DNA of 64,000 nucleotides from positions 1 to 64,000 of the forward strand of contig NZ_NIOF01000009.1 in assembly GCF_002205645.1 (NCBI RefSeq), in the 5' to 3' direction. Below the pieces are notes generated by a model. It was not told the origin of the DNA, searched no databases, and was given only the letters and a program-made list of their open reading frames with translations. The translations under genes were made by a program, and so were the position numbers. Origin of the DNA: Roseateles aquatilis (GTDB taxonomy: Bacteria; Pseudomonadota; Gammaproteobacteria; Burkholderiales; Burkholderiaceae_C). This document shows positions 1-64,000 of this stretch, piece by piece. The first letter of the stretch is position 1, and each line of letters starts with the position of its first letter.

Positions 1-42
1 ACGTGGCCGTGGCCGTGGCCGTGGCCGTGGACGTGGACGTGG
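1..42. repeat. Hexanucleotide tandem repeat (MCGTGG)7
   Basis: Seven consecutive hexamers of the form ACGTGG or CCGTGG open the window, so the array probably continues upstream. Read on the plus strand in one frame it encodes alternating Arg and Gly and ends at a TGA. Because the unit is six bases, copy-number change would lengthen or shorten a protein tail without shifting frame. Confidence 0.85.
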
Positions 43-46
43 GTGA
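2..46 (+). CDS. 3' end of a gene encoding an Arg-Gly repeat C-terminal tail (partial)
   Basis: Plus-strand frame 2 reads seven CGT-GGN (Arg-Gly) pairs and stops at TGA 44-46, about 18 bases before a strong bidirectional terminator. RG tails are common at the C-terminus of RNA-binding proteins such as DEAD-box helicases and RRM proteins, but the body of this protein lies outside the window and its family cannot be named. A competing frame reads Val-Ala/Val-Asp repeats and stops near base 60; a third stays open and runs antisense through rpoH. The RG reading is preferred because it is a known tail type and ends just before the terminator. Confidence 0.4.
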   Translation, partial: RGRGRGRGRGRGRG

Positions 47-60
47 CCGTTGTCGGAAAT

Positions 61-88
61 GAAAAGGCCCCGCGGTGCGGGGCCTTGT
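61..88. terminator. Bidirectional rho-independent terminator between the RG-tail gene and rpoH
   Basis: A perfect 10-bp stem, AAGGCCCCGC / GCGGGGCCTT (64-73 and 77-86), closes on a 3-base loop. On the minus strand it is followed by a short TTTTC tract, so it ends rpoH transcription; on the plus strand it can serve the converging upstream gene. Confidence 0.8.
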
Positions 89-105
89 CGTTGGAGCGGG
101 GAGGC

Positions 106-1029
<924 letters not shown>

Positions 1030-1050
1030 GAGGGTGTTTCTCCTGTACCG

Positions 1051-1066
1051 GCCCGGTCTTCCGGGC
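1051..1066 (-). promoter_or_regulatory. GC-rich hairpin in the rpoH 5' leader
   Basis: GCCCGG-TCTT-CCGGGC on the plus strand forms a perfect 6-bp stem with a 4-base loop in the rpoH leader. It ends about six bases upstream of the AGGAG Shine-Dalgarno. It does not pair with the ribosome binding site, so a thermometer role is not supported; it may stabilise the leader. Confidence 0.4.
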
Positions 1067-1078
1067 TGGTGTTCGGGA

Positions 1079-1108
1079 ATATTAGCACTCAAGCCAGTCG
1101 AGTGCTAA
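1079..1108 (-). promoter_or_regulatory. CIRCE operator (HrcA site) overlapping the rpoH promoter
   Basis: Bases 1082-1108 are a perfect CIRCE inverted repeat, TTAGCACTC-N9-GAGTGCTAA, matching the classical HrcA operator over both 9-bp arms. On the rpoH strand it overlaps a candidate extended -10 (TGC-TAATAT, hexamer at 1079-1084), so bound HrcA would cover the promoter core. Transcription would start near 1072, giving a leader of about 43 bases. CIRCE upstream of rpoH has been described by comparative genomics in betaproteobacteria. The operator is certain; the -10 assignment is inference. Confidence 0.92.
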
Positions 1109-1187
1109 CCGTCCTGAAAACAGGCTGACCCTGGAAGGGCTACCTGCCTTTCCAAGTCTGTCAGCGGCTTCTTAGGGTTCACTTAAG

Positions 1188-3932
1188 TCATTGACGGGAT
1201 TGGGAAATCGGCAGCTCGAAGCTGAAGGTCGCCCCGTTCCCGGCGCTGCTGGACACCTCCAGCCGGCTGCCCATCAAGCCCAGCAGCCGCTGCGTGATCA
1301 CCAGCCCGATGCCGGTGCCCTCGATCCCGCCGACCTCCCGGCCGAGGCGGTTGAAGGGCTGGAAGAGCTGCGCCCGCTGCGCCTCGGTCAGGCCGGGGCC
1401 GGTGTCGGAGACGCTCAGCTCGATCGCCGTGTCGCCGACGCGCCGGGCCCGCAGCCAGACCTGCCCACCCTCGTGGTTGTACTTGATCGCGTTGCTGAGC
1501 AGGTTGGTCAGGACCTGCTTGAGCCGCGTGGCGTCGGCGCGCAGGGCGTGGGTGCCCGGTGGCAGGTCGATGTCGACCGTCACCCGGCGGCGCTGGCGCT
1601 GGGACTCGACCATCGCCAGGCTGTCCGTCGCGATCGGCACCAGGTCCAGGTCGTCGATCTGCACGCGCAACTGGCTGGCGTCCAGCCGGGACAGGTCCAG
1701 CGTGTCGTCGATCATCTGCAGCAGGTGCCAGCCGGACTGCTGGATCTGCGTCAGCCAGCCGCGCTGGCGCGGGTTGAGGGCGGATTCGTGGTCCACCTCC
1801 AGCAACTGGGCGAAGCCGAGCATCGCGTTCAGCGGCGTGCGCAGCTCGTGGCTCATGCGGGAGAGGAACTCGTTCTTGGCGCGGTTGGCGGCGAGCTCCG
1901 CCTCGTGCGCGCGCTCCAGCGCCGTCAGCCGCAGTTCCTCGCCGATGTCCTCGACGATGCCCAGCAGCCGGTACGGCTGGCCTTGCGCGTCGCGCAGCAG
2001 GCTCACCGTGCAGCGGACGGTGATGACGCGCCCCTCGGCGCCGATGTAGCGCTTGACGCGGCTGTAGCGGTCGAGCTCGCCCCGGATCAGCGCCATGCCC
2101 AGCCGGCTGTCCTCGGCTCGGTCGTCGCGATGGGTGATGGCCATGATGGAACGGCGCTTGAGCAGTTCCGCGTCCATGCCCAGCAACTGGCAGAAGTAGG
2201 GGTTGAGCTCCTGGGGCCGGGCGTTGATGTCGGTGAAGACGATCCCCACCGGCGCGTGCTCGATGATGCTGCGGAAGCGCTCCTCGCTTTCGCGCAGGCG
2301 ATGGATGGCCTCGTCGACGAGCCGGGCGACGCGCGCGGTGCTGCCGGTCACGATCAGCAGCAGCAGGCCCAGCAGGGCGGTGCCGGCCAGGCCGGACAGC
2401 GCGAACGGCAAGGTCGAGTTGCCGTCCAGCGCCGGCAGTCCCCCAGGACCGTAGACGACCAGTTGCCAGGAGCGCCCGGCGAAGTCCATGTCGCGCTCCC
2501 GCCGGGGCAGCGTCGCGGGCAGGTTCAGGCAGCGCGGGTCCCCCGCCAGCAGCCGATGCGCGGTACCAGGCGTGGCATCGAGCAGGCAGTAGTCCAGATG
2601 GCGAGGGCGGTCCGGCAGCGCGTCGCGCAGCAGCGTTTCCGGCCGCAGGGTCGCGAAGGCCAGGCCCAGCGGGCGCCGCCGCGTGCCGTCGACATCGCGC
2701 GGCGCGGCGGACGAAGACGCGCCCTCCGCGTAGATCGCCCGGTAGACCACCACGCCCAGGACGTTGACACCGACATCCTGGGACAGCACGAAGGTCTCGC
2801 TGGCCGCCGGCTGCCCGGTCGCGATGGCGCGGTCCTGCGCCGCGCGTGCCTGGGGAATGCTGCGGATGTTGACGCCCACCGCGGCGCGGTTGCGCGGGAA
2901 GGGCGCGATGAGGCGCACCGGCAGCGCGTCGGCCGCGGCATCGGGCGCGTCGCCAGGGCGTTGGCGTTCATGGACGTGGAAGTCGACGTAGCCGTCGGCG
3001 CGTGCCGCGCGCTCGAAGGCCTCGACCTGATCCGGGGGCACCAGGGCGGCCCAGCCGACCGCGTAGACCCCGCCGCCGGCCCGGGCGCGTTCCTCATGGG
3101 CGCGCTCGAAGTCGACCCGGCCGATGCCGGGCGCCACCAGCAGCAGGCTGTGGTTGGCCTCCAGCGCGGCCAAGGGCGCCGTCAGCGAGTCGGCCAGCGC
3201 GTCGAGCGCGTTGAGGGCCTCCAGGTCGAAGGCGTGGCGGCGCCGGCTTTCCTCGTTCTGCGCGACGTACCAGCTCGCGCCGAACAGCAACCCGCAAGCC
3301 ACGACGAGCGGCAACGCGACGCTCAGCCGCCGTGACGCCCAATGCGTGCGCGGCAAGCCGAACAGCGTCAGGGCGACCGGCGCGCCGATCAGCACACCGA
3401 TCGCGTCGCCGATCCACCAGGCCAGCCAGTGCGCGCCGATCTGCGCCGGCGTGATCACGTCCGACATCCAGAGCGCCGCGACACCGAAGGTCGGGCTGAT
3501 CAGGCATGCGATCCCCGCGACCGCGATCAGGAAACGCATCAGCTCGCCGGGTGCGGTCAGCGGCGGATGCTCGCCGGTCCAGCGTCGCGCCAGCCACGCG
3601 CCCAGCCCCGCCTGCGCCGCGCCGCCGAGACCGACCAACACGGGCTGGATCCAGCTGAAGTGCCCCCGATCGTGCGAGATCGCCAGGCTCACCAGCACGC
3701 CGCCGAGGACGATGCCCGGCAGCACGCGCCGGCCCCAGCGCACGACCGCGGCGACGGCCAGGCCGGCGGCGGGATAGATGGGGGAGACGTAGTCGGGCGG
3801 CAGCACCAGCTTCAGCGCCAGCACGCCGAGAACGGCATAGGCCAGGGCGATCACCGCATTGAGCAGCGCGAGTCGCGGCTGCGTCGCGTCCCGTGGGCGG
3901 GCAGGCGTCTCGAGGGAGGGCGCTTCGGTCAT
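1188..3932 (-). CDS. Membrane sensor histidine kinase, MASE1-CHASE-PAS-HisKA-HATPase
   Basis: A 914-residue sensor kinase. Residues about 20-215 form a multi-helix MASE1-type membrane sensor. Residues about 230-510 form a periplasmic CHASE-like ligand domain followed by a transmembrane helix (LSGLAGTALLGLLLLIV). A PAS/PAC domain follows at about 545-665. The HisKA dimerisation motif is FLSRMSHELRTPLNAMLGF, whose His is the phospho-acceptor, and the ATPase boxes are NLLSNAIKYN, VSDTGPGL and EGTGIGLV. There is no receiver domain and no response regulator adjacent, so it is an orphan kinase or signals to a distant partner. It lies upstream of rpoH on the same strand, but rpoH has its own promoter. 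The CHASE ligand is unknown. Confidence 0.9.
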   Translation of the reverse strand: MTEAPSLETPARPRDATQPRLALLNAVIALAYAVLGVLALKLVLPPDYVSPIYPAAGLAVAAVVRWGRRVLPGIVLGGVLVSLAISHDRGHFSWIQPVLVGLGGAAQAGLGAWLARRWTGEHPPLTAPGELMRFLIAVAGIACLISPTFGVAALWMSDVITPAQIGAHWLAWWIGDAIGVLIGAPVALTLFGLPRTHWASRRLSVALPLVVACGLLFGASWYVAQNEESRRRHAFDLEALNALDALADSLTAPLAALEANHSLLLVAPGIGRVDFERAHEERARAGGGVYAVGWAALVPPDQVEAFERAARADGYVDFHVHERQRPGDAPDAAADALPVRLIAPFPRNRAAVGVNIRSIPQARAAQDRAIATGQPAASETFVLSQDVGVNVLGVVVYRAIYAEGASSSAAPRDVDGTRRRPLGLAFATLRPETLLRDALPDRPRHLDYCLLDATPGTAHRLLAGDPRCLNLPATLPRRERDMDFAGRSWQLVVYGPGGLPALDGNSTLPFALSGLAGTALLGLLLLIVTGSTARVARLVDEAIHRLRESEERFRSIIEHAPVGIVFTDINARPQELNPYFCQLLGMDAELLKRRSIMAITHRDDRAEDSRLGMALIRGELDRYSRVKRYIGAEGRVITVRCTVSLLRDAQGQPYRLLGIVEDIGEELRLTALERAHEAELAANRAKNEFLSRMSHELRTPLNAMLGFAQLLEVDHESALNPRQRGWLTQIQQSGWHLLQMIDDTLDLSRLDASQLRVQIDDLDLVPIATDSLAMVESQRQRRRVTVDIDLPPGTHALRADATRLKQVLTNLLSNAIKYNHEGGQVWLRARRVGDTAIELSVSDTGPGLTEAQRAQLFQPFNRLGREVGGIEGTGIGLVITQRLLGLMGSRLEVSSSAGNGATFSFELPISQSRQ

Positions 3933-4074
3933 GCCGCCCAGACTAACGCCGGCGCCAGGGCGTCGATAGCGAGAGTTGCCCCGCTCCAGGACCGCTGTCC
4001 CGGGAATCCAACGCCGATCCCACGCCGATTGGCGGGACGACGCGGCGGGCCGGCCGCCTGGCGGATGCCCGGAG

Positions 4075-5421
4075 CTAGGGCGTCGTCGGTCCCGGGCCGC
4101 GCGCGGGATGCGGCGGCGTCGGAGCGCCGACCGGGCTCGAGCCCGCGCGTGCCAGGAACCCTGTCCTGGTGGCCGTCGCGATCACCAGCAGCATGCCCAG
4201 CCCCATCGTGCTGAGCATCAGCCCCAGCCGTCCGGCCTGGCCGGTGCCCCACCATGCGCCGATCCGCGGCAGATGGCTGTTCAGGGCGTCCAGCAGGCCG
4301 CCGAACACCCAGGTGGACAGCGGGATGGACATCGCGATGGCGAACGGGTTGAGTCCCCACGAGATCATGCGGCGGATGGCGAAGACGCGCCCCTGGATCT
4401 CGACCGGCGTCTCGGTCCGCCACAGCACCTGCGCGGCCGCGTTGACGACCGGATGCATGAAGCCGAACAGGAACGTGCCCAGCGCAAACCAGGGCAGCGT
4501 CTGGGCCAGTCCGAAGACAAGCACGCCGCAGGCGATGCCGCTGGCGCCCAGCAGCACGCCTCGCTCGAACGGCTTGATGCCGCCGGTGGCGGTCATCAGC
4601 ACGCCGCCCAGCACCAACCCACCGCTGCCGGTGGCCATGACCAGCCCCAAGGTCCCGGCGTCGGCGAACGACAGGACCAGCGGAGCATTGACGGTGACGA
4701 AGGTGGCGCAGCCCAGGTTGAGCACGGCGATGAACACCAGCAGGCGCAGCAGGTGCTTGCGGGCCCAGATCCAGCGCATCCCGAAGGCCGGATCCCCGAA
4801 CACCGCGCGCAGCACGGAGGTCTGGCCCGCCGACGCGGGCGGCGCGGGCAGCTGGATCGACAGCACGATGGCGATGCTGCACACGAACGACACCACGTTG
4901 AGCAGCAGGATCGGGGACAAGCCCGCCAGGTGGAAAAGCGCGGCGCCCACGATCGGGGCGGCGACGGTGGAGGTGGCTTGCACCGCTTCTTCCAGCCCGC
5001 TGATCCGGGCCAGGTGCGGGCCCGGCGTGATCAACGTGACGGTCGAGGTGAGCGCGGGCCAGCGCACGGTCTGGATCGAGGACAACAGCACCATCACCGC
5101 CGCCGCGCCCGTCACGGAGAAGCTGTCCAGGGCCACGGCCAGCAGCGCCGCGGCGACGACCAGCAGCGAGGCCGCGTCGCAGCTCACCAGCACCCTGCGC
5201 TTGGGCAGCCGGTCCACCAAGGCGCCGGAGAACGGCGACAGCAGCAGCGCCGGCAGCGCGGCCATGAGCGCCAGCGTGGCAAAGATCGTGTAGGAGCCGG
5301 TCTGCTGGAATACCCAGACATCGATGGCGAAGCTGGTGGCCGCCGCGCCCAGGCCGCTCAAGCCCTGCGCCAGCACGAAGGACACCGGGCGGATCAGCGG
5401 ACGATGGCGGTCGAGGATCAT
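4075..5421 (-). CDS. MFS exporter of the NRPS locus (MFS-3 / EntS-like)
   Basis: A 448-residue inner-membrane transporter of the major facilitator superfamily with about twelve hydrophobic segments. The loop motif GALVDRLPKRRVL between helices 2 and 3 matches the MFS signature. The closest architectures are MFS-3 exporters such as EntS that sit beside NRPS genes and export the product. The start is ATG 5421, which overlaps the TGA of the upstream NRPS gene (ATGA at 5418-5421); the longer open frame to 5751 lies entirely inside the NRPS gene and is discarded. As the last gene of the operon, export of the NRPS product is the likely role. Substrate and direction are inferred from context only. 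Confidence 0.85.
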   Translation of the reverse strand: MILDRHRPLIRPVSFVLAQGLSGLGAAATSFAIDVWVFQQTGSYTIFATLALMAALPALLLSPFSGALVDRLPKRRVLVSCDAASLLVVAAALLAVALDSFSVTGAAAVMVLLSSIQTVRWPALTSTVTLITPGPHLARISGLEEAVQATSTVAAPIVGAALFHLAGLSPILLLNVVSFVCSIAIVLSIQLPAPPASAGQTSVLRAVFGDPAFGMRWIWARKHLLRLLVFIAVLNLGCATFVTVNAPLVLSFADAGTLGLVMATGSGGLVLGGVLMTATGGIKPFERGVLLGASGIACGVLVFGLAQTLPWFALGTFLFGFMHPVVNAAAQVLWRTETPVEIQGRVFAIRRMISWGLNPFAIAMSIPLSTWVFGGLLDALNSHLPRIGAWWGTGQAGRLGLMLSTMGLGMLLVIATATRTGFLARAGSSPVGAPTPPHPARGPGPTTP

Positions 5422-8400
5422 GAGTGCCCTTGAATGGCGGTGGCTGGAACGGCCCGGCGCCGTGTGGACAGGATCTCCCCGATCTCCTGTCCCAGGCGGA
5501 CGGCATGGGCGCGCGACACGATGTCGTAATGCCCGGCGTCGTACCGGCGAACGCGCAGGGCGGCACCGTAGAGCGTCTCCCATCCCAGCGCCGCGCAGTG
5601 GCGCGTTTCGCGCGTGGCCACGAACAGATGGGGCACGAGGTCCAGCGCGGTGGGGGCATGCGCGGCCAGCCCTTTGACGATGCGTCGATGCGTGCGCGAC
5701 TGCCGCGCGTCCAGGTGCGGTGGCACCGGCGGCTCGCTGCCCGAAGGCCACTCGTACTGGGCACGCGTGTCGATGAGGAACAGGGCTTCCACCTGCTCAC
5801 CCTCGCGCGCCAGGAGGCGCGCCGCTTCGTGCGCGATGGTGCCTCCGGCCGACCATCCGCACAGCCGATAGGGCCCCTGGGGCTGCACATCGCGAATCAG
5901 CCGCACGTGCCGATCCGCCCATTGCGTGATCGACAGCTCCGGTGCCGAGCCTTCGTCCGGCGAACGGACGCAGAGCCCGTACACCGGCATGTCGGCGGGC
6001 AGGCCGGCCGCCAGATTGACGGCGTAGGCCACATCGCCGTCCGACCCGTGAATGCAGAACAGAGGGGGCTGCGCGCCGCCGCTGCGGACGGGGACCGCCT
6101 GCCACTCCGCGGCACTGCCTCCCCCCGCCGCCAGCGCCAACTGGCTCAGGATCGGCGTGGCGAGCACTTGCCTGAGGGTGAGCGACATCCCCAGGTCCGG
6201 GCGGCTGGACAGCGTGGCCACCAGACGAGCCGCCAGCAGCGAATGGCCGCCCAGGCTGAAGAAGTCGTCGTTGCGGCCGACCGTCCCGACGCCCAGCAGA
6301 TCTTGCCAAAGCGCGGCCATGGCCCGCTCATCGTCCGTGCGCGGCACCTCGTCATCCGTCCCGAGGTCCTTGGCGCGGTCTTGGCGCTCCAGGCGGGCCC
6401 GCTGGGCCTGTCCGTCCCGTTCCACCGACAGGGCTCGGCGGTCGAGCTTTCCGGACGGCGTCAGCGGCAGCCGGTCGAGCACCACGAAAGTGGCGGGCAG
6501 CATGTAATCCGGCAACCAGTCGGCGAGGGACTTGCGCATCGTCTCGGCACGGCAGTCCGCCGCGTCCGAGGGGACGACGCAGGCATGCAGCGTCGAGCTG
6601 CCCGTCGCGTCCGGCTCCGCCAGCACGGCGGCTTCGCGCACGTGTCCGGTGCGCAGCAGCGCCTGTTCGATCTCGCCCAACTCGATGCGGAAGCCGCGGA
6701 CCTTGACTTGGGCATCCAGCCGGCCGATGAAGGCGAGGCTGCCGTCATCGAGCCATCGGGCGCGGTCCCCGGTGTCGTACATGAGGGCGCCGGGCGGGCC
6801 GAAGGGGCAGGGGATGAACTTCCTGGCGGTCAGCTCTGGCTGCTTCAGATAACCCAGGGCGAGGCCCGCGCCGGCGATATGGAGCGTGCCCGGCACGCCC
6901 GGGGGGACGGGCCGCAGTTGCTCGTCGAGCAGGTGGATGGCGGTGTTGGCGATCGGCCGGCCGATGGGGATGGGCCGTTGCAGCGGCGCCAGCGGCTGCG
7001 TGTGAAGCGTGGCGTAGACGGTGGCCTCGGTGGGGCCGTAGCCGTTGACCACGGTGACGTCCAAGGGCGCCAGGGCGTCGTGCAGGCGCTTCTCGTCCAG
7101 CGGCTCCACGCCCAGCAACAGGCGCGAGGGCGGCACGATGCCCTGCGCGACGAGCGTCGGCAGCAGCCGGGCGATATGAGGTGGCAGATAGGCGGTGGAG
7201 ACGCCCTGCCGGGTCGCCCATTGCAGGAACGCGCGGGGATCCAGGCGGGCATCCTCGTCCGGCAGCGCGACGCACGCGCCGCTGCACAGCGGGAGCAGCC
7301 ACTCGAAGATGGAGACGTCGAAGCTGCAGGACGTCCACCAGGAGAAGCACTCGCGAGGACGGGACGGAAAGCGCGCGAGCCAGTCGTCCATCAGGTTGAC
7401 GACGGCGCCGGCGCCGACCAGCACGCCCTTGGGCGTGCCGGAGGATCCGGAGGTGTAGATGCAGTAGACGGGCGAGTCAGGGGTGGAGACCGGCCGCTGG
7501 AGCAACCGGATGGCCGGCTGGTCGAGGATCGCGTCGACAGGCAGGGCCTGCGCGCGGTGGGTGGCCCAGGCCGCGATAAGCGCGGACTGCGTCAGCACCA
7601 GCGTCGCGTCGGTCTCCGCGAGGATGTGGGCCACGCGCGCGGGCGGCAGCGCCGGGTCGAGCGGGACGAAGGCCGCGCCTACGCGCAGCACCGCCAGCAT
7701 GGCGGCAACGAGATCGGGGCCGCGCGCCAGGCACACCGGCACGAGATGGCCCGGCCCGATGCCGCGCTGCTGCAGGGCGCCGGCGATGCGCTCGACGCGG
7801 GCATCCAGTTCCGCATAACTCAACGCGCCTTCGGAGGACACCACCGCGCGCCGCTGGGGATGCTGCCGCACATGCCAATCGAACATGTCCTGCGGCGAGA
7901 CAAAGTCGCCCGACGCACGGGGGCTCCGACTGTCGACCTCGTCGGCCGGTCCGGTCGGCCATGCGGTATCCAGCAACGCGTGAACGCGCTGGCGGCACGA
8001 CCCGGTCGCCGTGTCGAGCAAGGCCAGGTAGTCATCGACGATCCGGGCGGCGTCGCCAGCGCTGAACATGTCGCTGCGGTACTCGACCACCAGGTGCATC
8101 GGCGTGTCCCGATCCTCGCCGCGGACCACGACGATCACGTTGATGTCGAACTTCGCCGAACCGTTGGGCAGCCCCTCCTCGACATCGACCGCCAGGCCCT
8201 CGAAATCGGACCGCAGCGGCAGCGCATCGTGAAAGGAGAAGGCGACGCGGAACGGCGATGCGCCGCGGGTGCGATGCGGGGTCTGCAGGCGCTGGATCAG
8301 CTCGGTCATCGGCACGCCGCCATGGGCGAGGGCGAACTGCACCCGCTCGCCGGTGCGCCGCACCAGCGCGTCGAAACCTTCGTCCCCATCGGCATCGAAG

Positions 8401-9635
8401 GGAATCATGACCGGGTTGACGAACATGCCCAGCGTCGACTGGTAGCGCAGCGACGGCCGGTTCGCGACCGAGGTGCCGATGATCAGACGGTCCTGGGCGC
8501 CGTGGCGCACGCACACCAGGCCGAACACGGCCAGCGCCAGCGTGAAGGGCGTGGAATTCAGGCTGGCCGCCGCCTGGAGCAGGCGCTGGCAGCGCGCCGC
8601 ACCCAGCGCCCGGCGCTCCTGGGCCCCTCGGTGGCTGCGCGGTCCCGCCGGCTGGCGGTGGGCGAAGGGCGGGGGCAGGGTCAGGAACGGCTCGACGTGG
8701 GTCCGCCAGGCCTGGACCTGCTGTTCGCAATGCTGCGATCGCAGCCAGTCGCGTTCCTCCCGGCAGAAGTCGCCGAAGCGCGCCTCGATGGCCGGGAGCT
8801 GGAGCGCACGGCCGCGGACCAACGCGTTGTAGCAGGCCTGCAGGTCCTGCAGCAGCACGCGGAAGGAATGCCCGTCATGGATGATGTGGTGCTCAGTGAT
8901 GAGCAACAGATGCTCGTCGTCGGCAAGGCGAAAGAGGTCCCAGCGGAACAGGGGCGGCCGTGCGAGGTCGAAGCGGCTCGCCAACACCTGGTCGATGCCT
9001 TCGCGCAGGGCTTCCTGCCGATGTTCCTCGTCGAGCATGCCGAGGTCGAGGAAGGACAACGCCGCGGGCCGGGCGGGCAACTCGTGCCGGTGCAGGCGGC
9101 CGTCCACGAGGGTGAACGAGGTGCGCAGGATCTCGTGGCGTTCCACGAGCTGGTCCATGGCCTCGCGCAGACAGGGCAGGCTCAGCGCGCCCCGCATGCT
9201 CAGCCGGGCGTGAAAACGATAGGCCAGCCAGGCATCGTCCAACTGGTCGAGAAACCAGACCAGCTCCTGGCTGCAGGACGCGAGGCTGTCGCCGGCGTTG
9301 TCGCCGCTTGGAGGCGGCGCCGCGGAGGGGCGGACATGGGCGTCGAGGGCCTTCCGGATCTGCCTCGCGTAGTCCGCGACGCGCGCATCCGGCGCGGCGA
9401 TCGGCAAGCGCAGCGTCGTGCCCAGGCGATCGCCGATGGCCAGCGCCGCGTGGATGGCGGTGATCGACGTGCCGCCGATCATCGACAGGCGGTCGTCTGC
9501 GTCCACGTGGGCCAGCCCCAGCAGCTCCGCCCAGGTGGCGGCCACCACCTGTTGAATGGCGTCGGCGCCGTTCGCGCAGGTTTCGCGCCCTTGCACCTGT
9601 CCCGTGGCGGGAGCTGTCGTCGCGCGATCGCTCAT
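5418..9635 (-). CDS. Nonribosomal peptide synthetase, PCP-C-A-PCP-TE
   Basis: A 1405-residue synthetase. An N-terminal carrier domain has GGTS with Ser57 in the phosphopantetheine position. A condensation domain (about 120-545) has HHIIHDG (residues 249-255). The adenylation domain (about 585-1070) has YTSGSSGTPKG, NGYGPTEATV, YDTGDR and SGKLDRR. A second carrier has LGGHSL (Ser1132), and a type I thioesterase has GWSAG (Ser1262), Asp1289 and His1369. The first carrier has no adenylation domain, so its acyl or aminoacyl group must come in trans, and the protein joins at most two units before release. Reading the ten specificity positions by eye against GrsA gives about D-V-F-Y-L-G-G-V-Y-K, which suggests a small hydrophobic amino acid (tentative). 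The start overlaps the upstream stop by ATGA. Confidence 0.96.
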   Translation of the reverse strand: MSDRATTAPATGQVQGRETCANGADAIQQVVAATWAELLGLAHVDADDRLSMIGGTSITAIHAALAIGDRLGTTLRLPIAAPDARVADYARQIRKALDAHVRPSAAPPPSGDNAGDSLASCSQELVWFLDQLDDAWLAYRFHARLSMRGALSLPCLREAMDQLVERHEILRTSFTLVDGRLHRHELPARPAALSFLDLGMLDEEHRQEALREGIDQVLASRFDLARPPLFRWDLFRLADDEHLLLITEHHIIHDGHSFRVLLQDLQACYNALVRGRALQLPAIEARFGDFCREERDWLRSQHCEQQVQAWRTHVEPFLTLPPPFAHRQPAGPRSHRGAQERRALGAARCQRLLQAAASLNSTPFTLALAVFGLVCVRHGAQDRLIIGTSVANRPSLRYQSTLGMFVNPVMIPFDADGDEGFDALVRRTGERVQFALAHGGVPMTELIQRLQTPHRTRGASPFRVAFSFHDALPLRSDFEGLAVDVEEGLPNGSAKFDINVIVVVRGEDRDTPMHLVVEYRSDMFSAGDAARIVDDYLALLDTATGSCRQRVHALLDTAWPTGPADEVDSRSPRASGDFVSPQDMFDWHVRQHPQRRAVVSSEGALSYAELDARVERIAGALQQRGIGPGHLVPVCLARGPDLVAAMLAVLRVGAAFVPLDPALPPARVAHILAETDATLVLTQSALIAAWATHRAQALPVDAILDQPAIRLLQRPVSTPDSPVYCIYTSGSSGTPKGVLVGAGAVVNLMDDWLARFPSRPRECFSWWTSCSFDVSIFEWLLPLCSGACVALPDEDARLDPRAFLQWATRQGVSTAYLPPHIARLLPTLVAQGIVPPSRLLLGVEPLDEKRLHDALAPLDVTVVNGYGPTEATVYATLHTQPLAPLQRPIPIGRPIANTAIHLLDEQLRPVPPGVPGTLHIAGAGLALGYLKQPELTARKFIPCPFGPPGALMYDTGDRARWLDDGSLAFIGRLDAQVKVRGFRIELGEIEQALLRTGHVREAAVLAEPDATGSSTLHACVVPSDAADCRAETMRKSLADWLPDYMLPATFVVLDRLPLTPSGKLDRRALSVERDGQAQRARLERQDRAKDLGTDDEVPRTDDERAMAALWQDLLGVGTVGRNDDFFSLGGHSLLAARLVATLSSRPDLGMSLTLRQVLATPILSQLALAAGGGSAAEWQAVPVRSGGAQPPLFCIHGSDGDVAYAVNLAAGLPADMPVYGLCVRSPDEGSAPELSITQWADRHVRLIRDVQPQGPYRLCGWSAGGTIAHEAARLLAREGEQVEALFLIDTRAQYEWPSGSEPPVPPHLDARQSRTHRRIVKGLAAHAPTALDLVPHLFVATRETRHCAALGWETLYGAALRVRRYDAGHYDIVSRAHAVRLGQEIGEILSTRRRAVPATAIQGHS

Positions 9636-10063
9636 GCCGAGGACGCCTGTCGGTTCTGAACGGCGGCGTGCCGGGGCGCGCTCGACGGCAGGCCGGCGCG
9701 CTGCTCCAGCAAGGTCTGGAACTGGCGGGCCGCGTTGGTCGCCCGGGCATTGCCGGCCAGCACCGCCACCTGGATGAACACCTCCCGGATCTCATCGGGG
9801 GACAGGCCCAATTGCAAGGCCGCCTTCAACTGGAAGTCCAGTTGCCCTTCGCAGCCGCCCAGCGTGCACAGGATGGCGAGCGTCATCAGATGGCGCGACT
9901 TCAGGTCGATCGCGGTCCGGCGGTAAGCGAACCCGTAAATGCTGTCGACCGTGTGGTCCACCAGATCCGGGAACATGGCCCGATAGGTGTGCTCGGCATG
10001 GTCCGTGATGCCTGGGCTGAACTGCTCCAGCAAGTCCGCGTTGCGTTGAATGGCGTTGGTCAT
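9632..10063 (-). CDS. Carboxymuconolactone decarboxylase-like (AhpD fold) protein
   Basis: A 143-residue all-helical protein resembling the CMD/AhpD family. The conserved core reads LKSRHLMTLAILCTLGGCEG, then QLKAALQLGLSPDEIREVF and an Ala/Asn-rich last helix (VLAGNARATNAAR). Family members are decarboxylases, hydroperoxide reductases or proteins of unknown role. The CxxC of redox-active AhpD is not present; two Cys lie five residues apart (CTLGGC), so peroxidase activity is not supported. It sits between the ATP-grasp and NRPS genes, 12 bases after the former and overlapping the latter by ATGA, so it is made with the pathway. A decarboxylation or isomerisation tailoring step is possible but unproven. 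Confidence 0.8.
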   Translation of the reverse strand: MTNAIQRNADLLEQFSPGITDHAEHTYRAMFPDLVDHTVDSIYGFAYRRTAIDLKSRHLMTLAILCTLGGCEGQLDFQLKAALQLGLSPDEIREVFIQVAVLAGNARATNAARQFQTLLEQRAGLPSSAPRHAAVQNRQASSA

Positions 10064-10075
10064 GGCGGGTTGGCT

Positions 10076-11428
10076 TCAGGAAATGGATGGCGGGGGCGCC
10101 TTGACCAGCGTGCCGGTGATGGCCATCGCCGAACTGACGGCCATGGCCACCTTGCGCTGCATCGGATTGCGTTCGATGCGGATCAGCGGCGCGGCGCAGC
10201 GCTCTCCGAAAACGAAGGGGTTGTAGGTGAAGCTTCCTGGGGTCGAGGCCACCGCGCCCTGTGCGTCGACATAGGCGAAAGGCAGTTGCGGCGAGCGCAG
10301 GTTCTCCTGCGCGATCCATTGGCCGCGCTCCTCGAAGGCGCGACCCAGGAGACCGCTCCAGTCGGCCTGGCTGCATTCGGCGCCCAGGTGCACATGCTCC
10401 GTGGACTTCGAGTGCGAGCGCTTGAGGACGAACAGCCCGCGCTCCGCTTCGAGCAGTGCCTGCAGCTCGTGGCCGCGCCCTCGAAAGCTCACTTCGCGGG
10501 GCCCGACAAAACGTGTCCACGGCACGTAGGCGGCGATCAGCGCGCGTTCGTCCTGGGACAGGGCGGGCGTGTGCGCCCGCGTGTCGCCCGGGTCGACGGC
10601 CTCGCTCAGCGACGCCAGGATCAACTTGCCGTCGACGCCGAGGTCCGCCGGGTCCGACATGACGCAGGTGCGGGTGTGCCGCGCGGCGGCCAGGGCAGCG
10701 ATGACCGGGGCCATGGCTTGCGGGGGATGGGTGAGCGCGCCGAAGCGCCAGATGAACTGATAGTCCCGCTCGCCGTCCGTCATCCATTGCGGTCCGGCCC
10801 GCAAATCGTCGGCCAGCACGACGCGGGCACGGCAACCGGGCACCTCGCGGTCGAGCGTCTCGGCCAGTCGATGCACCAGCGCCGCGTGATAAGGGCGGAA
10901 ATGCGGATAGGTGATGAGCGCCAGGTTGAAGACACGCTCATCGCATTGCTGTCGCAGCGAGCGCAGCAGTTCGCAAAGCACCGGAATGACAGGCGGGGCG
11001 TGCAATCGATCGTCGGGCAGCAGGAGGCGAAAGCGTTCCTGCACGTAGTCGACTTCGAAACACCCGCCGACGCCGGAATCGATGTTGAGCTCGAGGAGCT
11101 TCAATTGCCCGTCGACGAAGATACCGTCCGGTCGTGCCACGACCGGACGCCGCGGGCCATCTAGATAGGCGGCCACGAGGTCCCGCTGGTCCGGGCGCGC
11201 CCATCGCAGCGAGTCGCCGGTGGCGTGGGCCCAGCGACGCGCCAGCGTGAGCAGCCGGGGCAGGTCGCGACAGGTGTGTTCATACAGCGCTGCATCCACC
11301 TGCAGCGGCTCCACGGAGAACTCCCCGAGTCCGTTGCAAAAGCCGCGCTCATCCAGGCCGCGCCGCGTGTCGTTCCACCAGCCCGCATTCAGCGGCGAGC
11401 TGGCAGCCCATCCAGGAGTTGTCAGCAT
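10076..11428 (-). CDS. ATP-grasp-like ligase of the NRPS locus
   Basis: A 450-residue protein without a confident family name. Two stretches resemble ATP-grasp ligases in circularly permuted order: KLLELNIDSGVGG near residue 110-122, with an acidic metal-ligand-like ELN, and GLFVLKRSHSKSTEHVHLG near 335 followed by GQWIAQENL near 385, which look like the ATP-binding lysine strand and the hinge strand. Circularly permuted ATP-grasp enzymes join carboxylates to amines. The start is supported by GGGGAG just before ATG 11428. It lies 19 bases after the ferritin-like gene. It could make an amide-bonded building block for the trans-loaded first carrier of the NRPS; this is inference. Confidence 0.6.
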   Translation of the reverse strand: MLTTPGWAASSPLNAGWWNDTRRGLDERGFCNGLGEFSVEPLQVDAALYEHTCRDLPRLLTLARRWAHATGDSLRWARPDQRDLVAAYLDGPRRPVVARPDGIFVDGQLKLLELNIDSGVGGCFEVDYVQERFRLLLPDDRLHAPPVIPVLCELLRSLRQQCDERVFNLALITYPHFRPYHAALVHRLAETLDREVPGCRARVVLADDLRAGPQWMTDGERDYQFIWRFGALTHPPQAMAPVIAALAAARHTRTCVMSDPADLGVDGKLILASLSEAVDPGDTRAHTPALSQDERALIAAYVPWTRFVGPREVSFRGRGHELQALLEAERGLFVLKRSHSKSTEHVHLGAECSQADWSGLLGRAFEERGQWIAQENLRSPQLPFAYVDAQGAVASTPGSFTYNPFVFGERCAAPLIRIERNPMQRKVAMAVSSAMAITGTLVKAPPPSIS

Positions 11429-11447
11429 GAAGCTCCCCGTCGTGCCG

Positions 11448-12197
11448 TCAGGCGTGCGCGCCTTCGCGGCGTCGCCGTGCCGCGTCCAGGATCGTGGGGA
11501 CGTCCGCCTCCGACAGCATGAAAGCCTCGGTCAGCGTGCGACTGGCCGCGTCGTCCACCAGCAAGGCGTCCAGGGCTTGCAGCGTGTAGGTCAGATGGAA
11601 GACCTCGTCCCGGGAGATTCGTGCAAGCAGTGAATGGATGGCGTCCCGGTCCGGGCCGGGGTAGGTCTCCAGCAGGCAGAACCAATGCGTCAGGATGACG
11701 GCCGTGCGCAATTCGAGGACGTGCAGGATGGAGAGAAAGGCCACCAGATCGCCATTGGCCCATTGCTGGTAGGCGGCATAGGCGTCTCGCGCCAGCAATC
11801 CCTCGGGCGCTCCGGCGGGGCTCGGCGCGGGGCGGCCGGCGTATTGGGCGAATGCATTGCCGTGCCCCACTTCATCGAGTGCGTGTCGAGTCAGCAGCTT
11901 TGCGTATTCGCCGCGATAGTCGCGCAGGAAGTCTTCAATGAAGACGCCGCCCCAATACTCTGTCCACACGTATTCAGCCAGCTTCTCCTGCCTGAGCAAT
12001 GGATCGGCATAAACTGATGAAGTGGCGGCCAGCCGCTGCGGGCCCGCCCAGGCCAGGCGGGGGGAGACCTCGGCCAGCGTGGCGGCATATCGGCCGCGGA
12101 GGCAGGGCGCGCAGCCGCTCAGGCGCCGCAGGATGGCGTCGGGCGTGAGCGGAACGGCGGCGCGTTCCAGTTCCGATTGGGACGTCGCGGCGTTCAT
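11448..12197 (-). CDS. Ferritin-like di-metal protein, putative diiron oxygenase
   Basis: A 249-residue helical protein. The metal-ligand pattern of a ferritin-like four-helix bundle is visible: Glu80 or Glu88, then E109-V-G-H112 (ALDEVGHGNAF), Glu162 (LHVLELRT) and E198-V-F-H201 (SRDEVFHLTY). Enzymes with this pattern in peptide pathways often oxidise amines, desaturate or cleave C-C bonds. An unusual N-terminal CxxC (GCAPCLRGRY, Cys29 and Cys32) may bind a metal or a carrier protein. The ATG overlaps the stop of a 38-codon ORF (ATGA, 12194-12197), so translation is probably coupled. The sequence does not say what is oxidised. A heme-oxygenase-like diiron oxidase is an alternative assignment. 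Confidence 0.7.
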   Translation of the reverse strand: MNAATSQSELERAAVPLTPDAILRRLSGCAPCLRGRYAATLAEVSPRLAWAGPQRLAATSSVYADPLLRQEKLAEYVWTEYWGGVFIEDFLRDYRGEYAKLLTRHALDEVGHGNAFAQYAGRPAPSPAGAPEGLLARDAYAAYQQWANGDLVAFLSILHVLELRTAVILTHWFCLLETYPGPDRDAIHSLLARISRDEVFHLTYTLQALDALLVDDAASRTLTEAFMLSEADVPTILDAARRRREGAHA

Positions 12198-12310
12198 TCG
12201 GTTCCGCGCATTTCAATGAACGGAACGGCCCGGCCGGCAATGGCGGCGGGGCGTGGAATCGACTGAACGCGGAATGTCGGCCGCAATGGCCGATTGATTT
12301 CGATGAGCAT
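12194..12310 (-). CDS. 38-residue ORF translationally coupled to the ferritin-like gene
   Basis: An unannotated short ORF at the head of the NRPS operon. It has one of the clearest ribosome binding sites in the window (GGGAGGA, 12316-12322, five bases before ATG 12310), and its TGA overlaps the next ATG. The peptide begins MLIEINRPLRPTF, is rich in Arg and Pro (about six each), has no Cys, Ser/Thr cluster or signal peptide, and ends EMRGTE. About two thirds of its codons end in G or C, below the flanking genes. It could be a peptide substrate or carrier for the neighbouring enzymes, a small accessory subunit, or only a leader that loads ribosomes for the next gene. I do not recognise a family. 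Confidence 0.6.
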   Translation of the reverse strand: MLIEINRPLRPTFRVQSIPRPAAIAGRAVPFIEMRGTE

Positions 12311-12393
12311 TGGAATCCTCCCTTGCAATGACACCGACCGTCTGCGCGGCTGCGATGATTCATTGGTGGAGAGGATCGTCTTATGCGCTCAAT

Positions 12394-12427
12394 GAATTAG
12401 CAATCCTTGGAAATGTCGCATTGACAA
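12394..12427 (-). promoter_or_regulatory. Possible promoter of the NRPS operon
   Basis: The 144 bases between the phosphopantetheinyl transferase stop and the short ORF are clearly AT-richer than their surroundings and must hold any operon promoter. The best elements on the minus strand are TTGTCA (12422-12427) and TTGCTAAT with GCTAAT at 12396-12401, but their spacing of 20 is longer than usual, so an activator may be needed or the assignment is wrong. Confidence 0.25.
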
Positions 12428-12442
12428 AGAGGAATGCCGTGT

Positions 12443-12461
12443 TAATTGGATGAATCAATTA
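12443..12461. promoter_or_regulatory. Inverted repeat TAATTG-N7-CAATTA
   Basis: A perfect 6-bp inverted repeat with a 7-base spacer straddles the stop codon of the phosphopantetheinyl transferase gene and lies just upstream of the candidate promoter elements. Its AT-rich half sites in a GC-rich genome look like a transcription factor operator. As a hairpin it is too weak to be a terminator. It does not match Fur or LexA boxes by eye. Confidence 0.4.
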
Positions 12462-13159
12462 CGTCGCGCAATGAGCACTGCGCTGTAGACGCGTCGAGTG
12501 TCGAACGCGAAGCTCACGGACACTTCCAGGGGCCGCAACAGGTCGCCCAATGACGCCTCGACCGGAATGATCCGGAGCGCACCGTCCGATGCGGGTTCGA
12601 CCCGCGCGTCGGCGAAGTCCAGATACCGCCGGCACGACGGAAAAACGGCCTTGAAGAAGGCTTCCTTCAAGCCGAAGGCCACGACCTCGGGCGGGCAATG
12701 GAGAGGACACAGGTGGTCCTGCAGTTGCTTCAACTCGTTGGGGCCGCATATGGACCTGGCCACGTCGGGAGACAGCGAGGCATTGGCTTCGGCATCAATG
12801 CCGATGCCGATCCAATCGTGACGGCTGGTCACCGCGGCCGCGCAGTAGTCGGCGGTGTGAGTGATGCTGCCCATCAGCCCGGCGGGGAACAACGGCTCCC
12901 GGTGCGGACCGACGCCGATGGGGCCGGGGGACAGGCCCAGGCGCCGCATCGCCTCGCGCGCGCAATTGCGCCCCGCGGTGAATTCCCTGACGCGTTTGGC
13001 CACGGCGCCCTTCACGAAGGGAACCTCCTCAGGCAGCAAGCCGGTCTCCCACAGGCTCCCGGACTCCGCTTCCACGACCACGACCTCGGTCGGAAGCAAG
13101 CGATCGAACATCGTCGTCATGGGCGCGAGCATGCCCGAGGCCTCTTCGGGCGTCGACAT
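12455..13159 (-). CDS. 4'-phosphopantetheinyl transferase, EntD/Sfp type
   Basis: Transfers phosphopantetheine from CoA to the serine of carrier domains; here the obvious targets are Ser57 and Ser1132 of the neighbouring NRPS. EntD-like motifs are present: an N-terminal FTAGRNCAREAM segment, GSITHT, the magnesium-binding GIGIDAE and the FGLKEAFFKAVFP helix. The frame stays open up to a TTG at 13240, but that would add a non-conserved arm. ATG 13159 is used here; ATG 13132, 13120 or 13111 are also possible, giving about 220-234 residues, normal for EntD. It is on the same strand as the NRPS operon and 144 bases upstream of its first ORF. It could be co-transcribed or separate. Confidence 0.9.
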   Translation of the reverse strand: MSTPEEASGMLAPMTTMFDRLLPTEVVVVEAESGSLWETGLLPEEVPFVKGAVAKRVREFTAGRNCAREAMRRLGLSPGPIGVGPHREPLFPAGLMGSITHTADYCAAAVTSRHDWIGIGIDAEANASLSPDVARSICGPNELKQLQDHLCPLHCPPEVVAFGLKEAFFKAVFPSCRRYLDFADARVEPASDGALRIIPVEASLGDLLRPLEVSVSFAFDTRRVYSAVLIARRN

Positions 13160-13272
13160 CGGGGCGTCGGGTCGATCACCGGCACTGAACTCCCGCCGCC
13201 GCGTCCCGCGGCAGCGGCCCCGGGCTTCCGGCCCTGTCAACGGCCGCGAGCCCTGGGGATGTCAATCGGCGC

Positions 13273-14367
13273 TCAGGTCGGGGAGAACAGGAAGTTCAAC
13301 ACGTCGCCGTCCTTGACGACGTACTCCTTGCCTTCCGCGCGCATCTTGCCCGCGTCCTTGGAGCCTTGCTCGCCCTTGAACTGGATGAAGTCGTCGAAGG
13401 CGATGGTCTGCGCGCGGATGAAGCCGCGCTCGAAGTCGGTGTGGATCACGCCGGCCGCCTGCGGCGCGGTGTCGCCGATGTGGATGGTCCAGGCGCGCAC
13501 TTCCTTCACGCCCGCGGTGAAGTAGGTCTGCAGGCCCAGCAGCTTGAAGGCGGCGCGGATCAGGCGGTTCAGGCCCGGCTCGTCCTGGCCCATCTCGGCC
13601 AGGAACATCGACCGGTCCTCGTCGCTCATCTCGGACAGCTCGGCCTCGGTCTTGGCGCAGATCGCGACCACCGGGCCGTTCTGGGCCGCGGCGTATTCCT
13701 TCAGGCGGTCCAGGAAGGGGTTGTTCTCGAAGCCGTCCTCGGCCACGTTGCCGACGAACATCGCCGGCTTGGCGGTGATCAGGCACAGCGGCTTCAGGAT
13801 GACCAGCTCTTCCTTGCTGAAGTCGATGGTGCGCACCGGCCTGGCCTGGTCCAGCGCGGCCTGGCACTTCTCCAGCACCTTCACCAGCGCGATCGCTTCC
13901 TTGTCACCGGCGCGCGCCACCTTGTTGTAGCGGTGCAGGCTCTTCTCGACGGTGCCCAGGTCGGCCAGGCACAGCTCGGTCTGGATGACCTCGATGTCGG
14001 AGATCGGGTCGACCTTGCCGTTGACGTGGATCACGTTCGGATCCTCGAAGCAGCGCACCACGTTCACGATCGCGTCGGTCTCGCGGATGTGCGACAGGAA
14101 CTGGTTGCCCAGGCCCTCCCCCTTGGAGGCGCCCGCCACCAGGCCGGCGATGTCCACGAACTCGACGATCGCCGGCACGATGCGATCCGGCTTCACCACC
14201 TCGGCCAGCGCGGCCAGGCGCGGATCGGGCAGCTCGACGATGCCGACGTTGGGCTCGATCGTGCAGAAGGGATAGTTCTCGGCGGCGATGCCGGCCTTGG
14301 TCAGGGCGTTGAAGAGGGTGGACTTGCCGACATTGGGCAGGCCCACGATGCCGCATTTGAGGCTCAT
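13273..14367 (-). CDS. ychF: Redox-regulated ATPase/GTPase YchF (Obg family)
   Basis: A 364-residue, full-length YchF, the universally conserved P-loop protein that prefers ATP over GTP and associates with ribosomes. The Walker A motif is [15 protein letters not shown] at the N-terminus, the switch/Walker B region is [20 protein letters not shown], and the C-terminal TGS-like domain ends in [17 protein letters not shown]. It is divergent from the UbiH-family gene, with 151 bases between the two start codons. Confidence 0.97.
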
Positions 14368-14505
14368 GGTGGACGCTTTCGGGAGCTTTCGGGAATCTGG
14401 CGGCGCAGGACGCGCCGCCGCGCACGCTTGTGGGCCGGCGACGACGCCCGCGGGCGCGAAACCGGCATTTTAGTCGGCTGCCCGGGCGCCCACCGAGCCC
14501 CTGCC

Positions 14506-14518
14506 TACAATCCCCGCC
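14506..14518 (+). promoter_or_regulatory. -10 element placing the start site at the UbiH-family ATG
   Basis: TACAAT (14506-14511) ends seven bases before ATG 14519, so normal -10 to +1 spacing puts the transcription start at or one base before the start codon. No Shine-Dalgarno is visible in between. This points to a leaderless or nearly leaderless mRNA. No good -35 hexamer is visible. Confidence 0.5.
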
Positions 14519-15628
14519 ATGGAAAAGTTCGACGTCCTGGTCCGCGGCAGCGGCTGCGTGGGTCGCAGCCTGGCGCTCGCGCTGGGCGCCCGCGGCTTTC
14601 GCGTGGCGCTGCTGGCCCGCCCCGGCGCCCGGAAGCCCGACGCCGACGTGCGGGCCTATGCGCTCAATGCCCAGTCGGTCGCCCTGCTGACCCGGCTGCG
14701 CGTCTGGGAAGGATTGGCCGAGGACGCCCGCACCCCCGTGCACGACATGCGCATCCACGGCGACCGCGCCGGCGCCGAGCTGCATTTCAGCGCCTGGGAG
14801 CAGGGCGCCGGTGAACTGGCCCACATCGTGGATGCCGCCGCACTCGAAGACCAGCTGGATGCCGCGCTGCGCTTCGCGCCGCATGTGCACCGCGTCACCG
14901 AGCCGGTGCCCGCCACGCTGCAGGCGCTGTGCGAGGGGCGAGACACCGTCGCCGCCGCCGAGCTCGGCGTCGACTACGAACGCCACGACTATGGCCATCT
15001 CGGCGTCGCCACCCGGTTGACCGCCAGCCGCCCGCATCAGGGGCAGGCGTGGCAGTGGTTCCGCTCGCCGGACGTGCTGGCGCTGCTGCCCTTCGATCGT
15101 CCCGAGCCCGGCCGCAGCTACGGTCTCGTGTGGTCGCTGCCGCGCGAGCAGGCCCAGCGCATGCTGGCCGCCGGCCCGACCGAATTCGAATCGGCCCTGC
15201 TGGCGGCGACCGGCGGCGCCGCCGGCACGCTGAAGCTTGCCGGCGAGCGCCAGGCCTGGCCGCTGCAACTGTGCCGCGCGGACCGCCTTTGCGGTCCCGG
15301 CTGGGTGCTGCTCGGCGATGCCGCGCACCTGGTCCATCCGCTGGCCGGCCAGGGCCTGAACCTGGGCCTGGCCGATGTCCAGGCGCTGGTCGACGTGATC
15401 ACCTCGCGCGAATCCTGGCGCGGCCTGGGCGACGACAAGCTGCTGCGCCGTTATGCCCGCGCCCGCGTCGCACCGACCTGGGCCATGGGTGAACTGACCG
15501 ACGGCCTGCTGCGCGGCTTCGCCAGCCAGGTGCCGGCGATCGCGCGGATCCGCAACGAGGGGCTGCGGCTGGTCGACCGCGCCGGCCCGCTCAAGAAATG
15601 GCTCACCGCCCGCGCGCTCGGGCATTGA
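14519..15628 (+). CDS. FAD-dependent hydroxylase, UbiH/UbiF/VisC family
   Basis: A 369-residue flavoprotein monooxygenase of the family that hydroxylates the aromatic ring in ubiquinone synthesis. It has the N-terminal FAD fold (VRGSGCVGRSLAL, a GxGxxG variant), a central substrate domain and the second FAD motif GWVLLGDAAHLVHPLAGQGLN. Which ring position it hydroxylates (UbiH, UbiF, UbiI or UbiM type) cannot be decided by eye. The next gene, dsbC, begins seven bases after its stop, and together with the DUF3429 gene they probably form one operon. Confidence 0.88.
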   Translation: MEKFDVLVRGSGCVGRSLALALGARGFRVALLARPGARKPDADVRAYALNAQSVALLTRLRVWEGLAEDARTPVHDMRIHGDRAGAELHFSAWEQGAGELAHIVDAAALEDQLDAALRFAPHVHRVTEPVPATLQALCEGRDTVAAAELGVDYERHDYGHLGVATRLTASRPHQGQAWQWFRSPDVLALLPFDRPEPGRSYGLVWSLPREQAQRMLAAGPTEFESALLAATGGAAGTLKLAGERQAWPLQLCRADRLCGPGWVLLGDAAHLVHPLAGQGLNLGLADVQALVDVITSRESWRGLGDDKLLRRYARARVAPTWAMGELTDGLLRGFASQVPAIARIRNEGLRLVDRAGPLKKWLTARALGH

Positions 15629-15635
15629 ACGAACG

Positions 15636-16394
15636 ATGGCACTCCGAATGAAACTGACGATGAAGTCCCGCAAGTCCTTGATCCTCGCGACGGCCATGGC
15701 CGCGCTCGGCCTGTTCGGTTGTACCGCGCAGGCCAACGAGGACACGATCCGCAAGAACCTCGCGACCGTCCTGCCCAAGGAGATCAAGATCGACGAGGTC
15801 CGCCCCAGCCCCATCCAGGGCCTGTGGGAGGTGCGCATCGGCAGCGAGATCCGCTACACCGACGCCGCCGGCCAGTACCTGGTCGAGGGCGAGATCCTCG
15901 ACCTCAAGAACCGCCGCAACCTGACGCAGGACCGCGTCAACAAGATCACGGCGGTGGACTTCTCGTCGCTGCCGCTCAAGGACGCGATCGTCTGGAAGAA
16001 GGGTGACGGCAAGCGCCGCATCGCCGTGTTCGCCGACCCGAATTGCGGCTACTGCAAGCGCTTCGAGCGCTCGTTGCAGGACGCCAAGGACGTCACCGTC
16101 TACACCTTCGTCATCCCCATCCTGGGCGGCGATTCGCCCGACAAGTCCCGCGCCGCGTGGTGCGCCAAGGACAGCACGACGGCCTGGCGCAACTGGATGC
16201 TGGACGGCGCCGCGCTGCCCAAGCCGGATGCCAAGTGCGACGCCAGCGCGATCGACCGCAACCTGGCGCTGAGCCAGAAGATCCGCGTCAACGGCACGCC
16301 GGCCGTGATCTTCGAGGACGGCAGCCGCGCACCGGGCGCGATCAGCGCCGAGCAGCTCGAACAGCGCCTGCAGGCGCTCGAAAAGAAATCCTGA
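15636..16394 (+). CDS. dsbC: Periplasmic thiol:disulfide interchange protein DsbC
   Basis: Disulfide isomerase of the periplasm. It has an N-terminal signal region (SLILATAMAALGLFGCTAQA), a cystatin-like dimerisation domain with the typical YLVEGEILDLKNRRNLT, then a thioredoxin fold with active site FADPNCGYCKRFE (Cys137 and Cys140). The cis-proline loop is VNGTPAVIFEDG. An in-frame ATG at 15648 would give a more usual signal peptide length. A lipobox-like GLFGC occurs in the signal, so lipid attachment is conceivable but unusual for this family. Confidence 0.95.
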   Translation: MALRMKLTMKSRKSLILATAMAALGLFGCTAQANEDTIRKNLATVLPKEIKIDEVRPSPIQGLWEVRIGSEIRYTDAAGQYLVEGEILDLKNRRNLTQDRVNKITAVDFSSLPLKDAIVWKKGDGKRRIAVFADPNCGYCKRFERSLQDAKDVTVYTFVIPILGGDSPDKSRAAWCAKDSTTAWRNWMLDGAALPKPDAKCDASAIDRNLALSQKIRVNGTPAVIFEDGSRAPGAISAEQLEQRLQALEKKS

Positions 16395-16395
16395 G

Positions 16396-16863
16396 ATGAC
16401 CGACCGCGCCGCCTCCATCGCACCGGCCGCCGCCGGGGCCTCGTCCGCCAACCCGATCGCGCTGCGGCTGGGTTACGCGGGGCTGATCCCGTTCGTCGTC
16501 GGCGCCGCGCTGGTGTGGCTGGTGCGCGAGGACGCCCACCCCTACGTCACCGACGGCCTGTCGCGTTACGCGGCGATGGTGATCTCCTTCCTGGGCGCGA
16601 TCCATTGGGGGCTGGGCTTCCGCCAGACCGTGCCGTCGCCGGCGCCCTTCGTCTGGGGCGTGGTGCCGGCGCTGCTGGCCTGGATCGCGTCGACGATGCC
16701 GGCCTACGCCGGACTGGTCATCGAAGGCGTGCTGCTGATCGTCTGCTACGTGGTGGACCGCAGGACCTACCCGGCGCTGGGCGCGTCGTCCTGGCTGACG
16801 CTGCGTTTCCGCCTGAGCGCGGTGGCGGCGCTGAGTTGCTTCATCGCCGCGCAAGGCACCTGA
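16396..16863 (+). CDS. DUF3429 integral membrane protein
   Basis: A 155-residue inner-membrane protein with about four to five hydrophobic helices and the DUF3429 hallmark MVISFLGAIHWGLGF, followed by WGVVPALLAWIAS. Function unknown. It starts two bases after the dsbC stop, so it is likely co-transcribed and perhaps translationally coupled. The Arg/Trp-containing loops show no catalytic motif. Confidence 0.85.
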   Translation: MTDRAASIAPAAAGASSANPIALRLGYAGLIPFVVGAALVWLVREDAHPYVTDGLSRYAAMVISFLGAIHWGLGFRQTVPSPAPFVWGVVPALLAWIASTMPAYAGLVIEGVLLIVCYVVDRRTYPALGASSWLTLRFRLSAVAALSCFIAAQGT

Positions 16864-16934
16864 ACGTCGAGCGCTGAACGAAAACCGCCCAGCCGTCGGC
16901 CGCGGCCGGGTCAAGGCTTGGTAGCCTGCACGAC

Positions 16935-18692
16935 ATGACACCCAACCCGTCGATCCACTATCGCATCGCCATCGCGGACGCCCACGCCCACCGCTTCGAG
17001 GTGACGCTGACCGTGCCGGCGCCGGAGGAACGCCAGGTGCTGAGCCTGCCGGTGTGGATTCCCGGTAGTTACCTGGTGCGCGAGTTCTCGCGCCACCTCG
17101 GCGCGGTGAGCGCGAGGCAGGGCCCGCGCGAGGTCGAGATCCACCAGACCGCCAAGAACCGCTGGGAGGCCGATTGCGTCGGCCGCGCCGCGCTGGTGGT
17201 CACCTGCACGGTCTATGCCTTCGACACGTCGGTGCGGGCGGCCTTCCTGGACGCGCAGCGCGGCTTTTTCAACGGCACCGGCCTGTGCTTGCGCGCGCAT
17301 GGCAAGGAGCACCTGCCGCATCGCGTCGAGCTCACCGGGCTGCCGGCCGGCTGGCAGGTCGCCACCGGCATGGCGCCGGTCGAAGGCGGCGGCGAGGTGT
17401 ACGAGTCGGCCGACTACGACGAGCTGGTCGACCATCCCTTCGAGCTGGGCCCGTTCTGGCGCGGCGAGTTCGTCGCCGGGGGCGTGACGCATGAGTTCGT
17501 CGTCGCCGGGGCGCTGCCGGTCTTCGACGGCGAGCGGCTGCTGCGCGACACGCAGCGCATCTGCGAGGCGCAGATCGCGTTCTGGCATTGCAACAAGGGC
17601 AAGCCGCCGATGGGCCGCTATGTCTTCATGCTCAACTGCGTGGACGACGGCTACGGCGGACTGGAGCACCGCGCCAGCACGGCCTTGATCGCCGCGCGGC
17701 GCGACCTGCCGCGGCTGGGCCAGACGGACGTCGGCGACGGCTACGTGAAGCTGCTGGGGCTGATCAGCCACGAGTATTTCCACACCTGGAACGTCAAGCG
17801 GCTGCGGCCCGATGTCTTTGCGCGCTACGACTACGAGCAGGAGAACTACACCGATCTGTTGTGGTTCTTCGAGGGCTTCACCTCGTATTACGACGACCTG
17901 TTCCTGGTCCGCGCCGGGCTGATCGACGAGAGCCGCTACCTGAAGCTGATCGCGCAGACCTTCACCCAGGTGCTGAGCGCGCCGGGGCGCAAGCACCAGA
18001 GCGTGGCGCGCTCCAGCCTGGAAGCCTGGACCAAGTACTACCGGCAGGACGAGAACACGCCCAACGCCGTGGTCAGCTACTACGCCAAGGGCGCGATGGT
18101 GGCGCTGGCGCTGGACCTGTCGCTGCGCGGCGCGGAGCGCGCCAGCTCGCTCGATGAGCTGATGCGCGGGTTGTGGAAGGACACCGGCGGCGGACCGGTC
18201 AGCGAGGAACGCATCCTCGCCAAGCTCGCCGACCTGGGGGGCGAGGCCCTGGCGCAGACGCTGTCGACCTGGGTGCATGGCACCGAGGACCTGCCGCTGC
18301 CGCAGTTGCTGGAGCGCATGGGCCTGCGCTGGGGCCATGACAAGCCGACGCTGGCGCAGCGGCTGGGCGTGCGCGTCACCGAGGCGGACGGTGTGGTCAC
18401 CGTCAAGCAGGTGCTGCTGGAAGGCGCCGGGCTGGCGGCCGGGCTGAGCGCCGGGGACGAGATCGTCGCCTGCAACGGCTGGCGCGTGCGCAAGTTCGAA
18501 GACCTGCCGTTGATGCTGAATCCGGTCGATCCGCAGCGGCTGTCGCTGCTGGTCACGCGTGACCAGCGCATGCTGACGCTGTCGATGGCGCTGCCGACGC
18601 AGGACAGCGCCGCCAGGCCGGTCTGCCTGGGCCCGCTGGACAAGGCCCCGGCGCGCGCGCAAAGCCTGCGCCGCGCATGGCTGGGGGGCTGA
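16935..18692 (+). CDS. M61 family glycyl aminopeptidase with PDZ domain
   Basis: A 585-residue metallopeptidase. The N-terminal M61 beta domain (VWIPGSYLVREFSRHL) precedes the zinc-binding helix ISHEYFHTWNVKRLRP, in which HEYFH is the HExxH motif, and the downstream glutamate region WFFEGFTSYYDDL. A PDZ domain occupies roughly residues 470-560 (LEGAGLAAGLSAGDEIVACNG). Family members remove N-terminal glycine or alanine. No classical signal peptide is seen, so location is uncertain. The next gene starts 16 bases before its stop. Confidence 0.93.
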   Translation: MTPNPSIHYRIAIADAHAHRFEVTLTVPAPEERQVLSLPVWIPGSYLVREFSRHLGAVSARQGPREVEIHQTAKNRWEADCVGRAALVVTCTVYAFDTSVRAAFLDAQRGFFNGTGLCLRAHGKEHLPHRVELTGLPAGWQVATGMAPVEGGGEVYESADYDELVDHPFELGPFWRGEFVAGGVTHEFVVAGALPVFDGERLLRDTQRICEAQIAFWHCNKGKPPMGRYVFMLNCVDDGYGGLEHRASTALIAARRDLPRLGQTDVGDGYVKLLGLISHEYFHTWNVKRLRPDVFARYDYEQENYTDLLWFFEGFTSYYDDLFLVRAGLIDESRYLKLIAQTFTQVLSAPGRKHQSVARSSLEAWTKYYRQDENTPNAVVSYYAKGAMVALALDLSLRGAERASSLDELMRGLWKDTGGGPVSEERILAKLADLGGEALAQTLSTWVHGTEDLPLPQLLERMGLRWGHDKPTLAQRLGVRVTEADGVVTVKQVLLEGAGLAAGLSAGDEIVACNGWRVRKFEDLPLMLNPVDPQRLSLLVTRDQRMLTLSMALPTQDSAARPVCLGPLDKAPARAQSLRRAWLGG

Positions 18693-19813
18693 GCGGCCAC
18701 GCCGGACGCGGGCGCGGCGCGCTCGCGCTGGCGGCGCTGACGCTGGCGGTGATCGCTGTCCATCTGGGGCTGCTCAGCGGCGCGCGCGACCTGCACGACA
18801 GCTGGATGCCGCGGACGCCGGAGCCCGATCGGCTGCAGGCGGCCTTCGTCCGCGAGCTGAAGCAGGCGCCGCCGCCGTCGCCCGCCGCGGGCGACACCGG
18901 CACGCCGGGGACGCCCAAACGATTCGATCCACGGCTGCCGCCATCGGTGGACGGCGTCATCGCGCCGCTGCGCCCCGACGTGGCCGCGAGCGAGCCGCCA
19001 CCCGAGTTGCAGGCGCTGGTCGCGCCGCCGCCGCTGGCGGCGTCCGATGCGATGGGGGAATGGTCGCCGGGCCTCGAATGGCCGCTGTCGACCGAGCTCG
19101 ACTACAAGCTGACCGGCGACTACCGCGGCCCGGTCTACGGCGACGCGCGCGTGCAGTGGTTGCGGGACGGCTCGCATTACCAGGTGCACCTGGAGGCGTG
19201 GGTCGGGCCGTCCTTCGCGCCGTTCATGACGCGTCGCCTGAGCAGCGACGGCGAGATCACCGCGGCGGGCCTGGTGCCGCGACGCTTCGATGAAGTGACC
19301 GGCGGACTGGCGGGCGGCAACCGCCAGTCGACGCTGCTGTTCGACCGGGGCGGCGTGCGGATGGCCAACGGCCGTCGCGAGCCCACACCCGACGGCACGC
19401 AGGACGCGGCCAGCCAGTTCGTGCAATTGACCTGGATGTTCCTGACCGGCCGGCAGGCGGCGCAGGGCGACCTGCTGATCCAGCAGCCGCTGGCGCTGCC
19501 GCGCAACGTGCACCTGTGGCGCTACAAGGTGCGCGGGCTGGAGGACGTGATCACGCCGATGGGCGCGATCCCGGCGTGGCACGTCGACTCGGACATGGAC
19601 GACACGCGCGGTGACATGCAGGCCGAGTTCTGGCTGGCGCCGTCGCTGCAGTACATGCCGGTGCGGGTGCGCCTCTGGCAGAACCGGCCCAAGGACCCGA
19701 GGACGCACATCGACCTGGTGCTCAAGCAGGCGCCGCTGCAGGCGATGGCGCCCGCGACGGCCGGCTCGGGTCCGGCCCCGGGCGCGGCGCGGCCGGCATC
19801 GGCGCCCCTATAG
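18677..19813 (+). CDS. DUF3108 domain protein, probably periplasmic
   Basis: A 378-residue protein with one N-terminal hydrophobic segment (ALALAALTLAVIAVHLGLL) and a Pro-rich linker, then a DUF3108 beta-rich domain (about 135-365; DYKLTGDYRGPVYGDARVQW and EFWLAPSLQYMPVRVRL). DUF3108 proteins are exported and of unknown function. Its start overlaps the M61 peptidase by 16 bases in another frame, so the two are almost certainly one transcript. The stop codon TAG lies within a TATAGT -10-like element for the next gene. Confidence 0.85.
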   Translation: MAGGLSGHAGRGRGALALAALTLAVIAVHLGLLSGARDLHDSWMPRTPEPDRLQAAFVRELKQAPPPSPAAGDTGTPGTPKRFDPRLPPSVDGVIAPLRPDVAASEPPPELQALVAPPPLAASDAMGEWSPGLEWPLSTELDYKLTGDYRGPVYGDARVQWLRDGSHYQVHLEAWVGPSFAPFMTRRLSSDGEITAAGLVPRRFDEVTGGLAGGNRQSTLLFDRGGVRMANGRREPTPDGTQDAASQFVQLTWMFLTGRQAAQGDLLIQQPLALPRNVHLWRYKVRGLEDVITPMGAIPAWHVDSDMDDTRGDMQAEFWLAPSLQYMPVRVRLWQNRPKDPRTHIDLVLKQAPLQAMAPATAGSGPAPGAARPASAPL

Positions 19814-19814
19814 T
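19809..19814 (+). promoter_or_regulatory. -10-like element upstream of the enoyl-CoA hydratase gene
   Basis: TATAGT matches the sigma-70 -10 consensus at five of six bases and overlaps the DUF3108 stop codon. Transcription would begin near 19821, giving a 59-base leader that contains the AAGGAG site of the next gene. No convincing -35 hexamer is visible. Confidence 0.35.
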
Positions 19815-19879
19815 TGCCGCCATCCCGCCGCCGGGGCCATGAGCGCCAGCGGCCGTCATCGAAGCAGAAGGAGACTCCC

Positions 19880-20689
19880 ATGACCCAAGCCCTGACCACG
19901 ATGCCGTTCGAGAACATCCTGGTGGAAGTCGTCGGCACCGGCGACCGCAAGACCGGCCTGATCCGCCTGAACCGGCCCAAGCAACTGAACGCGCTCAGCG
20001 ATCCGCTGATGCACGAACTGGGCCGCGCGCTGCTGGCCTTCGACGCCGACGACGGCATCGGCTGCATCGTGCTGACCGGCAGCGAGCGCGCCTTCGCCGC
20101 GGGCGCGGACATCCCGACGATGGCGCCGCACACCTTCATGTCGGCGTTCAAGAGCGGGTTGATCTCCAAGAACTGGGAAACCATCCTGCAGGTCCGCAAG
20201 CCGGTGATCGGCGCCGTGGCCGGCTTCGCGCTGGGCGGCGGTTGCGAGCTGGCGATGATGTGCGACTTCGTGATCGCGGCGGACACGGCGCGCTTCGGGC
20301 AGCCGGAAATCAAGCTGGGCATCATCCCCGGCGCCGGCGGCACGCAGCGCCTGCCGCGGGCCGTCAGCAAGAGCAAGGCGATGGACCTGCTGCTGACCGC
20401 CCGCATGATGGACGCGGCCGAGGCGGAGCGGGCGGGGCTGGTCTCGCGCGTCGTGCCGGCCGATCAGCTGATGAGCGAGGCGCTCACCGCGGCCGAGACC
20501 ATCAACGGCTTCAGCGGGCCGTCGACGATGCTGATCAAGGAACTGGTGAACCTGGCCTTCCAGGGGCCGCTGACCGACGGTGTCGCGATCGAGCGGCGCT
20601 ACTTCCATGCGCTGTTCGGCAGCGACGATCAGCGTGAAGGGATGGATGCGTTCCTGGCGAAGCGGGCGCCGGTGTTCAAGCACAAGTGA
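19880..20689 (+). CDS. Enoyl-CoA hydratase/isomerase (crotonase family)
   Basis: A 269-residue crotonase-fold enzyme that hydrates trans-2-enoyl-CoA, as in beta-oxidation. It has RLNRPKQLNALSDPLM, the oxyanion hole GSERAFAAGADI, the second oxyanion strand AGFALGGGCELAMMCD, and the catalytic Glu regions PEIKLGIIPGAGGTQRLPR. The start is ATG 19880, preceded by AAGGAG at good spacing; the open frame from 19814 adds an Arg-rich arm without support. It ends 28 bases before the convergent PIN toxin gene. Confidence 0.94.
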   Translation: MTQALTTMPFENILVEVVGTGDRKTGLIRLNRPKQLNALSDPLMHELGRALLAFDADDGIGCIVLTGSERAFAAGADIPTMAPHTFMSAFKSGLISKNWETILQVRKPVIGAVAGFALGGGCELAMMCDFVIAADTARFGQPEIKLGIIPGAGGTQRLPRAVSKSKAMDLLLTARMMDAAEAERAGLVSRVVPADQLMSEALTAAETINGFSGPSTMLIKELVNLAFQGPLTDGVAIERRYFHALFGSDDQREGMDAFLAKRAPVFKHK

Positions 20690-20717
20690 AGCCAGCGCTT
20701 GTGGGCTGTCCCCGGCT

Positions 20718-21152
20718 TCAGAGGCGTCCCGAAAGGGACAGCAGGGCTTGAGCGACTGTCACGATGGGAATGTCGTTGAAGCTCTTCATCGACAGGAGAT
20801 CATCGTCACCCGACACGATCAACTCAGCGTGAGCTGCAAGCGCGCAAGCCAGTACATCGTCGTCATCGACATCGCGACAAGCCGAATGGGCCAGGCGACG
20901 AGCCGTGATCATGGTCGCGATCCTGCGGTAGTGGCCCACGATCTCCTCGGCCGATAGGCCGGTCGCGAGGACGTACTTGGCGAGTTTCTTCTTCGACAGG
21001 GTCGCGGCCAGTTCGTCGATCAGGATCCTGCTGGTGAAGAGTTGAACTTCGCGTTCGCTCACGGCTTCGATGACACGTGATGGCGTTCCTCCCCAGAGGA
21101 ATGCCGACACCAGCACGTTGGTGTCGACGACCCAACGTGCCCGGACCGTCAT
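20718..21152 (-). CDS. PIN-domain toxin (putative toxin, COG1569 type)
   Basis: A 144-residue PIN nuclease-like protein. The first acidic residue is in WVVDTNVLVSAFLWGG (Asp10), a conserved Glu follows in LIDELAATL, and the acidic cluster DVDDDDVLACALA then GDDDLLS completes the metal-binding set. PIN toxins of type II systems cleave RNA and are blocked by the partner protein. Its ATG overlaps the antitoxin stop by four bases. Codon use is slightly less GC-rich than neighbouring genes, which fits acquisition by transfer. Confidence 0.88.
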   Translation of the reverse strand: MTVRARWVVDTNVLVSAFLWGGTPSRVIEAVSEREVQLFTSRILIDELAATLSKKKLAKYVLATGLSAEEIVGHYRRIATMITARRLAHSACRDVDDDDVLACALAAHAELIVSGDDDLLSMKSFNDIPIVTVAQALLSLSGRL

Positions 21153-21403
21153 TTCTCGGCGTGACCCTTCGACCGGCGTTCGCTGCGGACTGCCTGAACC
21201 TCGGCTTGGATGTCCTTCATCGACAGGGGCTTCGCCCGCGCAGCCCTGCCGTGCGCGGCTCCGCCCAGCAGCACTTGCGCGGCCCGCCGTTCCATGGCGT
21301 CTTTCAGCAAGGCCCGGAGAGCCTTGGGGGTCAGCAAACCGGCCGCCATGACTTCGCGGGCAAAGCGGTCGGGCAAGTCCAGCTTGAATTCAACAGTGGT
21401 CAT
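21149..21403 (-). CDS. Antitoxin partner of the PIN toxin
   Basis: An 84-residue protein directly upstream of and overlapping the PIN toxin gene. The N-terminus (TTVEFKLDLPDRFAREVM) looks like the ribbon-helix-helix-like or short helical start of this antitoxin group, and the charged C-terminal half (KDIQAEVQAVRSERRSKG) would wrap the toxin. The family is not certain; assignment rests on size, order and overlap. Such antitoxins usually repress their own promoter, which would lie in 21404-21480. Confidence 0.8.
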   Translation of the reverse strand: MTTVEFKLDLPDRFAREVMAAGLLTPKALRALLKDAMERRAAQVLLGGAAHGRAARAKPLSMKDIQAEVQAVRSERRSKGHAEK

Positions 21404-21706
21404 GACTTCTTCCTTCGAGTCGCATTGCGAGAGCGGGGTGCGCCCGAGCTTGGGATTATGGGCAAGCTCAGTTGAACACCTGTTGTATCGACACGGCTTG
21501 GAGCAGCGCAGATGGGAAAGATCGATCCGTCATCATCATTGACCCATACACCTGTACGGTTATCGCGCAGCTGGTGATTGTTGACGATCGGTGAACGGTT
21601 CTTTCCAGTTTGCCTAGTGTTTCCCCTAGGCGCTCCTCCCTACAGTTCGGTCCATGGACGACGCGGAGTGCGGAGTCCGGTGCAACGAACCGTCAAGGAA
21701 ACCGCC
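21404..21706. other. Divergent intergenic region between antitoxin and DUF4148 gene
   Basis: About 300 bases without a supported gene. It is AT-richer than the flanks and should hold the divergent promoters. The only clear structure is a GCCTAG-N8-CTAGGC inverted repeat. TTGACG (near 21586) could be a -35 for the DUF4148 gene, but no convincing -10 follows at normal spacing. Confidence 0.5.
21614..21633. promoter_or_regulatory. Inverted repeat GCCTAG-N8-CTAGGC upstream of the DUF4148 gene
   Basis: A perfect 6-bp palindromic arm pair separated by TGTTTCCC lies 74 bases before the DUF4148 start. It is placed where a response-regulator or repressor would bind near the promoter. The binding protein is unknown. 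Confidence 0.45.
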
Positions 21707-21997
21707 ATGAACACGCTGAACAAGATTGCCCTGATCGCCGCCGCCCTGGTCACCACCGGTGCCGCGTTCGCCGCCGAGCCCGTCGAGAAGACCCGCGCCG
21801 AAGTGATCGCCGAGCTGCAAGCCGCGCGCGACTCCGGCGAAGTCGCCACCCTGAGCGCCGAGCAAGCCGGCGTCGGCGCCCTGAACAACGGCCTGACCGC
21901 CCCGACCTCGGCCCAGATCGCCGCCAGGAAGGCCGCCGAAAAGGCTGCCGTCGCCAAGAAGGGTGGCGCGACCGACGCCGTCAACGCCGCCAAGTAA
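21707..21997 (+). CDS. Small secreted DUF4148 protein
   Basis: A 96-residue exported protein. The signal peptide NKIALIAAALVTTGAAFA is cut before AEP, leaving about 75 residues with the DUF4148 feature KTRAEVIAELQAARDSGEV followed by an Ala/Lys-rich helix. These proteins are abundant in Burkholderiales and of unknown function. The start is ATG 21707, with AAGGAA upstream; the open frame back to 21578 is not supported. A strong terminator follows. Confidence 0.88.
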   Translation: MNTLNKIALIAAALVTTGAAFAAEPVEKTRAEVIAELQAARDSGEVATLSAEQAGVGALNNGLTAPTSAQIAARKAAEKAAVAKKGGATDAVNAAK

Positions 21998-22084
21998 ACG
22001 GCACGGTCCCCTGGCCCCCGCCAGGGACGGCCCCCGCGACACAGCCGGATGCGCCGGCCGGCCCCGGGGGAGGAACACAAGCGG

Positions 22085-22110
22085 AAAAGGACACCCTCGG
22101 GTGTCCTTTT
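22085..22110. terminator. Rho-independent terminator after the DUF4148 gene
   Basis: AAAAGGACACCC and GGGTGTCCTTTT form a near-perfect 12-bp stem with a minimal loop, and the stem ends in TTTT on both strands. It can end the DUF4148 transcript and, in the other direction, lysS read-through. A further GC hairpin (22203-22219) nearer lysS has no T tract. Confidence 0.85.
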
Positions 22111-22282
22111 CTCGTTGGGGCGGCGGCGGCCTTCTCAAGTCCACGCCGCCTGCCGAGGCCCGGCCCATGTGGGGTCGAGCGCGGGCTCTCCGCGAGGCAC
22201 GGGGCTCCTTCCAGGAGCCTCCAGCCTCACTCCGGCCCCAACCGCAGCCGTTGCCAGCCCCTTGATGGGCGCCGACGGGGTC

Positions 22283-23836
22283 TCAGCCTTCTCGACGCAG
22301 CGCCGGGAACAGGATGATGTCGCGGATCGACGGGCTGTCGGTGATCAGCATCATGAGGCGGTCGATGCCGATGCCGCAGCCGCCGGTCGGCGGCATGCCG
22401 TACTCGAGCGCGCGGATGAAGTCGGCGTCGAAGAACATCGCCTCCTCGTCGCCGGCGTCCTTGTTGGCGACCTGCGCCTGGAAGCGCGCCGCCTGGTCTT
22501 CCGCGTCGTTCAGCTCGGAGAAGCCGTTGGCGTACTCGCGGCCGGTGATGAAGAGCTCGAAGCGCTCGGTGATGGACGGGTTCGCGTCCGACGCGCGCGC
22601 CAGCGGCGACACCTCGACCGGGTAGTCGACGATGAAGGTCGGCTCCCAGAGCTTCTCCTCGACGACCGCCTCGAACATCCCGAACTGCAGCTCCGACAGG
22701 CCCCAGTGCTTGGGCGCTTCCTCGCCCAGGTGCTTGAGCTTGTCGCGCAGCACCGCGGCGTCGTCGGCCTCGGCGCCGGTCAGGCCGGCGTGCACGATCA
22801 GCGACTCACGCACCGACAGGCGCGTGAACGGCTTTTCCAGGTCGACCGGCTTGCCGGCGTAGGAGACCAGCGCGCTGCCGGTGGCGGCGCGGGCGGCGTG
22901 GCGGATCACTTCCTCGGTGAAGCTCATCACCTCGTGATGCGTCCAGTAGGCCGCGTAGAACTCCATCATCGTGAACTCGGGGTTGTGCCGGACGCTGATC
23001 CCCTCGTTGCGGAAGTTGCGGTTGATCTCGAACACGCGCTCGAAACCGCCCACCACCAGGCGCTTCAGGTAGAGCTCCGGCGCGATGCGCAGGTACATCT
23101 CCTGGTCGAGCGCGTTGTGATGGGTGATGAACGGCTTGGCGTTCGCGCCGCCCGGGATCGGGTGCAGCATCGGCGTCTCGACTTCCAGGAAGCCGTGCTC
23201 GACCATGTACGAGCGGATCGACGACACCGCCTTGGAGCGCGCCACGAAACGCGTGCGCGCGTCGCCGTCGGTGATCAGGTCGACGTAGCGCTGACGGTAC
23301 TTCTGCTCCTGGTCGGTCATGCCGTGGAACTTGTCCGGCAGCGGCCGCAGGCTCTTGGTCAGCAGGCGCAGCGTGGTCACCTTGATCGACAGCTCGCCGG
23401 TCCGGGTGCGGAACAGCATGCCCTCGGCGCCCAGGATGTCGCCCAGGTCGAAGTGCTTGAAGTCGTTGTAGACCTCCTCGCCCAGCGCGTCCCTGGACAG
23501 GAACAGCTGGATCGCGCCGGTGGCGTCCTGCAGCGTCGCGAAGCTGGCCTTGCCCATGATGCGCTTGAGCATCATCCGGCCCGCCACCGTCACGGCGACG
23601 GCTTGCGGCTCCAGGTCTTCGTTGGCGGTCTCGCCGTACTGGGCCTGCAGCGGCTGGGCGCGGTGCTGGGGCTTGAAGTCGTTGGGGAAGGCCGCGACCC
23701 CCTTGGCCTGGGCTTTCTCGCGGATCGCGGCGAGTTTCTCGCGGCGTTCGGCGATCAGCTTGTTTTCGTCTTGCGCGGGTGTCGCGCCTTCGTGGGCGGG
23801 ACGGGCATCGGTCTGGGGGGCTTGGGGCTGGCTCAT
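22283..23836 (-). CDS. lysS: Lysyl-tRNA synthetase, class II
   Basis: A 517-residue enzyme that charges tRNA-Lys. The N-terminal OB-fold anticodon domain contains [20 protein letters not shown]; class II motif 1 lies around [25 protein letters not shown], motif 2 in [21 protein letters not shown], and motif 3 in [19 protein letters not shown]. The start is ATG 23836; the longer frame to 23980 is open only because of high GC and lacks family similarity. A TAAAAT -10-like element sits 26-31 bases upstream. Confidence 0.98.
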
Positions 23837-23861
23837 CGTGGACTCGTTAAAGCTGGGCCGG

Positions 23862-23867
23862 ATTTTA
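23862..23867 (-). promoter_or_regulatory. -10-like element for lysS
   Basis: On the minus strand TAAAAT (five of six to consensus) would start transcription near 23855, leaving a leader of about 19 bases before ATG 23836. There is no convincing -35. Confidence 0.35.
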
Positions 23868-23932
23868 GGCGTTGACGCCGCGCCCGCCTCCGTCGCGTGA
23901 ACGTCGCCGTCGGCATCGGGCATTTGCGCTCG

Positions 23933-23938
23933 TAAAAT
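23933..23938 (+). promoter_or_regulatory. -10-like element for the plus-strand polysaccharide block
   Basis: TAAAAT lies 50 bases before the first gene of the plus block; transcription would begin near 23945. It is divergent from the lysS element about 70 bases away. The -35 region is poor, so an activator is possible. Confidence 0.35.
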
Positions 23939-23988
23939 CGGTCGCTTCGCCCGCCCGCGCGCGGGCATCAAGCGGACCACGCGCCCCC

Positions 23989-25044
23989 ATGCCTCAGTTC
24001 CCCATCCTGGACCGTCCCCTGCGCGTCGCGCTCGTCGGCTGCGGCCGCATCGCCAAGAACCACGTCGAGGCCCTGGCCCGCCACAAGGACCGCGCGGAGC
24101 TGGTCGCCGTCTGCGACACGCGCCCCGAGGCGCTGCAGGCCGCGGTGGCGCAGACCGGCGTGGCCGGGTTCGACTCGCTGGACGCGCTGCTGGCCGGCTC
24201 CGATGCCGACCTGGTGGTGCTGGCCACGCCCAGCGGCCTGCACGCGCAGCAGGCGATCACCGTCGCCCGCGCCGGCCGCCACGTGCTCAGCGAGAAGCCG
24301 ATGGCGACCAAGTTCGAGGAAGGCCAGGCGATGGTCCGCGCCTGTCGCGACGCGGGCGTCAAGCTGTTCGTCGTCAAGCAGAACCGCCTGAACGCCACCG
24401 TGCAACTGGTCAAGAAGGCGCTGGACCAGGGCCGCTTCGGCCGCATCTTCATGAGCACGGTCAACGTGTTCTGGACCCGCCCGCAGAGCTATTACGACGC
24501 CGCCCGCTGGCGCGGCCGCTGGGACATGGACGGCGGCGCCTTCATGAACCAGGCCAGCCACTACGTCGACCTGCTGGACTGGCTGGTCGGCCCGGTGGAC
24601 AACGTGCACGCCTATACCGCCACGCTGGACCGCGACATCGAGGCCGAGGACACCGGCGTGATGAGCCTGCGCCTGCGCCACGGCGGCCTGGCCAGCATCA
24701 ACGTGACGATGCTGACCTACCCGCAGAACCTGGAAGGCTCGATCACCATCCTGGGCGAGAAGGGCACCGTGAAGATCGGCGGCACGGCGGTCAACAAGAT
24801 CGAGCACTGGGCCTTCGACACGCCGCATCCGGACGACGAGCTGGTGAAGAACGCCAGCTACGAGACCACCAGCGTCTACGGCTTCGGCCACGCCGCGTAC
24901 TACGACAACGTGCTGCAGACGCTGCGCGGCGAGGCGCAGGCGCAGGTCGACGGCTACGAGGGCCTGCGCTCGCTGGAGCTGCTGGTGGCCTGCTACCGCA
25001 GCGCGCGCGACGGCCAGCGCGTCGGCCTGCCGCTGGTCTTCTGA
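23989..25044 (+). CDS. wlbA: UDP-N-acetylglucosaminuronate 3-dehydrogenase, WlbA/WbpB type
   Basis: A 351-residue Gfo/Idh/MocA oxidoreductase. The NAD(P)-binding motif is [16 protein letters not shown], the conserved catalytic strand is [14 protein letters not shown], and the C-terminal domain has [20 protein letters not shown]. In Bordetella and Pseudomonas this enzyme oxidises C3 of UDP-GlcNAcA. The following acetyltransferase and aminotransferase complete the next two steps, which makes this the first enzyme of a UDP-2,3-diacetamido-uronic acid branch. The start is ATG 23989; the longer frame overlaps the promoter region. Confidence 0.92.
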
Positions 25045-25046
25045 TC

Positions 25047-25643
25047 ATGGCGGCCTACTGGAAACACGACAGCGCCATCGTCGACGACGGGGCGCGGATC
25101 GGCGACAACACCAAGGTCTGGCACTTCAGCCACGTGTGCGCGGGCGCGCGCATCGGCCCGGACGGATCGCTGGGGCAGGGCGTGTATGTCGGCAACGACG
25201 TGACGATCGGCCGCAACGTGAAGATCCAGAACAACGTCTCGGTCTACGACGCGGTGACGCTGGAGGACGACGTCTTCTGCGGCCCGTCGATGGTCTTCAC
25301 CAACGTCTACAACCCGCGCTCGGCGGTGTCCCGCAAGAGCGAGTACCGTCGCACGCTGGTCCGGCGCGGCGCGACGCTGGGCGCCAACTGCACCGTGGTC
25401 TGCGGCGCGACGATCGGGGAATACGCCTTCGTCGGCGCCGGTGCGGTCGTCAAGGGCGACGTGAAGCCTTACGCGCTGATGGTGGGCGTGCCCGCGCGCC
25501 AGATCGGGTGGATGAGCCGGCATGGTGAGAAGCTCGCCCTGCCCGTCCAGGGCCACGGCCGCGCCACCTGCCCGCAGAGCGGCGACCTCTACGAATTGAA
25601 CGGCCAGGCGCTGCGCCTGGTCCAGCCGGAGCCCCAGGCATGA
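25047..25643 (+). CDS. wlbB: UDP-2-acetamido-3-amino-glucuronate N-acetyltransferase, WlbB/WbpD type
   Basis: A 198-residue left-handed beta-helix acetyltransferase with repeated hexapeptides ([35 protein letters not shown]) and the family motif [15 protein letters not shown]. It transfers acetyl from acetyl-CoA to the 3-amino group made by the neighbouring aminotransferase. It starts two bases after the dehydrogenase and overlaps the aminotransferase by ATGA. Confidence 0.92.
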
Positions 25644-26743
25644 GCCTTCCCTTCATCGACCTCAAGGCCCAGTACGCCGCGCTCAAGCCCAGCATCGACG
25701 CGCGGATGCAGCGCGTGCTCGACCACGGCCAGTACATCATGGGCCCGGAGGTCAAGGAGCTCGAAGAAGCGCTGGCCGCCTACACGGGAACGAGGCACTG
25801 CATCACCGTCGCCAGCGGCACCGAGGCGCTGCTGATCGCCCTGATGGCGCTGGACCTGCAACCGGGCGACGAGGTGATCACTACGGCCTTCACCTTCGCC
25901 GCGACGGCGGAAGTGATCGTGCTGCTGGGCGGCGTGCCGGTGTTCGTCGACATCGAGCCGGACACCTGCAACCTCGACCCCTCGCTGATCGAAGCCGCCA
26001 TCACGCCGCGCACGAAGGCGATCATGCCGGTCAGCCTCTACGGCCAGGTCTGCGACATGGACGCGATCAACGCGATCGCGGCCCGGCACGGCGGCATCCC
26101 GGTCATCGAGGACGCGGCGCAGAGCTTCGGCGCGTCGTACCAGGGCAGGAAGTCCTGCGGCCTCGGCACCTGGGGCGCGACCAGCTTCTTCCCGAGCAAG
26201 CCGCTGGGCTGCTACGGCGACGGCGGGGCGCTGTTCACCGACGACGACGCGCTGGCGCAAGCCGCGCGCGAGATCCGCGTCCACGGCCAGAGCCAGCGCT
26301 ACACGCACACCCGCGTGGGCGTCGGCGGTCGCATGGACACGCTGCAGTGCGCGGTGGTGCTGGGCAAGCTGGAACGCTTCGACTGGGAGATCGCGCGGCG
26401 CCTGGCCATCGGCGATCGCTACCAGCAGCAACTGGCCGCGCTGCCGCTGCAGCGCCTGGCGGTGCGCGAGGACCGTGACTGCGTGTGGGCGCAGTTCACC
26501 GTGCAGGTCGACCGTCGCGAGGCGGTCGTCGAGGCGTTGAAGGCGGCCGGCATCCCGACCGCCATTCACTACCCGCGGCCGTTGCACCGCCAGCCCGCCT
26601 ACGAGCAGCGCTGCCGCGCCGCGACGCCGCTGCCCCATTCCGAGGCCGCCGCGCGGCGCGTGATGAGCCTGCCGATGAGCGCGGATCTGAGCGAAGCCCA
26701 GCAGGACCAGGTCGTCGCCGCGCTCCGCGCCGCGCTGGCCTGA
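25640..26743 (+). CDS. wlbC: UDP-2-acetamido-3-oxo-glucuronate aminotransferase, WlbC/WbpE type
   Basis: A 367-residue PLP aminotransferase of the DegT/DnrJ/EryC1 family. The PLP lysine is in [17 protein letters not shown], and the motifs [15 protein letters not shown] and [14 protein letters not shown] are typical. It aminates C3 of the 3-keto sugar using glutamate; in the characterised pathway it works tightly with the dehydrogenase, which recycles NADH through 2-oxoglutarate. The dehydrogenase-acetyltransferase-aminotransferase order is the one expected for this branch. Confidence 0.92.
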
Positions 26744-26762
26744 GCGGAGGAGCACGCGGCCG

Positions 26763-27326
26763 ATGGCGCTCTGGGGCTACACGCTGGATGCGGTGCGCGC
26801 GCGGGTGCGCGCGCGGGTCGCCGCATGGCTGGGCCTGCGCGTCGGCGCCGGGGCGCGGATCCATCCTGGCGCGCGCGTGCGTTCCGGCGCAGGCAGCGCG
26901 TTGGGCGAGGGCGCCATCCTCTATCGCGACGTGCAGCTCCTTGCCACCGGCGCCGGGGGGTTCACCATCGGCGCGCGCAGCCACATCGCGCCGGGCGGCT
27001 ACCTGCTGGTCGCCGGCCAGCGGCTGACGATCGGCGACGACGTCGCCATCGGCCCCGGCCTGATGCTGTTCTGCGAATCCAACGCGGTCGTCGCGCAGGG
27101 GTTGTTCCGCGAGGCTTATGAACGCGCCGATGTCCGCATCGGCAGCAACGCGTTCATCGGCGCACGCGTGACGGTGCTGCCCGGCAGCGTGATCGAGGAC
27201 GGCGTCGTCGTCGCGGCCCATGCGCTGGTGCGGGGTCGCCTGGCGTCAGGCTGGGTGTACGGCGGCGTGCCGGCGAAGCCGCTCCACCGGATCGATGGTG
27301 CCCCGGCGCCATCGGCCAGCCCGTGA
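26763..27326 (+). CDS. Hexapeptide-repeat acyltransferase
   Basis: A 187-residue left-handed beta-helix O- or N-acyltransferase of the polysaccharide locus. Hexapeptide repeats run from about residue 30 (GAGARIHPGARVRSG) to 165, with LTIGDDVAIGPGLML and the C-terminal GWVYGGVPAKPLHRI loop usual in sugar acyltransferases. An Arg-rich N-terminal helix precedes the repeats. Its stop overlaps the next start by ATGA. Which sugar position is acylated is unknown. Confidence 0.82.
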   Translation: MALWGYTLDAVRARVRARVAAWLGLRVGAGARIHPGARVRSGAGSALGEGAILYRDVQLLATGAGGFTIGARSHIAPGGYLLVAGQRLTIGDDVAIGPGLMLFCESNAVVAQGLFREAYERADVRIGSNAFIGARVTVLPGSVIEDGVVVAAHALVRGRLASGWVYGGVPAKPLHRIDGAPAPSASP

Positions 27327-28684
27327 AGGGTCACGTCGCCGGCGCGCTGCGCTGGCGTGACCTGCCGGCGGCGCTGTGGCATTGGCTCCAGCGCGGCAGC
27401 GCCAGCGGCGGGGACTTCCGGGCCGCCTTCGCGCGCAGTCTGGGCGTCGACGCGGACGAAGTCCGACTGTTCGGCGCCGGTCGCGCGGCGCTGCATGCGT
27501 TCACCGCGTCGCTGGACCTGCCGCGCGGCGCCGAGGTGTTGCTGCCCGGCTATACCTGCGTCGTGGTGCCCAATGTGTTCATGCACCTGGGACTGGAGGT
27601 CCGCTACGTCGACATCCCGCCCGACGATTTCAATCCGACCGCCGAAGCCTTGTCCGCCGCGATCACCCCGGCGACGCGGCTGGTCGTCGTGCCGCACAAC
27701 TTCGGTTTCGTCACCGAGGGCCTGGATGCGCTGATGGCACGTCATCCGCACGTGGTCTTCGTCGAGGACGCCGCGCACGCCTGGGGCGGCACGGATCGCG
27801 CGGGTCGCCGCGCGGGGACGCTGGGACATGCGGCGTTCTTCAGCTTCGAGTTCTCCAAGCCGCTGACCACGGGCACCGGTGGCGCGCTGGTGATCCACGA
27901 CGCCGCACTGCGCGAGCGCTTTGCCCAGCGCTTGCCCGGGCTGCACGCGCCGTCCAGGGGCGTGGTGCTGCGGCAGTTGCTGACGTTGTGCTGGCATCGC
28001 CTGACGATGAGCCTGCCGCGCGCCGCGCTGCAGACGCTGACGGCCGCGCTGCGGATGCCGTCGCGGATGTTGGGCCTCGTCGCCAAGACGCCGGACAGCG
28101 AGATCAACGGCGACAGCCAGCCCGACTACCTCGCCGGCCTGCATCCGCTCAGCGCCGCGCTGGGCCTGGTGCAGGCGCGCCGCTTCGAGGCGATCCACGC
28201 GCTGCGTCGCAGCCAGGCGGCGGACTACGACGCGCTGCTGACCAACCTTCCGGGATGGCGGCGACCCTCGGCGGCATCGGCATCGGCATCGGCATCGGCA
28301 TCGCCATCGAACATGCCGTCCGTCGGACCGGTGCTGCTGCGATATCCGCTCTTGCTGCCCGATACCGCCACGCGAGACGCCGCGATCCGTGACCTGGAAG
28401 TCGTCGGCATCGTGGGCGGCACCTGGTTCGACGACGTCGTGCATCCGCGTGGCAGCCGTCGTTTCTGCTATGCCGAGGGGGATTGCCCGAACGGCGAGCG
28501 CGCCGCGCGGACGGTGCTCAACCTGCCGCTGGGCCAGCACGCGCGGCTGTCGCCGTCGCAACGAGCCGCCGTGCGCGCGATCGCCGAGCGGCATGGCGGA
28601 CTGGATGACTCCGGCGTCTTCGGCGTCCGCGAAGCAGGCGCTCGGCATGCCGGATCCGGCGCCGCGAGGGCATCCTCGCCATGA
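27323..28684 (+). CDS. DegT/DnrJ/EryC1 family aminotransferase-like protein
   Basis: A 453-residue PLP-fold protein, longer than typical sugar aminotransferases (about 370-390). It shows EVLLPGYTCVVVPNVF, VFVEDAAHAWGGTD and the putative PLP lysine in FFSFEFSKPLTTGTGGAL. The C-terminal third diverges and includes an Ala-Ser repeat encoded by a hexanucleotide microsatellite (28273-28302). The substrate is unknown; the neighbours suggest amination of a nucleotide sugar. Overlaps by ATGA at both ends tie it to the acyltransferase and the flippase. Confidence 0.8.
   Translation: MKGHVAGALRWRDLPAALWHWLQRGSASGGDFRAAFARSLGVDADEVRLFGAGRAALHAFTASLDLPRGAEVLLPGYTCVVVPNVFMHLGLEVRYVDIPPDDFNPTAEALSAAITPATRLVVVPHNFGFVTEGLDALMARHPHVVFVEDAAHAWGGTDRAGRRAGTLGHAAFFSFEFSKPLTTGTGGALVIHDAALRERFAQRLPGLHAPSRGVVLRQLLTLCWHRLTMSLPRAALQTLTAALRMPSRMLGLVAKTPDSEINGDSQPDYLAGLHPLSAALGLVQARRFEAIHALRRSQAADYDALLTNLPGWRRPSAASASASASASPSNMPSVGPVLLRYPLLLPDTATRDAAIRDLEVVGIVGGTWFDDVVHPRGSRRFCYAEGDCPNGERAARTVLNLPLGQHARLSPSQRAAVRAIAERHGGLDDSGVFGVREAGARHAGSGAARASSP
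28273..28302 (+). repeat. Microsatellite (GGCATC)5 inside the aminotransferase gene
   Basis: Five perfect GGCATC hexamers, followed by a GCCATC variant, encode an Ala-Ser repeat near residue 318-330. Copy-number change would keep the frame, so it could vary linker length but not switch the gene off. Confidence 0.9.
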
Positions 28685-29985
28685 CCGTGCGCCGCCGCTT
28701 CGCCCAACTCGCCAGCGCATCGATGCTGACGCAGGCCATTCCGATGCTGGTCGCGCCGCTGCTGACGCGCTGGTATGGCGCGGAGGCGCTGGGCCATTGG
28801 GCGCTGTTCATCGCGCTGTCGGCCAACCTGGCGACGATCGCCAACGCCCGCTACGAGTTCGCCATCGTCATCCCGCGGCGCGACGGCGAGGCGGCACTGC
28901 TGTTGCAGCTGGCGCTGTGGATCGCGCTGGCCATGGGCCTGCTGACGGCGGTCGGCGCCGGCGCGTGGCACCTGCTGATGGCGCATCACGCCAGGCTCGG
29001 CGGGCGGTGGGTCTCGCTGGATGCGCTCGATCCCTGGCTGCTGATGCTGGCGCCGGTCGTCGCGCTGGCGGGCATGCAGCAGGCGCTCAGTCTTTGGAAC
29101 AACCGCCAGGGTCAGTTCGCCGTGATCGCGCAGGCGCGCGTGCTGCAGCAGGGCGTGATGGCCGCGGCGCAGGCCGCGGCGGCGCTGGGCGGCCTGGCCA
29201 GCGTCGCCGCGCTGATCCTGTCGCAGAGCCTGGCCGCGTTGCTCGCGCCGCTGTGGCTGCTGCTGCGCGGCAGCCGCTGGCGCCGCGCGACGCGACTGGA
29301 TGGCGCGGGCAAGTCCTGGCACTGGCGTCATCTGCGCCGGCTGGCCTGGCGCCACAGGCAGTTCCCGCTGCTCAACAGCCCGCATGCCTTCGTCAACGCG
29401 GCGCAGGAGACCCTGGTGCTTGCCCTCATCGCCGCCTGGTCCGACGCTGCGACGGCCGGCTACTACGCGCTGATGGTGCGGCTGGTGAAGGCTCCGGCCA
29501 CGCTCGTCGGCGGGGCGTTGTCGGAGGCGCTGCTGGGCGAGCTGGCGCGCGACTGGCAGCGCGGCGTCGACCTGCGACCGCGCCTGTTGCGCGGCATCCG
29601 CCTGCTGGCGATGGTGGCGCTGCCTGGCATGGCGGTGCTGATCGCTGTCGGCCCGATGCTCTTCGGCTGGCTGCTGGGCGCCGACTGGGCCCGTGCCGGC
29701 GAATACGGCCGCTGGCTCGCGCCCTACGTGGCGGCGCATTTCATCGCGGCGCCGCTGACGGTCACGCCCATGGTGACGGGCCGTCAGCGCGGCGCGCTGC
29801 TCTTCAGCCTGATCGGCAACGTGCTGTACGTGCTGCCGGTGGCGCTGGTGCTGAGCTCGGGCGGCTCGCTGACGTGGGCGTTGGGCGCCATCTCGGTGTT
29901 GCTGCCGATCTATTTCGCGATCTATCTGGGATGGCTGGTGCGGGGCGCGGCACCGCGGCCGGCCGCCCACGGAGCCCTGGCATGA
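28681..29985 (+). CDS. Polysaccharide flippase, Wzx-like (copy 1)
   Basis: A 434-residue integral membrane protein with about 12 predicted helices, of the MOP/MATE polysaccharide transport superfamily. The N-terminus (SASMLTQAIPMLVAPLLTRWYGAEALGHWALF) is typical of Wzx proteins that flip undecaprenyl-PP-linked repeat units. It starts inside the upstream stop (ATGA). A second flippase occurs at 44.2-45.4 kb. Confidence 0.88.
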   Translation: MTVRRRFAQLASASMLTQAIPMLVAPLLTRWYGAEALGHWALFIALSANLATIANARYEFAIVIPRRDGEAALLLQLALWIALAMGLLTAVGAGAWHLLMAHHARLGGRWVSLDALDPWLLMLAPVVALAGMQQALSLWNNRQGQFAVIAQARVLQQGVMAAAQAAAALGGLASVAALILSQSLAALLAPLWLLLRGSRWRRATRLDGAGKSWHWRHLRRLAWRHRQFPLLNSPHAFVNAAQETLVLALIAAWSDAATAGYYALMVRLVKAPATLVGGALSEALLGELARDWQRGVDLRPRLLRGIRLLAMVALPGMAVLIAVGPMLFGWLLGADWARAGEYGRWLAPYVAAHFIAAPLTVTPMVTGRQRGALLFSLIGNVLYVLPVALVLSSGGSLTWALGAISVLLPIYFAIYLGWLVRGAAPRPAAHGALA

Positions 29986-29992
29986 GGCTGGC

Positions 29993-31129
29993 ATGAGACT
30001 GGTACTGATCGGAGACGGCGAGAGCCCGCACCTCCTCAAATGGGCCCGCGCGCTGTCCGAGCAGCGCGGCGTCGAGCTGTGGGCGGCGTCCACGCGCGAC
30101 TTCGCGCCCGAGTTCCACTTCCTGATCCCCGAGGATCGCCGGCTGGCGATGAACACGGATCCTGCGCATGCCGGCGGCAACATCGCCGTGCTGACGCAAC
30201 TGCCCAAGCTCGGCGCGTGGCTGAAGAAGGTCGATGCCGACTGGCTGCATGCGCACTACTTGACCTCGCACGGCACGCTGGCGTGGGCCGCTCGCCGCGG
30301 CTGGAAGCTGCGCGCGCGCATCGCCGGCTCCGCGTGGGGCAGCGACATCCTCGTCGCGCCCAACCAGGGCTGGGCCTACCGCTGGCTGACGACGCAGGTG
30401 CTGAAGGCGTGCGCGGTCACGACCTCGGACTCGGAGCACATGAGCGCCCGCATGCGCGAGCTCGGCGCCGCCGAGGTCATGACCTTCCCCTTCGGGCTCG
30501 AAGCGATGCCCAGGCAGAACGTGCGCAAGCAGCCGTGGCTGTTCTACGCCAACCGCGGCCTGGAGCCCATCTACCGCCCGCATCGCGTGATCGAGGTCTT
30601 CGCCGCCGTCGCCGCGAGGCAGCCCGAGGCGCGGCTGGTCGTGGCCAACGACGGCTCGCTGCGCGGCGCGCTGCAGGAGCAGGTGAAGTCGCTCGGCCTG
30701 GCCGAGCGCGTCGAATTCGTCGGCCGCCTCGACGCGACGTCGCAAGGCCGCAGGTACGCGCCGGCGCGCTGGTTCCTGAGCCTGCCGCAGAGCGATTCGG
30801 TGTCGGTCTCGGTGCTGGAGGCGATGGCGCACGAGTGCCTGCCCATTCTTTCCGACCTGCCCGCCAATCACGAGGTGCTGGGCACCGCCGGCAGCCTGGA
30901 GCTGGTGCAGCCCGAGACGCTGCTCGGCCGCCACGGCCTGATCCTGAAGGACGGCGACGACCTCGGCGCGTTGCCGGACCGGCTGCAGATGCTGGTCGGC
31001 CAGAGCGACGTGGCGGGCCAGTCCGTCGACGCCGACCGCCTGGGCGCCGCCAATCGCGCGTGGGTCGCGGAACACGCGATGTTCGCCCCCGCCGTCACGA
31101 AATTTGTCGCGCGCCTGGCGCGCGCTTGA
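29993..31129 (+). CDS. Glycosyltransferase, GT4-like (GT-B)
   Basis: A 378-residue GT-B fold enzyme. The N-terminal domain begins RLVLIGDGESPHLLKWARAL; the donor domain carries SQGRRYAPARWFLSLPQSDS and the acidic region VSVLEAMAHECLPILSDLP, a variant of the retaining GT4 E-x7-E motif. It transfers a sugar from a nucleotide donor to the growing lipid-linked repeat unit at the cytoplasmic face. Donor and linkage cannot be read from the sequence. It starts seven bases after the flippase stop. Confidence 0.85.
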   Translation: MRLVLIGDGESPHLLKWARALSEQRGVELWAASTRDFAPEFHFLIPEDRRLAMNTDPAHAGGNIAVLTQLPKLGAWLKKVDADWLHAHYLTSHGTLAWAARRGWKLRARIAGSAWGSDILVAPNQGWAYRWLTTQVLKACAVTTSDSEHMSARMRELGAAEVMTFPFGLEAMPRQNVRKQPWLFYANRGLEPIYRPHRVIEVFAAVAARQPEARLVVANDGSLRGALQEQVKSLGLAERVEFVGRLDATSQGRRYAPARWFLSLPQSDSVSVSVLEAMAHECLPILSDLPANHEVLGTAGSLELVQPETLLGRHGLILKDGDDLGALPDRLQMLVGQSDVAGQSVDADRLGAANRAWVAEHAMFAPAVTKFVARLARA

Positions 31130-31135
31130 GACCTC

Positions 31136-32350
31136 ATGAAGCTGCTGTTGATCAACCACTACGCCGGCTCCCCGAAGCACGGCATGGAATTCCGTCCCTT
31201 CTACCTGGCCCGCGAGTGGGTGCGGGCGGGGCACTCGGCGCTGATCCTGGCGGCGTCGTACTCGCACGTGCGCAGCACGCAGCCGGACCCCGGCATCGCG
31301 CAGTTCAACGGCGTCAACTATCACTTCTACGAAACGCCGACCTACGACGGCAACGGCATGGGCCGCATGAAAAACATCCTCTCCTTCTGCCGGCAGGTGT
31401 GGAAGGACGCGGACATCCTGGCGCGCGAGTTCGAGCCCGATGTGGTGATCGCGTCCAGCACCTACCCGATGGATGTGTGGGTGGCGCGGCGCATCGCCCG
31501 GCTGGCCAAGGCCAAGCTCGTCTACGAGGTCCACGACCTGTGGCCGCTGTCCCCGATCGAGCTCTCCGGCATGTCCAGGTGGCATCCCTTCGCGCTGCTG
31601 TGCCAGAAGGCCGAGAACGACGCCTACCGCGATGCCGACGTCGTCGTGTCGATGCTGCCGAAGGTGCACCAGCACATGGCCGCGCACGGGCTGGACCTGA
31701 GCAAGCTGCACATCGTCCCCAACGGCATCACGCTGGACGAGTGGTCCGAGCACGGCGAGCCCCTGGACGCGGCGATCCAGGCGCACCTCGCCACGCAGCG
31801 CGCGGCCGGGCGGACCGTCGTCGGTTACGCCGGGTCGATGGGCGAGCCCAACGCGCTCGACGTGTTGCTGGACGCCGCCCGGCAACTGAAGGACAAGCCG
31901 CTGAGCTTCGTGCTGGTCGGCGGCGGCCACCTGCGGGACAAGCTCCAGGCGCGCGTGCGCGACGAGGGCCTGACCAACGTCGCGATGTTCCCCGCGATCC
32001 CCAAGGCGCAGATCCCGTCGCTGCTGAAGGGGTTCGACATCGCGTACATCGGCTGGCAGCGCACGCCGATCTATCGTTTCGGCATCGCGCCCAACAAGCT
32101 GATGGATTACATGATGGCGCAGCGGCCGGTGCTGCATTCCGTGGAGGCGGGCAACGACCCGGTGGCCGAGGCCGGCGCCGGGCTGACGGTGCCGCCGCAG
32201 GACGCGAAGGCGGTGGCGGACGGGCTGCTGAAGCTCGCCGCCGTGCCGGCCGACGAGCGCGCGGCGATGGGCCGTCGCGGGCGCGAGTTCGTGCTGGCGC
32301 ATCACACCTACCCGGTGCTGGCCAAGCGCTTCATCGACGCGGTGTCTTGA
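31136..32350 (+). CDS. Glycosyltransferase family 4, WbuB-like
   Basis: A 404-residue GT4 enzyme. The first domain has LLINHYAGSPKHGMEFRPFY and VYEVHDLWPLSPIEL, which resemble WbuB/FnlA-linked fucosaminyl transferases; the second has TVVGYAGSMGEPNALDVLL and FGIAPNKLMDYMMAQRPVLHS. It starts six bases after the previous glycosyltransferase. The gap after it (32351-32444) holds no gene. Confidence 0.87.
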   Translation: MKLLLINHYAGSPKHGMEFRPFYLAREWVRAGHSALILAASYSHVRSTQPDPGIAQFNGVNYHFYETPTYDGNGMGRMKNILSFCRQVWKDADILAREFEPDVVIASSTYPMDVWVARRIARLAKAKLVYEVHDLWPLSPIELSGMSRWHPFALLCQKAENDAYRDADVVVSMLPKVHQHMAAHGLDLSKLHIVPNGITLDEWSEHGEPLDAAIQAHLATQRAAGRTVVGYAGSMGEPNALDVLLDAARQLKDKPLSFVLVGGGHLRDKLQARVRDEGLTNVAMFPAIPKAQIPSLLKGFDIAYIGWQRTPIYRFGIAPNKLMDYMMAQRPVLHSVEAGNDPVAEAGAGLTVPPQDAKAVADGLLKLAAVPADERAAMGRRGREFVLAHHTYPVLAKRFIDAVS

Positions 32351-32444
32351 GCGTCGACCGGCCTTTCCGCGCTTCCACGCTTTCCACGTTCTTCCCAGCA
32401 GTCCCGATCAACGCAGTCCTCACCCCGGCTCCGCCGACGACGAC

Positions 32445-33170
32445 ATGACCCAGGACCGAGAACTCCAGGCCATCATCCAGCGTTATGCCCGCCGCGACGA
32501 GCGTCTCGCGGGGCTGGAGCGCTACAGCCTGCTGCGCCCGGAGGTGTGGCAGATGCTGCACGAGCGCCAGGCCGCGATGCTGCGGCTGCTGGCGTCGCAT
32601 GCGGCCGAGAACGACGTGGCCATGGGCCCCGTGGCGCAGTGGCGCATGACCGAGGTCGGTTGCGGCGCTGGCGGCAACCTGATGGACATGCTGCGGCTGG
32701 GCCTGCTGCCGCAGCACCTGACCGGCGTCGAGCTGCTGCCCGAGCGCCTCGAGGCGGCCCGCGCCGTGCTGCCCGCGCCGCTGCGGCTGCTGGCCGGCGA
32801 TGCGTCGCAGGCGGACGTCGAGCCCGGCAGCCAGGACCTGGTGCTGCAGTCGACGGTGTTCTCCTCGATCCTGGACGACGACCTGCAGCGCCGCCTGGCG
32901 GGTGCGATGTGGCGCTGGCTGAAGCCGGGCGGGGCGGTGATCTGGTACGACTTCATCGTCGACAATCCGCGCAATCCCGACGTCCGGGGCGTGCCGCTGC
33001 GGCGCGTGCGCGCGCTGTTTCCGCAGGGGCGGGCGACGGTGCGCCGCGTCACGCTGGCCCCTCCGATCGCGCGCGCCGTGTGCCGCATCCACCCCGGCGC
33101 CTACCGCGTCCTCAACACGCTTCCCTTCCTGCGCAGCCACGTGCTGGCGCTGATCACCAAACCATCATGA
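32445..33170 (+). CDS. Class I SAM-dependent methyltransferase
   Basis: A 241-residue Rossmann-fold methyltransferase. Motif I is [16 protein letters not shown], the acidic residue binding ribose is in [14 protein letters not shown], and the post-I Asp is in [11 protein letters not shown]. It lies within the polysaccharide block, so O-methylation of a sugar is the likely role. Its stop overlaps the next start by ATGA. Confidence 0.83.
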
Positions 33171-34348
33171 GCCACTCCAGCGAGCCCAAGCTCCCCTTCC
33201 TGCCCTTCGCGCTGCCCGAGCTCGGCGAGGAGGAAATCGCCGAGGTCGTCGATACGCTGCGCAGCGGCTGGATCACGACCGGCCCCAAGGCCAAGCGCTT
33301 CGAGCAGGCCTTCGCCGACTTCCTGGGCGAGCCGCAGATCGAATGCATCGCGGTCAACTCCGCGACCGCCGGCCTGCACCTGGCGCTGGAAGCCTTGGGC
33401 ATCGGCCCCGGCGACGAGGTCATCACCACGACCCACACGTTCACGGCGACCGCCGAGGTGGTGCGCTACATGGGCGCGGACGTGGTGCTGGTGGACATCG
33501 ACCCGAAGACGATGAACATCGCCATCGACCAGATCGAGGCCGCCATCACGCCGCGGACGAAGGCGATCATCCCGGTGCACTACGCCGGCCTGGCGGTGGA
33601 CATGCTGGCGGTGCTGGACATCGCACGCCGGCACGGGCTGAAGGTCGTCGAGGACGCGGCGCACGCGCTGCCCACGACGCTGGAGAAGGAGCTGATCGGC
33701 ACCATGGGCAGCAATGCCACGGTGTTCAGCTTCTACGCCAACAAGACGATGACGACGGGCGAGGGCGGCATGCTGGTGACGCGCGACGCGGAACTGGCCA
33801 AGCGCGCCCGCGTGATGCGCCTGCACGGCATCAACCGCGATGCGTTCGACCGCTTCACGGCGAAGGTGCCGAGCTGGTACTACGAGATCGTCGCGCCCGG
33901 CTTCAAGTACAACCTGACCGACATCGCCGCCGCGATGGGCCTGCACCAGCTCAAGCGGCTGCCCGCGTTCCAGCAGCGCCGCGAGGCCATCGCGCAGCGC
34001 TACCTGGAGGCGCTGTCCGACCTCCCGCTGATCCTGCCGCCGCAGGCGCCGGAGGGCGACGTCCACAGCTGGCACCTCTTCGTGCTGCGCCTGTCCGACG
34101 ACGCCGAGGTGACGCGCGACGAATTCATCGAGCGCCTGTTCGAGTCCGGCATCGGCTGCAGCGTGCATTACGTGCCGCTGCACCAGCACCCGTACTGGAA
34201 GGAGCGCTACGGCCTGACGGCGGAGATGTTCCCGCAGTCGCAGAAGGCCTACGAGCGCACGGTGACGATCCCGCTGTACACGGCGATGACGGACGCGCAG
34301 GTCGAGCGCGTCGTCGCCGCGGTGCGCGCCGCGCTGGGTTTCGCGTAA
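33167..34348 (+). CDS. Nucleotide-sugar C4 aminotransferase (DegT/PglE-like)
   Basis: A 393-residue PLP aminotransferase with [31 protein letters not shown], the PLP lysine in [17 protein letters not shown], and [18 protein letters not shown]. The family aminates 4-keto-6-deoxy nucleotide sugars. Downstream lie a phosphoglycosyl transferase and a CapD/WbpM 4,6-dehydratase that would supply its 4-keto substrate, so a bacillosamine-like 4-amino sugar is plausible. The start is ATG 33167, overlapping the methyltransferase stop. Confidence 0.9.
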
Positions 34349-34363
34349 GGGGCGGGACGGCCC

Positions 34364-34957
34364 ATGGCCAAGCGTCTGTTCGACATCGTCTGCGCGGGCC
34401 TGGGCCTGCTGCTGCTGAGCCCGCTGCTGCTGGTCGTGGCGGCGTGGATCAAGCTGGACTCGGCGGGGCCGGTGATGTTCCGGCAGGAGCGGGTGGGGCG
34501 CTTCGGCAAGCCCTTCCGCATCCACAAGTTCCGGACGATGCGGGTGGACGCGCCGGCGCTGGGTCCGCAGATCACCGTCGGCGCGGACGCGCGGATCACC
34601 CGCAGCGGGCAATGGCTGCGGGCGACGAAGATCGACGAGCTGCCGCAGCTGTGGGATGTACTGCGCGGCGCGATGAGCCTGGTGGGACCGCGGCCCGAAG
34701 TGCCGCGCTACGTGGCGATGTATCCGGCGGAGCTGCGCGAGGTGGTGCTGTCGGTGCGGCCGGGCATCACCGATCCGGCATCGTTGAGCTTCCGTGACGA
34801 GAGCGAGCTGCTGGCGCGGGCGGAGGATCCGGAGCGCGAGTATGTGGAAGTCGTCATGCCGATGAAGCTGCGGCTGGCGGCGGACTATGTGCGCAACGCC
34901 AGCCTGGCCGGGGATGTGCGCCTGATCCTGGCGACGCTGGGCGCGTTGAAGGCATGA
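34364..34957 (+). CDS. Phosphoglycosyl transferase (PglC/WcaJ-type sugar transferase)
   Basis: A 197-residue monotopic phosphoglycosyl transferase that attaches the first sugar phosphate to undecaprenyl phosphate. The N-terminal membrane helix is FDIVCAGLGLLLLSPLLLVV; the catalytic region has RFGKPFRIHKFRTM, and ATKIDELPQLWDVLRGAMSL with VGPRPEVPRYV follow. The length matches the minimal PglC type without the extra N-terminal helices of WcaJ. Its stop overlaps the next start by ATGA. Confidence 0.92.
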   Translation: MAKRLFDIVCAGLGLLLLSPLLLVVAAWIKLDSAGPVMFRQERVGRFGKPFRIHKFRTMRVDAPALGPQITVGADARITRSGQWLRATKIDELPQLWDVLRGAMSLVGPRPEVPRYVAMYPAELREVVLSVRPGITDPASLSFRDESELLARAEDPEREYVEVVMPMKLRLAADYVRNASLAGDVRLILATLGALKA

Positions 34958-36897
34958 GCGGGGCCCGACCGATGAAAGAGAAGAACGCGATGAACTGGTT
35001 GTCCCTGGATGCCTTCCTGACGCGCATTCGCCCGTACCGCGAGGCGCTGGCATTGGCGCTGGACATGGTGGCCGTGGCGCTGGCGTGGCAGGCGACCTAC
35101 CTGTTCCGACTGGGCTTCGAGCGCTGGTTCAGCGCGCGGCCCGCGTACGACCATTGGGTGATGCTGGCCGTGGTGGTGGCCTATGCGGCGGTGCTGAAGC
35201 TGTTCCGCGTGCCCAAGGGGATGTGGCGCTTCAGCGGCTTCGGCGAGGTGAAGCGGCTGGCGGCGGTGTGCATCGTGTCGGGCCTGATCGCGGCGGTGGC
35301 GGTGCTGATGGCACAACTGACGGCGGTACCGCGCGCGGTGCTGGCGCTGCATCCGGTCTTCACGCTGATGGCGCTGGCGATGATGCGCATGGCCTATCGG
35401 ATGCTCTACGAGCACATGCGCAGCCGCATCAGCGGCAGCGCGCTGGAGCAGCGCCGCGCGCTGGTGATGGGCGCGGGCGACGCCGGGCGGCTGCTGGTGG
35501 CCGGGATCCAGCACCAGCAGGGCTGGGTGGTGGTTGGGTACCTGGACGACGCGCCGGAGAAGCGCGGCGCGCGGGTGGCCGGGGTGCCGGTGATCGGCAC
35601 GCTGGAGGATGCGACGCGGCAGGCGGACATGCATGGGATCACGCATGTGATCGTGGCGATGCCCGCGGCGACGACGGTGGAGCGGCGTCGCGCGCTGGAC
35701 CTGGCCGGGAAGACCGGGCTGGCAGTGCTGACGGTGCCGAGCAGCCAGGAGTTGCTGGCGGGCCGGGCGGTGAATCAGGTGCGGGACATCGAGCCGGAGG
35801 ACCTGCTGGGGCGCGAGCCGGTCGAACTCGACGAGGGCGGCATCAGCGAGTGCATCGGCGGGAAGGTGGTGCTGATCACCGGGGCCGGCGGGTCGATCGG
35901 GTCGGAGCTGTGCCGGCAGGTGGCGCGGTACGGGCCGTCACGCATCGTGCTGTATGAGCTGAGCGAGTTCGCGCTGTACCGGATCGAGCAGGAGCTGAGC
36001 GAGGCGTTTCCGCATATTCCGCTGGTGAGGCTGATCGGGGATGTGAAGGATCTGGAGCATCTGCGGTTCGTGTTCGGGAAGTACCGGCCGCAGATCGTGT
36101 TCCATGCGGCGGCTTACAAGCATGTGCCGTTGATGGAGGAGGAGAACGCGTGGGCGGCGCTCCGGAACAACACGTTGGGGACGTATCAGGCCTGTCTTGC
36201 CGCCGCTGAGAACGACGTCGAGCGCTTCGTGCTGATCTCGACGGACAAGGCGGTGAATCCGACGAATGTGATGGGGGCGACGAAGCGGGCCGCAGAACTG
36301 GTCATCAGTCATATGGCGGGGCAGGGGCATGTCACCAAGTTCATGGCCGTCCGCTTCGGCAATGTGCTCGGATCAAGCGGGAGCGTGATTCCGAAGTTCA
36401 AGGAGCAGATCGCCAAGGGCGGGCCGGTGACGGTGACGCATCCGGACATCATTCGCTATTTCATGACGATTCCCGAGGCGGCGCGGCTCGTGCTGCAAGC
36501 GGGCGCGATCGGCGAGAGCGGGCAGGTGCTGGTGCTGGACATGGGCGATCCGGTGAGGATCGTGGAGCTGGCGAAGACGATGATTCGGATGGCGGGGCGC
36601 GCGGAGGAGGAGATCGGCATCCGGTTCACCGGACTGCGGCCCGGTGAAAAACTCTACGAGGAACTGATTGCCGACTCCGACAAGACGGTGCAGACGCGGA
36701 TTGCGCGGGTGCGTATCGCGAGGCTGGCGCAGGCCAACGTCGACGGCGAACTTTCGCAGTGGTTGACCACGCTTCAAGATCACTTGCCTGACACGCGGGA
36801 GTCGGTCGTGACGGCGCTCAAACGCTGGGTGCTCGAATATGGGCAACCGGAGCGCCCGCTCGCCGGGGACGGCACGCCGACGGGAACGGCGCCTTGA
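34954..36897 (+). CDS. Membrane nucleotide-sugar 4,6-dehydratase, CapD/WbpM/PglF type
   Basis: A 647-residue enzyme. Four hydrophobic segments lie within the first 150 residues, a CoA-binding-like domain follows (LVMGAGDAGRLLVAGIQHQ), then a catalytic SDR domain beginning VVLITGAGGSIGSELCRQV. The catalytic TDKA and M-x-x-x-K signature (ISTDKAVNPTNVMGATKRA) is the variant used by large UDP-GlcNAc 4,6-dehydratases in place of Tyr-x-x-x-Lys. It makes the 4-keto-6-deoxy sugar for the upstream aminotransferase. The last ~700 bases are less regular in codon choice than the first part. Confidence 0.93.
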   Translation: MSGARPMKEKNAMNWLSLDAFLTRIRPYREALALALDMVAVALAWQATYLFRLGFERWFSARPAYDHWVMLAVVVAYAAVLKLFRVPKGMWRFSGFGEVKRLAAVCIVSGLIAAVAVLMAQLTAVPRAVLALHPVFTLMALAMMRMAYRMLYEHMRSRISGSALEQRRALVMGAGDAGRLLVAGIQHQQGWVVVGYLDDAPEKRGARVAGVPVIGTLEDATRQADMHGITHVIVAMPAATTVERRRALDLAGKTGLAVLTVPSSQELLAGRAVNQVRDIEPEDLLGREPVELDEGGISECIGGKVVLITGAGGSIGSELCRQVARYGPSRIVLYELSEFALYRIEQELSEAFPHIPLVRLIGDVKDLEHLRFVFGKYRPQIVFHAAAYKHVPLMEEENAWAALRNNTLGTYQACLAAAENDVERFVLISTDKAVNPTNVMGATKRAAELVISHMAGQGHVTKFMAVRFGNVLGSSGSVIPKFKEQIAKGGPVTVTHPDIIRYFMTIPEAARLVLQAGAIGESGQVLVLDMGDPVRIVELAKTMIRMAGRAEEEIGIRFTGLRPGEKLYEELIADSDKTVQTRIARVRIARLAQANVDGELSQWLTTLQDHLPDTRESVVTALKRWVLEYGQPERPLAGDGTPTGTAP

Positions 36898-37793
36898 ATC
36901 GCGATCGAACACCTGTGGGCAGGCAGGGCGCGCGAGGCCGCGCCGTCATCGGTTTCGTGGGCGTGGCCCTGCTCGCCACGGTGGGGTTTCTGGCGACGAG
37001 CTGCGGGCGGCAATGGCTGCACCGGGTCGATTCGGCCGTGCTTGGCGAGCGCGGGACGGACACCTGGGCGCGCGTGCGCGGCTCCGAGGATTGGTCAGGC
37101 GTGGAGCCCTTGCGGCCGAACCAGGACTACGCCTGGCTGGCGGCCGCTGGCGCGCCGGTGCGCATCGCGCATGCGCTGGGGGAGTCCGACCTGCCCACCG
37201 CCAACACGCTGGGGGCGGCACGTCGGGCCTACCGAGCGGGCCTGCGTGTCCTGGAGGTCGATCTGGTGATGGAGGATGGCGAACTGCGCTGCCAACACGA
37301 TCCAGGCCCTCAAGGTGATCTCGTGAAGGACGGCTGCACCTTCGAGACACTGCTGACCACCGTGCCAGGCGATGCATGGATCCTGCTCGACCTCAAGAGC
37401 GACTTCGAGGCGGCCGGGGAATACGTCGTGAACCGCATCAAGGGAACCGCCGATGCGCGACGTGTCGTGTTCCAGCTCTACCAACCCCAGGACTTCTCGT
37501 TGTTCAACCGATGGCAATCCAAAGCGGATCTGCCCGGCCCGGTCCTGACCACGTATCGCGTCCGCCGGAGCGTCGATCATGTCGCCCTGCAGGCCGGTCG
37601 GCTCGGTGTCGCAGCCCTCGCGGTTCCGCTCGATCGGCTGCCCGCCCTCTCGGTGAGACCCGCCGGCGCGGTGGTGCTGGCCCATCCTGTTCACGATTGC
37701 ACCGCCTGGGCCGAGGCGATGCGTCGTGTCGACGGCGTCTACACGCTGTCCTCTCTCCAGTGCGCGCACTCCTTCAAGGTCGGTTCTTCATGA
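36894..37793 (+). CDS. GDPD-like phosphodiesterase family protein
   Basis: A 299-residue protein with an N-terminal membrane segment (GFVGVALLATVGFLATSC) and an exported domain. The catalytic pattern of the glycerophosphodiester phosphodiesterase/PI-PLC superfamily is visible: His93 (RIAHALGE), Glu121-x-Asp123 (LEVDLVMEDG) and His135 (CQHDPG). The start is TTG 36894, overlapping the dehydratase stop (TTGA). Its stop overlaps the following gene. In a sugar-polymer locus it could trim or transfer glycerophosphate substituents. Lipid attachment at the Cys is possible, though the lipobox is poor. Confidence 0.78.
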   Translation: MNRDRTPVGRQGARGRAVIGFVGVALLATVGFLATSCGRQWLHRVDSAVLGERGTDTWARVRGSEDWSGVEPLRPNQDYAWLAAAGAPVRIAHALGESDLPTANTLGAARRAYRAGLRVLEVDLVMEDGELRCQHDPGPQGDLVKDGCTFETLLTTVPGDAWILLDLKSDFEAAGEYVVNRIKGTADARRVVFQLYQPQDFSLFNRWQSKADLPGPVLTTYRVRRSVDHVALQAGRLGVAALAVPLDRLPALSVRPAGAVVLAHPVHDCTAWAEAMRRVDGVYTLSSLQCAHSFKVGSS

Positions 37794-39217
37794 GTTTTAT
37801 CTTCCGGACTGCTCGATCGCCTGCCGCGCAGCATGTCAATCGAGCAGCCTCCAGGGCCGCGCTGGCGGCTCGCTTCATCGTGATCGTTCTGGCGCTGCAC
37901 GCGCCGTCGTGGTTGAGCGCCTGGATCTTCCAGGCACCGCGCGCCGAGGAGCGCCCGCTGTTCAACCTCGATCTGCTGCTCGGCGCCGCCATCGCCTGCG
38001 TCTCGTCCCTGGGCGGCGCGATCGTGCTGGTGTTGGCCTGGGCCGCGGACGGCGCGCGCTCGGCCGCCAAGAACTATCACTTCATGTCGACGGTCGACTT
38101 CGTCGATGCGGCGCGCTTCGCCGACATGCTGAACCTGCCGGCCCTGTTCTCCAGGTCTCTTCTGGGGGCCCTCGCAGGCGCCCTGGTGTGCCTGTGGCTG
38201 GTTCTGAGGCTGACACGGCGATCGCGCCAGCTCGCGCTGCCGCTGCTGGCGCTCGCGGTGCTCGCGGCGGGGTGTGACATTGCCAACGGGTCCTTTCACC
38301 TGTTCGGCCTGGACAAGGACAAGCGCGCCGTCAGCTTGAACTTCGCGGGCAGTCCAGCCTGGAATGTCTGGGCCTCGGAGCGTCAGAGCCTGCAGGCTGC
38401 CGGGCCGGGTGCCCGGATCACGAACCCGGTCACATACCGGGCCTTGCAGACCTGGCAGGCCGAGCACCCCGGACGGACCTCCCTGCTGGTCCTGGTCGAA
38501 TCGATGGGACTGCCGCGCGATCCGGCGCTGCGTGGCTGGCTCCAGGGCCGGTTGATGACGTCGAGGCTGGCGGCTCGATGGGAGATGCAGTTTTCGGAAG
38601 AGGCGTTCAGCGGCTCGACGACCTTCGGCGAGCTCCGCACCTTGTGCGGACTGCATGTTCACTATTCGCGCCTGGATGATGAGCTCGCCGCGGGTTGCCT
38701 GCCGCGTCAACAGGCGGCGCAGGGGATGAGCAGCATTGGCATCCATGGCTTCGGCTTGCGCATGTTCGATCGATCGACCTGGTGGCCGCGAGTCGGACTG
38801 CGTCCCTGGAACTGGTTGGAGGGGGACGCGCCGAAGTCCATGAACTGCAATCCGGCCTTCCCGGGCGTCTGCGATGTCGACGTGCTGGCACAGGCCGTGA
38901 AGCAAGCGCAGGAGCCGCGCCGATTCGTGTACGCCCTCACGCTGGACACGCACCTGCCGCTGGATCTCAAGCGGTTGCCGCCGCTGCCCGTCGATCTTCT
39001 GAAGGCATGTTCCGCCTCGTCGACGCCGCTCGAAGCCTGCCAGTTGACGCGTCAGCTGGGCGATCTGTTGGCCCGGTTGGAATCGCTGCTGGCTGCGTCC
39101 GCTGCGACGCCGTTCCTCGTCGTCGTCGGCGATCACGCGCCGCCGTTCAGCGAGAGGTTCAACCGCGAGGCATTCGCGACGGACCGCGTGCCGCTGTTCG
39201 TCCTGAAGCCTCGCTGA
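37790..39217 (+). CDS. Alkaline-phosphatase superfamily membrane transferase (LtaS/OpgB-like)
   Basis: A 475-residue protein with about four N-terminal transmembrane segments and a periplasmic sulfatase-fold domain. SLLVLVESMG (Glu237) is the first metal ligand strand, GSTTFGELRTLCG holds the likely nucleophile Thr277 or Thr278, and VVVGDHAPPFSERF provides the Asp-His metal ligands. Lipoteichoic acid synthases, OpgB and EptA share this layout and transfer phosphoglycerol or phosphoethanolamine. It starts within the stop of the GDPD-like gene and closes the plus block. The longer frame from 37376 lies inside the GDPD-like gene. Confidence 0.8.
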   Translation: MSFIFRTARSPAAQHVNRAASRAALAARFIVIVLALHAPSWLSAWIFQAPRAEERPLFNLDLLLGAAIACVSSLGGAIVLVLAWAADGARSAAKNYHFMSTVDFVDAARFADMLNLPALFSRSLLGALAGALVCLWLVLRLTRRSRQLALPLLALAVLAAGCDIANGSFHLFGLDKDKRAVSLNFAGSPAWNVWASERQSLQAAGPGARITNPVTYRALQTWQAEHPGRTSLLVLVESMGLPRDPALRGWLQGRLMTSRLAARWEMQFSEEAFSGSTTFGELRTLCGLHVHYSRLDDELAAGCLPRQQAAQGMSSIGIHGFGLRMFDRSTWWPRVGLRPWNWLEGDAPKSMNCNPAFPGVCDVDVLAQAVKQAQEPRRFVYALTLDTHLPLDLKRLPPLPVDLLKACSASSTPLEACQLTRQLGDLLARLESLLAASAATPFLVVVGDHAPPFSERFNREAFATDRVPLFVLKPR

Positions 39218-39320
39218 AGACGGCGCGCTCAGCCGATGGCCGGGGCGCGCGCCCTGTCGAACGACCCGCGGCGCCGGTTGACGAGGACGACGGCGGAGGT
39301 TCGGAGCGCTCAGTACGCGT

Positions 39321-40544
39321 TCAAGGTGCGCTCAAGGGGTGTGCTTGAGGCATTCCCAAGCGCCTCGCGATGACATCCACCATCGGTTGCAGCATGGCTT
39401 CCCAGCTGTGATGGGATTCCACGTGGGCGCGCGCCGCCTGGGCCATCCGGCTCGCCGCGGCTCGATCGTCGAGCAGCCGGAGCACGCGTGCGGCAAATGA
39501 GGAAGGGTCGTCCGCGACGGCGAGCTCGACGCCGTCTCTTGCGTGGAATCCTTCCAGGCCGATCGAGGTGGACACGGTGGGAAGTCCCAGGGCCATGTAT
39601 TCGAGCACCTTGTTCTGCACTCCTGCGCCAAGGCGCATCGGACAGACGCCGATGGCGCCGCCGTGTGCCGCGACCGCCACGCTGTCCACCTGGCCGGTGA
39701 CGACGACCCCGTCGATGTGCTCCAGTTGCGTGCGTTCATTCGGGCCGATGCGACCGATCACGCGCAGGCGTACCTCCGGCCTGTCGCGCCGGATCAGGGG
39801 CAGAATCTCGCGCGCCATGTACTGCACGGCGTCGAGATTCTGCAAGGTGGTCATGTTGCCGATGAACACCAGATCGCCTGTGACGGGCGAGAAGTCGTAG
39901 GGCAGGCTCGACAGATCGACGCCGTTGGAAACCACTGTGACCCGGGCCAGGCGACCGGCATCGTTGCCGAACAGGAATTCGCGGTCGATCGCGGAGACCA
40001 GGAACGAGTGGTCGAAGTCATCGACGACGGCCCGTTCGTAGGCCTCCAGGCGCTCGCTTTCGATGCGATAGACCTGCGAGCGCAGGTCCAGCGAAGCGCG
40101 CCGCTCACGGCCGACGCGGGCGTAGTTCAACGAGATGGCATCGGTCATCTCGAGAAACTTGGGCTGCGGTAGATCGCGAATCGCGTCCCCCGTGCGGATC
40201 AAGTGCGCCAACACGCCGTCATGCTCCGGCGCCAATGACTTGATGCGCCCGCGGAACTCGGCGGACCGGTAGTAGGCGTTCTGCAGCGGGGTTCGTGTGG
40301 GCAGCGCCAGCAGCGTGTTCAGACGTGAGCGCCACTTGGGCAGGTAGACGCGCTCGATGCGATCGAAAACACCGTCCATCGGCAGCGCCGAGGTCATCTC
40401 GGCTTCGCTCTCGCACAGGCTGAGCAGGGTGAGACGGAAATGCGCGGACAACACCTTGCAGATGAAGAAGATGCGCAGCCTGTCTCCACCGATGACCGGA
40501 TAGGGATAACGAGGCGTGAGAATGAGCAGACGGGGGCGCAGCAT
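39321..40544 (-). CDS. Glycosyltransferase family 4
   Basis: A 407-residue GT-B enzyme with a typical N-terminus (LLILTPRYPYPVIGGDRLRIF) and a donor-binding region with GVCPMRLGAGVQNKVLEYMA and LGLPTVSTSIGLEGF. It resembles the sugar-PEP-CTERM/Stp1/WreQ group of GT4 enzymes. It is the last gene of the minus block and starts directly after the stop of the preceding gene with no spacer. Acceptor and donor unknown. Confidence 0.86.
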   Translation of the reverse strand: MLRPRLLILTPRYPYPVIGGDRLRIFFICKVLSAHFRLTLLSLCESEAEMTSALPMDGVFDRIERVYLPKWRSRLNTLLALPTRTPLQNAYYRSAEFRGRIKSLAPEHDGVLAHLIRTGDAIRDLPQPKFLEMTDAISLNYARVGRERRASLDLRSQVYRIESERLEAYERAVVDDFDHSFLVSAIDREFLFGNDAGRLARVTVVSNGVDLSSLPYDFSPVTGDLVFIGNMTTLQNLDAVQYMAREILPLIRRDRPEVRLRVIGRIGPNERTQLEHIDGVVVTGQVDSVAVAAHGGAIGVCPMRLGAGVQNKVLEYMALGLPTVSTSIGLEGFHARDGVELAVADDPSSFAARVLRLLDDRAAASRMAQAARAHVESHHSWEAMLQPMVDVIARRLGMPQAHPLSAP

Positions 40545-41561
40545 TCAGAGGCCTGCCTTCAACCATTGACGGAGATTCCTTGCCAGCAACTTGTCTTCGG
40601 CCGGTTCCTGGGGCGGTAGCGCTGATCTGTCGATGCCCTCGATGACATGGACGGCCTGCGCAAAACTCTGGCTGTCGCCGTACAGCTGGACCGTGTGGTC
40701 CTTTTGGTCGCGGAAAGGCGGGATATTGGTGGCGATCGTGTACTTGGCGCAGCATTTGGCCTCCGCGATCGAGCGCCCGTAGCCCTCGTTGCGCGAATGC
40801 ACCCATACCCAACGGGAGCGCATGTAGGCCTCCACGACCTCGCGGTCGGTCAGCCGAGGCAGGACGCGGATCAACGTCGGATCGATGTCCGGGTGCTCCG
40901 CGAGCCAGCGTTGCGTGATGGCCGTATCACCGGCCAAACCCAGCAGCGCCACGGGGATGCGCCGGTTGGCCAGGAACGACGCGTATAGATCCAGAGCGCC
41001 GCGCAGGTCCTTGTTCTGGCCCACGCCGGTGCAGAGCAGGACCTGGTCGCCTTGAGGGAAGCTCAGGCCCTTGATGGCGGCACGGAAGGTCCAAAAGCCG
41101 TTGGGCAGCACCATTCGTCGTGACTTGGAGAACGCCTTGAGCTTCTGCGCCACGCGGTAGGTGGCCGTCGAGACGCAGGCGACGTCGCGACCGAGCGCCG
41201 CATGCACGCATTGGGTGAAGCGGACGTAACGCGCGACCTTCGATTTGTCCCCTTTTCGATTGGGAATGAAATCGTGAACGATCAGCAGCGATCCCGGATG
41301 CAGGCTGCCCAGGACGGACGCGGTGTTGTAGGGGTATACGGCGCGCGAATGAAAGAGGGCCAGCACGGGCATCAGGAACTGCTCGTACAGCATGAACAGG
41401 ACGTTCTGCGCTCCCTTCGGAAGACGCCGCGCCCACACCGGGCAGCACAGTTCAACGACATGGTGGCCATCCATTTCAAGCGCCTGACGCAGGTTCTTGC
41501 AATAGATGGGGATCCCTCTCTCCATGACGCCGGAGAAGAAGTTGAATATCAGAATTCGCAT
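40545..41561 (-). CDS. Glycosyltransferase, GT4-like
   Basis: A 338-residue GT-B-like protein, beginning RILIFNFFSGVMERGIPIY. The donor domain contains LLCTGVGQNKDLRGAL and SRWVWVHSRNEGYGRSIAEA, where the second Glu region corresponds to the GT4 E-x7-E motif. Assignment to family 4 is by these motifs and context; specificity is unknown. It starts 42 bases after the Wzy-like gene. Confidence 0.8.
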   Translation of the reverse strand: MRILIFNFFSGVMERGIPIYCKNLRQALEMDGHHVVELCCPVWARRLPKGAQNVLFMLYEQFLMPVLALFHSRAVYPYNTASVLGSLHPGSLLIVHDFIPNRKGDKSKVARYVRFTQCVHAALGRDVACVSTATYRVAQKLKAFSKSRRMVLPNGFWTFRAAIKGLSFPQGDQVLLCTGVGQNKDLRGALDLYASFLANRRIPVALLGLAGDTAITQRWLAEHPDIDPTLIRVLPRLTDREVVEAYMRSRWVWVHSRNEGYGRSIAEAKCCAKYTIATNIPPFRDQKDHTVQLYGDSQSFAQAVHVIEGIDRSALPPQEPAEDKLLARNLRQWLKAGL

Positions 41562-41603
41562 CGGATTCCAGAGTTCAGTCGTGTGGGCTTCGGCGGAGTG
41601 GCT

Positions 41604-42965
41604 TCAGTTCTGCGGCGACGAGGTCGCCGGATCTCCCTGGGAGGCCCGCTTCACCAGCAGGCCGATCAGCAGGAGATAAGGCAGGCTTTTCAGGATGAAT
41701 ACCAGCGGCTGCAGCAGTTCCGCGCGCAGGGTATAGAGGAACGCGGGAGCCAGGGCGCACAGCAGGGCCAGGCTGACGATGGTCTTGCGCCGTTCGAGGA
41801 ATCGAAGCACGCCGTACAGCACGATCAGATAGAGGCTGGCGGCCAGCGGCCAGAACGGGCCGCTCATCAGCAGCACTTCGAAGATGAGCGATGAACTGAC
41901 GCTGGTCAGCGGATTCGGATTGCCGGTGAGGCAGTAGTTGAATTCGCCGGACAGTTGCGCCCCGCTGCCGACGCCGATCAGCGTCCAGAATTGCGTGAAC
42001 ACCAGCGAGCCGTCCAGGTTCTTCAGGCATTGCGGTTGCGACGCCACCGCCAGCAGGCCGTTGACGATGGAGGCCAGGGAATCGAGCACGATCAGCAGAT
42101 ACTCGGACAGCGGAATCTCGAAGCCCTCCCGGAGGAAGGACACCATGGAGAGCGCCAGGAAGGCCGCCGCGAGCATGAGGGGCGACGATATCTTCTGAAA
42201 CACCGTGGCGGCTTTGTCACGCTCGAAGAGCGAGAGGATGTATATCGCGGCAAGTACGCCGAAAAAGCCTTTGTTTCGAATGCCGATGACGATGTCGGAA
42301 ATGATCAGGATCAGGCACGCGATCTGCATGAGCGGCCGGTTCCGGAAGAGCGCGATCCCGATGATGCCGGTCAGCAGGCTGCCGCCGCTGAGGACGCGAA
42401 TCCAGGTGGGGACTGCGCTGAGCAGCGCCTCGCCGTCGATCCAGATGGCCAGGTGCCCGTACTCGCTTGAACTCAGGACGCCGAAGTACGCGCGAAGTTT
42501 GTACGCCTGTGCCAGAGCGACGGCTGCGAAGACGAAGTTGAAAGCCTTGTTCGGCTCGAAGGTGAATGGCTGATCGTCCTTCTGCTTGTCGGCGCCCTCG
42601 CAGTGGCTGAGTACCGTCAACAGATTGCCGATGCTCAACAGCCCGAGCAGGAAGTCGATCTGAGGGGCATCGTTGAGCGGATTGCTCAGGACCCAGGCGA
42701 CGCACGGAATGCCGAAGAGAAGTCCGTAGCTGATGGCCATCACCAGAAAGAAGCCGAAGTTCTGCTTCCGCCGCCCGTACAAATGCAGGAAGCCGCCGAG
42801 ATAACACGCCGAGACCAGGCGGATGGCCAGGGCGGTCTCTCCAATGGCGGCCAGGGCATAACCCACGCCCGTGAGGGCGGCAAAGGCGCAGAACCAGAGG
42901 AAGATCGCGGCGCCATTGGGGGGGACGCGCGGCACTGGAATCTTCATTGCTTCGGAAGTTGACAC
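41604..42965 (-). CDS. wzy: O-antigen/exopolysaccharide polymerase, Wzy-like
   Basis: A 453-residue protein with about 11-12 hydrophobic helices and a large loop near residue 315-350 (LVFTQFWTLIGVGSGAQLSGE), the usual Wzy layout, with very low similarity expected between family members. It would polymerise flipped repeat units in the periplasm. The start is GTG 42965 because GGAGG (42971-42975) lies five bases upstream; a TTG at 42992 and an ATG at 42947 lack this support. It is the only clear polymerase candidate in the locus. Its lower GC than the flanks is typical for wzy genes. Confidence 0.75.
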   Translation of the reverse strand: MSTSEAMKIPVPRVPPNGAAIFLWFCAFAALTGVGYALAAIGETALAIRLVSACYLGGFLHLYGRRKQNFGFFLVMAISYGLLFGIPCVAWVLSNPLNDAPQIDFLLGLLSIGNLLTVLSHCEGADKQKDDQPFTFEPNKAFNFVFAAVALAQAYKLRAYFGVLSSSEYGHLAIWIDGEALLSAVPTWIRVLSGGSLLTGIIGIALFRNRPLMQIACLILIISDIVIGIRNKGFFGVLAAIYILSLFERDKAATVFQKISSPLMLAAAFLALSMVSFLREGFEIPLSEYLLIVLDSLASIVNGLLAVASQPQCLKNLDGSLVFTQFWTLIGVGSGAQLSGEFNYCLTGNPNPLTSVSSSLIFEVLLMSGPFWPLAASLYLIVLYGVLRFLERRKTIVSLALLCALAPAFLYTLRAELLQPLVFILKSLPYLLLIGLLVKRASQGDPATSSPQN

Positions 42966-42981
42966 GCGGTCCTCCGGCTGC

Positions 42982-44163
42982 TTACACGCCAAACTTCTTG
43001 CTCAGGAAACGCCAGACCAGCATGGGCAGGGCGTATCGCAGCCCATTCACCCGGCGGCCGCTGGATTGCAACAGCGCCTTGGCGGTGACGTCCACGACGT
43101 TCTTGGGCGAGAACGGCTGGATGCGCTTGATCGACGCTTCCTCGACGTACTTGTACTGCTCGGGCTTGGCGGCCAGGAGCTGGGCGATCAGATCCCCGAT
43201 TGGCTTCTTCGGGTAGGGCAGTTGGGGTTCGAAGAAGCTGGTCCCGGGGATCTCATGGAGAAAGCCATAGGTTTCCGCCGCCGTGGCGTATTCGATCGCC
43301 GCGATGCTGGGCACTCCGCAGGCGGCGGCTTCCATGACCGCGGTGCCGGAGCCGACGAACACCAGCGCATCGCTGACTGCTTCCTTGAATCGGGCGTAGT
43401 CGAGTGAGCCATGAAGAATGACGGCCTCGGAGAGCCCCTGCTCCGAGATCGCCGCGCGCAGGGCAGCCTCGTCCGGGCCATCGCCGTAGATGTGGTACGT
43501 CACCGGATGACCCTGCGCCCGCAGCGTCTTCACGACCTCCAGCATGGTGAAGTTGTAGGTCTTGAAGTCGCACAGCCGCCCGATGGAGACGATCTTGTGA
43601 CGATCCACGGCCTCCCGGCTAGGGGGGAAGTACTTGTCGATGTCGATCATCAGCGGAACGACAGGCGCCTGCGAAAAGGAGCGGCCGAGCAAACGTTCGT
43701 GATGGGCCTTGGCCGCGTCGTTGCCGAACACCTTGTTCTGGTCGGGCACGCCGTCCCGGAAGATCTGGCGAATGGCCTGGTGATGACGAAATCCCGCCAT
43801 GACCGGCGGGCAGAAAAGCTCGGTCTGATAGACCCCCGCGAGCACATGCGCCTTCCTGTAGACGAACTGCTGCAACAGAGCCGCCAGGATCAGCGCGTAA
43901 TTGATCGTCGCAAAGATGTAGTCGAACTCTGCGCCCAGCCGACTGCGCATCCGCGACGGAATCGGCGTGGCGATATCCGACAGGAAGACGACCGTGGCGT
44001 GCTCCTGCAACTGAGCGAGGAGCACCGGATCGTATGCTTTTCTCAACAGCAGAACCGTGGCGTCGAATCCCTTGGCCTTGAGCTCGCGGATGAGCCTGAG
44101 CAGGAGTGTCTCCACGCCGCCCATCTCGAAGTACAGATTGATGAACAGGATGCGCTTATTCAT
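42982..44163 (-). CDS. Glycosyltransferase, GT4-like
   Basis: A 393-residue GT-B enzyme. The N-terminal acceptor domain is ILFINLYFEMGGVETLLLRL, a common GT4 start with the glycine-rich loop, and the donor domain has IVSIGRLCDFKTYNFTMLEV and VGSGTAVMEAAACGVPSIAA. It overlaps the flippase stop by eight bases and ends 16 bases before the polymerase start. Confidence 0.87.
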   Translation of the reverse strand: MNKRILFINLYFEMGGVETLLLRLIRELKAKGFDATVLLLRKAYDPVLLAQLQEHATVVFLSDIATPIPSRMRSRLGAEFDYIFATINYALILAALLQQFVYRKAHVLAGVYQTELFCPPVMAGFRHHQAIRQIFRDGVPDQNKVFGNDAAKAHHERLLGRSFSQAPVVPLMIDIDKYFPPSREAVDRHKIVSIGRLCDFKTYNFTMLEVVKTLRAQGHPVTYHIYGDGPDEAALRAAISEQGLSEAVILHGSLDYARFKEAVSDALVFVGSGTAVMEAAACGVPSIAAIEYATAAETYGFLHEIPGTSFFEPQLPYPKKPIGDLIAQLLAAKPEQYKYVEEASIKRIQPFSPKNVVDVTAKALLQSSGRRVNGLRYALPMLVWRFLSKKFGV

Positions 44164-45412
44164 GGGTCTGGCGTCGCCACGCGCGATAGAACAGGGCGCA
44201 GAGCACAGTGAAGTAGACGATGTAGCAGACCGCGTAGCCGATGGACGCGCCGAGCGCCTGGTAATGGGACGTCAGGACCCATGCCAGGGTGAAGAACAGG
44301 CTGGCCTGGACGATATCGCCCAGGATGCTCCAGCGCAGCCAGGCATTGGCGACCACCACGTAACCCATGATGAAGCTGCCGATCTTGAAGAAGTCACCGA
44401 TCAGTTGATAGGTCAACAGCTCACGAGCCGGCAGGAATTTCTCGGAGAAAAGCAGCGAGATCAGCGGCGACCCGAGCAGCCAGATGGCTGCGATGCAGGC
44501 GGCAACCAGGGGGAGCAGCCGCTTCATGGCCTCCACCATGTAGCGCAGTTGTTGCCGACCCGGCCCCAGCTCAGAGAGCTTGGGCATGTAGTACCCGGCC
44601 AACACCATGTTCACGAACAGCAGGTAGGCATCCGAGAGTCGAATCGTCGCCTGCCAATAGCCCACCTGCGTCCAGCCGGCCTGATCAGCCAGGTGGCTAC
44701 GCAGGAGCATCTGGGCGACAGGCATCGTGGTCGCCGAAGCCGCCAGCATCAACGAGAAGCGGAACAGGTGTCGAGCGTCCGTCTTGTTGATCTTGAAGCT
44801 GCGGCGCAGGACTTCCGGATACTTCCTTCTGACGATCCACAGGGAAATCAGCGCGGGCAGGGCCGGCAGCACCGCCAGACCGATCAGCATGCCGGTATTG
44901 CCCCATAGATAGATCAGCGGCGCCAGCGCCAGCAAGCCCAGCAATGTGCCGGTGGTGTTGACGATGTTGGAAGAGACAACGTCCTTGTAGCCGCCCACGA
45001 CCGCCAGGGCGAAGCTGTTGATGGCGATGCCCAGTTGCGCGACGCTCAAGAGATAGACGATGAAGGCGTATCCGGGTTCCTTGAATATCCACAAGGACAG
45101 AGGCCGGGCCGCGGCGATACCGATGGCCAACAGGATCAAGGAGGCGATCAACGAGTAGCCGCGCGCGGCGGACAGGAACTCATGCAGGCGCGCGGGCGCC
45201 TCCTTGTACTCCGCCACGTACTTGACGACGCCCGTGGCGATGCCTCCGCCGGCCAGCAGTACCAGGATCGTCGTCAGGGACATGAACTGTCCCATCAAGC
45301 CGAGGCCGCTGGGGCCGAGCAAGGTGGCGACGATCTTGATCAGCAGCAGGCCGAACAGCAGTTTGATGCCGGCACCTATCGCGGAGACAGCGCTGGCTTT
45401 CAGGAGTGACAT
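44156..45412 (-). CDS. wzx: Polysaccharide flippase, Wzx/WzxE-like (copy 2)
   Basis: A 418-residue integral membrane protein with about 12 helices. The N-terminus (SAIGAGIKLLFGLLLIKIVA) and the segment LVLLAGGGIATGVVKYVAEYK resemble WzxE, the flippase for enterobacterial common antigen, which fits the adjacent wecD- and wecE-like genes. The start is ATG 45412; a GTG at 45544 would add 44 non-conserved residues. Its Shine-Dalgarno is weak, so the start is less certain than the gene. Confidence 0.85.
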   Translation of the reverse strand: MSLLKASAVSAIGAGIKLLFGLLLIKIVATLLGPSGLGLMGQFMSLTTILVLLAGGGIATGVVKYVAEYKEAPARLHEFLSAARGYSLIASLILLAIGIAAARPLSLWIFKEPGYAFIVYLLSVAQLGIAINSFALAVVGGYKDVVSSNIVNTTGTLLGLLALAPLIYLWGNTGMLIGLAVLPALPALISLWIVRRKYPEVLRRSFKINKTDARHLFRFSLMLAASATTMPVAQMLLRSHLADQAGWTQVGYWQATIRLSDAYLLFVNMVLAGYYMPKLSELGPGRQQLRYMVEAMKRLLPLVAACIAAIWLLGSPLISLLFSEKFLPARELLTYQLIGDFFKIGSFIMGYVVVANAWLRWSILGDIVQASLFFTLAWVLTSHYQALGASIGYAVCYIVYFTVLCALFYRAWRRQTHE

Positions 45413-45550
45413 AGAACTCGCGCGCGGTGGCGCCTTGGGAGGCTGCTGCTCAGGGCGGATCTGGGCCGCCGAGGTCTTGCTGCTGGGCGGGCGGGGTGAC
45501 GGAGACTCGAACGCATCGCGGCCAGCACCTCGACTGGACCGCACCGGGGG

Positions 45551-46687
45551 TCAGGACGCGGACAGATGGGCCCCGATGGTTTCGCAGATGCGGTCGACAT
45601 CCGAGTCGCTCAGCTCATAGAACATCGGCAGTCGCAGCAGGCAGTTGGAGAAACGATCGCTGTTCGGCAGCGGGCGACCATCATGCTTCTGCTGGAAGTA
45701 GGGGCTGTCGTGCAGCGACAGGTAGTGGAACACCGCATGGATGCCCTGCGCCTTCAGCGCGGCGATCAGCGCGGTGCGCTGCGGCAGGTCGCGGCACACC
45801 AGGTAGAACATGTGGGCGTTGTTGGTCGCGTAATCCGGGATCGTCGGCAGCGTGATGCCGTACTCCGGCAGCATCGGCGCAAGCTGGTCCCAGTAGCGTT
45901 GCCAGATGGCCTTGCGCCGCGCCTGGATGGTGTCCAGGTTCTCCAGCTGGGCGAACAGGTAGGCCGAGATGATGTCGGACGGCAGGAAGGACGATCCGAC
46001 GTCCACCCAGCCGTACTTGTCGACTTCGCCGCGGAAGAACGAGCTGCGGTTGGTGCCCTTCTCCCGGATGATCTCCGCGCGGCCGGTGTAACGCGCGTCG
46101 TTGATGGCCAGCAAGCCGCCTTCACCGGCGATGACGTTCTTCGTCTCGTGGAACGAGAAGGCCGACAGCGCGCCGATGCCGCCCAGCGGCCGGCCCTTGT
46201 AGAACGCGTCGATCGCCTGGGCGGCGTCCTCGATCACGGTCACGCCGTGGCGGCGCGCGATCTCGTCGATGCGGTCCATGTCGCATGCGACACCGGCGTA
46301 ATGCACCACCACGATGGCGCGGGTGCGCGGCGTGATCAGCGCCTCCAACTGCCCGGCATCGATGTTGGGGTTGTCAGCCTCACTGTCGGCGAAGACCAGC
46401 TTCGCGCCACGCAACACGAAGGCGTTGGCGCTGGAGACGAAGGTGAACGAGGGGACGATGACTTCGTCGCCTTCCTTGATGTCCAGCAGCAGCGCGCACA
46501 TCTCCAGCGCATCGGTGCACGAGGTGGTCATCAGCGCCTTGGCGAAGCCGTAGCGCTCCTCGAAGAAGGAATGGCACTTCTTCGTGAACAGCCCGTCGCC
46601 GGAGATCTTGCCGGATGCCACCGCCTGCGCGATGTACACCAGCTCGCGCCCATGGAGATAGGGTTTGTTGAAGGGGATCGTCGTCAT
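45551..46687 (-). CDS. wecE: dTDP-4-amino-4,6-dideoxygalactose transaminase, WecE/RffA-like
   Basis: A 378-residue PLP aminotransferase with the WecE-type N-terminus TIPFNKPYLHGRELVYI, the PLP lysine in FSFHETKNVIAGEGGLL and the C-terminal motif HYLSLHDSPYF. It aminates C4 of dTDP-4-keto-6-deoxyglucose to dTDP-Fuc4N. The start is ATG 46687; a GTG/ATG further upstream adds eight residues inside the wecD-like gene. No rmlA/rmlB genes for the dTDP substrate occur in the window. Confidence 0.92.
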   Translation of the reverse strand: MTTIPFNKPYLHGRELVYIAQAVASGKISGDGLFTKKCHSFFEERYGFAKALMTTSCTDALEMCALLLDIKEGDEVIVPSFTFVSSANAFVLRGAKLVFADSEADNPNIDAGQLEALITPRTRAIVVVHYAGVACDMDRIDEIARRHGVTVIEDAAQAIDAFYKGRPLGGIGALSAFSFHETKNVIAGEGGLLAINDARYTGRAEIIREKGTNRSSFFRGEVDKYGWVDVGSSFLPSDIISAYLFAQLENLDTIQARRKAIWQRYWDQLAPMLPEYGITLPTIPDYATNNAHMFYLVCRDLPQRTALIAALKAQGIHAVFHYLSLHDSPYFQQKHDGRPLPNSDRFSNCLLRLPMFYELSDSDVDRICETIGAHLSAS

Positions 46688-46688
46688 G

Positions 46689-47450
46689 TCAGTAGCGCTT
46701 GTGGAAGCCAAGGAGAAGCGCTTCGAACTGGAACTCGAAGCGGCGGTAGAGATTGAGGATCGGCACGTTGGCGGCCGAGATCAGCGTGTGGGCCTCGCGG
46801 ATGCCGCGCAGGCGGTTCAGCCGGAGCGCCTCCGCCCACAGGGGCACGCCCAGCAGTGCGTGGCTGCGCTTGACACCGGTCAGCACCAGGTCGGCCACCG
46901 TGTCCGTGGCGCGCTGCACGTGCAGGCCGATCACCTCGCCCTTGAGACGATAGGTCAGGATCTCGTGCTTCTGGGCCGCGAGGTCGAGCAGCCAGAGCCG
47001 GTAGCGCCGGGCCGCGTCCTCGCTCGACACCCAGGGGTCCTCGTGGATGCGGCCGTGCTGGAAGTCCGCCGCGAGGATGTCCTGCAGCGCGGGATAGTCC
47101 TCCTCGCGCGCGGGCTCCAGCACGGGCCCCGGACGGATCAGGCGGTCGAACGCCTCGGTGGACTGGATGCGGGTGTGGCGAATGCGGTAGCTCGCCTCGG
47201 CGAAATAGAAGCCCGCCTGGTGCAGCGTGCGTTTCTCCTGAGCGCTGGGCGTGAAGCGACCATAGGCGAAGCGCACTCCCTCCTGGACGGCCCAGTCGTC
47301 GAACCGGGCGAGCAGCGAGGCCACCGTGGCGTCGTCCGCGCCGGCCGCGTCCAGGCGCGTGATCTCCGCGCAGGGATGTCCGAAGACGCGCTCGTCCCAG
47401 GGGGTACGGCGGTACTCGAGTTCGGCGGAGTCGACGGTGAAGCAGGGCAT
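46689..47450 (-). CDS. GNAT-family acyltransferase, WecD-like
   Basis: A 253-residue protein similar in size and context to WecD, which acetylates the 4-amino group of dTDP-Fuc4N. The N-terminal domain contains ELEYRRTPWDERVFGHPCAEI, and the C-terminal GNAT fold has ADLVLTGVKRSHALLGVPLW and ISAANVPILNLYRRFEFQF. It ends one base before the wecE start. Because an ACP/AMP-ligase cassette lies directly upstream, the donated acyl group may not be acetyl but something built on that carrier; this is inference. The start is ATG 47450. Confidence 0.82.
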   Translation of the reverse strand: MPCFTVDSAELEYRRTPWDERVFGHPCAEITRLDAAGADDATVASLLARFDDWAVQEGVRFAYGRFTPSAQEKRTLHQAGFYFAEASYRIRHTRIQSTEAFDRLIRPGPVLEPAREEDYPALQDILAADFQHGRIHEDPWVSSEDAARRYRLWLLDLAAQKHEILTYRLKGEVIGLHVQRATDTVADLVLTGVKRSHALLGVPLWAEALRLNRLRGIREAHTLISAANVPILNLYRRFEFQFEALLLGFHKRY

Positions 47451-47481
47451 GAGGCGGGTCTTCGGAGAGCCGGCGGATCGG

Positions 47482-48726
47482 TCAGCCGGTCGGCAGCAGC
47501 ACGTTGCGGCTGAAGGTGGTGATGAGGTCCTGGCCGTCCCAGACGGGCGCGAACGACAGGGCCTCGCCGAACTTGGCGAAGCGGTCGACGGCGCGCGGCG
47601 GCAACGCCAGGGCCAGCTCGACGAGCTCCTCGCGGGGGAAGCCGTGCACCGCGAGCGTCTGCTCCTTGTCCGAGAGCTGCGGCGCGAGGGCCGCGAGGCG
47701 CGGCAGCCGCGTCTCCAGGAACAGGCCGTTGCCGCAATGGAGGGTCTTGGCGGTCTCGTCCAGCGGGGTCTCCATGCGCAGGCGCATCGGATGCGCGCCA
47801 CGGAACTCACCAGGTTCAGCGGGGCGGGCCAGGCGGGCGGCGGCGTACTCGAAGCTGGCCGCGACGCGGGCCATGTTCATGGCCTCGGAGTTCTCCGGCT
47901 GCCGCCGAGCCAGTTCGGTGTCCAGGGCCGCCCAGAAGCGCACGGCGGCCGCGTCGATGGTGGCGTCGTCGCCGACCCAGGCCACCAATCTCGGCGATGA
48001 GCAAGCCTGCTGCGCGAACCAGAAGGCGTCGTTGTAGAAGGCCGTCGCCAACTGCGCCAGCGCGGCGTCGTCGGCTTCCAGCACCGCCGAGGCCCGGATC
48101 GCGCAGGCCGAGAAGCGGTCGGGGAAGCAGATCTCGATGGCCGTCGGTCGAAGCGGGATCGCGCGCAGCGCGCGCACCGTCGCGTCGCCTCCCCACACCA
48201 CGCGAATCAGGCAGGCCTCGGAAATGCCGCGGGTCAACTGCTCGTCGTGAGGATAGGTGAGCAGCACGATGCGCTCGCGCACCGGTGCGCCGACATCCTC
48301 GGCCAGCGTCTGCGCCAGCGCGCCGACCAGGAAGTCGAGCGGGGCGCTCGCCTTCTGCGAGACCCGCACCAGGTTCACGTTGCCCGCGAGCAGCGACAGC
48401 AGCCACGAGTACATGAACACCGAGTCCACGTTGCTCGGCGCCAGGTGGAAGGCCAGGCCGCGGCCGAGCTTGAGCAACTGCGGCGTCTCGAGCTCGTACT
48501 GGCCCGCGAGCGTCTGCAGGTTGGCGCCGCGGAACCAGTGACCCAGCGCCGCGAGCTCCGGATGCTGCCGGATGCCCGCCGAGGTCAGCAGCTTCTGCGA
48601 GAAGCGGCGCACGAAAGCCACGGCCCGTTCGTCGAAGGGGCGCCAGGCCGGCTGCGACCGCAGCGACGACAGCACTTGCGCGATGGGGGCGCCGTCCTGG
48701 GCGCCGAGGATGTAACGGATGCTCAT
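47482..48726 (-). CDS. Acyl-CoA reductase-like protein, LuxC family
   Basis: A 414-residue protein of the LuxC family, which reduces an enzyme-bound acyl group to aldehyde with NADPH. Supporting segments are LAPSNVDSVFMYSWLLSLLA, GNVNLVRVSQKASAPLDFL, and FYNDAFWFAQQACSSPRLV with the putative active-site Cys. Its ATG overlaps the LuxE-like stop by ATGA. In bioluminescent bacteria LuxC and LuxE make fatty aldehyde for luciferase; there is no luxAB here, so the aldehyde or a derivative is presumably used on a sugar or a lipid. Confidence 0.85.
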   Translation of the reverse strand: MSIRYILGAQDGAPIAQVLSSLRSQPAWRPFDERAVAFVRRFSQKLLTSAGIRQHPELAALGHWFRGANLQTLAGQYELETPQLLKLGRGLAFHLAPSNVDSVFMYSWLLSLLAGNVNLVRVSQKASAPLDFLVGALAQTLAEDVGAPVRERIVLLTYPHDEQLTRGISEACLIRVVWGGDATVRALRAIPLRPTAIEICFPDRFSACAIRASAVLEADDAALAQLATAFYNDAFWFAQQACSSPRLVAWVGDDATIDAAAVRFWAALDTELARRQPENSEAMNMARVAASFEYAAARLARPAEPGEFRGAHPMRLRMETPLDETAKTLHCGNGLFLETRLPRLAALAPQLSDKEQTLAVHGFPREELVELALALPPRAVDRFAKFGEALSFAPVWDGQDLITTFSRNVLLPTG

Positions 48727-49838
48727 GCCATCACCCGCGTATCGCTGCAGCCGCGCATTTCGACCTGCGGCAGACGACCGCGGACCGAGAAATAGGTGCC
48801 CTGCCGGCCGCAGGGGCAGTCGTCGCGGCCATGCCGGGTGCCGACGTCCTCCGTCAGCAGTGAATGGCCGGGGTAGCTCAGCGGGATCGCGCTGAGCACC
48901 TGGATGACGCCGGGTATCCCGTCCGGCACCGGTTGCAGTGTGTGGGGGTCGCGGATGATCACGTCGGCGTAGGCGGGGCTGTGCAGATGGCCGTGCTCGC
49001 ACTCCATGAAGATCGAGCCGACCTGCTCCACCATGCCGTAGTAGTTGTGCACGTGATCGATGCCGAACTGCTCATGCAGGCGGGCCTTGAACTCGTCGTT
49101 GTTCACCTGTTGGTCCAGCAGCCGCTTCCAGCCGCCGCCATGGATCAGCAGGCTGCCTTTCGGGAAGCGCAGGCGCACGCCCTGGCGCAGCGCGCTGTGG
49201 TAGAGACCCTGCCAGATGACGAAGGTGAAACCGAATAGCAGCACCGGCGTGTCGGCGTGACGTTCCAACCAGGCTTGCAGGCCCGCGACGTCAAGCGACA
49301 GCGCGTCATCGAGGCAATGAAAGTGGTCGCGGCCGTAGGTCGAAAAACCGAGGATGCCGGCGGCGCGGGCGTTGAAGCGCTTGCGGTCGCTGAGCAGGCC
49401 GCTGGAGTCGACGATCACCATCGGCCAGCGCTTCTTGCCCAGGAACGACGCCATGATGGCGCTGAGCACCCGGGTCTGACGGATCGAGGTTTCTCGATCC
49501 AGGTAGATGCGCGAGACGGCCTGCCCGGTCGTGCCGCTCGAGGTCAGCGTCTTGATGACGTCCTGCTCCGGCACGCTGCGCAGTTCGGCGGTCTTGAACA
49601 GGCGCACCGGCAGGTAGGGCACCTGGTCCAGCGCGACCGCGTCCCCGGCGGGAAAGAGCCGCTCGACCATCGCGGCATACGGCGCGCCGCGCTCGCGATG
49701 CCAGCGGGTGAGTTCGTTCATCGCGGCCAGCAGGGCGGGCCCCTTCACCGCCTCGGGGTAGTCGTAGGGGCGGGAGATGTCCAGAGGAAGCGCCGGGCCC
49801 TGGGCCGGGCCGGGCGCGAGCGTGTCGGAAAGGGTCAT
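48723..49838 (-). CDS. Acyl-protein synthetase/acyl-AMP ligase-like protein, LuxE family
   Basis: A 371-residue ANL-superfamily protein of the LuxE type. It has the phosphate loop KTLTSSGTTGQAVSR, FGFTFVIWQGLY, NYYGMVEQVGSIFMECEHG and the C-terminal GRDDCPCGRQGTYFSVRGR. LuxE activates an acid with ATP and passes the acyl group to LuxC. The CPCG motif near the end is common in this family. It is translationally coupled to its neighbours by ATGA overlaps on both sides. Confidence 0.88.
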   Translation of the reverse strand: MTLSDTLAPGPAQGPALPLDISRPYDYPEAVKGPALLAAMNELTRWHRERGAPYAAMVERLFPAGDAVALDQVPYLPVRLFKTAELRSVPEQDVIKTLTSSGTTGQAVSRIYLDRETSIRQTRVLSAIMASFLGKKRWPMVIVDSSGLLSDRKRFNARAAGILGFSTYGRDHFHCLDDALSLDVAGLQAWLERHADTPVLLFGFTFVIWQGLYHSALRQGVRLRFPKGSLLIHGGGWKRLLDQQVNNDEFKARLHEQFGIDHVHNYYGMVEQVGSIFMECEHGHLHSPAYADVIIRDPHTLQPVPDGIPGVIQVLSAIPLSYPGHSLLTEDVGTRHGRDDCPCGRQGTYFSVRGRLPQVEMRGCSDTRVMA

Positions 49839-51193
49839 TGACTGCTCAGCAACGGGCTGTAGTCCTTCTTGCCGGTTGGCAGGAGGGGCAGATGGTCCAC
49901 GAGCCTCAGCTTGACCATCGAGTGGTGGATCATGAACTGGTCGCGGAGGTAGGTGCGCGCGCTATCGATCTGCGCGGCGTCGCCGGATTCGATCCAGACG
50001 ACCAGGCCGTCATCCTTGCCGCCGACGGAGACCGGGCCCTGCAGGTGCATGTGCAAGGCCTGCTCGACCTCATCCAGGCCGATGCGGTTGCCGCTGACCT
50101 TGATGAAGCGTTTCAGGCGGCCGGTGATGTAGAAGAAGCCGTCCTCGTCGACGCGGCCGAGGTCGCCCGTGGCCAGCCGGCCGCCGAGTTCATCGCCCAA
50201 TGCGAGGTCGGCGGGATGTTCCGCGTAACCCAGCATCACGTTGGGACCTTCATAGACGAGCTCGCCGCTGTCTGGCGCGACGCTGAGCGCGCCGCCAGGA
50301 ATCGCGATGCCGATCGAGCCGATCTTGGTGCCCAAGCGCTCCGGCGGCACGTAGCTGATGCGCGCGCAAGCCTCGGTCTGGCCGTACATCACGAAGAAGC
50401 GCAGACCGGCCGCCTCGGCCGCCTCGGCCACCAGCCGGGTCATCCGGTCGTCCAGCTTGCCGCCGGCCTGCGTGAGCGTGCGCAGCGACGGGGCCGGCTG
50501 CTTGAAGAAGCCGGTTCGGGCCAGCATCTGATAAACGTAAGGCACGCCCGCCAGCGAGGTCGCGCGATGGTCCTGCAGGCGTTGCAGGAACTCACGGCTG
50601 ATGACGCTGTCGTTGTTGAGGACCAGCGACCCACCGGCTGCCAGATGGCTGTTGATCACCGACAAGCCGTACGAGTAATTCATCGGCAACGAGGTGATCG
50701 CGCGTTCGTCGCGGGACAGCGCCAGATAGTCGGCGATCGACGCCGCGTTCGCCTGCAGCGCTTCCCGCGAAAGACGCACCAGCCGCGGGCTGCCGGTACT
50801 GCCGGACGTGCTGAGCAGCAGGCCCAGTGCCGGATGCAGCGTCACGCGGGCAGCCGTGCGCGCGGACGAAGGTACCGGCCCGGTCTGGCCGTCGCGACCG
50901 GCGATCCAGTCGGGGCCATAGTGCGCCACGAGCGCCTTGAACTGGTCCGCGGGCATGTCGGCGGCCAGCAGCAGCGGCACATGGCCGAGCCGCAGACAGG
51001 CCAGCATCAGGGCAATGTCCTCGACCCGATTGGCACATGACAAGAAGCCAAAGCTGCGGCTTCCGAAGCGCGCCAGCCGGTCTTCATGCGCACCCACGCG
51101 CGCGAGCAACGCCTCCCGATCGATCGGGGTGCCGTCGGTGTCGACGAGCACCAGGTCGCCGGGGGCATGGGCCGTCAGCGTCCAGTAGCTCAT
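49835..51193 (-). CDS. AMP-dependent acyl/aminoacyl ligase
   Basis: A 452-residue ANL ligase with LGLLLSTSGSTGSPRLVRLS, VMYGQTEACARISYVPPE, the ATP-binding ATGDLGRVDEDGFFYITGR and the C-terminal lysine in LPTGKKDYSP. It would activate a carboxylic acid as an adenylate and load it onto the small ACP encoded two genes upstream. The start is ATG 51193, overlapping the SDR stop by ATGA; the open frame to 51694 lies inside the SDR gene. Confidence 0.9.
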   Translation of the reverse strand: MSYWTLTAHAPGDLVLVDTDGTPIDREALLARVGAHEDRLARFGSRSFGFLSCANRVEDIALMLACLRLGHVPLLLAADMPADQFKALVAHYGPDWIAGRDGQTGPVPSSARTAARVTLHPALGLLLSTSGSTGSPRLVRLSREALQANAASIADYLALSRDERAITSLPMNYSYGLSVINSHLAAGGSLVLNNDSVISREFLQRLQDHRATSLAGVPYVYQMLARTGFFKQPAPSLRTLTQAGGKLDDRMTRLVAEAAEAAGLRFFVMYGQTEACARISYVPPERLGTKIGSIGIAIPGGALSVAPDSGELVYEGPNVMLGYAEHPADLALGDELGGRLATGDLGRVDEDGFFYITGRLKRFIKVSGNRIGLDEVEQALHMHLQGPVSVGGKDDGLVVWIESGDAAQIDSARTYLRDQFMIHHSMVKLRLVDHLPLLPTGKKDYSPLLSSQ

Positions 51194-51927
51194 AGGCTCA
51201 TCCCGCCGTCGACGCCGATCACCTGGCCGGTGATGTAGGCCGAGCGATCGGAGGCCAGGAAACGAACGAGGTCCGCGACTTCTGTGGCGGTCCCCATGCG
51301 ACCCATCCGGACCCGCGCGAGGTTCTGTCGGTGGACGTCCTCGTGATGTTGGCGGTTGAGGTCGGTATCGATGTAGCCGGGCGCGACCGCGTTGACGCGG
51401 ATGTGTTGCGCCGCCAGTTCCTTCGCCGCGGCGAGCGTGGCGCCGATCAAGCCGGCCTTGGCGGCGGTGTAGGGCACCTGACCCTCGAAACCGAAGCGGC
51501 CGACGATCGACGACATGTTGACGATGGAGCCGCAACCGTTCCGGCTCATCAACTTCGCCGCGCCCTGCAGGTGCAGGATGGCCGCCGCGAGGTTGACGTC
51601 CAGCGTGCGCGCCAGCGCCTGGTGCGAGATCATTCCCAGCTTGGCCGGCTCCATCAGGCCCGCGTTGTTGACCAGCACGTCCAGTCGACGGCATTGCTTG
51701 AACACGTCCTGGAACGCCTTGCCGATGCTGGCGGTGTCGCCCATGTCATAGGCGACGACCATCGCGTTGGCGCTGGTTTCGGGCGGGAGCGACGCCAACA
51801 GGGCGTCGAGCGATTCCCGCTTGCTGGCATGCAGCACCAGGCGGTAGCCGTCCTGCGCCAGCGCGCTGGCGCAGGCGGCGCCGATGCCGCGAGAAGCTCC
51901 GGTGACGAAGGCGACGCGTTCCTGCAT
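51190..51927 (-). CDS. Short-chain dehydrogenase, FabG-like 3-oxoacyl-ACP reductase
   Basis: A 245-residue SDR. The NAD(P) motif is FVTGASRGIGAACASAL, NNAGL is the structural motif, and the catalytic Ser-Tyr-Lys is in MSSIVGRFGFEGQVPYTAAKAGL. It resembles FabG, which reduces 3-oxoacyl-ACP to 3-hydroxyacyl-ACP. Beside a dedicated ACP and acyl ligase, it may make a 3-hydroxyacyl group for the polysaccharide. Confidence 0.9.
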   Translation of the reverse strand: MQERVAFVTGASRGIGAACASALAQDGYRLVLHASKRESLDALLASLPPETSANAMVVAYDMGDTASIGKAFQDVFKQCRRLDVLVNNAGLMEPAKLGMISHQALARTLDVNLAAAILHLQGAAKLMSRNGCGSIVNMSSIVGRFGFEGQVPYTAAKAGLIGATLAAAKELAAQHIRVNAVAPGYIDTDLNRQHHEDVHRQNLARVRMGRMGTATEVADLVRFLASDRSAYITGQVIGVDGGMSL

Positions 51928-51935
51928 TGGCGGTG

Positions 51936-52160
51936 TCAGAGGTACTTGGCCACGATCTGCTTCGCCTTGGCGAAGCTGCTCATGTCGATGACGTCTTCCG
52001 CGTCGATCATGATGTCGAACGACTCTTCGATCGCGGCGATCAGCGCCATGTGCGCGACCGAGTCCCAGTTCGGGAACTCCGAGTAGGTTGTCGCGTCAGT
52101 GATCTGGTCCGGCGTCGTGCCGAGGGCGTCGGCGAAAGCGGTGCGCAGTTGGTCTTCCAT
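51936..52160 (-). CDS. Acyl carrier protein
   Basis: A 74-residue acidic carrier protein. The phosphopantetheine site is Ser34 in NWDSVAHMALI, a variant of the usual DSL motif. It heads the cassette, eight bases before the SDR gene. It is separate from the fatty-acid AcpP and probably carries the special acyl group of this pathway. The phosphopantetheinyl transferase at 12.5-13.2 kb or the housekeeping AcpS would activate it. Confidence 0.9.
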   Translation of the reverse strand: MEDQLRTAFADALGTTPDQITDATTYSEFPNWDSVAHMALIAAIEESFDIMIDAEDVIDMSSFAKAKQIVAKYL

Positions 52161-52208
52161 GGAGTAAGCAGGTGAAGGGTTGGGAAACGTCCTGGCAGGA
52201 CGGGGCGC

Positions 52209-53306
52209 TCAGGCGGCGGCGCGCGCAGGCTTGCGACGCGAGGCCACGACGACGTAGAGCATGGCCGCGAAGAGCCCCGCAAAGGCGCCGCCGAGGGCCG
52301 TCATGGCGCGGCGCGGCTTGGATTTATGGTCGGGGACGAGCGCGGGATCGATGATCTGGATCAGGCTGCCCTCACGGCTTTCATCGCTTTTCGCCAACTC
52401 GAACTGGCGCGCGAAGATGTCGAAGAGCGCTTCCTCGTACTTGTAGTCGCGGTACCTGGAGACGTAGCCGTCCTGCTGGCGCGCGCCGGCGGCTCCGGCG
52501 GCCTCCGCCTTGCCGATCTGGACTTCGAGCGCGGCCAGGGTGGCGCGTGCCCGCTGCACCTCCGAGGAGTTGTCAGACAGCGTCGACTGCAGGGTCCGCA
52601 GGCGGACTTCGGCCGCCGTTTGCTCGGCCTTGAGCCGGGCATAAGACTCGGCGGCAGCCCGCGGCTCGGACTTCAGGTCGCCAGCGCTGAACCCGCTGAC
52701 CTGGAGGGCTTGCTGGGCCAGCGTGAGCCGGTCCCGCGTCTGCTTGAGCTGGGTTTCAAAGAACACCCGACGCTGGGCAGCTTCGGACAGCGCCAGACCG
52801 CTGGTCATGCGCTGCAGTTCGTTGATGTAGCGGTTGGCCATGTCGGCGGCACGTTTCGGATCGTGGTCGTCGACCTCGATGTAGATGAGCCCGTCCTTTT
52901 TTCCGGGTTGCATCCGGACGTTGTCGTCCAGCCGCTGGCGCGCCACGGAGCGCAGCTTGGCCTCATAGACGTCCATGAGGTGGAACTGGTCGATGATGCG
53001 GTCGCTCACCGTGACGCTCTGCATGAGCGAGATGAACTGGTCGGTGGGGCTCTTGACGGCGCCACTGCCCGCCAGTGACGCCAGCGCGCCTAGCGAGGCG
53101 AGGGCGGCGGCCGAGCTGCTCTGCTGTTGCTGCGGCGGCAGGAAGCTGGCCTTCGCGGTGAACGTGGGCTGAATCAGGTAGGTGACGCCAAGTGCGAGGG
53201 CGCCCGTCAGCACGGTGGCCGAGGCGAGCGTGCGCCAGGACCGGCCGAGCAGCGACAGTAGCTCGTGCACCTGATCGTTGTTGTGCATCGTCATGGGACT
53301 GTTCAA
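52209..53306 (-). CDS. wzz: Chain-length determinant, Wzz-like, without kinase domain
   Basis: A 365-residue inner-membrane protein. Transmembrane segments at about residues 35-55 (ATVLTGALALGVTYLIQPTF) and near the C-terminus (GGAFAGLFAAMLYVVVAS) flank a periplasmic coiled-coil region. It controls polymer length. It lacks the Walker-containing tyrosine-kinase domain of Wzc. The start is TTG 53306 because GGAGAG (53313-53318) lies six bases upstream, whereas ATG 53294 has no Shine-Dalgarno. It follows wza by 17 bases. Confidence 0.88.
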   Translation of the reverse strand: MNSPMTMHNNDQVHELLSLLGRSWRTLASATVLTGALALGVTYLIQPTFTAKASFLPPQQQQSSSAAALASLGALASLAGSGAVKSPTDQFISLMQSVTVSDRIIDQFHLMDVYEAKLRSVARQRLDDNVRMQPGKKDGLIYIEVDDHDPKRAADMANRYINELQRMTSGLALSEAAQRRVFFETQLKQTRDRLTLAQQALQVSGFSAGDLKSEPRAAAESYARLKAEQTAAEVRLRTLQSTLSDNSSEVQRARATLAALEVQIGKAEAAGAAGARQQDGYVSRYRDYKYEEALFDIFARQFELAKSDESREGSLIQIIDPALVPDHKSKPRRAMTALGGAFAGLFAAMLYVVVASRRKPARAAA

Positions 53307-53323
53307 GATGGGCTCTCCGGGCG

Positions 53324-55351
53324 TCAGTTCTTGATCGTCTTCAACGCCGCCGCGCCCAGACCGAACTGGTACAGGATCTGCGTCCAGTCCTTCGCCTCTT
53401 GAATGAACGTCGTCTTGTTCATCTCTTCCGGCACGAAGACCGTGTCGCCCGGCAGCGCCTGCAGGCCCGCCATGTTGGATCCCCAACCCAGCCACCCGCT
53501 GCTGGACTGCCGCGCGCTGATCACCGTGCCGTTCGCCCGAATCACGAAGACGCTCGCCGCATCCGCACCGCGGGTCGGGCCGCCAGCGAGCTTGACGATG
53601 TCATCCACCGAGCTGCCATCCTTCAACAGGAAGCTGCCCGCGTTGAACACGCTGCCGAACACGCCGACCGTCGTCGGACGCGCCGGAATCATCAGATGAT
53701 CGCGGTCCTCGACGGTCAGGCTCGGCAGCTGCTTCGCATCCGACTCCAACTGCAGCACGACGCGACCCGTCGGGCGTACCGCGCGCAGCCGCTGCACCAG
53801 GCGCTCGGTGCCCGAGGCTCGCTGCGCCAGCGCCGCCGCTTCGTCCGCTGTCGCTGCACGCGCGGTCGCGCTGTTCTTCGTGAACTCCGTTTCCAGATCA
53901 CGCAGCGCCCGGTCGTAGTTCTCCTGCTGCGCCAGTCTCACGCTCTCGCGCGAGAAATCCGTGCCGAAGACGAATGCCTGCGGCGTCAGGCCGCCCGCGG
54001 CCTGGATCGCGTCCGCCAGGGTGCTCGTCGGCGGCATCACGTACTCGCCGGGGCGCGCGACTTCGCCCTCCACCAGCACCCGCTTGTACTGCTTGTGCTG
54101 CGGCAGCGCCGCATTGACGCTGCTGAACACGCGCACGACGTCACCATTGCTGGCGATCGTCTTGATCTGTGCGGGGAGTTGCAGTTCGACCACGCGACGA
54201 TCGTTCCGATCGCTGAGGCGCTCGATCGACATCCGCGAGCGATCCGCCACGGCGCTGAAGCCGCCCGCCATCGCCAGCACGTCGTCCACGGTCTCGCCGG
54301 GCTTGAGCTCGACGATCGACTGCTTGTTCACGCTGCCGAGCATCGCCACCTGCGGGCCGATGGGGCCGACGTGGATCACGTCCTCGGCCTGCAGCGCGCG
54401 GTCGCTCGACTTGTCGCCCTTGAGCAGCAGGTCATACGCGTCGAACGTGGCCACGACACGGCCGTTGCGGCGCAGCTCGATCTGGCGGAAGCTGCCAGCG
54501 GCCGACGGGCCGCCGGCGCGGATCAGGCCGTTCACGATCGTCGCCAGGCTGCTGACCGTGTACGCGCCCGGCTTCGCGGTGAAGCCTGTCACGTAGATGC
54601 GGATCGTGCGCAGCTTGCCCAGCGAGGTGCTGACCTGGAAGTTCTTGAAGACCTGGCCGATGCGATTGCGCACGACATCGTTCAGATCACCGTAGCGCAC
54701 GCCCGCCACCAGCACCGGGCCGACGCGCGGGATCGTCACACGGCCGCTGCGGTCGACGGTCAGGCGCAGGTCGGCATCGACGGAACCCCAGGCGGTGACC
54801 TGAATCTCGTCACCGACACCGATGAGGTAATCCGCCGGAGCGAGGCGGGGGCCGTCGGCCTCGGCGCCGCGCGCCTGGCGATCGTCCAGCATCAGGTCCG
54901 CGCCCAGCCGACGCACGATGTTGTCCGCGGAGACCGAGGCGGTCTTGCCGACCGCGCCGACTTGCGTCACCGTGCCGATCTCGTCTCGGGCCGATTCCGC
55001 GCGCTTCAGCGATTCCAGCGTCACCGGATCGGTGAGGTCGAGACCCAGCAGCTTGTTGACGTAGATCTCGAATTCGCCAGGCACGTACTTGGCAGCTTTT
55101 GCACGTTGCTCGGCCTGGGACGCTTGCGCCGCGTTGGGTGCTTCCTGCGCGCTTCGGCTTTGCAGACGAACCGGTCCAGAGACGTCGTTGTTTTCGGCGG
55201 AGGTCTGATTCCCCGTCGTCGACTGCGCGAATGCCGGCGAGGCCATCAAGCACGCGGCCAGCAGCGTCAGCGCATGTCGCGCGAAGCGATGCGGTTCTTG
55301 AGACTTTGTCGAAGCGGCCGGCGAAAGGGCGCGTTGGGCGCGAAGTTCCAT
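53324..55351 (-). CDS. wza: Outer-membrane polysaccharide export protein, Wza-like (SLBB)
   Basis: A 675-residue exported protein. The signal region is ALTLLAACLMASPAFA, with either signal peptidase I cleavage after AFA or lipidation at Cys34. The poly-export domain (DYLIGVGDEIQVTAWGSVDA) is followed by several SLBB repeats (VLVEGEVARPGEYVMPPTST, VGVFGSVFNAGSFLLKDGSS). It forms the periplasm-spanning and outer-membrane channel with Wzz. At 675 residues it is longer than E. coli Wza (379), as in many environmental proteobacteria with extra SLBB domains. It is the first gene of the minus block. Confidence 0.92.
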   Translation of the reverse strand: MELRAQRALSPAASTKSQEPHRFARHALTLLAACLMASPAFAQSTTGNQTSAENNDVSGPVRLQSRSAQEAPNAAQASQAEQRAKAAKYVPGEFEIYVNKLLGLDLTDPVTLESLKRAESARDEIGTVTQVGAVGKTASVSADNIVRRLGADLMLDDRQARGAEADGPRLAPADYLIGVGDEIQVTAWGSVDADLRLTVDRSGRVTIPRVGPVLVAGVRYGDLNDVVRNRIGQVFKNFQVSTSLGKLRTIRIYVTGFTAKPGAYTVSSLATIVNGLIRAGGPSAAGSFRQIELRRNGRVVATFDAYDLLLKGDKSSDRALQAEDVIHVGPIGPQVAMLGSVNKQSIVELKPGETVDDVLAMAGGFSAVADRSRMSIERLSDRNDRRVVELQLPAQIKTIASNGDVVRVFSSVNAALPQHKQYKRVLVEGEVARPGEYVMPPTSTLADAIQAAGGLTPQAFVFGTDFSRESVRLAQQENYDRALRDLETEFTKNSATARAATADEAAALAQRASGTERLVQRLRAVRPTGRVVLQLESDAKQLPSLTVEDRDHLMIPARPTTVGVFGSVFNAGSFLLKDGSSVDDIVKLAGGPTRGADAASVFVIRANGTVISARQSSSGWLGWGSNMAGLQALPGDTVFVPEEMNKTTFIQEAKDWTQILYQFGLGAAALKTIKN

Positions 55352-55417
55352 GCGTGATCTCGTCTAGGGCTGGACGCGCGGCTCGCGACGGAGACCCGTC
55401 CGAGCAGCAAGCGCCGC

Positions 55418-55444
55418 ATTCTATGTGCAGCGGTGTTGTGCCAA
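55418..55444 (-). promoter_or_regulatory. Candidate sigma-70 promoter of the wza operon
   Basis: On the minus strand TTGGCA (55439-55444) and TAGAAT (55418-55423) each match consensus at five of six bases. Their spacer is 15, slightly short. Transcription would start near 55411, giving a leader of about 60 bases before wza. Confidence 0.45.
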
Positions 55445-55471
55445 AGCCGCCGTCTTCGGGAGTCGCCTCGT

Positions 55472-55477
55472 TACACT
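55472..55477 (+). promoter_or_regulatory. -10 element close to the wecA-like ATG
   Basis: TACACT ends nine bases before ATG 55487; normal spacing puts the transcription start about three bases before the start codon, a nearly leaderless mRNA. No Shine-Dalgarno or clear -35 is visible. Confidence 0.4.
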
Positions 55478-55486
55478 GCCGCCCTT

Positions 55487-56611
55487 ATGTTGTATTTGTT
55501 AATCCCGTTCGCACTGGCAGCGGTGATCACCCTTTACGTGGTGCACTCGTCGACGGTCCATGGTCATCTGTCCGCGGACCATGACTTGTCCGGGCCGCAG
55601 AAGTTCCATGCGCGGCCCGTGCCACGCATTGGCGGTGTCGGCATCTTTGCCGGCCTCGTCGGCATGGTGGCGCTGGCTTACTTCCTCGGGCATCCGCAGG
55701 CCAAGACCGGCGCGCTGCTCCTGGTTTGCGGCCTGCCGGCTTTCGCCGCCGGCCTGATCGAAGACTTCACCAAGAAGGTCTCGCCCGGCAAGCGCCTGCT
55801 CGCGACCGCGATCTCGGCCGGGATGGCCTGCTGGCTGCTCGGCGCGATGATCACGCGCACCGACATCCCGGGGCTGGATTTCATCGTCGGCACGGTGGCC
55901 GGCGCCGCGGTGATCACGATCTTCGTCGTGGCGGGGGTGGCCAACTCGGTCAACATCATCGACGGCTTCAATGGCCTGTCCTCGATGTGCGTCAGCTTGA
56001 TGCTGCTGACCCTGGCCTATGTCTCCTACCAGGTCGGCGACACCGAGCTCGCGCTCTGGGCGCTCGCGGGCGTGGGCGCGATCCTGGGCTTCTTCGTCTG
56101 GAACTACCCCGCCGGCCTGATCTTCCTGGGTGACGGCGGCGCGTACTTCATGGGCTTCTACCTGGCCGAGGTCGCCATCCTGCTGATCCATCGCCATCCG
56201 CAGGTCTCTCCGCTGTTCGCGCTGATGGTGTGCATCTATCCGGTGTTCGAGACGCTGTTCTCCATCTACCGCCGTCGCTTCCTGCGCAACACGTCCCCCG
56301 GCGATCCGGACGGCATCCACCTGCATTCGCTGATCTATCGCCGCCTGATGCGCTGGGCGCTGGGCGCCCGCGACGCGCGGATGATGACGCGCCGCAACTC
56401 GATGACCGCGCCTTACCTCTGGACGCTGTGCATCTCGTCGCTCGCGCCGGCGCTGCTGTTCTGGGACTCGACGCCGATGATCGCGGCTTGCATGGTGTTG
56501 TTCGGCATCGCCTACGTGGCGTTGTACTGGCGCATCGTCCGTTTCCGGACGCCCAAGTGGCTGGTCTTTCGCGGTGACCAACGCAAGTTGCCCGATCGCA
56601 CGACCCAGTGA
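55487..56611 (+). CDS. wecA: Undecaprenyl-phosphate glycosylphosphotransferase, WecA/MraY family
   Basis: A 374-residue polytopic phosphotransferase. Conserved parts are KFHARPVPRIGGVGIFAG, the aspartate cluster NSVNIIDGFNGLSSMCVSL, IFLGDGGAYFMGFYLAE and the cytoplasmic His motif DGIHLHSLIYRR. WecA-type enzymes start O-antigen or common antigen by moving a HexNAc-1-phosphate to undecaprenyl phosphate. The start is ATG 55487. It is divergent from wza and the second initiating enzyme of the locus besides the PglC-type one at 34.4 kb. Confidence 0.9.
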   Translation: MLYLLIPFALAAVITLYVVHSSTVHGHLSADHDLSGPQKFHARPVPRIGGVGIFAGLVGMVALAYFLGHPQAKTGALLLVCGLPAFAAGLIEDFTKKVSPGKRLLATAISAGMACWLLGAMITRTDIPGLDFIVGTVAGAAVITIFVVAGVANSVNIIDGFNGLSSMCVSLMLLTLAYVSYQVGDTELALWALAGVGAILGFFVWNYPAGLIFLGDGGAYFMGFYLAEVAILLIHRHPQVSPLFALMVCIYPVFETLFSIYRRRFLRNTSPGDPDGIHLHSLIYRRLMRWALGARDARMMTRRNSMTAPYLWTLCISSLAPALLFWDSTPMIAACMVLFGIAYVALYWRIVRFRTPKWLVFRGDQRKLPDRTTQ

Positions 56612-56623
56612 TCCCGCCCGCGA

Positions 56624-56641
56624 GGCCGCTCTCCAGCGGCC
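56624..56641 (+). terminator. Weak hairpin terminator after the wecA-like gene
   Basis: GGCCGCT-CTCC-AGCGGCC forms a perfect 7-bp stem 13 bases after the stop codon, followed by CTGTTCGTT. The T tract is interrupted, so termination strength is uncertain. Confidence 0.45.
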
Positions 56642-56736
56642 CTGTTCGTTGGCTTCCGACGCCATGCATTTCGGTGGATCTCGACGCGATCCGTCGCGGT
56701 CTCGGTGGTTTCCCGAGGCATTTCCGGGCGTTGGAG

Positions 56737-56742
56737 GATAAT
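56737..56742 (+). promoter_or_regulatory. -10 element close to the rhlE ATG
   Basis: GATAAT (five of six to consensus) ends eight bases before ATG 56751, so the transcript would begin one or two bases before the start codon. GGAGG just upstream of the hexamer would then lie outside the mRNA and could not act as its ribosome binding site. Confidence 0.45.
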
Positions 56743-56750
56743 CCGCGCCC

Positions 56751-58283
56751 ATGACCGATACCACTCCGACGCCAAGCCCTCGTTTCGACACGCTGCCGCT
56801 TGACCCCAAGCTGCTGCGCGCCGTCGACGACCAGGGCTACGCGACGATGACGCCCATCCAGGCCAAGGCGATCCCGATCGTCCTCGCTGGCCGCGACGTG
56901 ATGGGCGCCGCCCAGACCGGCACCGGCAAGACCGCCGCGTTCTCGATTCCGCTGCTGCAGCGCATGCTCAAGCACGAGAACGCCTCCATGTCGCCCGCCC
57001 GCCACCCGGTGCGCGCGCTGGTGCTGGCTCCGACCCGCGAGCTGGCCGACCAGGTCGCCAACAACGTCAAGGCCTACGCCAAGCACACCCAGCTGCGGGT
57101 GGCCTGCGTGTTCGGCGGTATCGACATGAAGCCCCAGACGCTGCAGCTCAAGGCGGGCGTCGAGGTGCTGATCGCCACCCCGGGTCGTCTGCTCGACCAC
57201 ATCGAGGCGAAGAACGCGGTGCTGAATCATGTCGAGTACGTCGTGCTCGACGAGGCCGACCGGATGCTGGACATCGGCTTCCTGCCCGACTTGCAGCGCA
57301 TCCTCAGCTACCTGCCCAAGGCACGGCAGACGCTGCTGTTCTCGGCGACGTTCTCGCCCGAAATCAAGCGGCTCGCGCAGAGCTACCTGCAGGAGCCCGA
57401 GCTGGTCGAGGTCGCCCGCCCGAACGCGACCGCGTCGACCGTCGAGCAGCGCTTCTTCAGCGTCGACGACGACGACAAGCGCGCCGCAGTCAAGCAGTTG
57501 CTGCGCCAGCGCGAGATCAAGCAGGCGATCGTGTTCGTGAACTCGAAGCTCGGCGCCGCGCGTCTGGCGCGCACTTTCGAGCGCGACGGCCTGAAGACCG
57601 CCGCGCTGCACGGTGACAAGTCGCAGGACGAGCGGCTGAAGTCGCTCGAGGCCTTCAAGCGCGGCGAGGTCGACTTGCTGGTGGCTACCGACGTCGCCGC
57701 CCGTGGCCTGGACATCGCGGACCTGCCGGCGGTGTTCAACTTCGACGTGCCGTTCAACGCGGAAGACTACGTGCACCGCATCGGCCGCACCGGCCGCGCC
57801 GGCGCCTCGGGCCTGGCGTTCACGCTGGTGACGAAGGCCGACGCGCGACTGGTCGGCGAGATCGAAAAGCTCATCAAGCGCAAGCTGGATCTGGAGCCGA
57901 TCGAGCTGGAAGATGCGCGTCGCCGTTTCGATGGTGGCGACCGCGGTGAGCGGAGCGACCGAGGCCCGCGCCCTGAGCGCGCCGGCGCCGGTGACAGCGA
58001 AGGACGCGGTGAGCGCCGCGACTTCCGCCGTGAGCGCGAAGACCGCCGCGACGAGGGTTACGGCGCGCAGCCGCCCGTGCGTGCGCCGCAGCGCCAGGCC
58101 TATGACCCGCTGTTCGACAAGCCCTATGAGGCGTCGGACGGCGCCGAGGTGCCGTCCTGGGACAAGACGGCCGGTGCCGCCAACACGGCGCGTGGCATGA
58201 CCAGCAACATCAAGCCGAAGAAGAAGGTCGCGGCGCTGTTCGGCGCCAAGCGGCCGCCGGTGACGGCGGACAGCGAGACCTGA
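56751..58283 (+). CDS. rhlE: DEAD-box RNA helicase RhlE
   Basis: A 510-residue ATP-dependent RNA helicase acting in ribosome assembly and RNA turnover. The Q motif region is TMTPIQAKAIP; motif I is AAQTGTGKTAAF, motif II VLDEADRMLDIGF, motif III FSATFS, and motif VI HRIGRTGRAG. After the two RecA domains (to about residue 385) a charged Arg/Glu/Gly-rich tail follows, as is usual for RhlE. It is monocistronic, between two hairpins. Confidence 0.95.
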   Translation: MTDTTPTPSPRFDTLPLDPKLLRAVDDQGYATMTPIQAKAIPIVLAGRDVMGAAQTGTGKTAAFSIPLLQRMLKHENASMSPARHPVRALVLAPTRELADQVANNVKAYAKHTQLRVACVFGGIDMKPQTLQLKAGVEVLIATPGRLLDHIEAKNAVLNHVEYVVLDEADRMLDIGFLPDLQRILSYLPKARQTLLFSATFSPEIKRLAQSYLQEPELVEVARPNATASTVEQRFFSVDDDDKRAAVKQLLRQREIKQAIVFVNSKLGAARLARTFERDGLKTAALHGDKSQDERLKSLEAFKRGEVDLLVATDVAARGLDIADLPAVFNFDVPFNAEDYVHRIGRTGRAGASGLAFTLVTKADARLVGEIEKLIKRKLDLEPIELEDARRRFDGGDRGERSDRGPRPERAGAGDSEGRGERRDFRREREDRRDEGYGAQPPVRAPQRQAYDPLFDKPYEASDGAEVPSWDKTAGAANTARGMTSNIKPKKKVAALFGAKRPPVTADSET

Positions 58284-58338
58284 TGCCGGGAGGCGCCCTC
58301 TGCCGCGCGCGGCGGGCACCACATCGAGCCAGAACAAA

Positions 58339-58371
58339 CAAGGCCGGACCACCGCGAGGTGTCCGGCCTTG
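58339..58371. terminator. Bidirectional terminator between rhlE and the RsmI-like gene
   Basis: CAAGGCCGGAC (58339-58349) and GTCCGGCCTTG (58361-58371) form a perfect 11-bp stem around an 11-base loop. It lies in the 102 bases between two convergent stop codons and can serve both genes. Confidence 0.75.
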
Positions 58372-58385
58372 GTTGCGTCTGGCGG

Positions 58386-59177
58386 TCAGCGCGAGCCGAG
58401 CAGGGCGAACACTGCCGGAATTTTGTCCGGCAAGGCCTTGGGCGCCTTGCGCCATTGCGCGACGGTCGCCGAATGCGTCCACGCGTCGGCCAGGCTCAGG
58501 CCGCAACTGACCGACAGCAGCGTGGTCGGCTTCAACTGCGTCAGCAGCGCCTGCAGCAGCGCGCCGTTGCGATAGGGCGTCTCGATCATCAGTTGCGTCT
58601 GCTGCTCGCGAGCGGACCAGGCTTCCAGGTCCTTCAGCCGGGTCTGGCGCGCGCCCGCGTCGACCGGCAGGTAGCCGACGAAGGCGAAGCTCTGGCCATT
58701 GAGGCCGCTGGCGGCGACCGCCATCAGCAGCGAGCTCGGTCCGACCAGCGGCACGACCTCGATGCCTGCCGCATGGGCCGCCGCCACCAGCTGCGCGCCG
58801 GGATCGGCGACCGCCGGCATGCCGGCCTCGGAGATCAGCCCGATGTCGTGGCCGTCGAGCGCCGGCTGCAGCAGCTTCGCCCAGGCTTGTGCCTCGGTGG
58901 CGGCGGTGGCCGCGGCATTCGCGGCGGGCGCCCGGCCCTTGGGTGGGCGCGGCAGTTCCTGGATGTCCTGTTCCTGCAGCGCCTTGGCCAGCGGGTGGAT
59001 CGCGCCGGCGCGCTTCAGGAAGGCGCGCGTCGTCTTGGCGTTCTCGGCGGCCCAATGGGTGATCGAGGCCGCGCGGGCGATGACGGCGTCCGGCAGGATC
59101 TCACGCAGGTCGACTTCCTGGCCGTCCATGCCGAAATCCAACGTGTTGGGAACGAGGTAGAGGCGGCCGCGGCTCAT
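58386..59177 (-). CDS. SAM-dependent methyltransferase, RsmI-like (tetrapyrrole methylase family)
   Basis: A 263-residue protein of the family containing RsmI, which methylates 16S rRNA C1402. It has GRLYLVPNTLDFG at the N-terminus, the SAM-binding GLISEAGMPAVADPGAQLV and VVPLVGPSSLLMAVAASG. The sequence is divergent from canonical RsmI at the first motif and is probably the second paralog found in many beta- and gammaproteobacteria. Its start overlaps the maf stop by ATGA. Confidence 0.87.
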   Translation of the reverse strand: MSRGRLYLVPNTLDFGMDGQEVDLREILPDAVIARAASITHWAAENAKTTRAFLKRAGAIHPLAKALQEQDIQELPRPPKGRAPAANAAATAATEAQAWAKLLQPALDGHDIGLISEAGMPAVADPGAQLVAAAHAAGIEVVPLVGPSSLLMAVAASGLNGQSFAFVGYLPVDAGARQTRLKDLEAWSAREQQTQLMIETPYRNGALLQALLTQLKPTTLLSVSCGLSLADAWTHSATVAQWRKAPKALPDKIPAVFALLGSR

Positions 59178-59788
59178 CGGGCGATTCCAGGCAGGCGATT
59201 CAGGACGTCGACCCCGCCGCGGCGCAGCAGCGCGACGGTGCGGATCAGCGGCAGGCCGATCAGCGCGGTCGGGTCGTCGGACTCGATCGCGTCCAGCAGC
59301 GCGATGCCCAGGCCCTCGGCCTTGGCGCTGCCGGCGCAGTCGTAGGGCTGCTCGGCGCGGAGGTAGCGCTCGATGTCGGCATCGTCGAGGTCGCGGAAAC
59401 GCACGCGCACCGGCGCGAGGTCCTCGGCCTCGAAGCCGGTTTCGGCGCAGACGACGGCCAGCGCCGTGTGGAACACGACCGTGCGGCCACGCATCGCGCG
59501 CAACTGCTCGACGGCGCGGTCATGCGTGCCGGGCTTGCCCAACGGCTGGCCGTCGAGGTCGGCGACCTGGTCGGAGCCGATCACCAGTGCGCGGGGAAAA
59601 CGCGCCGCGACCGCGCGGGCCTTGGCCAGGGCCAGTCGGCTGGCGAGGGTCTCTGGCGTTTCGCCGGGGCGCGGGGTTTCATCGACATCGGGGGCGGCGG
59701 TCTCGAACGGCAGGCGCAGCCGTTCCAGCAGTTCGCGCCGGTAGCGGGAGGTGGAGCCCAGGATCAGCGGGCGGGGAAGGGCGGTCAT
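59174..59788 (-). CDS. maf: Maf-family nucleotide pyrophosphatase
   Basis: A 204-residue house-cleaning NTP pyrophosphatase that hydrolyses non-canonical or modified nucleotides. The N-terminal ILGSTSRYRRELLERL is the Maf signature, VIGSDQVADLDGQPLGKP provides the catalytic Asp region, and DCAGSAKAEGLGIALL the conserved C-terminal loop. The start is ATG 59788 with GGGAGA upstream; an in-frame ATG at 59806 is less likely. It is divergent from yceD. Confidence 0.93.
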   Translation of the reverse strand: MTALPRPLILGSTSRYRRELLERLRLPFETAAPDVDETPRPGETPETLASRLALAKARAVAARFPRALVIGSDQVADLDGQPLGKPGTHDRAVEQLRAMRGRTVVFHTALAVVCAETGFEAEDLAPVRVRFRDLDDADIERYLRAEQPYDCAGSAKAEGLGIALLDAIESDDPTALIGLPLIRTVALLRRGGVDVLNRLPGIAR

Positions 59789-59870
59789 GGGGGCGGATTC
59801 TCCCATCGCGGCCACCTGCCGGAATGGTGTCGCCGCCAGGCCTTTGGCGGGCGTCGGCCGATCGGCCTCG

Positions 59871-59876
59871 TACACT
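59871..59876 (+). promoter_or_regulatory. -10 element close to the yceD ATG
   Basis: TACACT ends eight bases before ATG 59885, which places the transcription start one or two bases before the start codon. As with rhlE and the UbiH-family gene, no Shine-Dalgarno separates the two. Confidence 0.4.
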
Positions 59877-59884
59877 TGCGCCCC

Positions 59885-60451
59885 ATGAAACCGCGTTCGT
59901 TCGATCCCCTGAAGCTCGAGATGGAGGCCTTCGCCCGCGCCGGCGCCTCGCTGGCAGGCGAGTGGCCTGTCCCGAGCCTCCCCCGGCTGGCCGAATCGGC
60001 CGCGCCCGAGTCCGACCCCGCTCAATGGCCGCCCGTGACCTGGTCCGCCCGCGGCGAGCTCCGCACCCCGCGCGGCGGCGACGCGCAGATCTGGCTGGAG
60101 CTGACCGCCGCCGCGCAGGTCGCGCTGACCTGCCAGCGATGCCTGAAGCCGGTGCGCGAGGATCTGGCGGTCTCGCGCTGGTTCCGCTTCGTCCGGGACG
60201 AGGACAAGGCGGCGGAGCTGGACATGGACAGCGACGACGATGTGCTCGCGCTGGCTCGCCACGTGAACCTGCGCGAGCTGGTCGAGGACGAGTTGCTGCT
60301 GGAGCTGCCGGTCGTGCCGCGCCACGAGGCGTGCCCGGAGCCGCTGCCGCATGCCAATGTCGAAGAGGAAGAAGCGGCGCTGGAAGAGGAGCGTCCCAAC
60401 CCGTTCGCCGCGCTCGCGGCGTTGAAGAAGGGTTCGGCTGGCAAAGCTTGA
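59885..60451 (+). CDS. yceD: YceD family protein (DUF177), rRNA accumulation factor
   Basis: A 188-residue protein of the YceD family, linked to 23S rRNA accumulation and always near rpmF. The conserved CxxC region is VALTCQRCLKPVREDL, followed by an acidic stretch and LVEDELLLELPVVPRH. The C-terminus ends NPFAALAALKKG, as usual. It begins the yceD-rpmF-plsX-fabH-fabD series. Confidence 0.93.
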   Translation: MKPRSFDPLKLEMEAFARAGASLAGEWPVPSLPRLAESAAPESDPAQWPPVTWSARGELRTPRGGDAQIWLELTAAAQVALTCQRCLKPVREDLAVSRWFRFVRDEDKAAELDMDSDDDVLALARHVNLRELVEDELLLELPVVPRHEACPEPLPHANVEEEEAALEEERPNPFAALAALKKGSAGKA

Positions 60452-60462
60452 GGGGGCTGTGC

Positions 60463-60468
60463 TATAGT
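60463..60468 (+). promoter_or_regulatory. -10 element of a promoter for rpmF
   Basis: TATAGT preceded by TGTGC resembles an extended -10 and lies just after the yceD stop. Transcription would begin near 60475 and give a leader of about 165 bases before rpmF. No strong -35 is seen at 17 bases. The remainder of the leader holds no ORF; rpmF-plsX could be driven both from here and from upstream of yceD. Confidence 0.45.
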
Positions 60469-60640
60469 CTCGGGCTTTCCCGGTTCACGTTGTCTGCGTT
60501 CATCAGAACGCCGTGCCGGGGCCGAGGCGTCGGTAGCGGAGCATCCTTCAGTGGAGCCGCGGCAAAAGCTCGAGTTCTCTCGAGAGCCCGAGCAAGCCTC
60601 GAAACCACCGAAGCCAGCCGAAGCCTTTAGGAGAATCAAC

Positions 60641-60826
60641 ATGGCCGTTCAGCAAAACAAGAAGTCGCCTTCCAAGCGTGGCATGCACCGCTCGCACAAT
60701 GCCCTGGTCACCCCGGGTACCGCGATCGAGCCGACCACCGGTGAAGTGCATATGCGTCACCACATCAGCCCCAACGGCTTCTATCGCGGCCGCAAGGTGC
60801 TGAAGACCAAGGCCGACGCCGCCTGA
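60641..60826 (+). CDS. rpmF: 50S ribosomal protein L32
   Basis: A 61-residue ribosomal protein. The N-terminus [20 protein letters not shown] is diagnostic of bacterial L32, and the C-terminal half is of the zinc-independent type (no CxxC pairs), as in most betaproteobacteria. The start is ATG 60641 with TAGGAG upstream; the longer frame from 60551 is not supported. Confidence 0.98.
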
Positions 60827-60891
60827 TCGATCCGATCAAGCCGGCGCTCATGATGCCCACGGGTGTCATGGCCTGGTCCCCGTCGAATCAG

Positions 60892-60926
60892 CAAAGCCCG
60901 TCAGCGCGCAGCGTTGCCGGGCTTTC
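60892..60926 (+). terminator. Hairpin terminator after rpmF
   Basis: AAAGCCCG (60893-60900) pairs with CGGGCTTT (60918-60925) around a 17-base loop that itself has partial pairing. The TTT lies in the stem rather than after it. It lies 66 bases after rpmF and before the plsX promoter element. Confidence 0.5.
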
Positions 60927-61055
60927 GTGCGTTCAGGCGGCCACCGCGGCTCATCCGGGCCATCGGGTGGTCACGCTTGTCCGGCCCCCGGGCCTCGCGT
61001 AACGTGAGCGGCTTGTCGCAGAGCCCGGCTGTCGCGCACGCTTCCCGCACTGCCG

Positions 61056-61061
61056 CTACAG
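61056..61061 (+). promoter_or_regulatory. -10-like element for plsX
   Basis: TACAGT lies 34 bases before the plsX ATG; transcription would begin near 61068. It is downstream of the rpmF terminator hairpin, which suggests that plsX-fabH-fabD can be transcribed separately. Confidence 0.35.
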
Positions 61062-61095
61062 TCGCCTGTCGATCGGCGCTTCTCCTCAGTTCTTG

Positions 61096-62229
61096 ATGTC
61101 CGCTATGCCCGCCTCCAGCTCTTCGCCATCCGCCGAGCCCCTCCGTTTGGCGGTGGACTGCATGGGTGGCGACCACGGTCCGTCCGTGACCCTTCCGGCC
61201 TGCAAGGCCTTCCTGGCCGCGCATCCCGAAGCGGAGCTGGTGCTTGTCGGCCAGCCCGAGGCGCTCGCCGAGGCTGCCCGCTGGCCCCGCGTCCGCATCG
61301 TCCCGGCCAGCGAGGTCGTCAGCATGGACGATCCCATCGAAGTCGCGCTGCGCCGCAAGAAGGACTCGTCGATGCGGGTGGCCCTGTCGCAATTGAAGGC
61401 CGGCAAGGATGGGTCGCCCGCTTTGGCGCAGGCGTGTGTCTCCGCCGGCAACACGGGCGCGCTGATGGCCGTCGCCAAGTACCTGTTGAAGACGCTGGAA
61501 GGCATCGACCGCCCCGCCATCGCCACCGTCATGCCCAACCAGACCGGCGGCTTCACGACGGTGCTGGATCTGGGCGCCAACGTCGACTGCGGACCGGAGC
61601 ACCTGCTGCAGTTCGCGGTGATGGGCAGCGCGCTGGTCTCGGCCGTGGACGGCAAGGACAACCCGTCGGTCGGCCTGCTGAACATCGGCGAGGAAATGAT
61701 CAAGGGCAACGACACCATCAAGCGCGCCGGCGAACTGCTGCGCGCGGCCGCGGCGCACGATCAGCTCAACTTCCATGGCAACGTGGAGGGCAACGACATC
61801 TTCAAGGGCACGACCGATATCGTCGTTTGCGATGGATTTGTCGGCAATGTCGCGCTGAAGACGGCGGAAGGGCTGGCGAGCATGATCTCCAGCTTCATCC
61901 GGACCGAGTTCACCCGGACCTGGTGGACCAAGGTCGTGGCGGTGTTGGCGATGCCCGTGCTGCAGCGTTTCAAGAACCGCGTCGACCATCGCCGCTTCAA
62001 CGGCGCGGCGCTGCTGGGCCTGCGCGGACTGGTGTTCAAGAGCCATGGCTCGGCGGACGCCTTCGCTTTCGAGCAGGCCTTGAACCGGGGGTATGATGCG
62101 GCCCGCAACCGGCTCCTAGACCGGGTCCACGACCGCATCGTCGCGACGCTGCAGGCGCTTCCGGCGTCTGCCAATGAGGAGGGCGGCGATGCTGGAGACA
62201 AGACGGCCACCGCTGTCCACGCTGCATGA
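61096..62229 (+). CDS. plsX: Phosphate acyltransferase PlsX
   Basis: A 377-residue enzyme that converts acyl-ACP to acyl-phosphate for phospholipid synthesis. It has [56 protein letters not shown] and [19 protein letters not shown], all PlsX signatures. The start is ATG 61096 (a TTG is directly before it; ATG 61105 also possible). Its stop overlaps the fabH start by ATGA. Confidence 0.96.
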
Positions 62230-63215
62230 CCACTGCTTTCCCTCGCTACGCCCGCATCCTCGGCACGGGCAGTCACCTTCCCGCCAATCGCGTCACCAAC
62301 TCGGACCTCGCTGAACGCCTGGCGCGCGACGGCATCGAGACCTCGCATGATTGGATCGTCGAGAGGACTGGCATTCACGCCCGTCACTTCGCCGCTCCGG
62401 ACGTCACTGCCAGCGACATGGCGTTGCCCGCGTCGCTCGCCGCGCTCGAGGCCGCCGGCGTCCGCCCGGACGAGATCGACCTGATCATCGTCGCCACGTC
62501 CACGCCGGACATGATCTTCCCCTCGACCGCCTGCCTGCTGCAGCGCAAGCTCGGCATCCACGGTTGCGCCGCGTTCGACGTGCAGGCCGTGTGCTCCGGT
62601 TTCGTCTACGCGCTGACCGTCGCCGACGCGATGATCAAGAGCGGCGCCGCGACCAAGGCGCTGGTGGTCGGCTCGGAAGTGTTCTCCCGCATCCTCGACT
62701 TCAAGGATCGCACCACCTGCGTGCTGTTCGGTGACGGCGCCGGCGCGGTGGTGCTCGGCGCGAGCGAGACCCCCGGCATCCTGGCGAGCGAACTGCACGC
62801 CGATGGCCGCCATGTCGACATCCTCTGCACGCCGGGCACCGTGTCCGGCGGCGAGGTGCTCGGTCACCCGCTGCTGAAGATGGACGGCCAGGCCGTGTTC
62901 AAGCTGGCCGTGGGCGTGCTGGAGAAAGTCGCGCGCTCGGTGCTCGAGAAGGCCGGTCGCAGCGAGTCCGACATCGACTGGCTGATCCCGCACCAAGCCA
63001 ACATCCGCATCATGCAGGGCACGGCCAAGAAGCTGAAGATGCCGCTGGACAAGCTGATCGTCACCGTCGACGAACACGGCAACACGTCGGCCGCGTCGAT
63101 CCCGCTGGCGCTGGATGCCGCGGTGCGCGGCGGCAAGATCAAGGCCGGCGACACGGTGATGCTGGAAGGCGTCGGCGGTGGTTTCACCTGGGGCGCGGTG
63201 CTGCTGGACTTCTGA
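62226..63215 (+). CDS. fabH: 3-oxoacyl-ACP synthase III (FabH)
   Basis: A 329-residue condensing enzyme that starts fatty-acid synthesis from acetyl-CoA and malonyl-ACP. The catalytic triad is visible: Cys123 in [13 protein letters not shown], His in [13 protein letters not shown] and Asn in [15 protein letters not shown]. The C-terminal [11 protein letters not shown] is typical. It is followed by 97 bases without a gene before fabD. Confidence 0.97.
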
Positions 63216-63312
63216 TCCGGCGGTCGGCGCCGGGGGGGCATGCGCTGTCGGACGCAGGTCGGCGGCGATGGATGACACCCGCGCGTCACCCTTTCTCTTT
63301 ATATAGACAGCC

Positions 63313-64000
63313 ATGAGCAAGAACTTCGCATTCGTCTTCCCCGGGCAGGGCTCGCAGTCGGTCGGCATGCTGGAAGCCTGGGGCGATCATCCCGAGGTCG
63401 TCCGCACGCTGGCCGAAGCCGCCGATGCGCTGGGCGAGGACATCGGCGCGCTGATCAAGAACGGTCCCAAGGAACAACTGGACCTGACGACCAACACGCA
63501 GCCGGTCATGCTGACCGCGGGGATCGCCTGCTACCGCGCCTGGATCGCGGAAACCGGCCTGGTGCCCGCCGCCGCCGCCGGCCACTCGCTGGGCGAGTAC
63601 ACCGCGCTGGTCGCCGCGGGCGCGCTGAGCCTGGCCGACGCGCTGCCGCTGGTGCGCTTCCGCGCCCAGGCGATGCAGGAAGCGGTGCCGGTCGGCACCG
63701 GCGCGATGTCGGCCATCCTGGGTCTGGACGCGGCCGTGGTCCGCGAGGTCTGCGCCCAGGTGGCCGCCGACTCCGGCGAGGTTGTCGAGGCGGTCAACTT
63801 CAACGATTCGAAGCAGACGGTGATTGCCGGCAGCAAGGCGGGTGTCGAAAAGGCCAACGAGGCGCTGAAGGCCGCCGGCGCCAAGCGCGCGCTGCCGCTG
63901 CCGGTGTCGGCGCCGTTCCATTCCAGCCTGATGAAGCCCGCTGCCGATCGCCTGCGCGAGAAGCTCGCCGCAGTGCAGTTCCAGCCGGCGAAATTCCCGG
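63313..64000 (+). CDS. fabD: Malonyl-CoA:ACP transacylase FabD (5' part, cut by window end)
   Basis: The first 229 residues of about 310. It has the N-terminal FAFVFPGQGSQSVGM, the nucleophile Ser92 in AAGHSLGEYTALVA and the catalytic His203 in PVSAPFHSSLMKP. It makes malonyl-ACP for FabH and later elongation steps. The start is ATG 63313; the reading frame is open at the window end. Confidence 0.97.
   Translation, partial: MSKNFAFVFPGQGSQSVGMLEAWGDHPEVVRTLAEAADALGEDIGALIKNGPKEQLDLTTNTQPVMLTAGIACYRAWIAETGLVPAAAAGHSLGEYTALVAAGALSLADALPLVRFRAQAMQEAVPVGTGAMSAILGLDAAVVREVCAQVAADSGEVVEAVNFNDSKQTVIAGSKAGVEKANEALKAAGAKRALPLPVSAPFHSSLMKPAADRLREKLAAVQFQPAKFP

What the first reader, a model, noticed from the sequence alone, without database searches (positions are those of the whole stretch)
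12194..12310. Unannotated 38-codon ORF with a strong ribosome binding site heads the NRPS operon
Seen: GGGAGGA five bases before the ATG, a TGA overlapping the next ATG by four bases, and a position at the head of an operon that also holds a ferritin-like di-metal protein, an ATP-grasp-like ligase and an NRPS. The Shine-Dalgarno is better than those of most large genes here. Inference: the peptide may be a ribosomally made substrate, scaffold or accessory subunit for the tailoring enzymes, which would make this a mixed ribosomal/nonribosomal pathway. The simpler alternative is a leader that feeds ribosomes to the coupled gene.
Basis: partly seen in the sequence, partly recalled or inferred. 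Interest (0 to 1): 0.8.

Follow-up and report, generated by a model that had tools for sequence, protein, structure and literature searches.

The report
Short leader-like ORF before diiron gene
A 38-residue reading frame with a strong ribosome-binding site sits just ahead of an iron-enzyme gene in a small peptide-making gene island; it may simply help ribosomes reach the next gene, though it could also be a ribosomally made substrate of that enzyme, which remains to be tested.

Summary
The ORF is as described, on the minus strand (12310→12194): ATG, GGGAGGA, and an ATGA overlap with a ferritin-like diiron gene. Such an overlap alone is ordinary (half of shuffles); with ATG and a 5-base SD match it arises in 1.1%. 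The ORF lies in an island (PPTase, ORF, diiron protein, ATP-grasp-like ligase, CMD, NRPS, MFS) between ychF and a histidine kinase, absent at that site in four of four same-genus genomes checked; the PPTase lies upstream on the same strand, so 'head of the operon' is unproven. Best reading (0.42): a translated coupling leader for the weakly initiated diiron gene. A ribosomal substrate (0.28) stays open: ferritin-like diiron genes in Burkholderiales, a cyanobacterium and rhizobia sit behind short peptide genes, two pairs of which are under purifying selection. But a model of the relatives not chosen by similarity to the window protein does not find it (E 0.2), and the peptides are unrelated. 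If a substrate, it would be a new variant of mixed pathways such as pheganomycin.

The parts
12194..12310 (-). 38-codon ORF (coupling leader, or candidate ribosomal substrate)
   Evidence: no Pfam or NCBIfam match; no relative in its own genome or on plasmids
12316..12322 (-). Shine-Dalgarno GGGAGGA of the ORF
   Evidence: with ATG and the ATGA overlap 1.1% of shuffles
12314..12377 (-). predicted hairpin: GATCCTCTC (12377-12369) pairs with GGGAGGATT (12322-12314), hiding the SD
   Evidence: z -3.14 for 12180-12455, 1 of 200 shuffles as good; SD unpaired probability 0.00 for transcripts starting 12520 to 12385; an 8-base partner arises in 145 of 2000 shuffles, so weak
12194..12197 (-). ATGA stop/start overlap (translational coupling)
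11448..12197 (-). ferritin-like diiron protein, 249 aa (D108-E109-x-x-H112, E162, D197-E198-x-x-H201)
   Evidence: ligand pattern shared by 6 of 6 aligned sequences; no Pfam match, no PDB sequence match up to E 1; closest finds L022/L023
10076..11428 (-). ATP-grasp-like ligase, 450 aa, probably GSP_synth / circularly permuted type
   Evidence: relatives L014, L015 in NRPS clusters; L016 relative matches PF03738 above cut-off; own sequence matches no Pfam family
9632..10063 (-). carboxymuconolactone decarboxylase (CMD) family protein
   Evidence: PF02627 E 3.9e-15
5418..9635 (-). NRPS, T-C-A-T-TE
   Evidence: PDB matches
4075..5421 (-). MFS transporter
   Evidence: PF07690
12455..13159 (-). 4'-phosphopantetheinyl transferase, upstream on the same strand, same island
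   Evidence: not between the flanking genes in 4 of 4 same-genus genomes

Best explanation
A coupling leader. Ribosomes load at the strong SD at 12316-12322, read 38 codons and restart at the ATGA on the diiron gene, whose own SD is weak, and so set its output; a hairpin over the upstream SD may make this adjustable. The peptide's sequence matters little. Shown: ORF, SD, overlap, weak downstream SD, island. Inferred: that the ORF is translated, that the next gene depends on it, and that the hairpin acts.
For: ATGA overlap; SD match 5 bases for the ORF, 3 for the diiron gene; strong SD with ATG in 1.1% of shuffles, so initiation is probably real; codon usage not gene-like; no relative of the peptide in its own genome or on plasmids; SD predicted fully paired in longer transcripts, fold z -3.14.
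Against: Ferritin-like diiron genes in L022-L026 and L050 have real peptide genes in this place. A partner for the SD of that length arises in 145 of 2000 shuffles, so the hairpin may be chance; no Rfam match. Absence of orthologues means lack of selection on the peptide is not shown.
Confidence: 0.42

Rival explanations
1. The product is the ribosomal partner of the diiron enzyme: the enzyme oxidises a residue of the peptide, or of an amino acid that the ATP-grasp ligase attaches to it; ligase and NRPS add a non-ribosomal part and the MFS protein exports the product.
For: Short peptide genes directly upstream of ferritin-like diiron genes in 6 of 6 loci read: L022, L023, L024, L025, L026, L050 (no control count of short ORFs was made in those genomes). 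L022/L023 peptides: dN 0.047, dS 0.553, three PGAF[MT]IRN repeats; L025/L026: dN 0.098, dS 0.942. L022 and L024 peptides share FxIRNH; 4 of 1000 shuffles align as well. Precedent for peptide, dimetal oxidase, ATP-grasp and MFS in one cluster: thiovarsolin (PMC6511847, section 19).
Against: Window peptide aligns with none of five peptides better than shuffles (162, 569, 808, 426 and 400 of 1000 as good). Enzyme link weak: 18-25% identity; found at 4.4e-4 per genome in 294 genomes, where two hits at 0.0012 and 0.0038 are to proteins that look unrelated. A model of all five relatives finds it at E 7.2e-5 among 2463 ORFs (hhalign 87%), but L022/L023 had been chosen by that similarity; a model of L024-L026 alone gives E 0.2, behind a chance ORF at 0.03, and hhalign 8%. 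ATP-grasp relatives in NRPS clusters L014 and L015 have no diiron gene. No island protein matched a peptidase family.
Confidence: 0.28
2. A small accessory subunit or chaperone of the diiron enzyme or the NRPS that is not itself modified.
For: Coupled translation at a fixed ratio; NRPS clusters often carry small accessory proteins (recalled).
Against: No Pfam or NCBIfam match, so no MbtH-type protein; codon usage.
Confidence: 0.12
3. Not translated to any effect: a chance ORF in the 5' leader of the diiron gene.
For: Some ORF of 20-90 codons ending in this ATGA occurs in 49.9% of shuffles; codon statistics.
Against: ATG with a 5-base SD match in only 1.1% of shuffles.
Confidence: 0.18

Closest known systems
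Translationally coupled leader ORFs of bacterial operons (recalled, no paper read)
   Same: Short ORF with strong SD, ATGA overlap, weak SD of the next gene.
   Different: Dependence of the next gene on the ORF is not shown here.
Thiovarsolin cluster (PMC6511847; section 19 and passages read)
   Same: Short precursor, dimetal oxidase, ATP-grasp ligase and MFS transporter; related clusters lie beside NRPS or PKS genes.
   Different: VarO is heme-oxygenase-like, not ferritin-like; YcaO and TfuA genes are required there and no island protein matches them in Pfam here; VarA has a repeated core. Deletion of varL or varP did not affect production there.
Pheganomycin pathway (seen only as passages in PMC6511847 and PMC8939145)
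   Same: An ATP-grasp ligase (PGM1) joins a non-proteinogenic amino acid to a ribosomal peptide; the pathway has an NRPS.
   Different: The window ligase has no Pfam match and its relative is of GSP_synth type; no amidinotransferase in the island by Pfam.
Pearlins / carrier peptides TglA, TmoA (PMC9303977, abstract and start of text)
   Same: A short ribosomal peptide could be a scaffold at whose C terminus an amino acid is built.
   Different: Loading there is by a PEARL; no island protein matches such a family.
AurF/CmlI-type ferritin-like diiron N-oxygenases (passages in PMC13108848)
   Same: Ferritin-like diiron ligand pattern; L022 and L023 proteins match PF11583 weakly, below cut-off.
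   Different: Arylamine substrates there; the window protein itself has no Pfam or PDB sequence match.
Mangotoxin (PMC13185094, start of abstract and passages) and fragin (PMC5878181, listing only)
   Same: Clusters in which dimetal oxidases act on amino acids (in part recalled).
   Different: No ribosomal peptide is known in them (recalled); they favour an amino-acid substrate for the diiron enzyme here.

Membership tests
Translational-coupling leader | stop/start overlap and weak downstream SD | tested here: met
Translational-coupling leader | downstream expression depends on reading the ORF, not on its sequence | not testable with these tools
   needs reporter fusions
RiPP with ferritin-like diiron enzyme (type of L022-L026) | short ORF with good SD directly upstream of the diiron gene | tested here: met
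RiPP with ferritin-like diiron enzyme (type of L022-L026) | peptide similar to the relatives' precursors | tested here: not met
   162, 569, 808, 426 and 400 of 1000 shuffles reach the scores
RiPP with ferritin-like diiron enzyme (type of L022-L026) | diiron enzyme of the same family | tested here: inconclusive
   found by the model that holds L022/L023, not by the model of L024-L026
RiPP with ferritin-like diiron enzyme (type of L022-L026) | JmjC_2 partner gene next | tested here: not met
   next genes are ATP-grasp-like, CMD, NRPS; the next gene in L025 is not JmjC_2 either
RiPP with ferritin-like diiron enzyme (type of L022-L026) | purifying selection on the peptide | not testable with these tools
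   no orthologue found
Pheganomycin-type ribosomal/nonribosomal hybrid | PGM1-like ATP-grasp ligase | tested here: inconclusive
   no Pfam match up to E 5; PGM1 itself was not compared
Pearlins | PEARL (lantibiotic dehydratase-like) ligase in the cluster | tested here: not met
   on the seven island genes
MbtH-like proteins | match to an MbtH model | tested here: not met
   0 families

The most novel reading that the evidence does not exclude
A mixed pathway in which a 38-residue ribosomal peptide is oxidised by a ferritin-like diiron enzyme, extended or capped by a GSP_synth-type ATP-grasp ligase, and joined to an NRPS product; with L022-L026, ferritin-like diiron enzymes would form a little-noticed class of RiPP-modifying oxygenases in three bacterial lineages.
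Probability: 0.15. Interest if true: 0.75.

Novelty: new member of a known kind. Interest (0 to 1): 0.35.

Why it matters
If only a leader, it is ordinary and explains how a weakly initiated enzyme gene is expressed. If a substrate, an NRPS cluster of ordinary look carries an unannotated ribosomal part, and ferritin-like diiron enzymes join the metal oxygenases that modify ribosomal peptides. In titles and starts of abstracts from searches (0 papers; 11 of 12 listed; 3 of 3; 10 of 30 listed; 8 of 8) I saw none on ferritin-like enzymes acting on RiPP precursors; only that library was searched. The cassettes in L022-L026 can be tested on their own.

Tried and rejected
Orthologues of the cluster. 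Diiron protein: 16 same-genus genomes (itself only), 250 and 399 same-family genomes in overlapping draws (itself only), 294 genomes of the family of G898 (5 at E 0.01 or better: L022/L017 and L023/L019 followed; L018 and L020 are in frames that look like a secretion-system protein and an acetyltransferase, recalled, so chance; L021 not examined), 249 of the phylum with profile A3 (itself only), genome contigs (31 pattern matches, 0 relatives), plasmids (0 of 72,556). ATP-grasp protein: 369 class genomes (itself only), 398 phylum genomes (11 at E 0.01 or better; besides itself only G898 is strong, nine weak ones not followed), genome contigs with A1 (204 stretches, 2 relatives), plasmids (0). 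The peptide itself was searched only in its own genome and plasmids. Viral contigs: two scans, 0 relatives.

The test with a model of L024-L026 alone and the nature of L018 and L020 weaken the enzyme link, so I lowered it to 0.28, raised the leader from 0.36 to 0.42, subunit 0.12, idle ORF 0.18, novel case from 0.22 to 0.15 and interest from 0.45 to 0.35.

Structure: the one AlphaFold job gave mean pLDDT 40.8 and was not used. Rfam: no match. An F-x(1,2)-[IM]-R pattern near the peptide's end (FIEMRG) recalls FxIRN, but alignment is not significant and I do not count it. A LysW-type carrier was considered since the peptide ends in Glu; it has no cysteine and no acidic end (LysW features recalled). 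A-domain code DVFYLGGVYK was read by eye with GrsA positions from memory; it hints at a branched aliphatic amino acid, untested. A 39-codon ORF lies between the NRPS and ATP-grasp genes of L014 (6992-7111); I saw no SD and did not pursue it.

Full report
Observation. The ORF is on the minus strand, 12310 to 12194: ATG, 38 codons, TGA, with GGGAGGA five bases before the start and an ATGA overlap with the next gene. The next gene cannot start far upstream, since its frame is open for only five more codons (254 against 249), and its own SD match is three bases. An ORF of 20-90 codons ending in that ATGA is unremarkable (49.9% of 5000 shuffles), but one with ATG and a 5-base SD match is not (1.1%). 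On the 238,677-base contig 23 of 167 predicted genes have such an SD at their first start; 21 of 235 short ATG ORFs outside genes have it (nested starts counted apart); 3 of these lie beside a gene start, this one included (a simple GC-frame prediction). Another of the three, 21149-21403, precedes a PIN-like gene (recalled) and may be a real antitoxin gene. Codon statistics do not favour coding: GC by codon position 0.63, 0.53, 0.66; -0.083 bit per codon, below 94% of 1595 gene windows and reached by 29% of 3810 intergenic frames; one antisense frame of the stretch scores 0.087.

Surroundings. Downstream on the same strand: ferritin-like diiron protein (11448-12197), ATP-grasp-like protein (10076-11428), CMD-family protein (9632-10063), NRPS T-C-A-T-TE (5418-9635), MFS transporter (4075-5421). 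Upstream on the same strand, 144 bases away, a phosphopantetheinyl transferase (12455 to about 13159). In four same-genus genomes the flanking ychF (94-97% identical) and histidine kinase (61-74%) genes are present with none of the seven cluster genes found between them (tblastn E 1e-3, 0 of 4; weak for the 38-residue peptide). In G001 the flanks are about 150 bases apart; in G005, G009 and G011 the gap is 10-15 kb with other genes. So the transferase is part of the island and the ORF may be internal to its operon.

RNA. The stretch 12180-12455 folds better than shuffles (z -3.14). GATCCTCTC (12377-12369) pairs with GGGAGGATT (12322-12314); the SD is predicted unpaired with probability 0.00 in transcripts starting at 12520 to 12385, and 0.36-0.43 in shorter ones. 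A partner of 8 bases arises in 145 of 2000 shuffles. Rfam has no match.

The diiron protein and its possible relatives. Pfam and PDB sequences give nothing for it. In 294 genomes of another Burkholderiales family two of one genus gave matches at E 4.4e-4 and 2.5e-3 per genome. Three more hits were weaker; two of them (0.0012, 0.0038) lie in frames that look unrelated, so the search was near its noise level. The G1219 protein (L022) in turn found four plasmid records, one Dolichospermum and three Rhizobium, at E 2e-20 or better. Six of six aligned sequences share the two DExxH motifs and the third-helix Glu. A model of the five relatives finds the window protein at E 7.2e-5 among 2463 ORFs, hhalign 87%. 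But L022 and L023 had been chosen by their similarity to the window. A model of L024-L026 alone finds L022/L023 at E 2e-55 or better, yet gives the window protein E 0.2, behind a chance ORF at 0.03; hhalign 8%, E 0.0043, against 0.66 for the reversed sequence. So the window protein is ferritin-like, but its place in this group is not shown.

What that group carries. In 6 of 6 loci read (L022-L026, L050) a short ORF lies about 40-300 bases upstream of the diiron gene; SD-like bases are visible for the five printed. L022 and L023: 89 residues with three PGAF[MT]IRN repeats, 81 of 89 identical, dN 0.047, dS 0.553. L024: 71 residues, LNGG then FAIRNHTLGRSSAQLNRSSAQLKLN. L025 and L026: 71 residues ending DRAFVAMNSPFDPVSQC[VA], dN 0.098, dS 0.942; L050 carries the same annotated peptide (WP_063473636.1) as L025. 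L022 and L024 peptides align over leader and core (4 of 1000 shuffles as good); L025 and L024 do not (433 of 1000). L022, L023 and L024 have a JmjC_2 gene after the diiron gene; L025 has a nucleotidyltransferase-like gene and phosphonate genes. Repeats and a double-glycine motif are typical of RiPP precursors (recalled). The window peptide aligns with none of the five (162 to 808 of 1000 shuffles as good).

Relatives of the ATP-grasp protein. G898 (L014; 27% identity over 403 residues) has it between two NRPS genes; Duganella lactea (L015) between an NRPS/FMN-dehydrogenase pair and a phosphopantetheinyl transferase; an archaeal-labelled MAG (L016) beside a GCS2-type ligase, and this copy matches PF03738 above cut-off. 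The model of the five diiron relatives has no hit in L014, L015 or L016. So this ligase occurs in NRPS pathways without such a diiron gene. Short ORFs exist near it, none convincing.

Mechanism. I favour a translated coupling leader (0.42): it needs only what the window shows. A ribosomal partner of the diiron enzyme (0.28) is kept alive by the peptide-linked diiron genes elsewhere and by precedent, not by direct evidence. A subunit (0.12) and an idle ORF (0.18) follow. Nothing here shows translation, modification, or a link to the NRPS product.

Comparison with the known. Mixed pathways exist: in thiovarsolin biosynthesis a precursor, a heme-oxygenase-like oxidase, an ATP-grasp ligase and an MFS protein are encoded together, and related clusters lie beside NRPS or PKS genes (PMC6511847, section 19); pheganomycin joins a non-proteinogenic amino acid to a ribosomal peptide by an ATP-grasp ligase (passages). 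A review separates heme-oxygenase-like from ferritin-like diiron enzymes and mentions ribosomal peptide modification for the former (passages). As a leader the ORF is a new member of a known kind; as a substrate it would be a new variant.

Noticed in passing
L022 7993-10430, L023 8759-11269, L024 8486-10971: RiPP-like cassette: precursor with FxIRN core (three repeats in L022/L023), ferritin-like diiron protein, JmjC_2 (PF08007) protein, in Burkholderiales and on a cyanobacterial plasmid.
   Followed up: partly
L025 4786-14743, L026 8619-10911, L050 2141-5666: Rhizobium plasmids: conserved 71-aa peptide, ferritin-like diiron protein and a nucleotidyltransferase-like gene; in L025 beside PEP mutase, phosphonopyruvate decarboxylase, TauD and AsnB genes, which suggests a pathway joining peptide and phosphonate.
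   Followed up: partly
window 3933-13272: The interval between ychF and the histidine kinase is a variable insertion site in this genus: about 150 bases in G001, other genes in G005, G009 and G011 (MFS and outer-membrane efflux genes in G005 and G011).
   Followed up: partly
window about 20715-21403, minus strand: 84-aa ORF overlapping by ATGA a gene whose start looks like a PIN domain (recalled): perhaps a VapBC-like toxin-antitoxin pair.
   Followed up: no
L014 102-13068: NRPS genes around the ATP-grasp-like gene; the second has a luciferase-like monooxygenase domain inserted in the adenylation domain.
   Followed up: no
L015 366-11793: Duganella lactea NRPS, FMN-dependent dehydrogenase, ATP-grasp-like protein and phosphopantetheinyl transferase in one cluster.
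   Followed up: no
L016 8358-11771: Archaeal-labelled MAG with GCS2-type ligase, GSP_synth-type ATP-grasp and amidohydrolase genes in a row.
   Followed up: no
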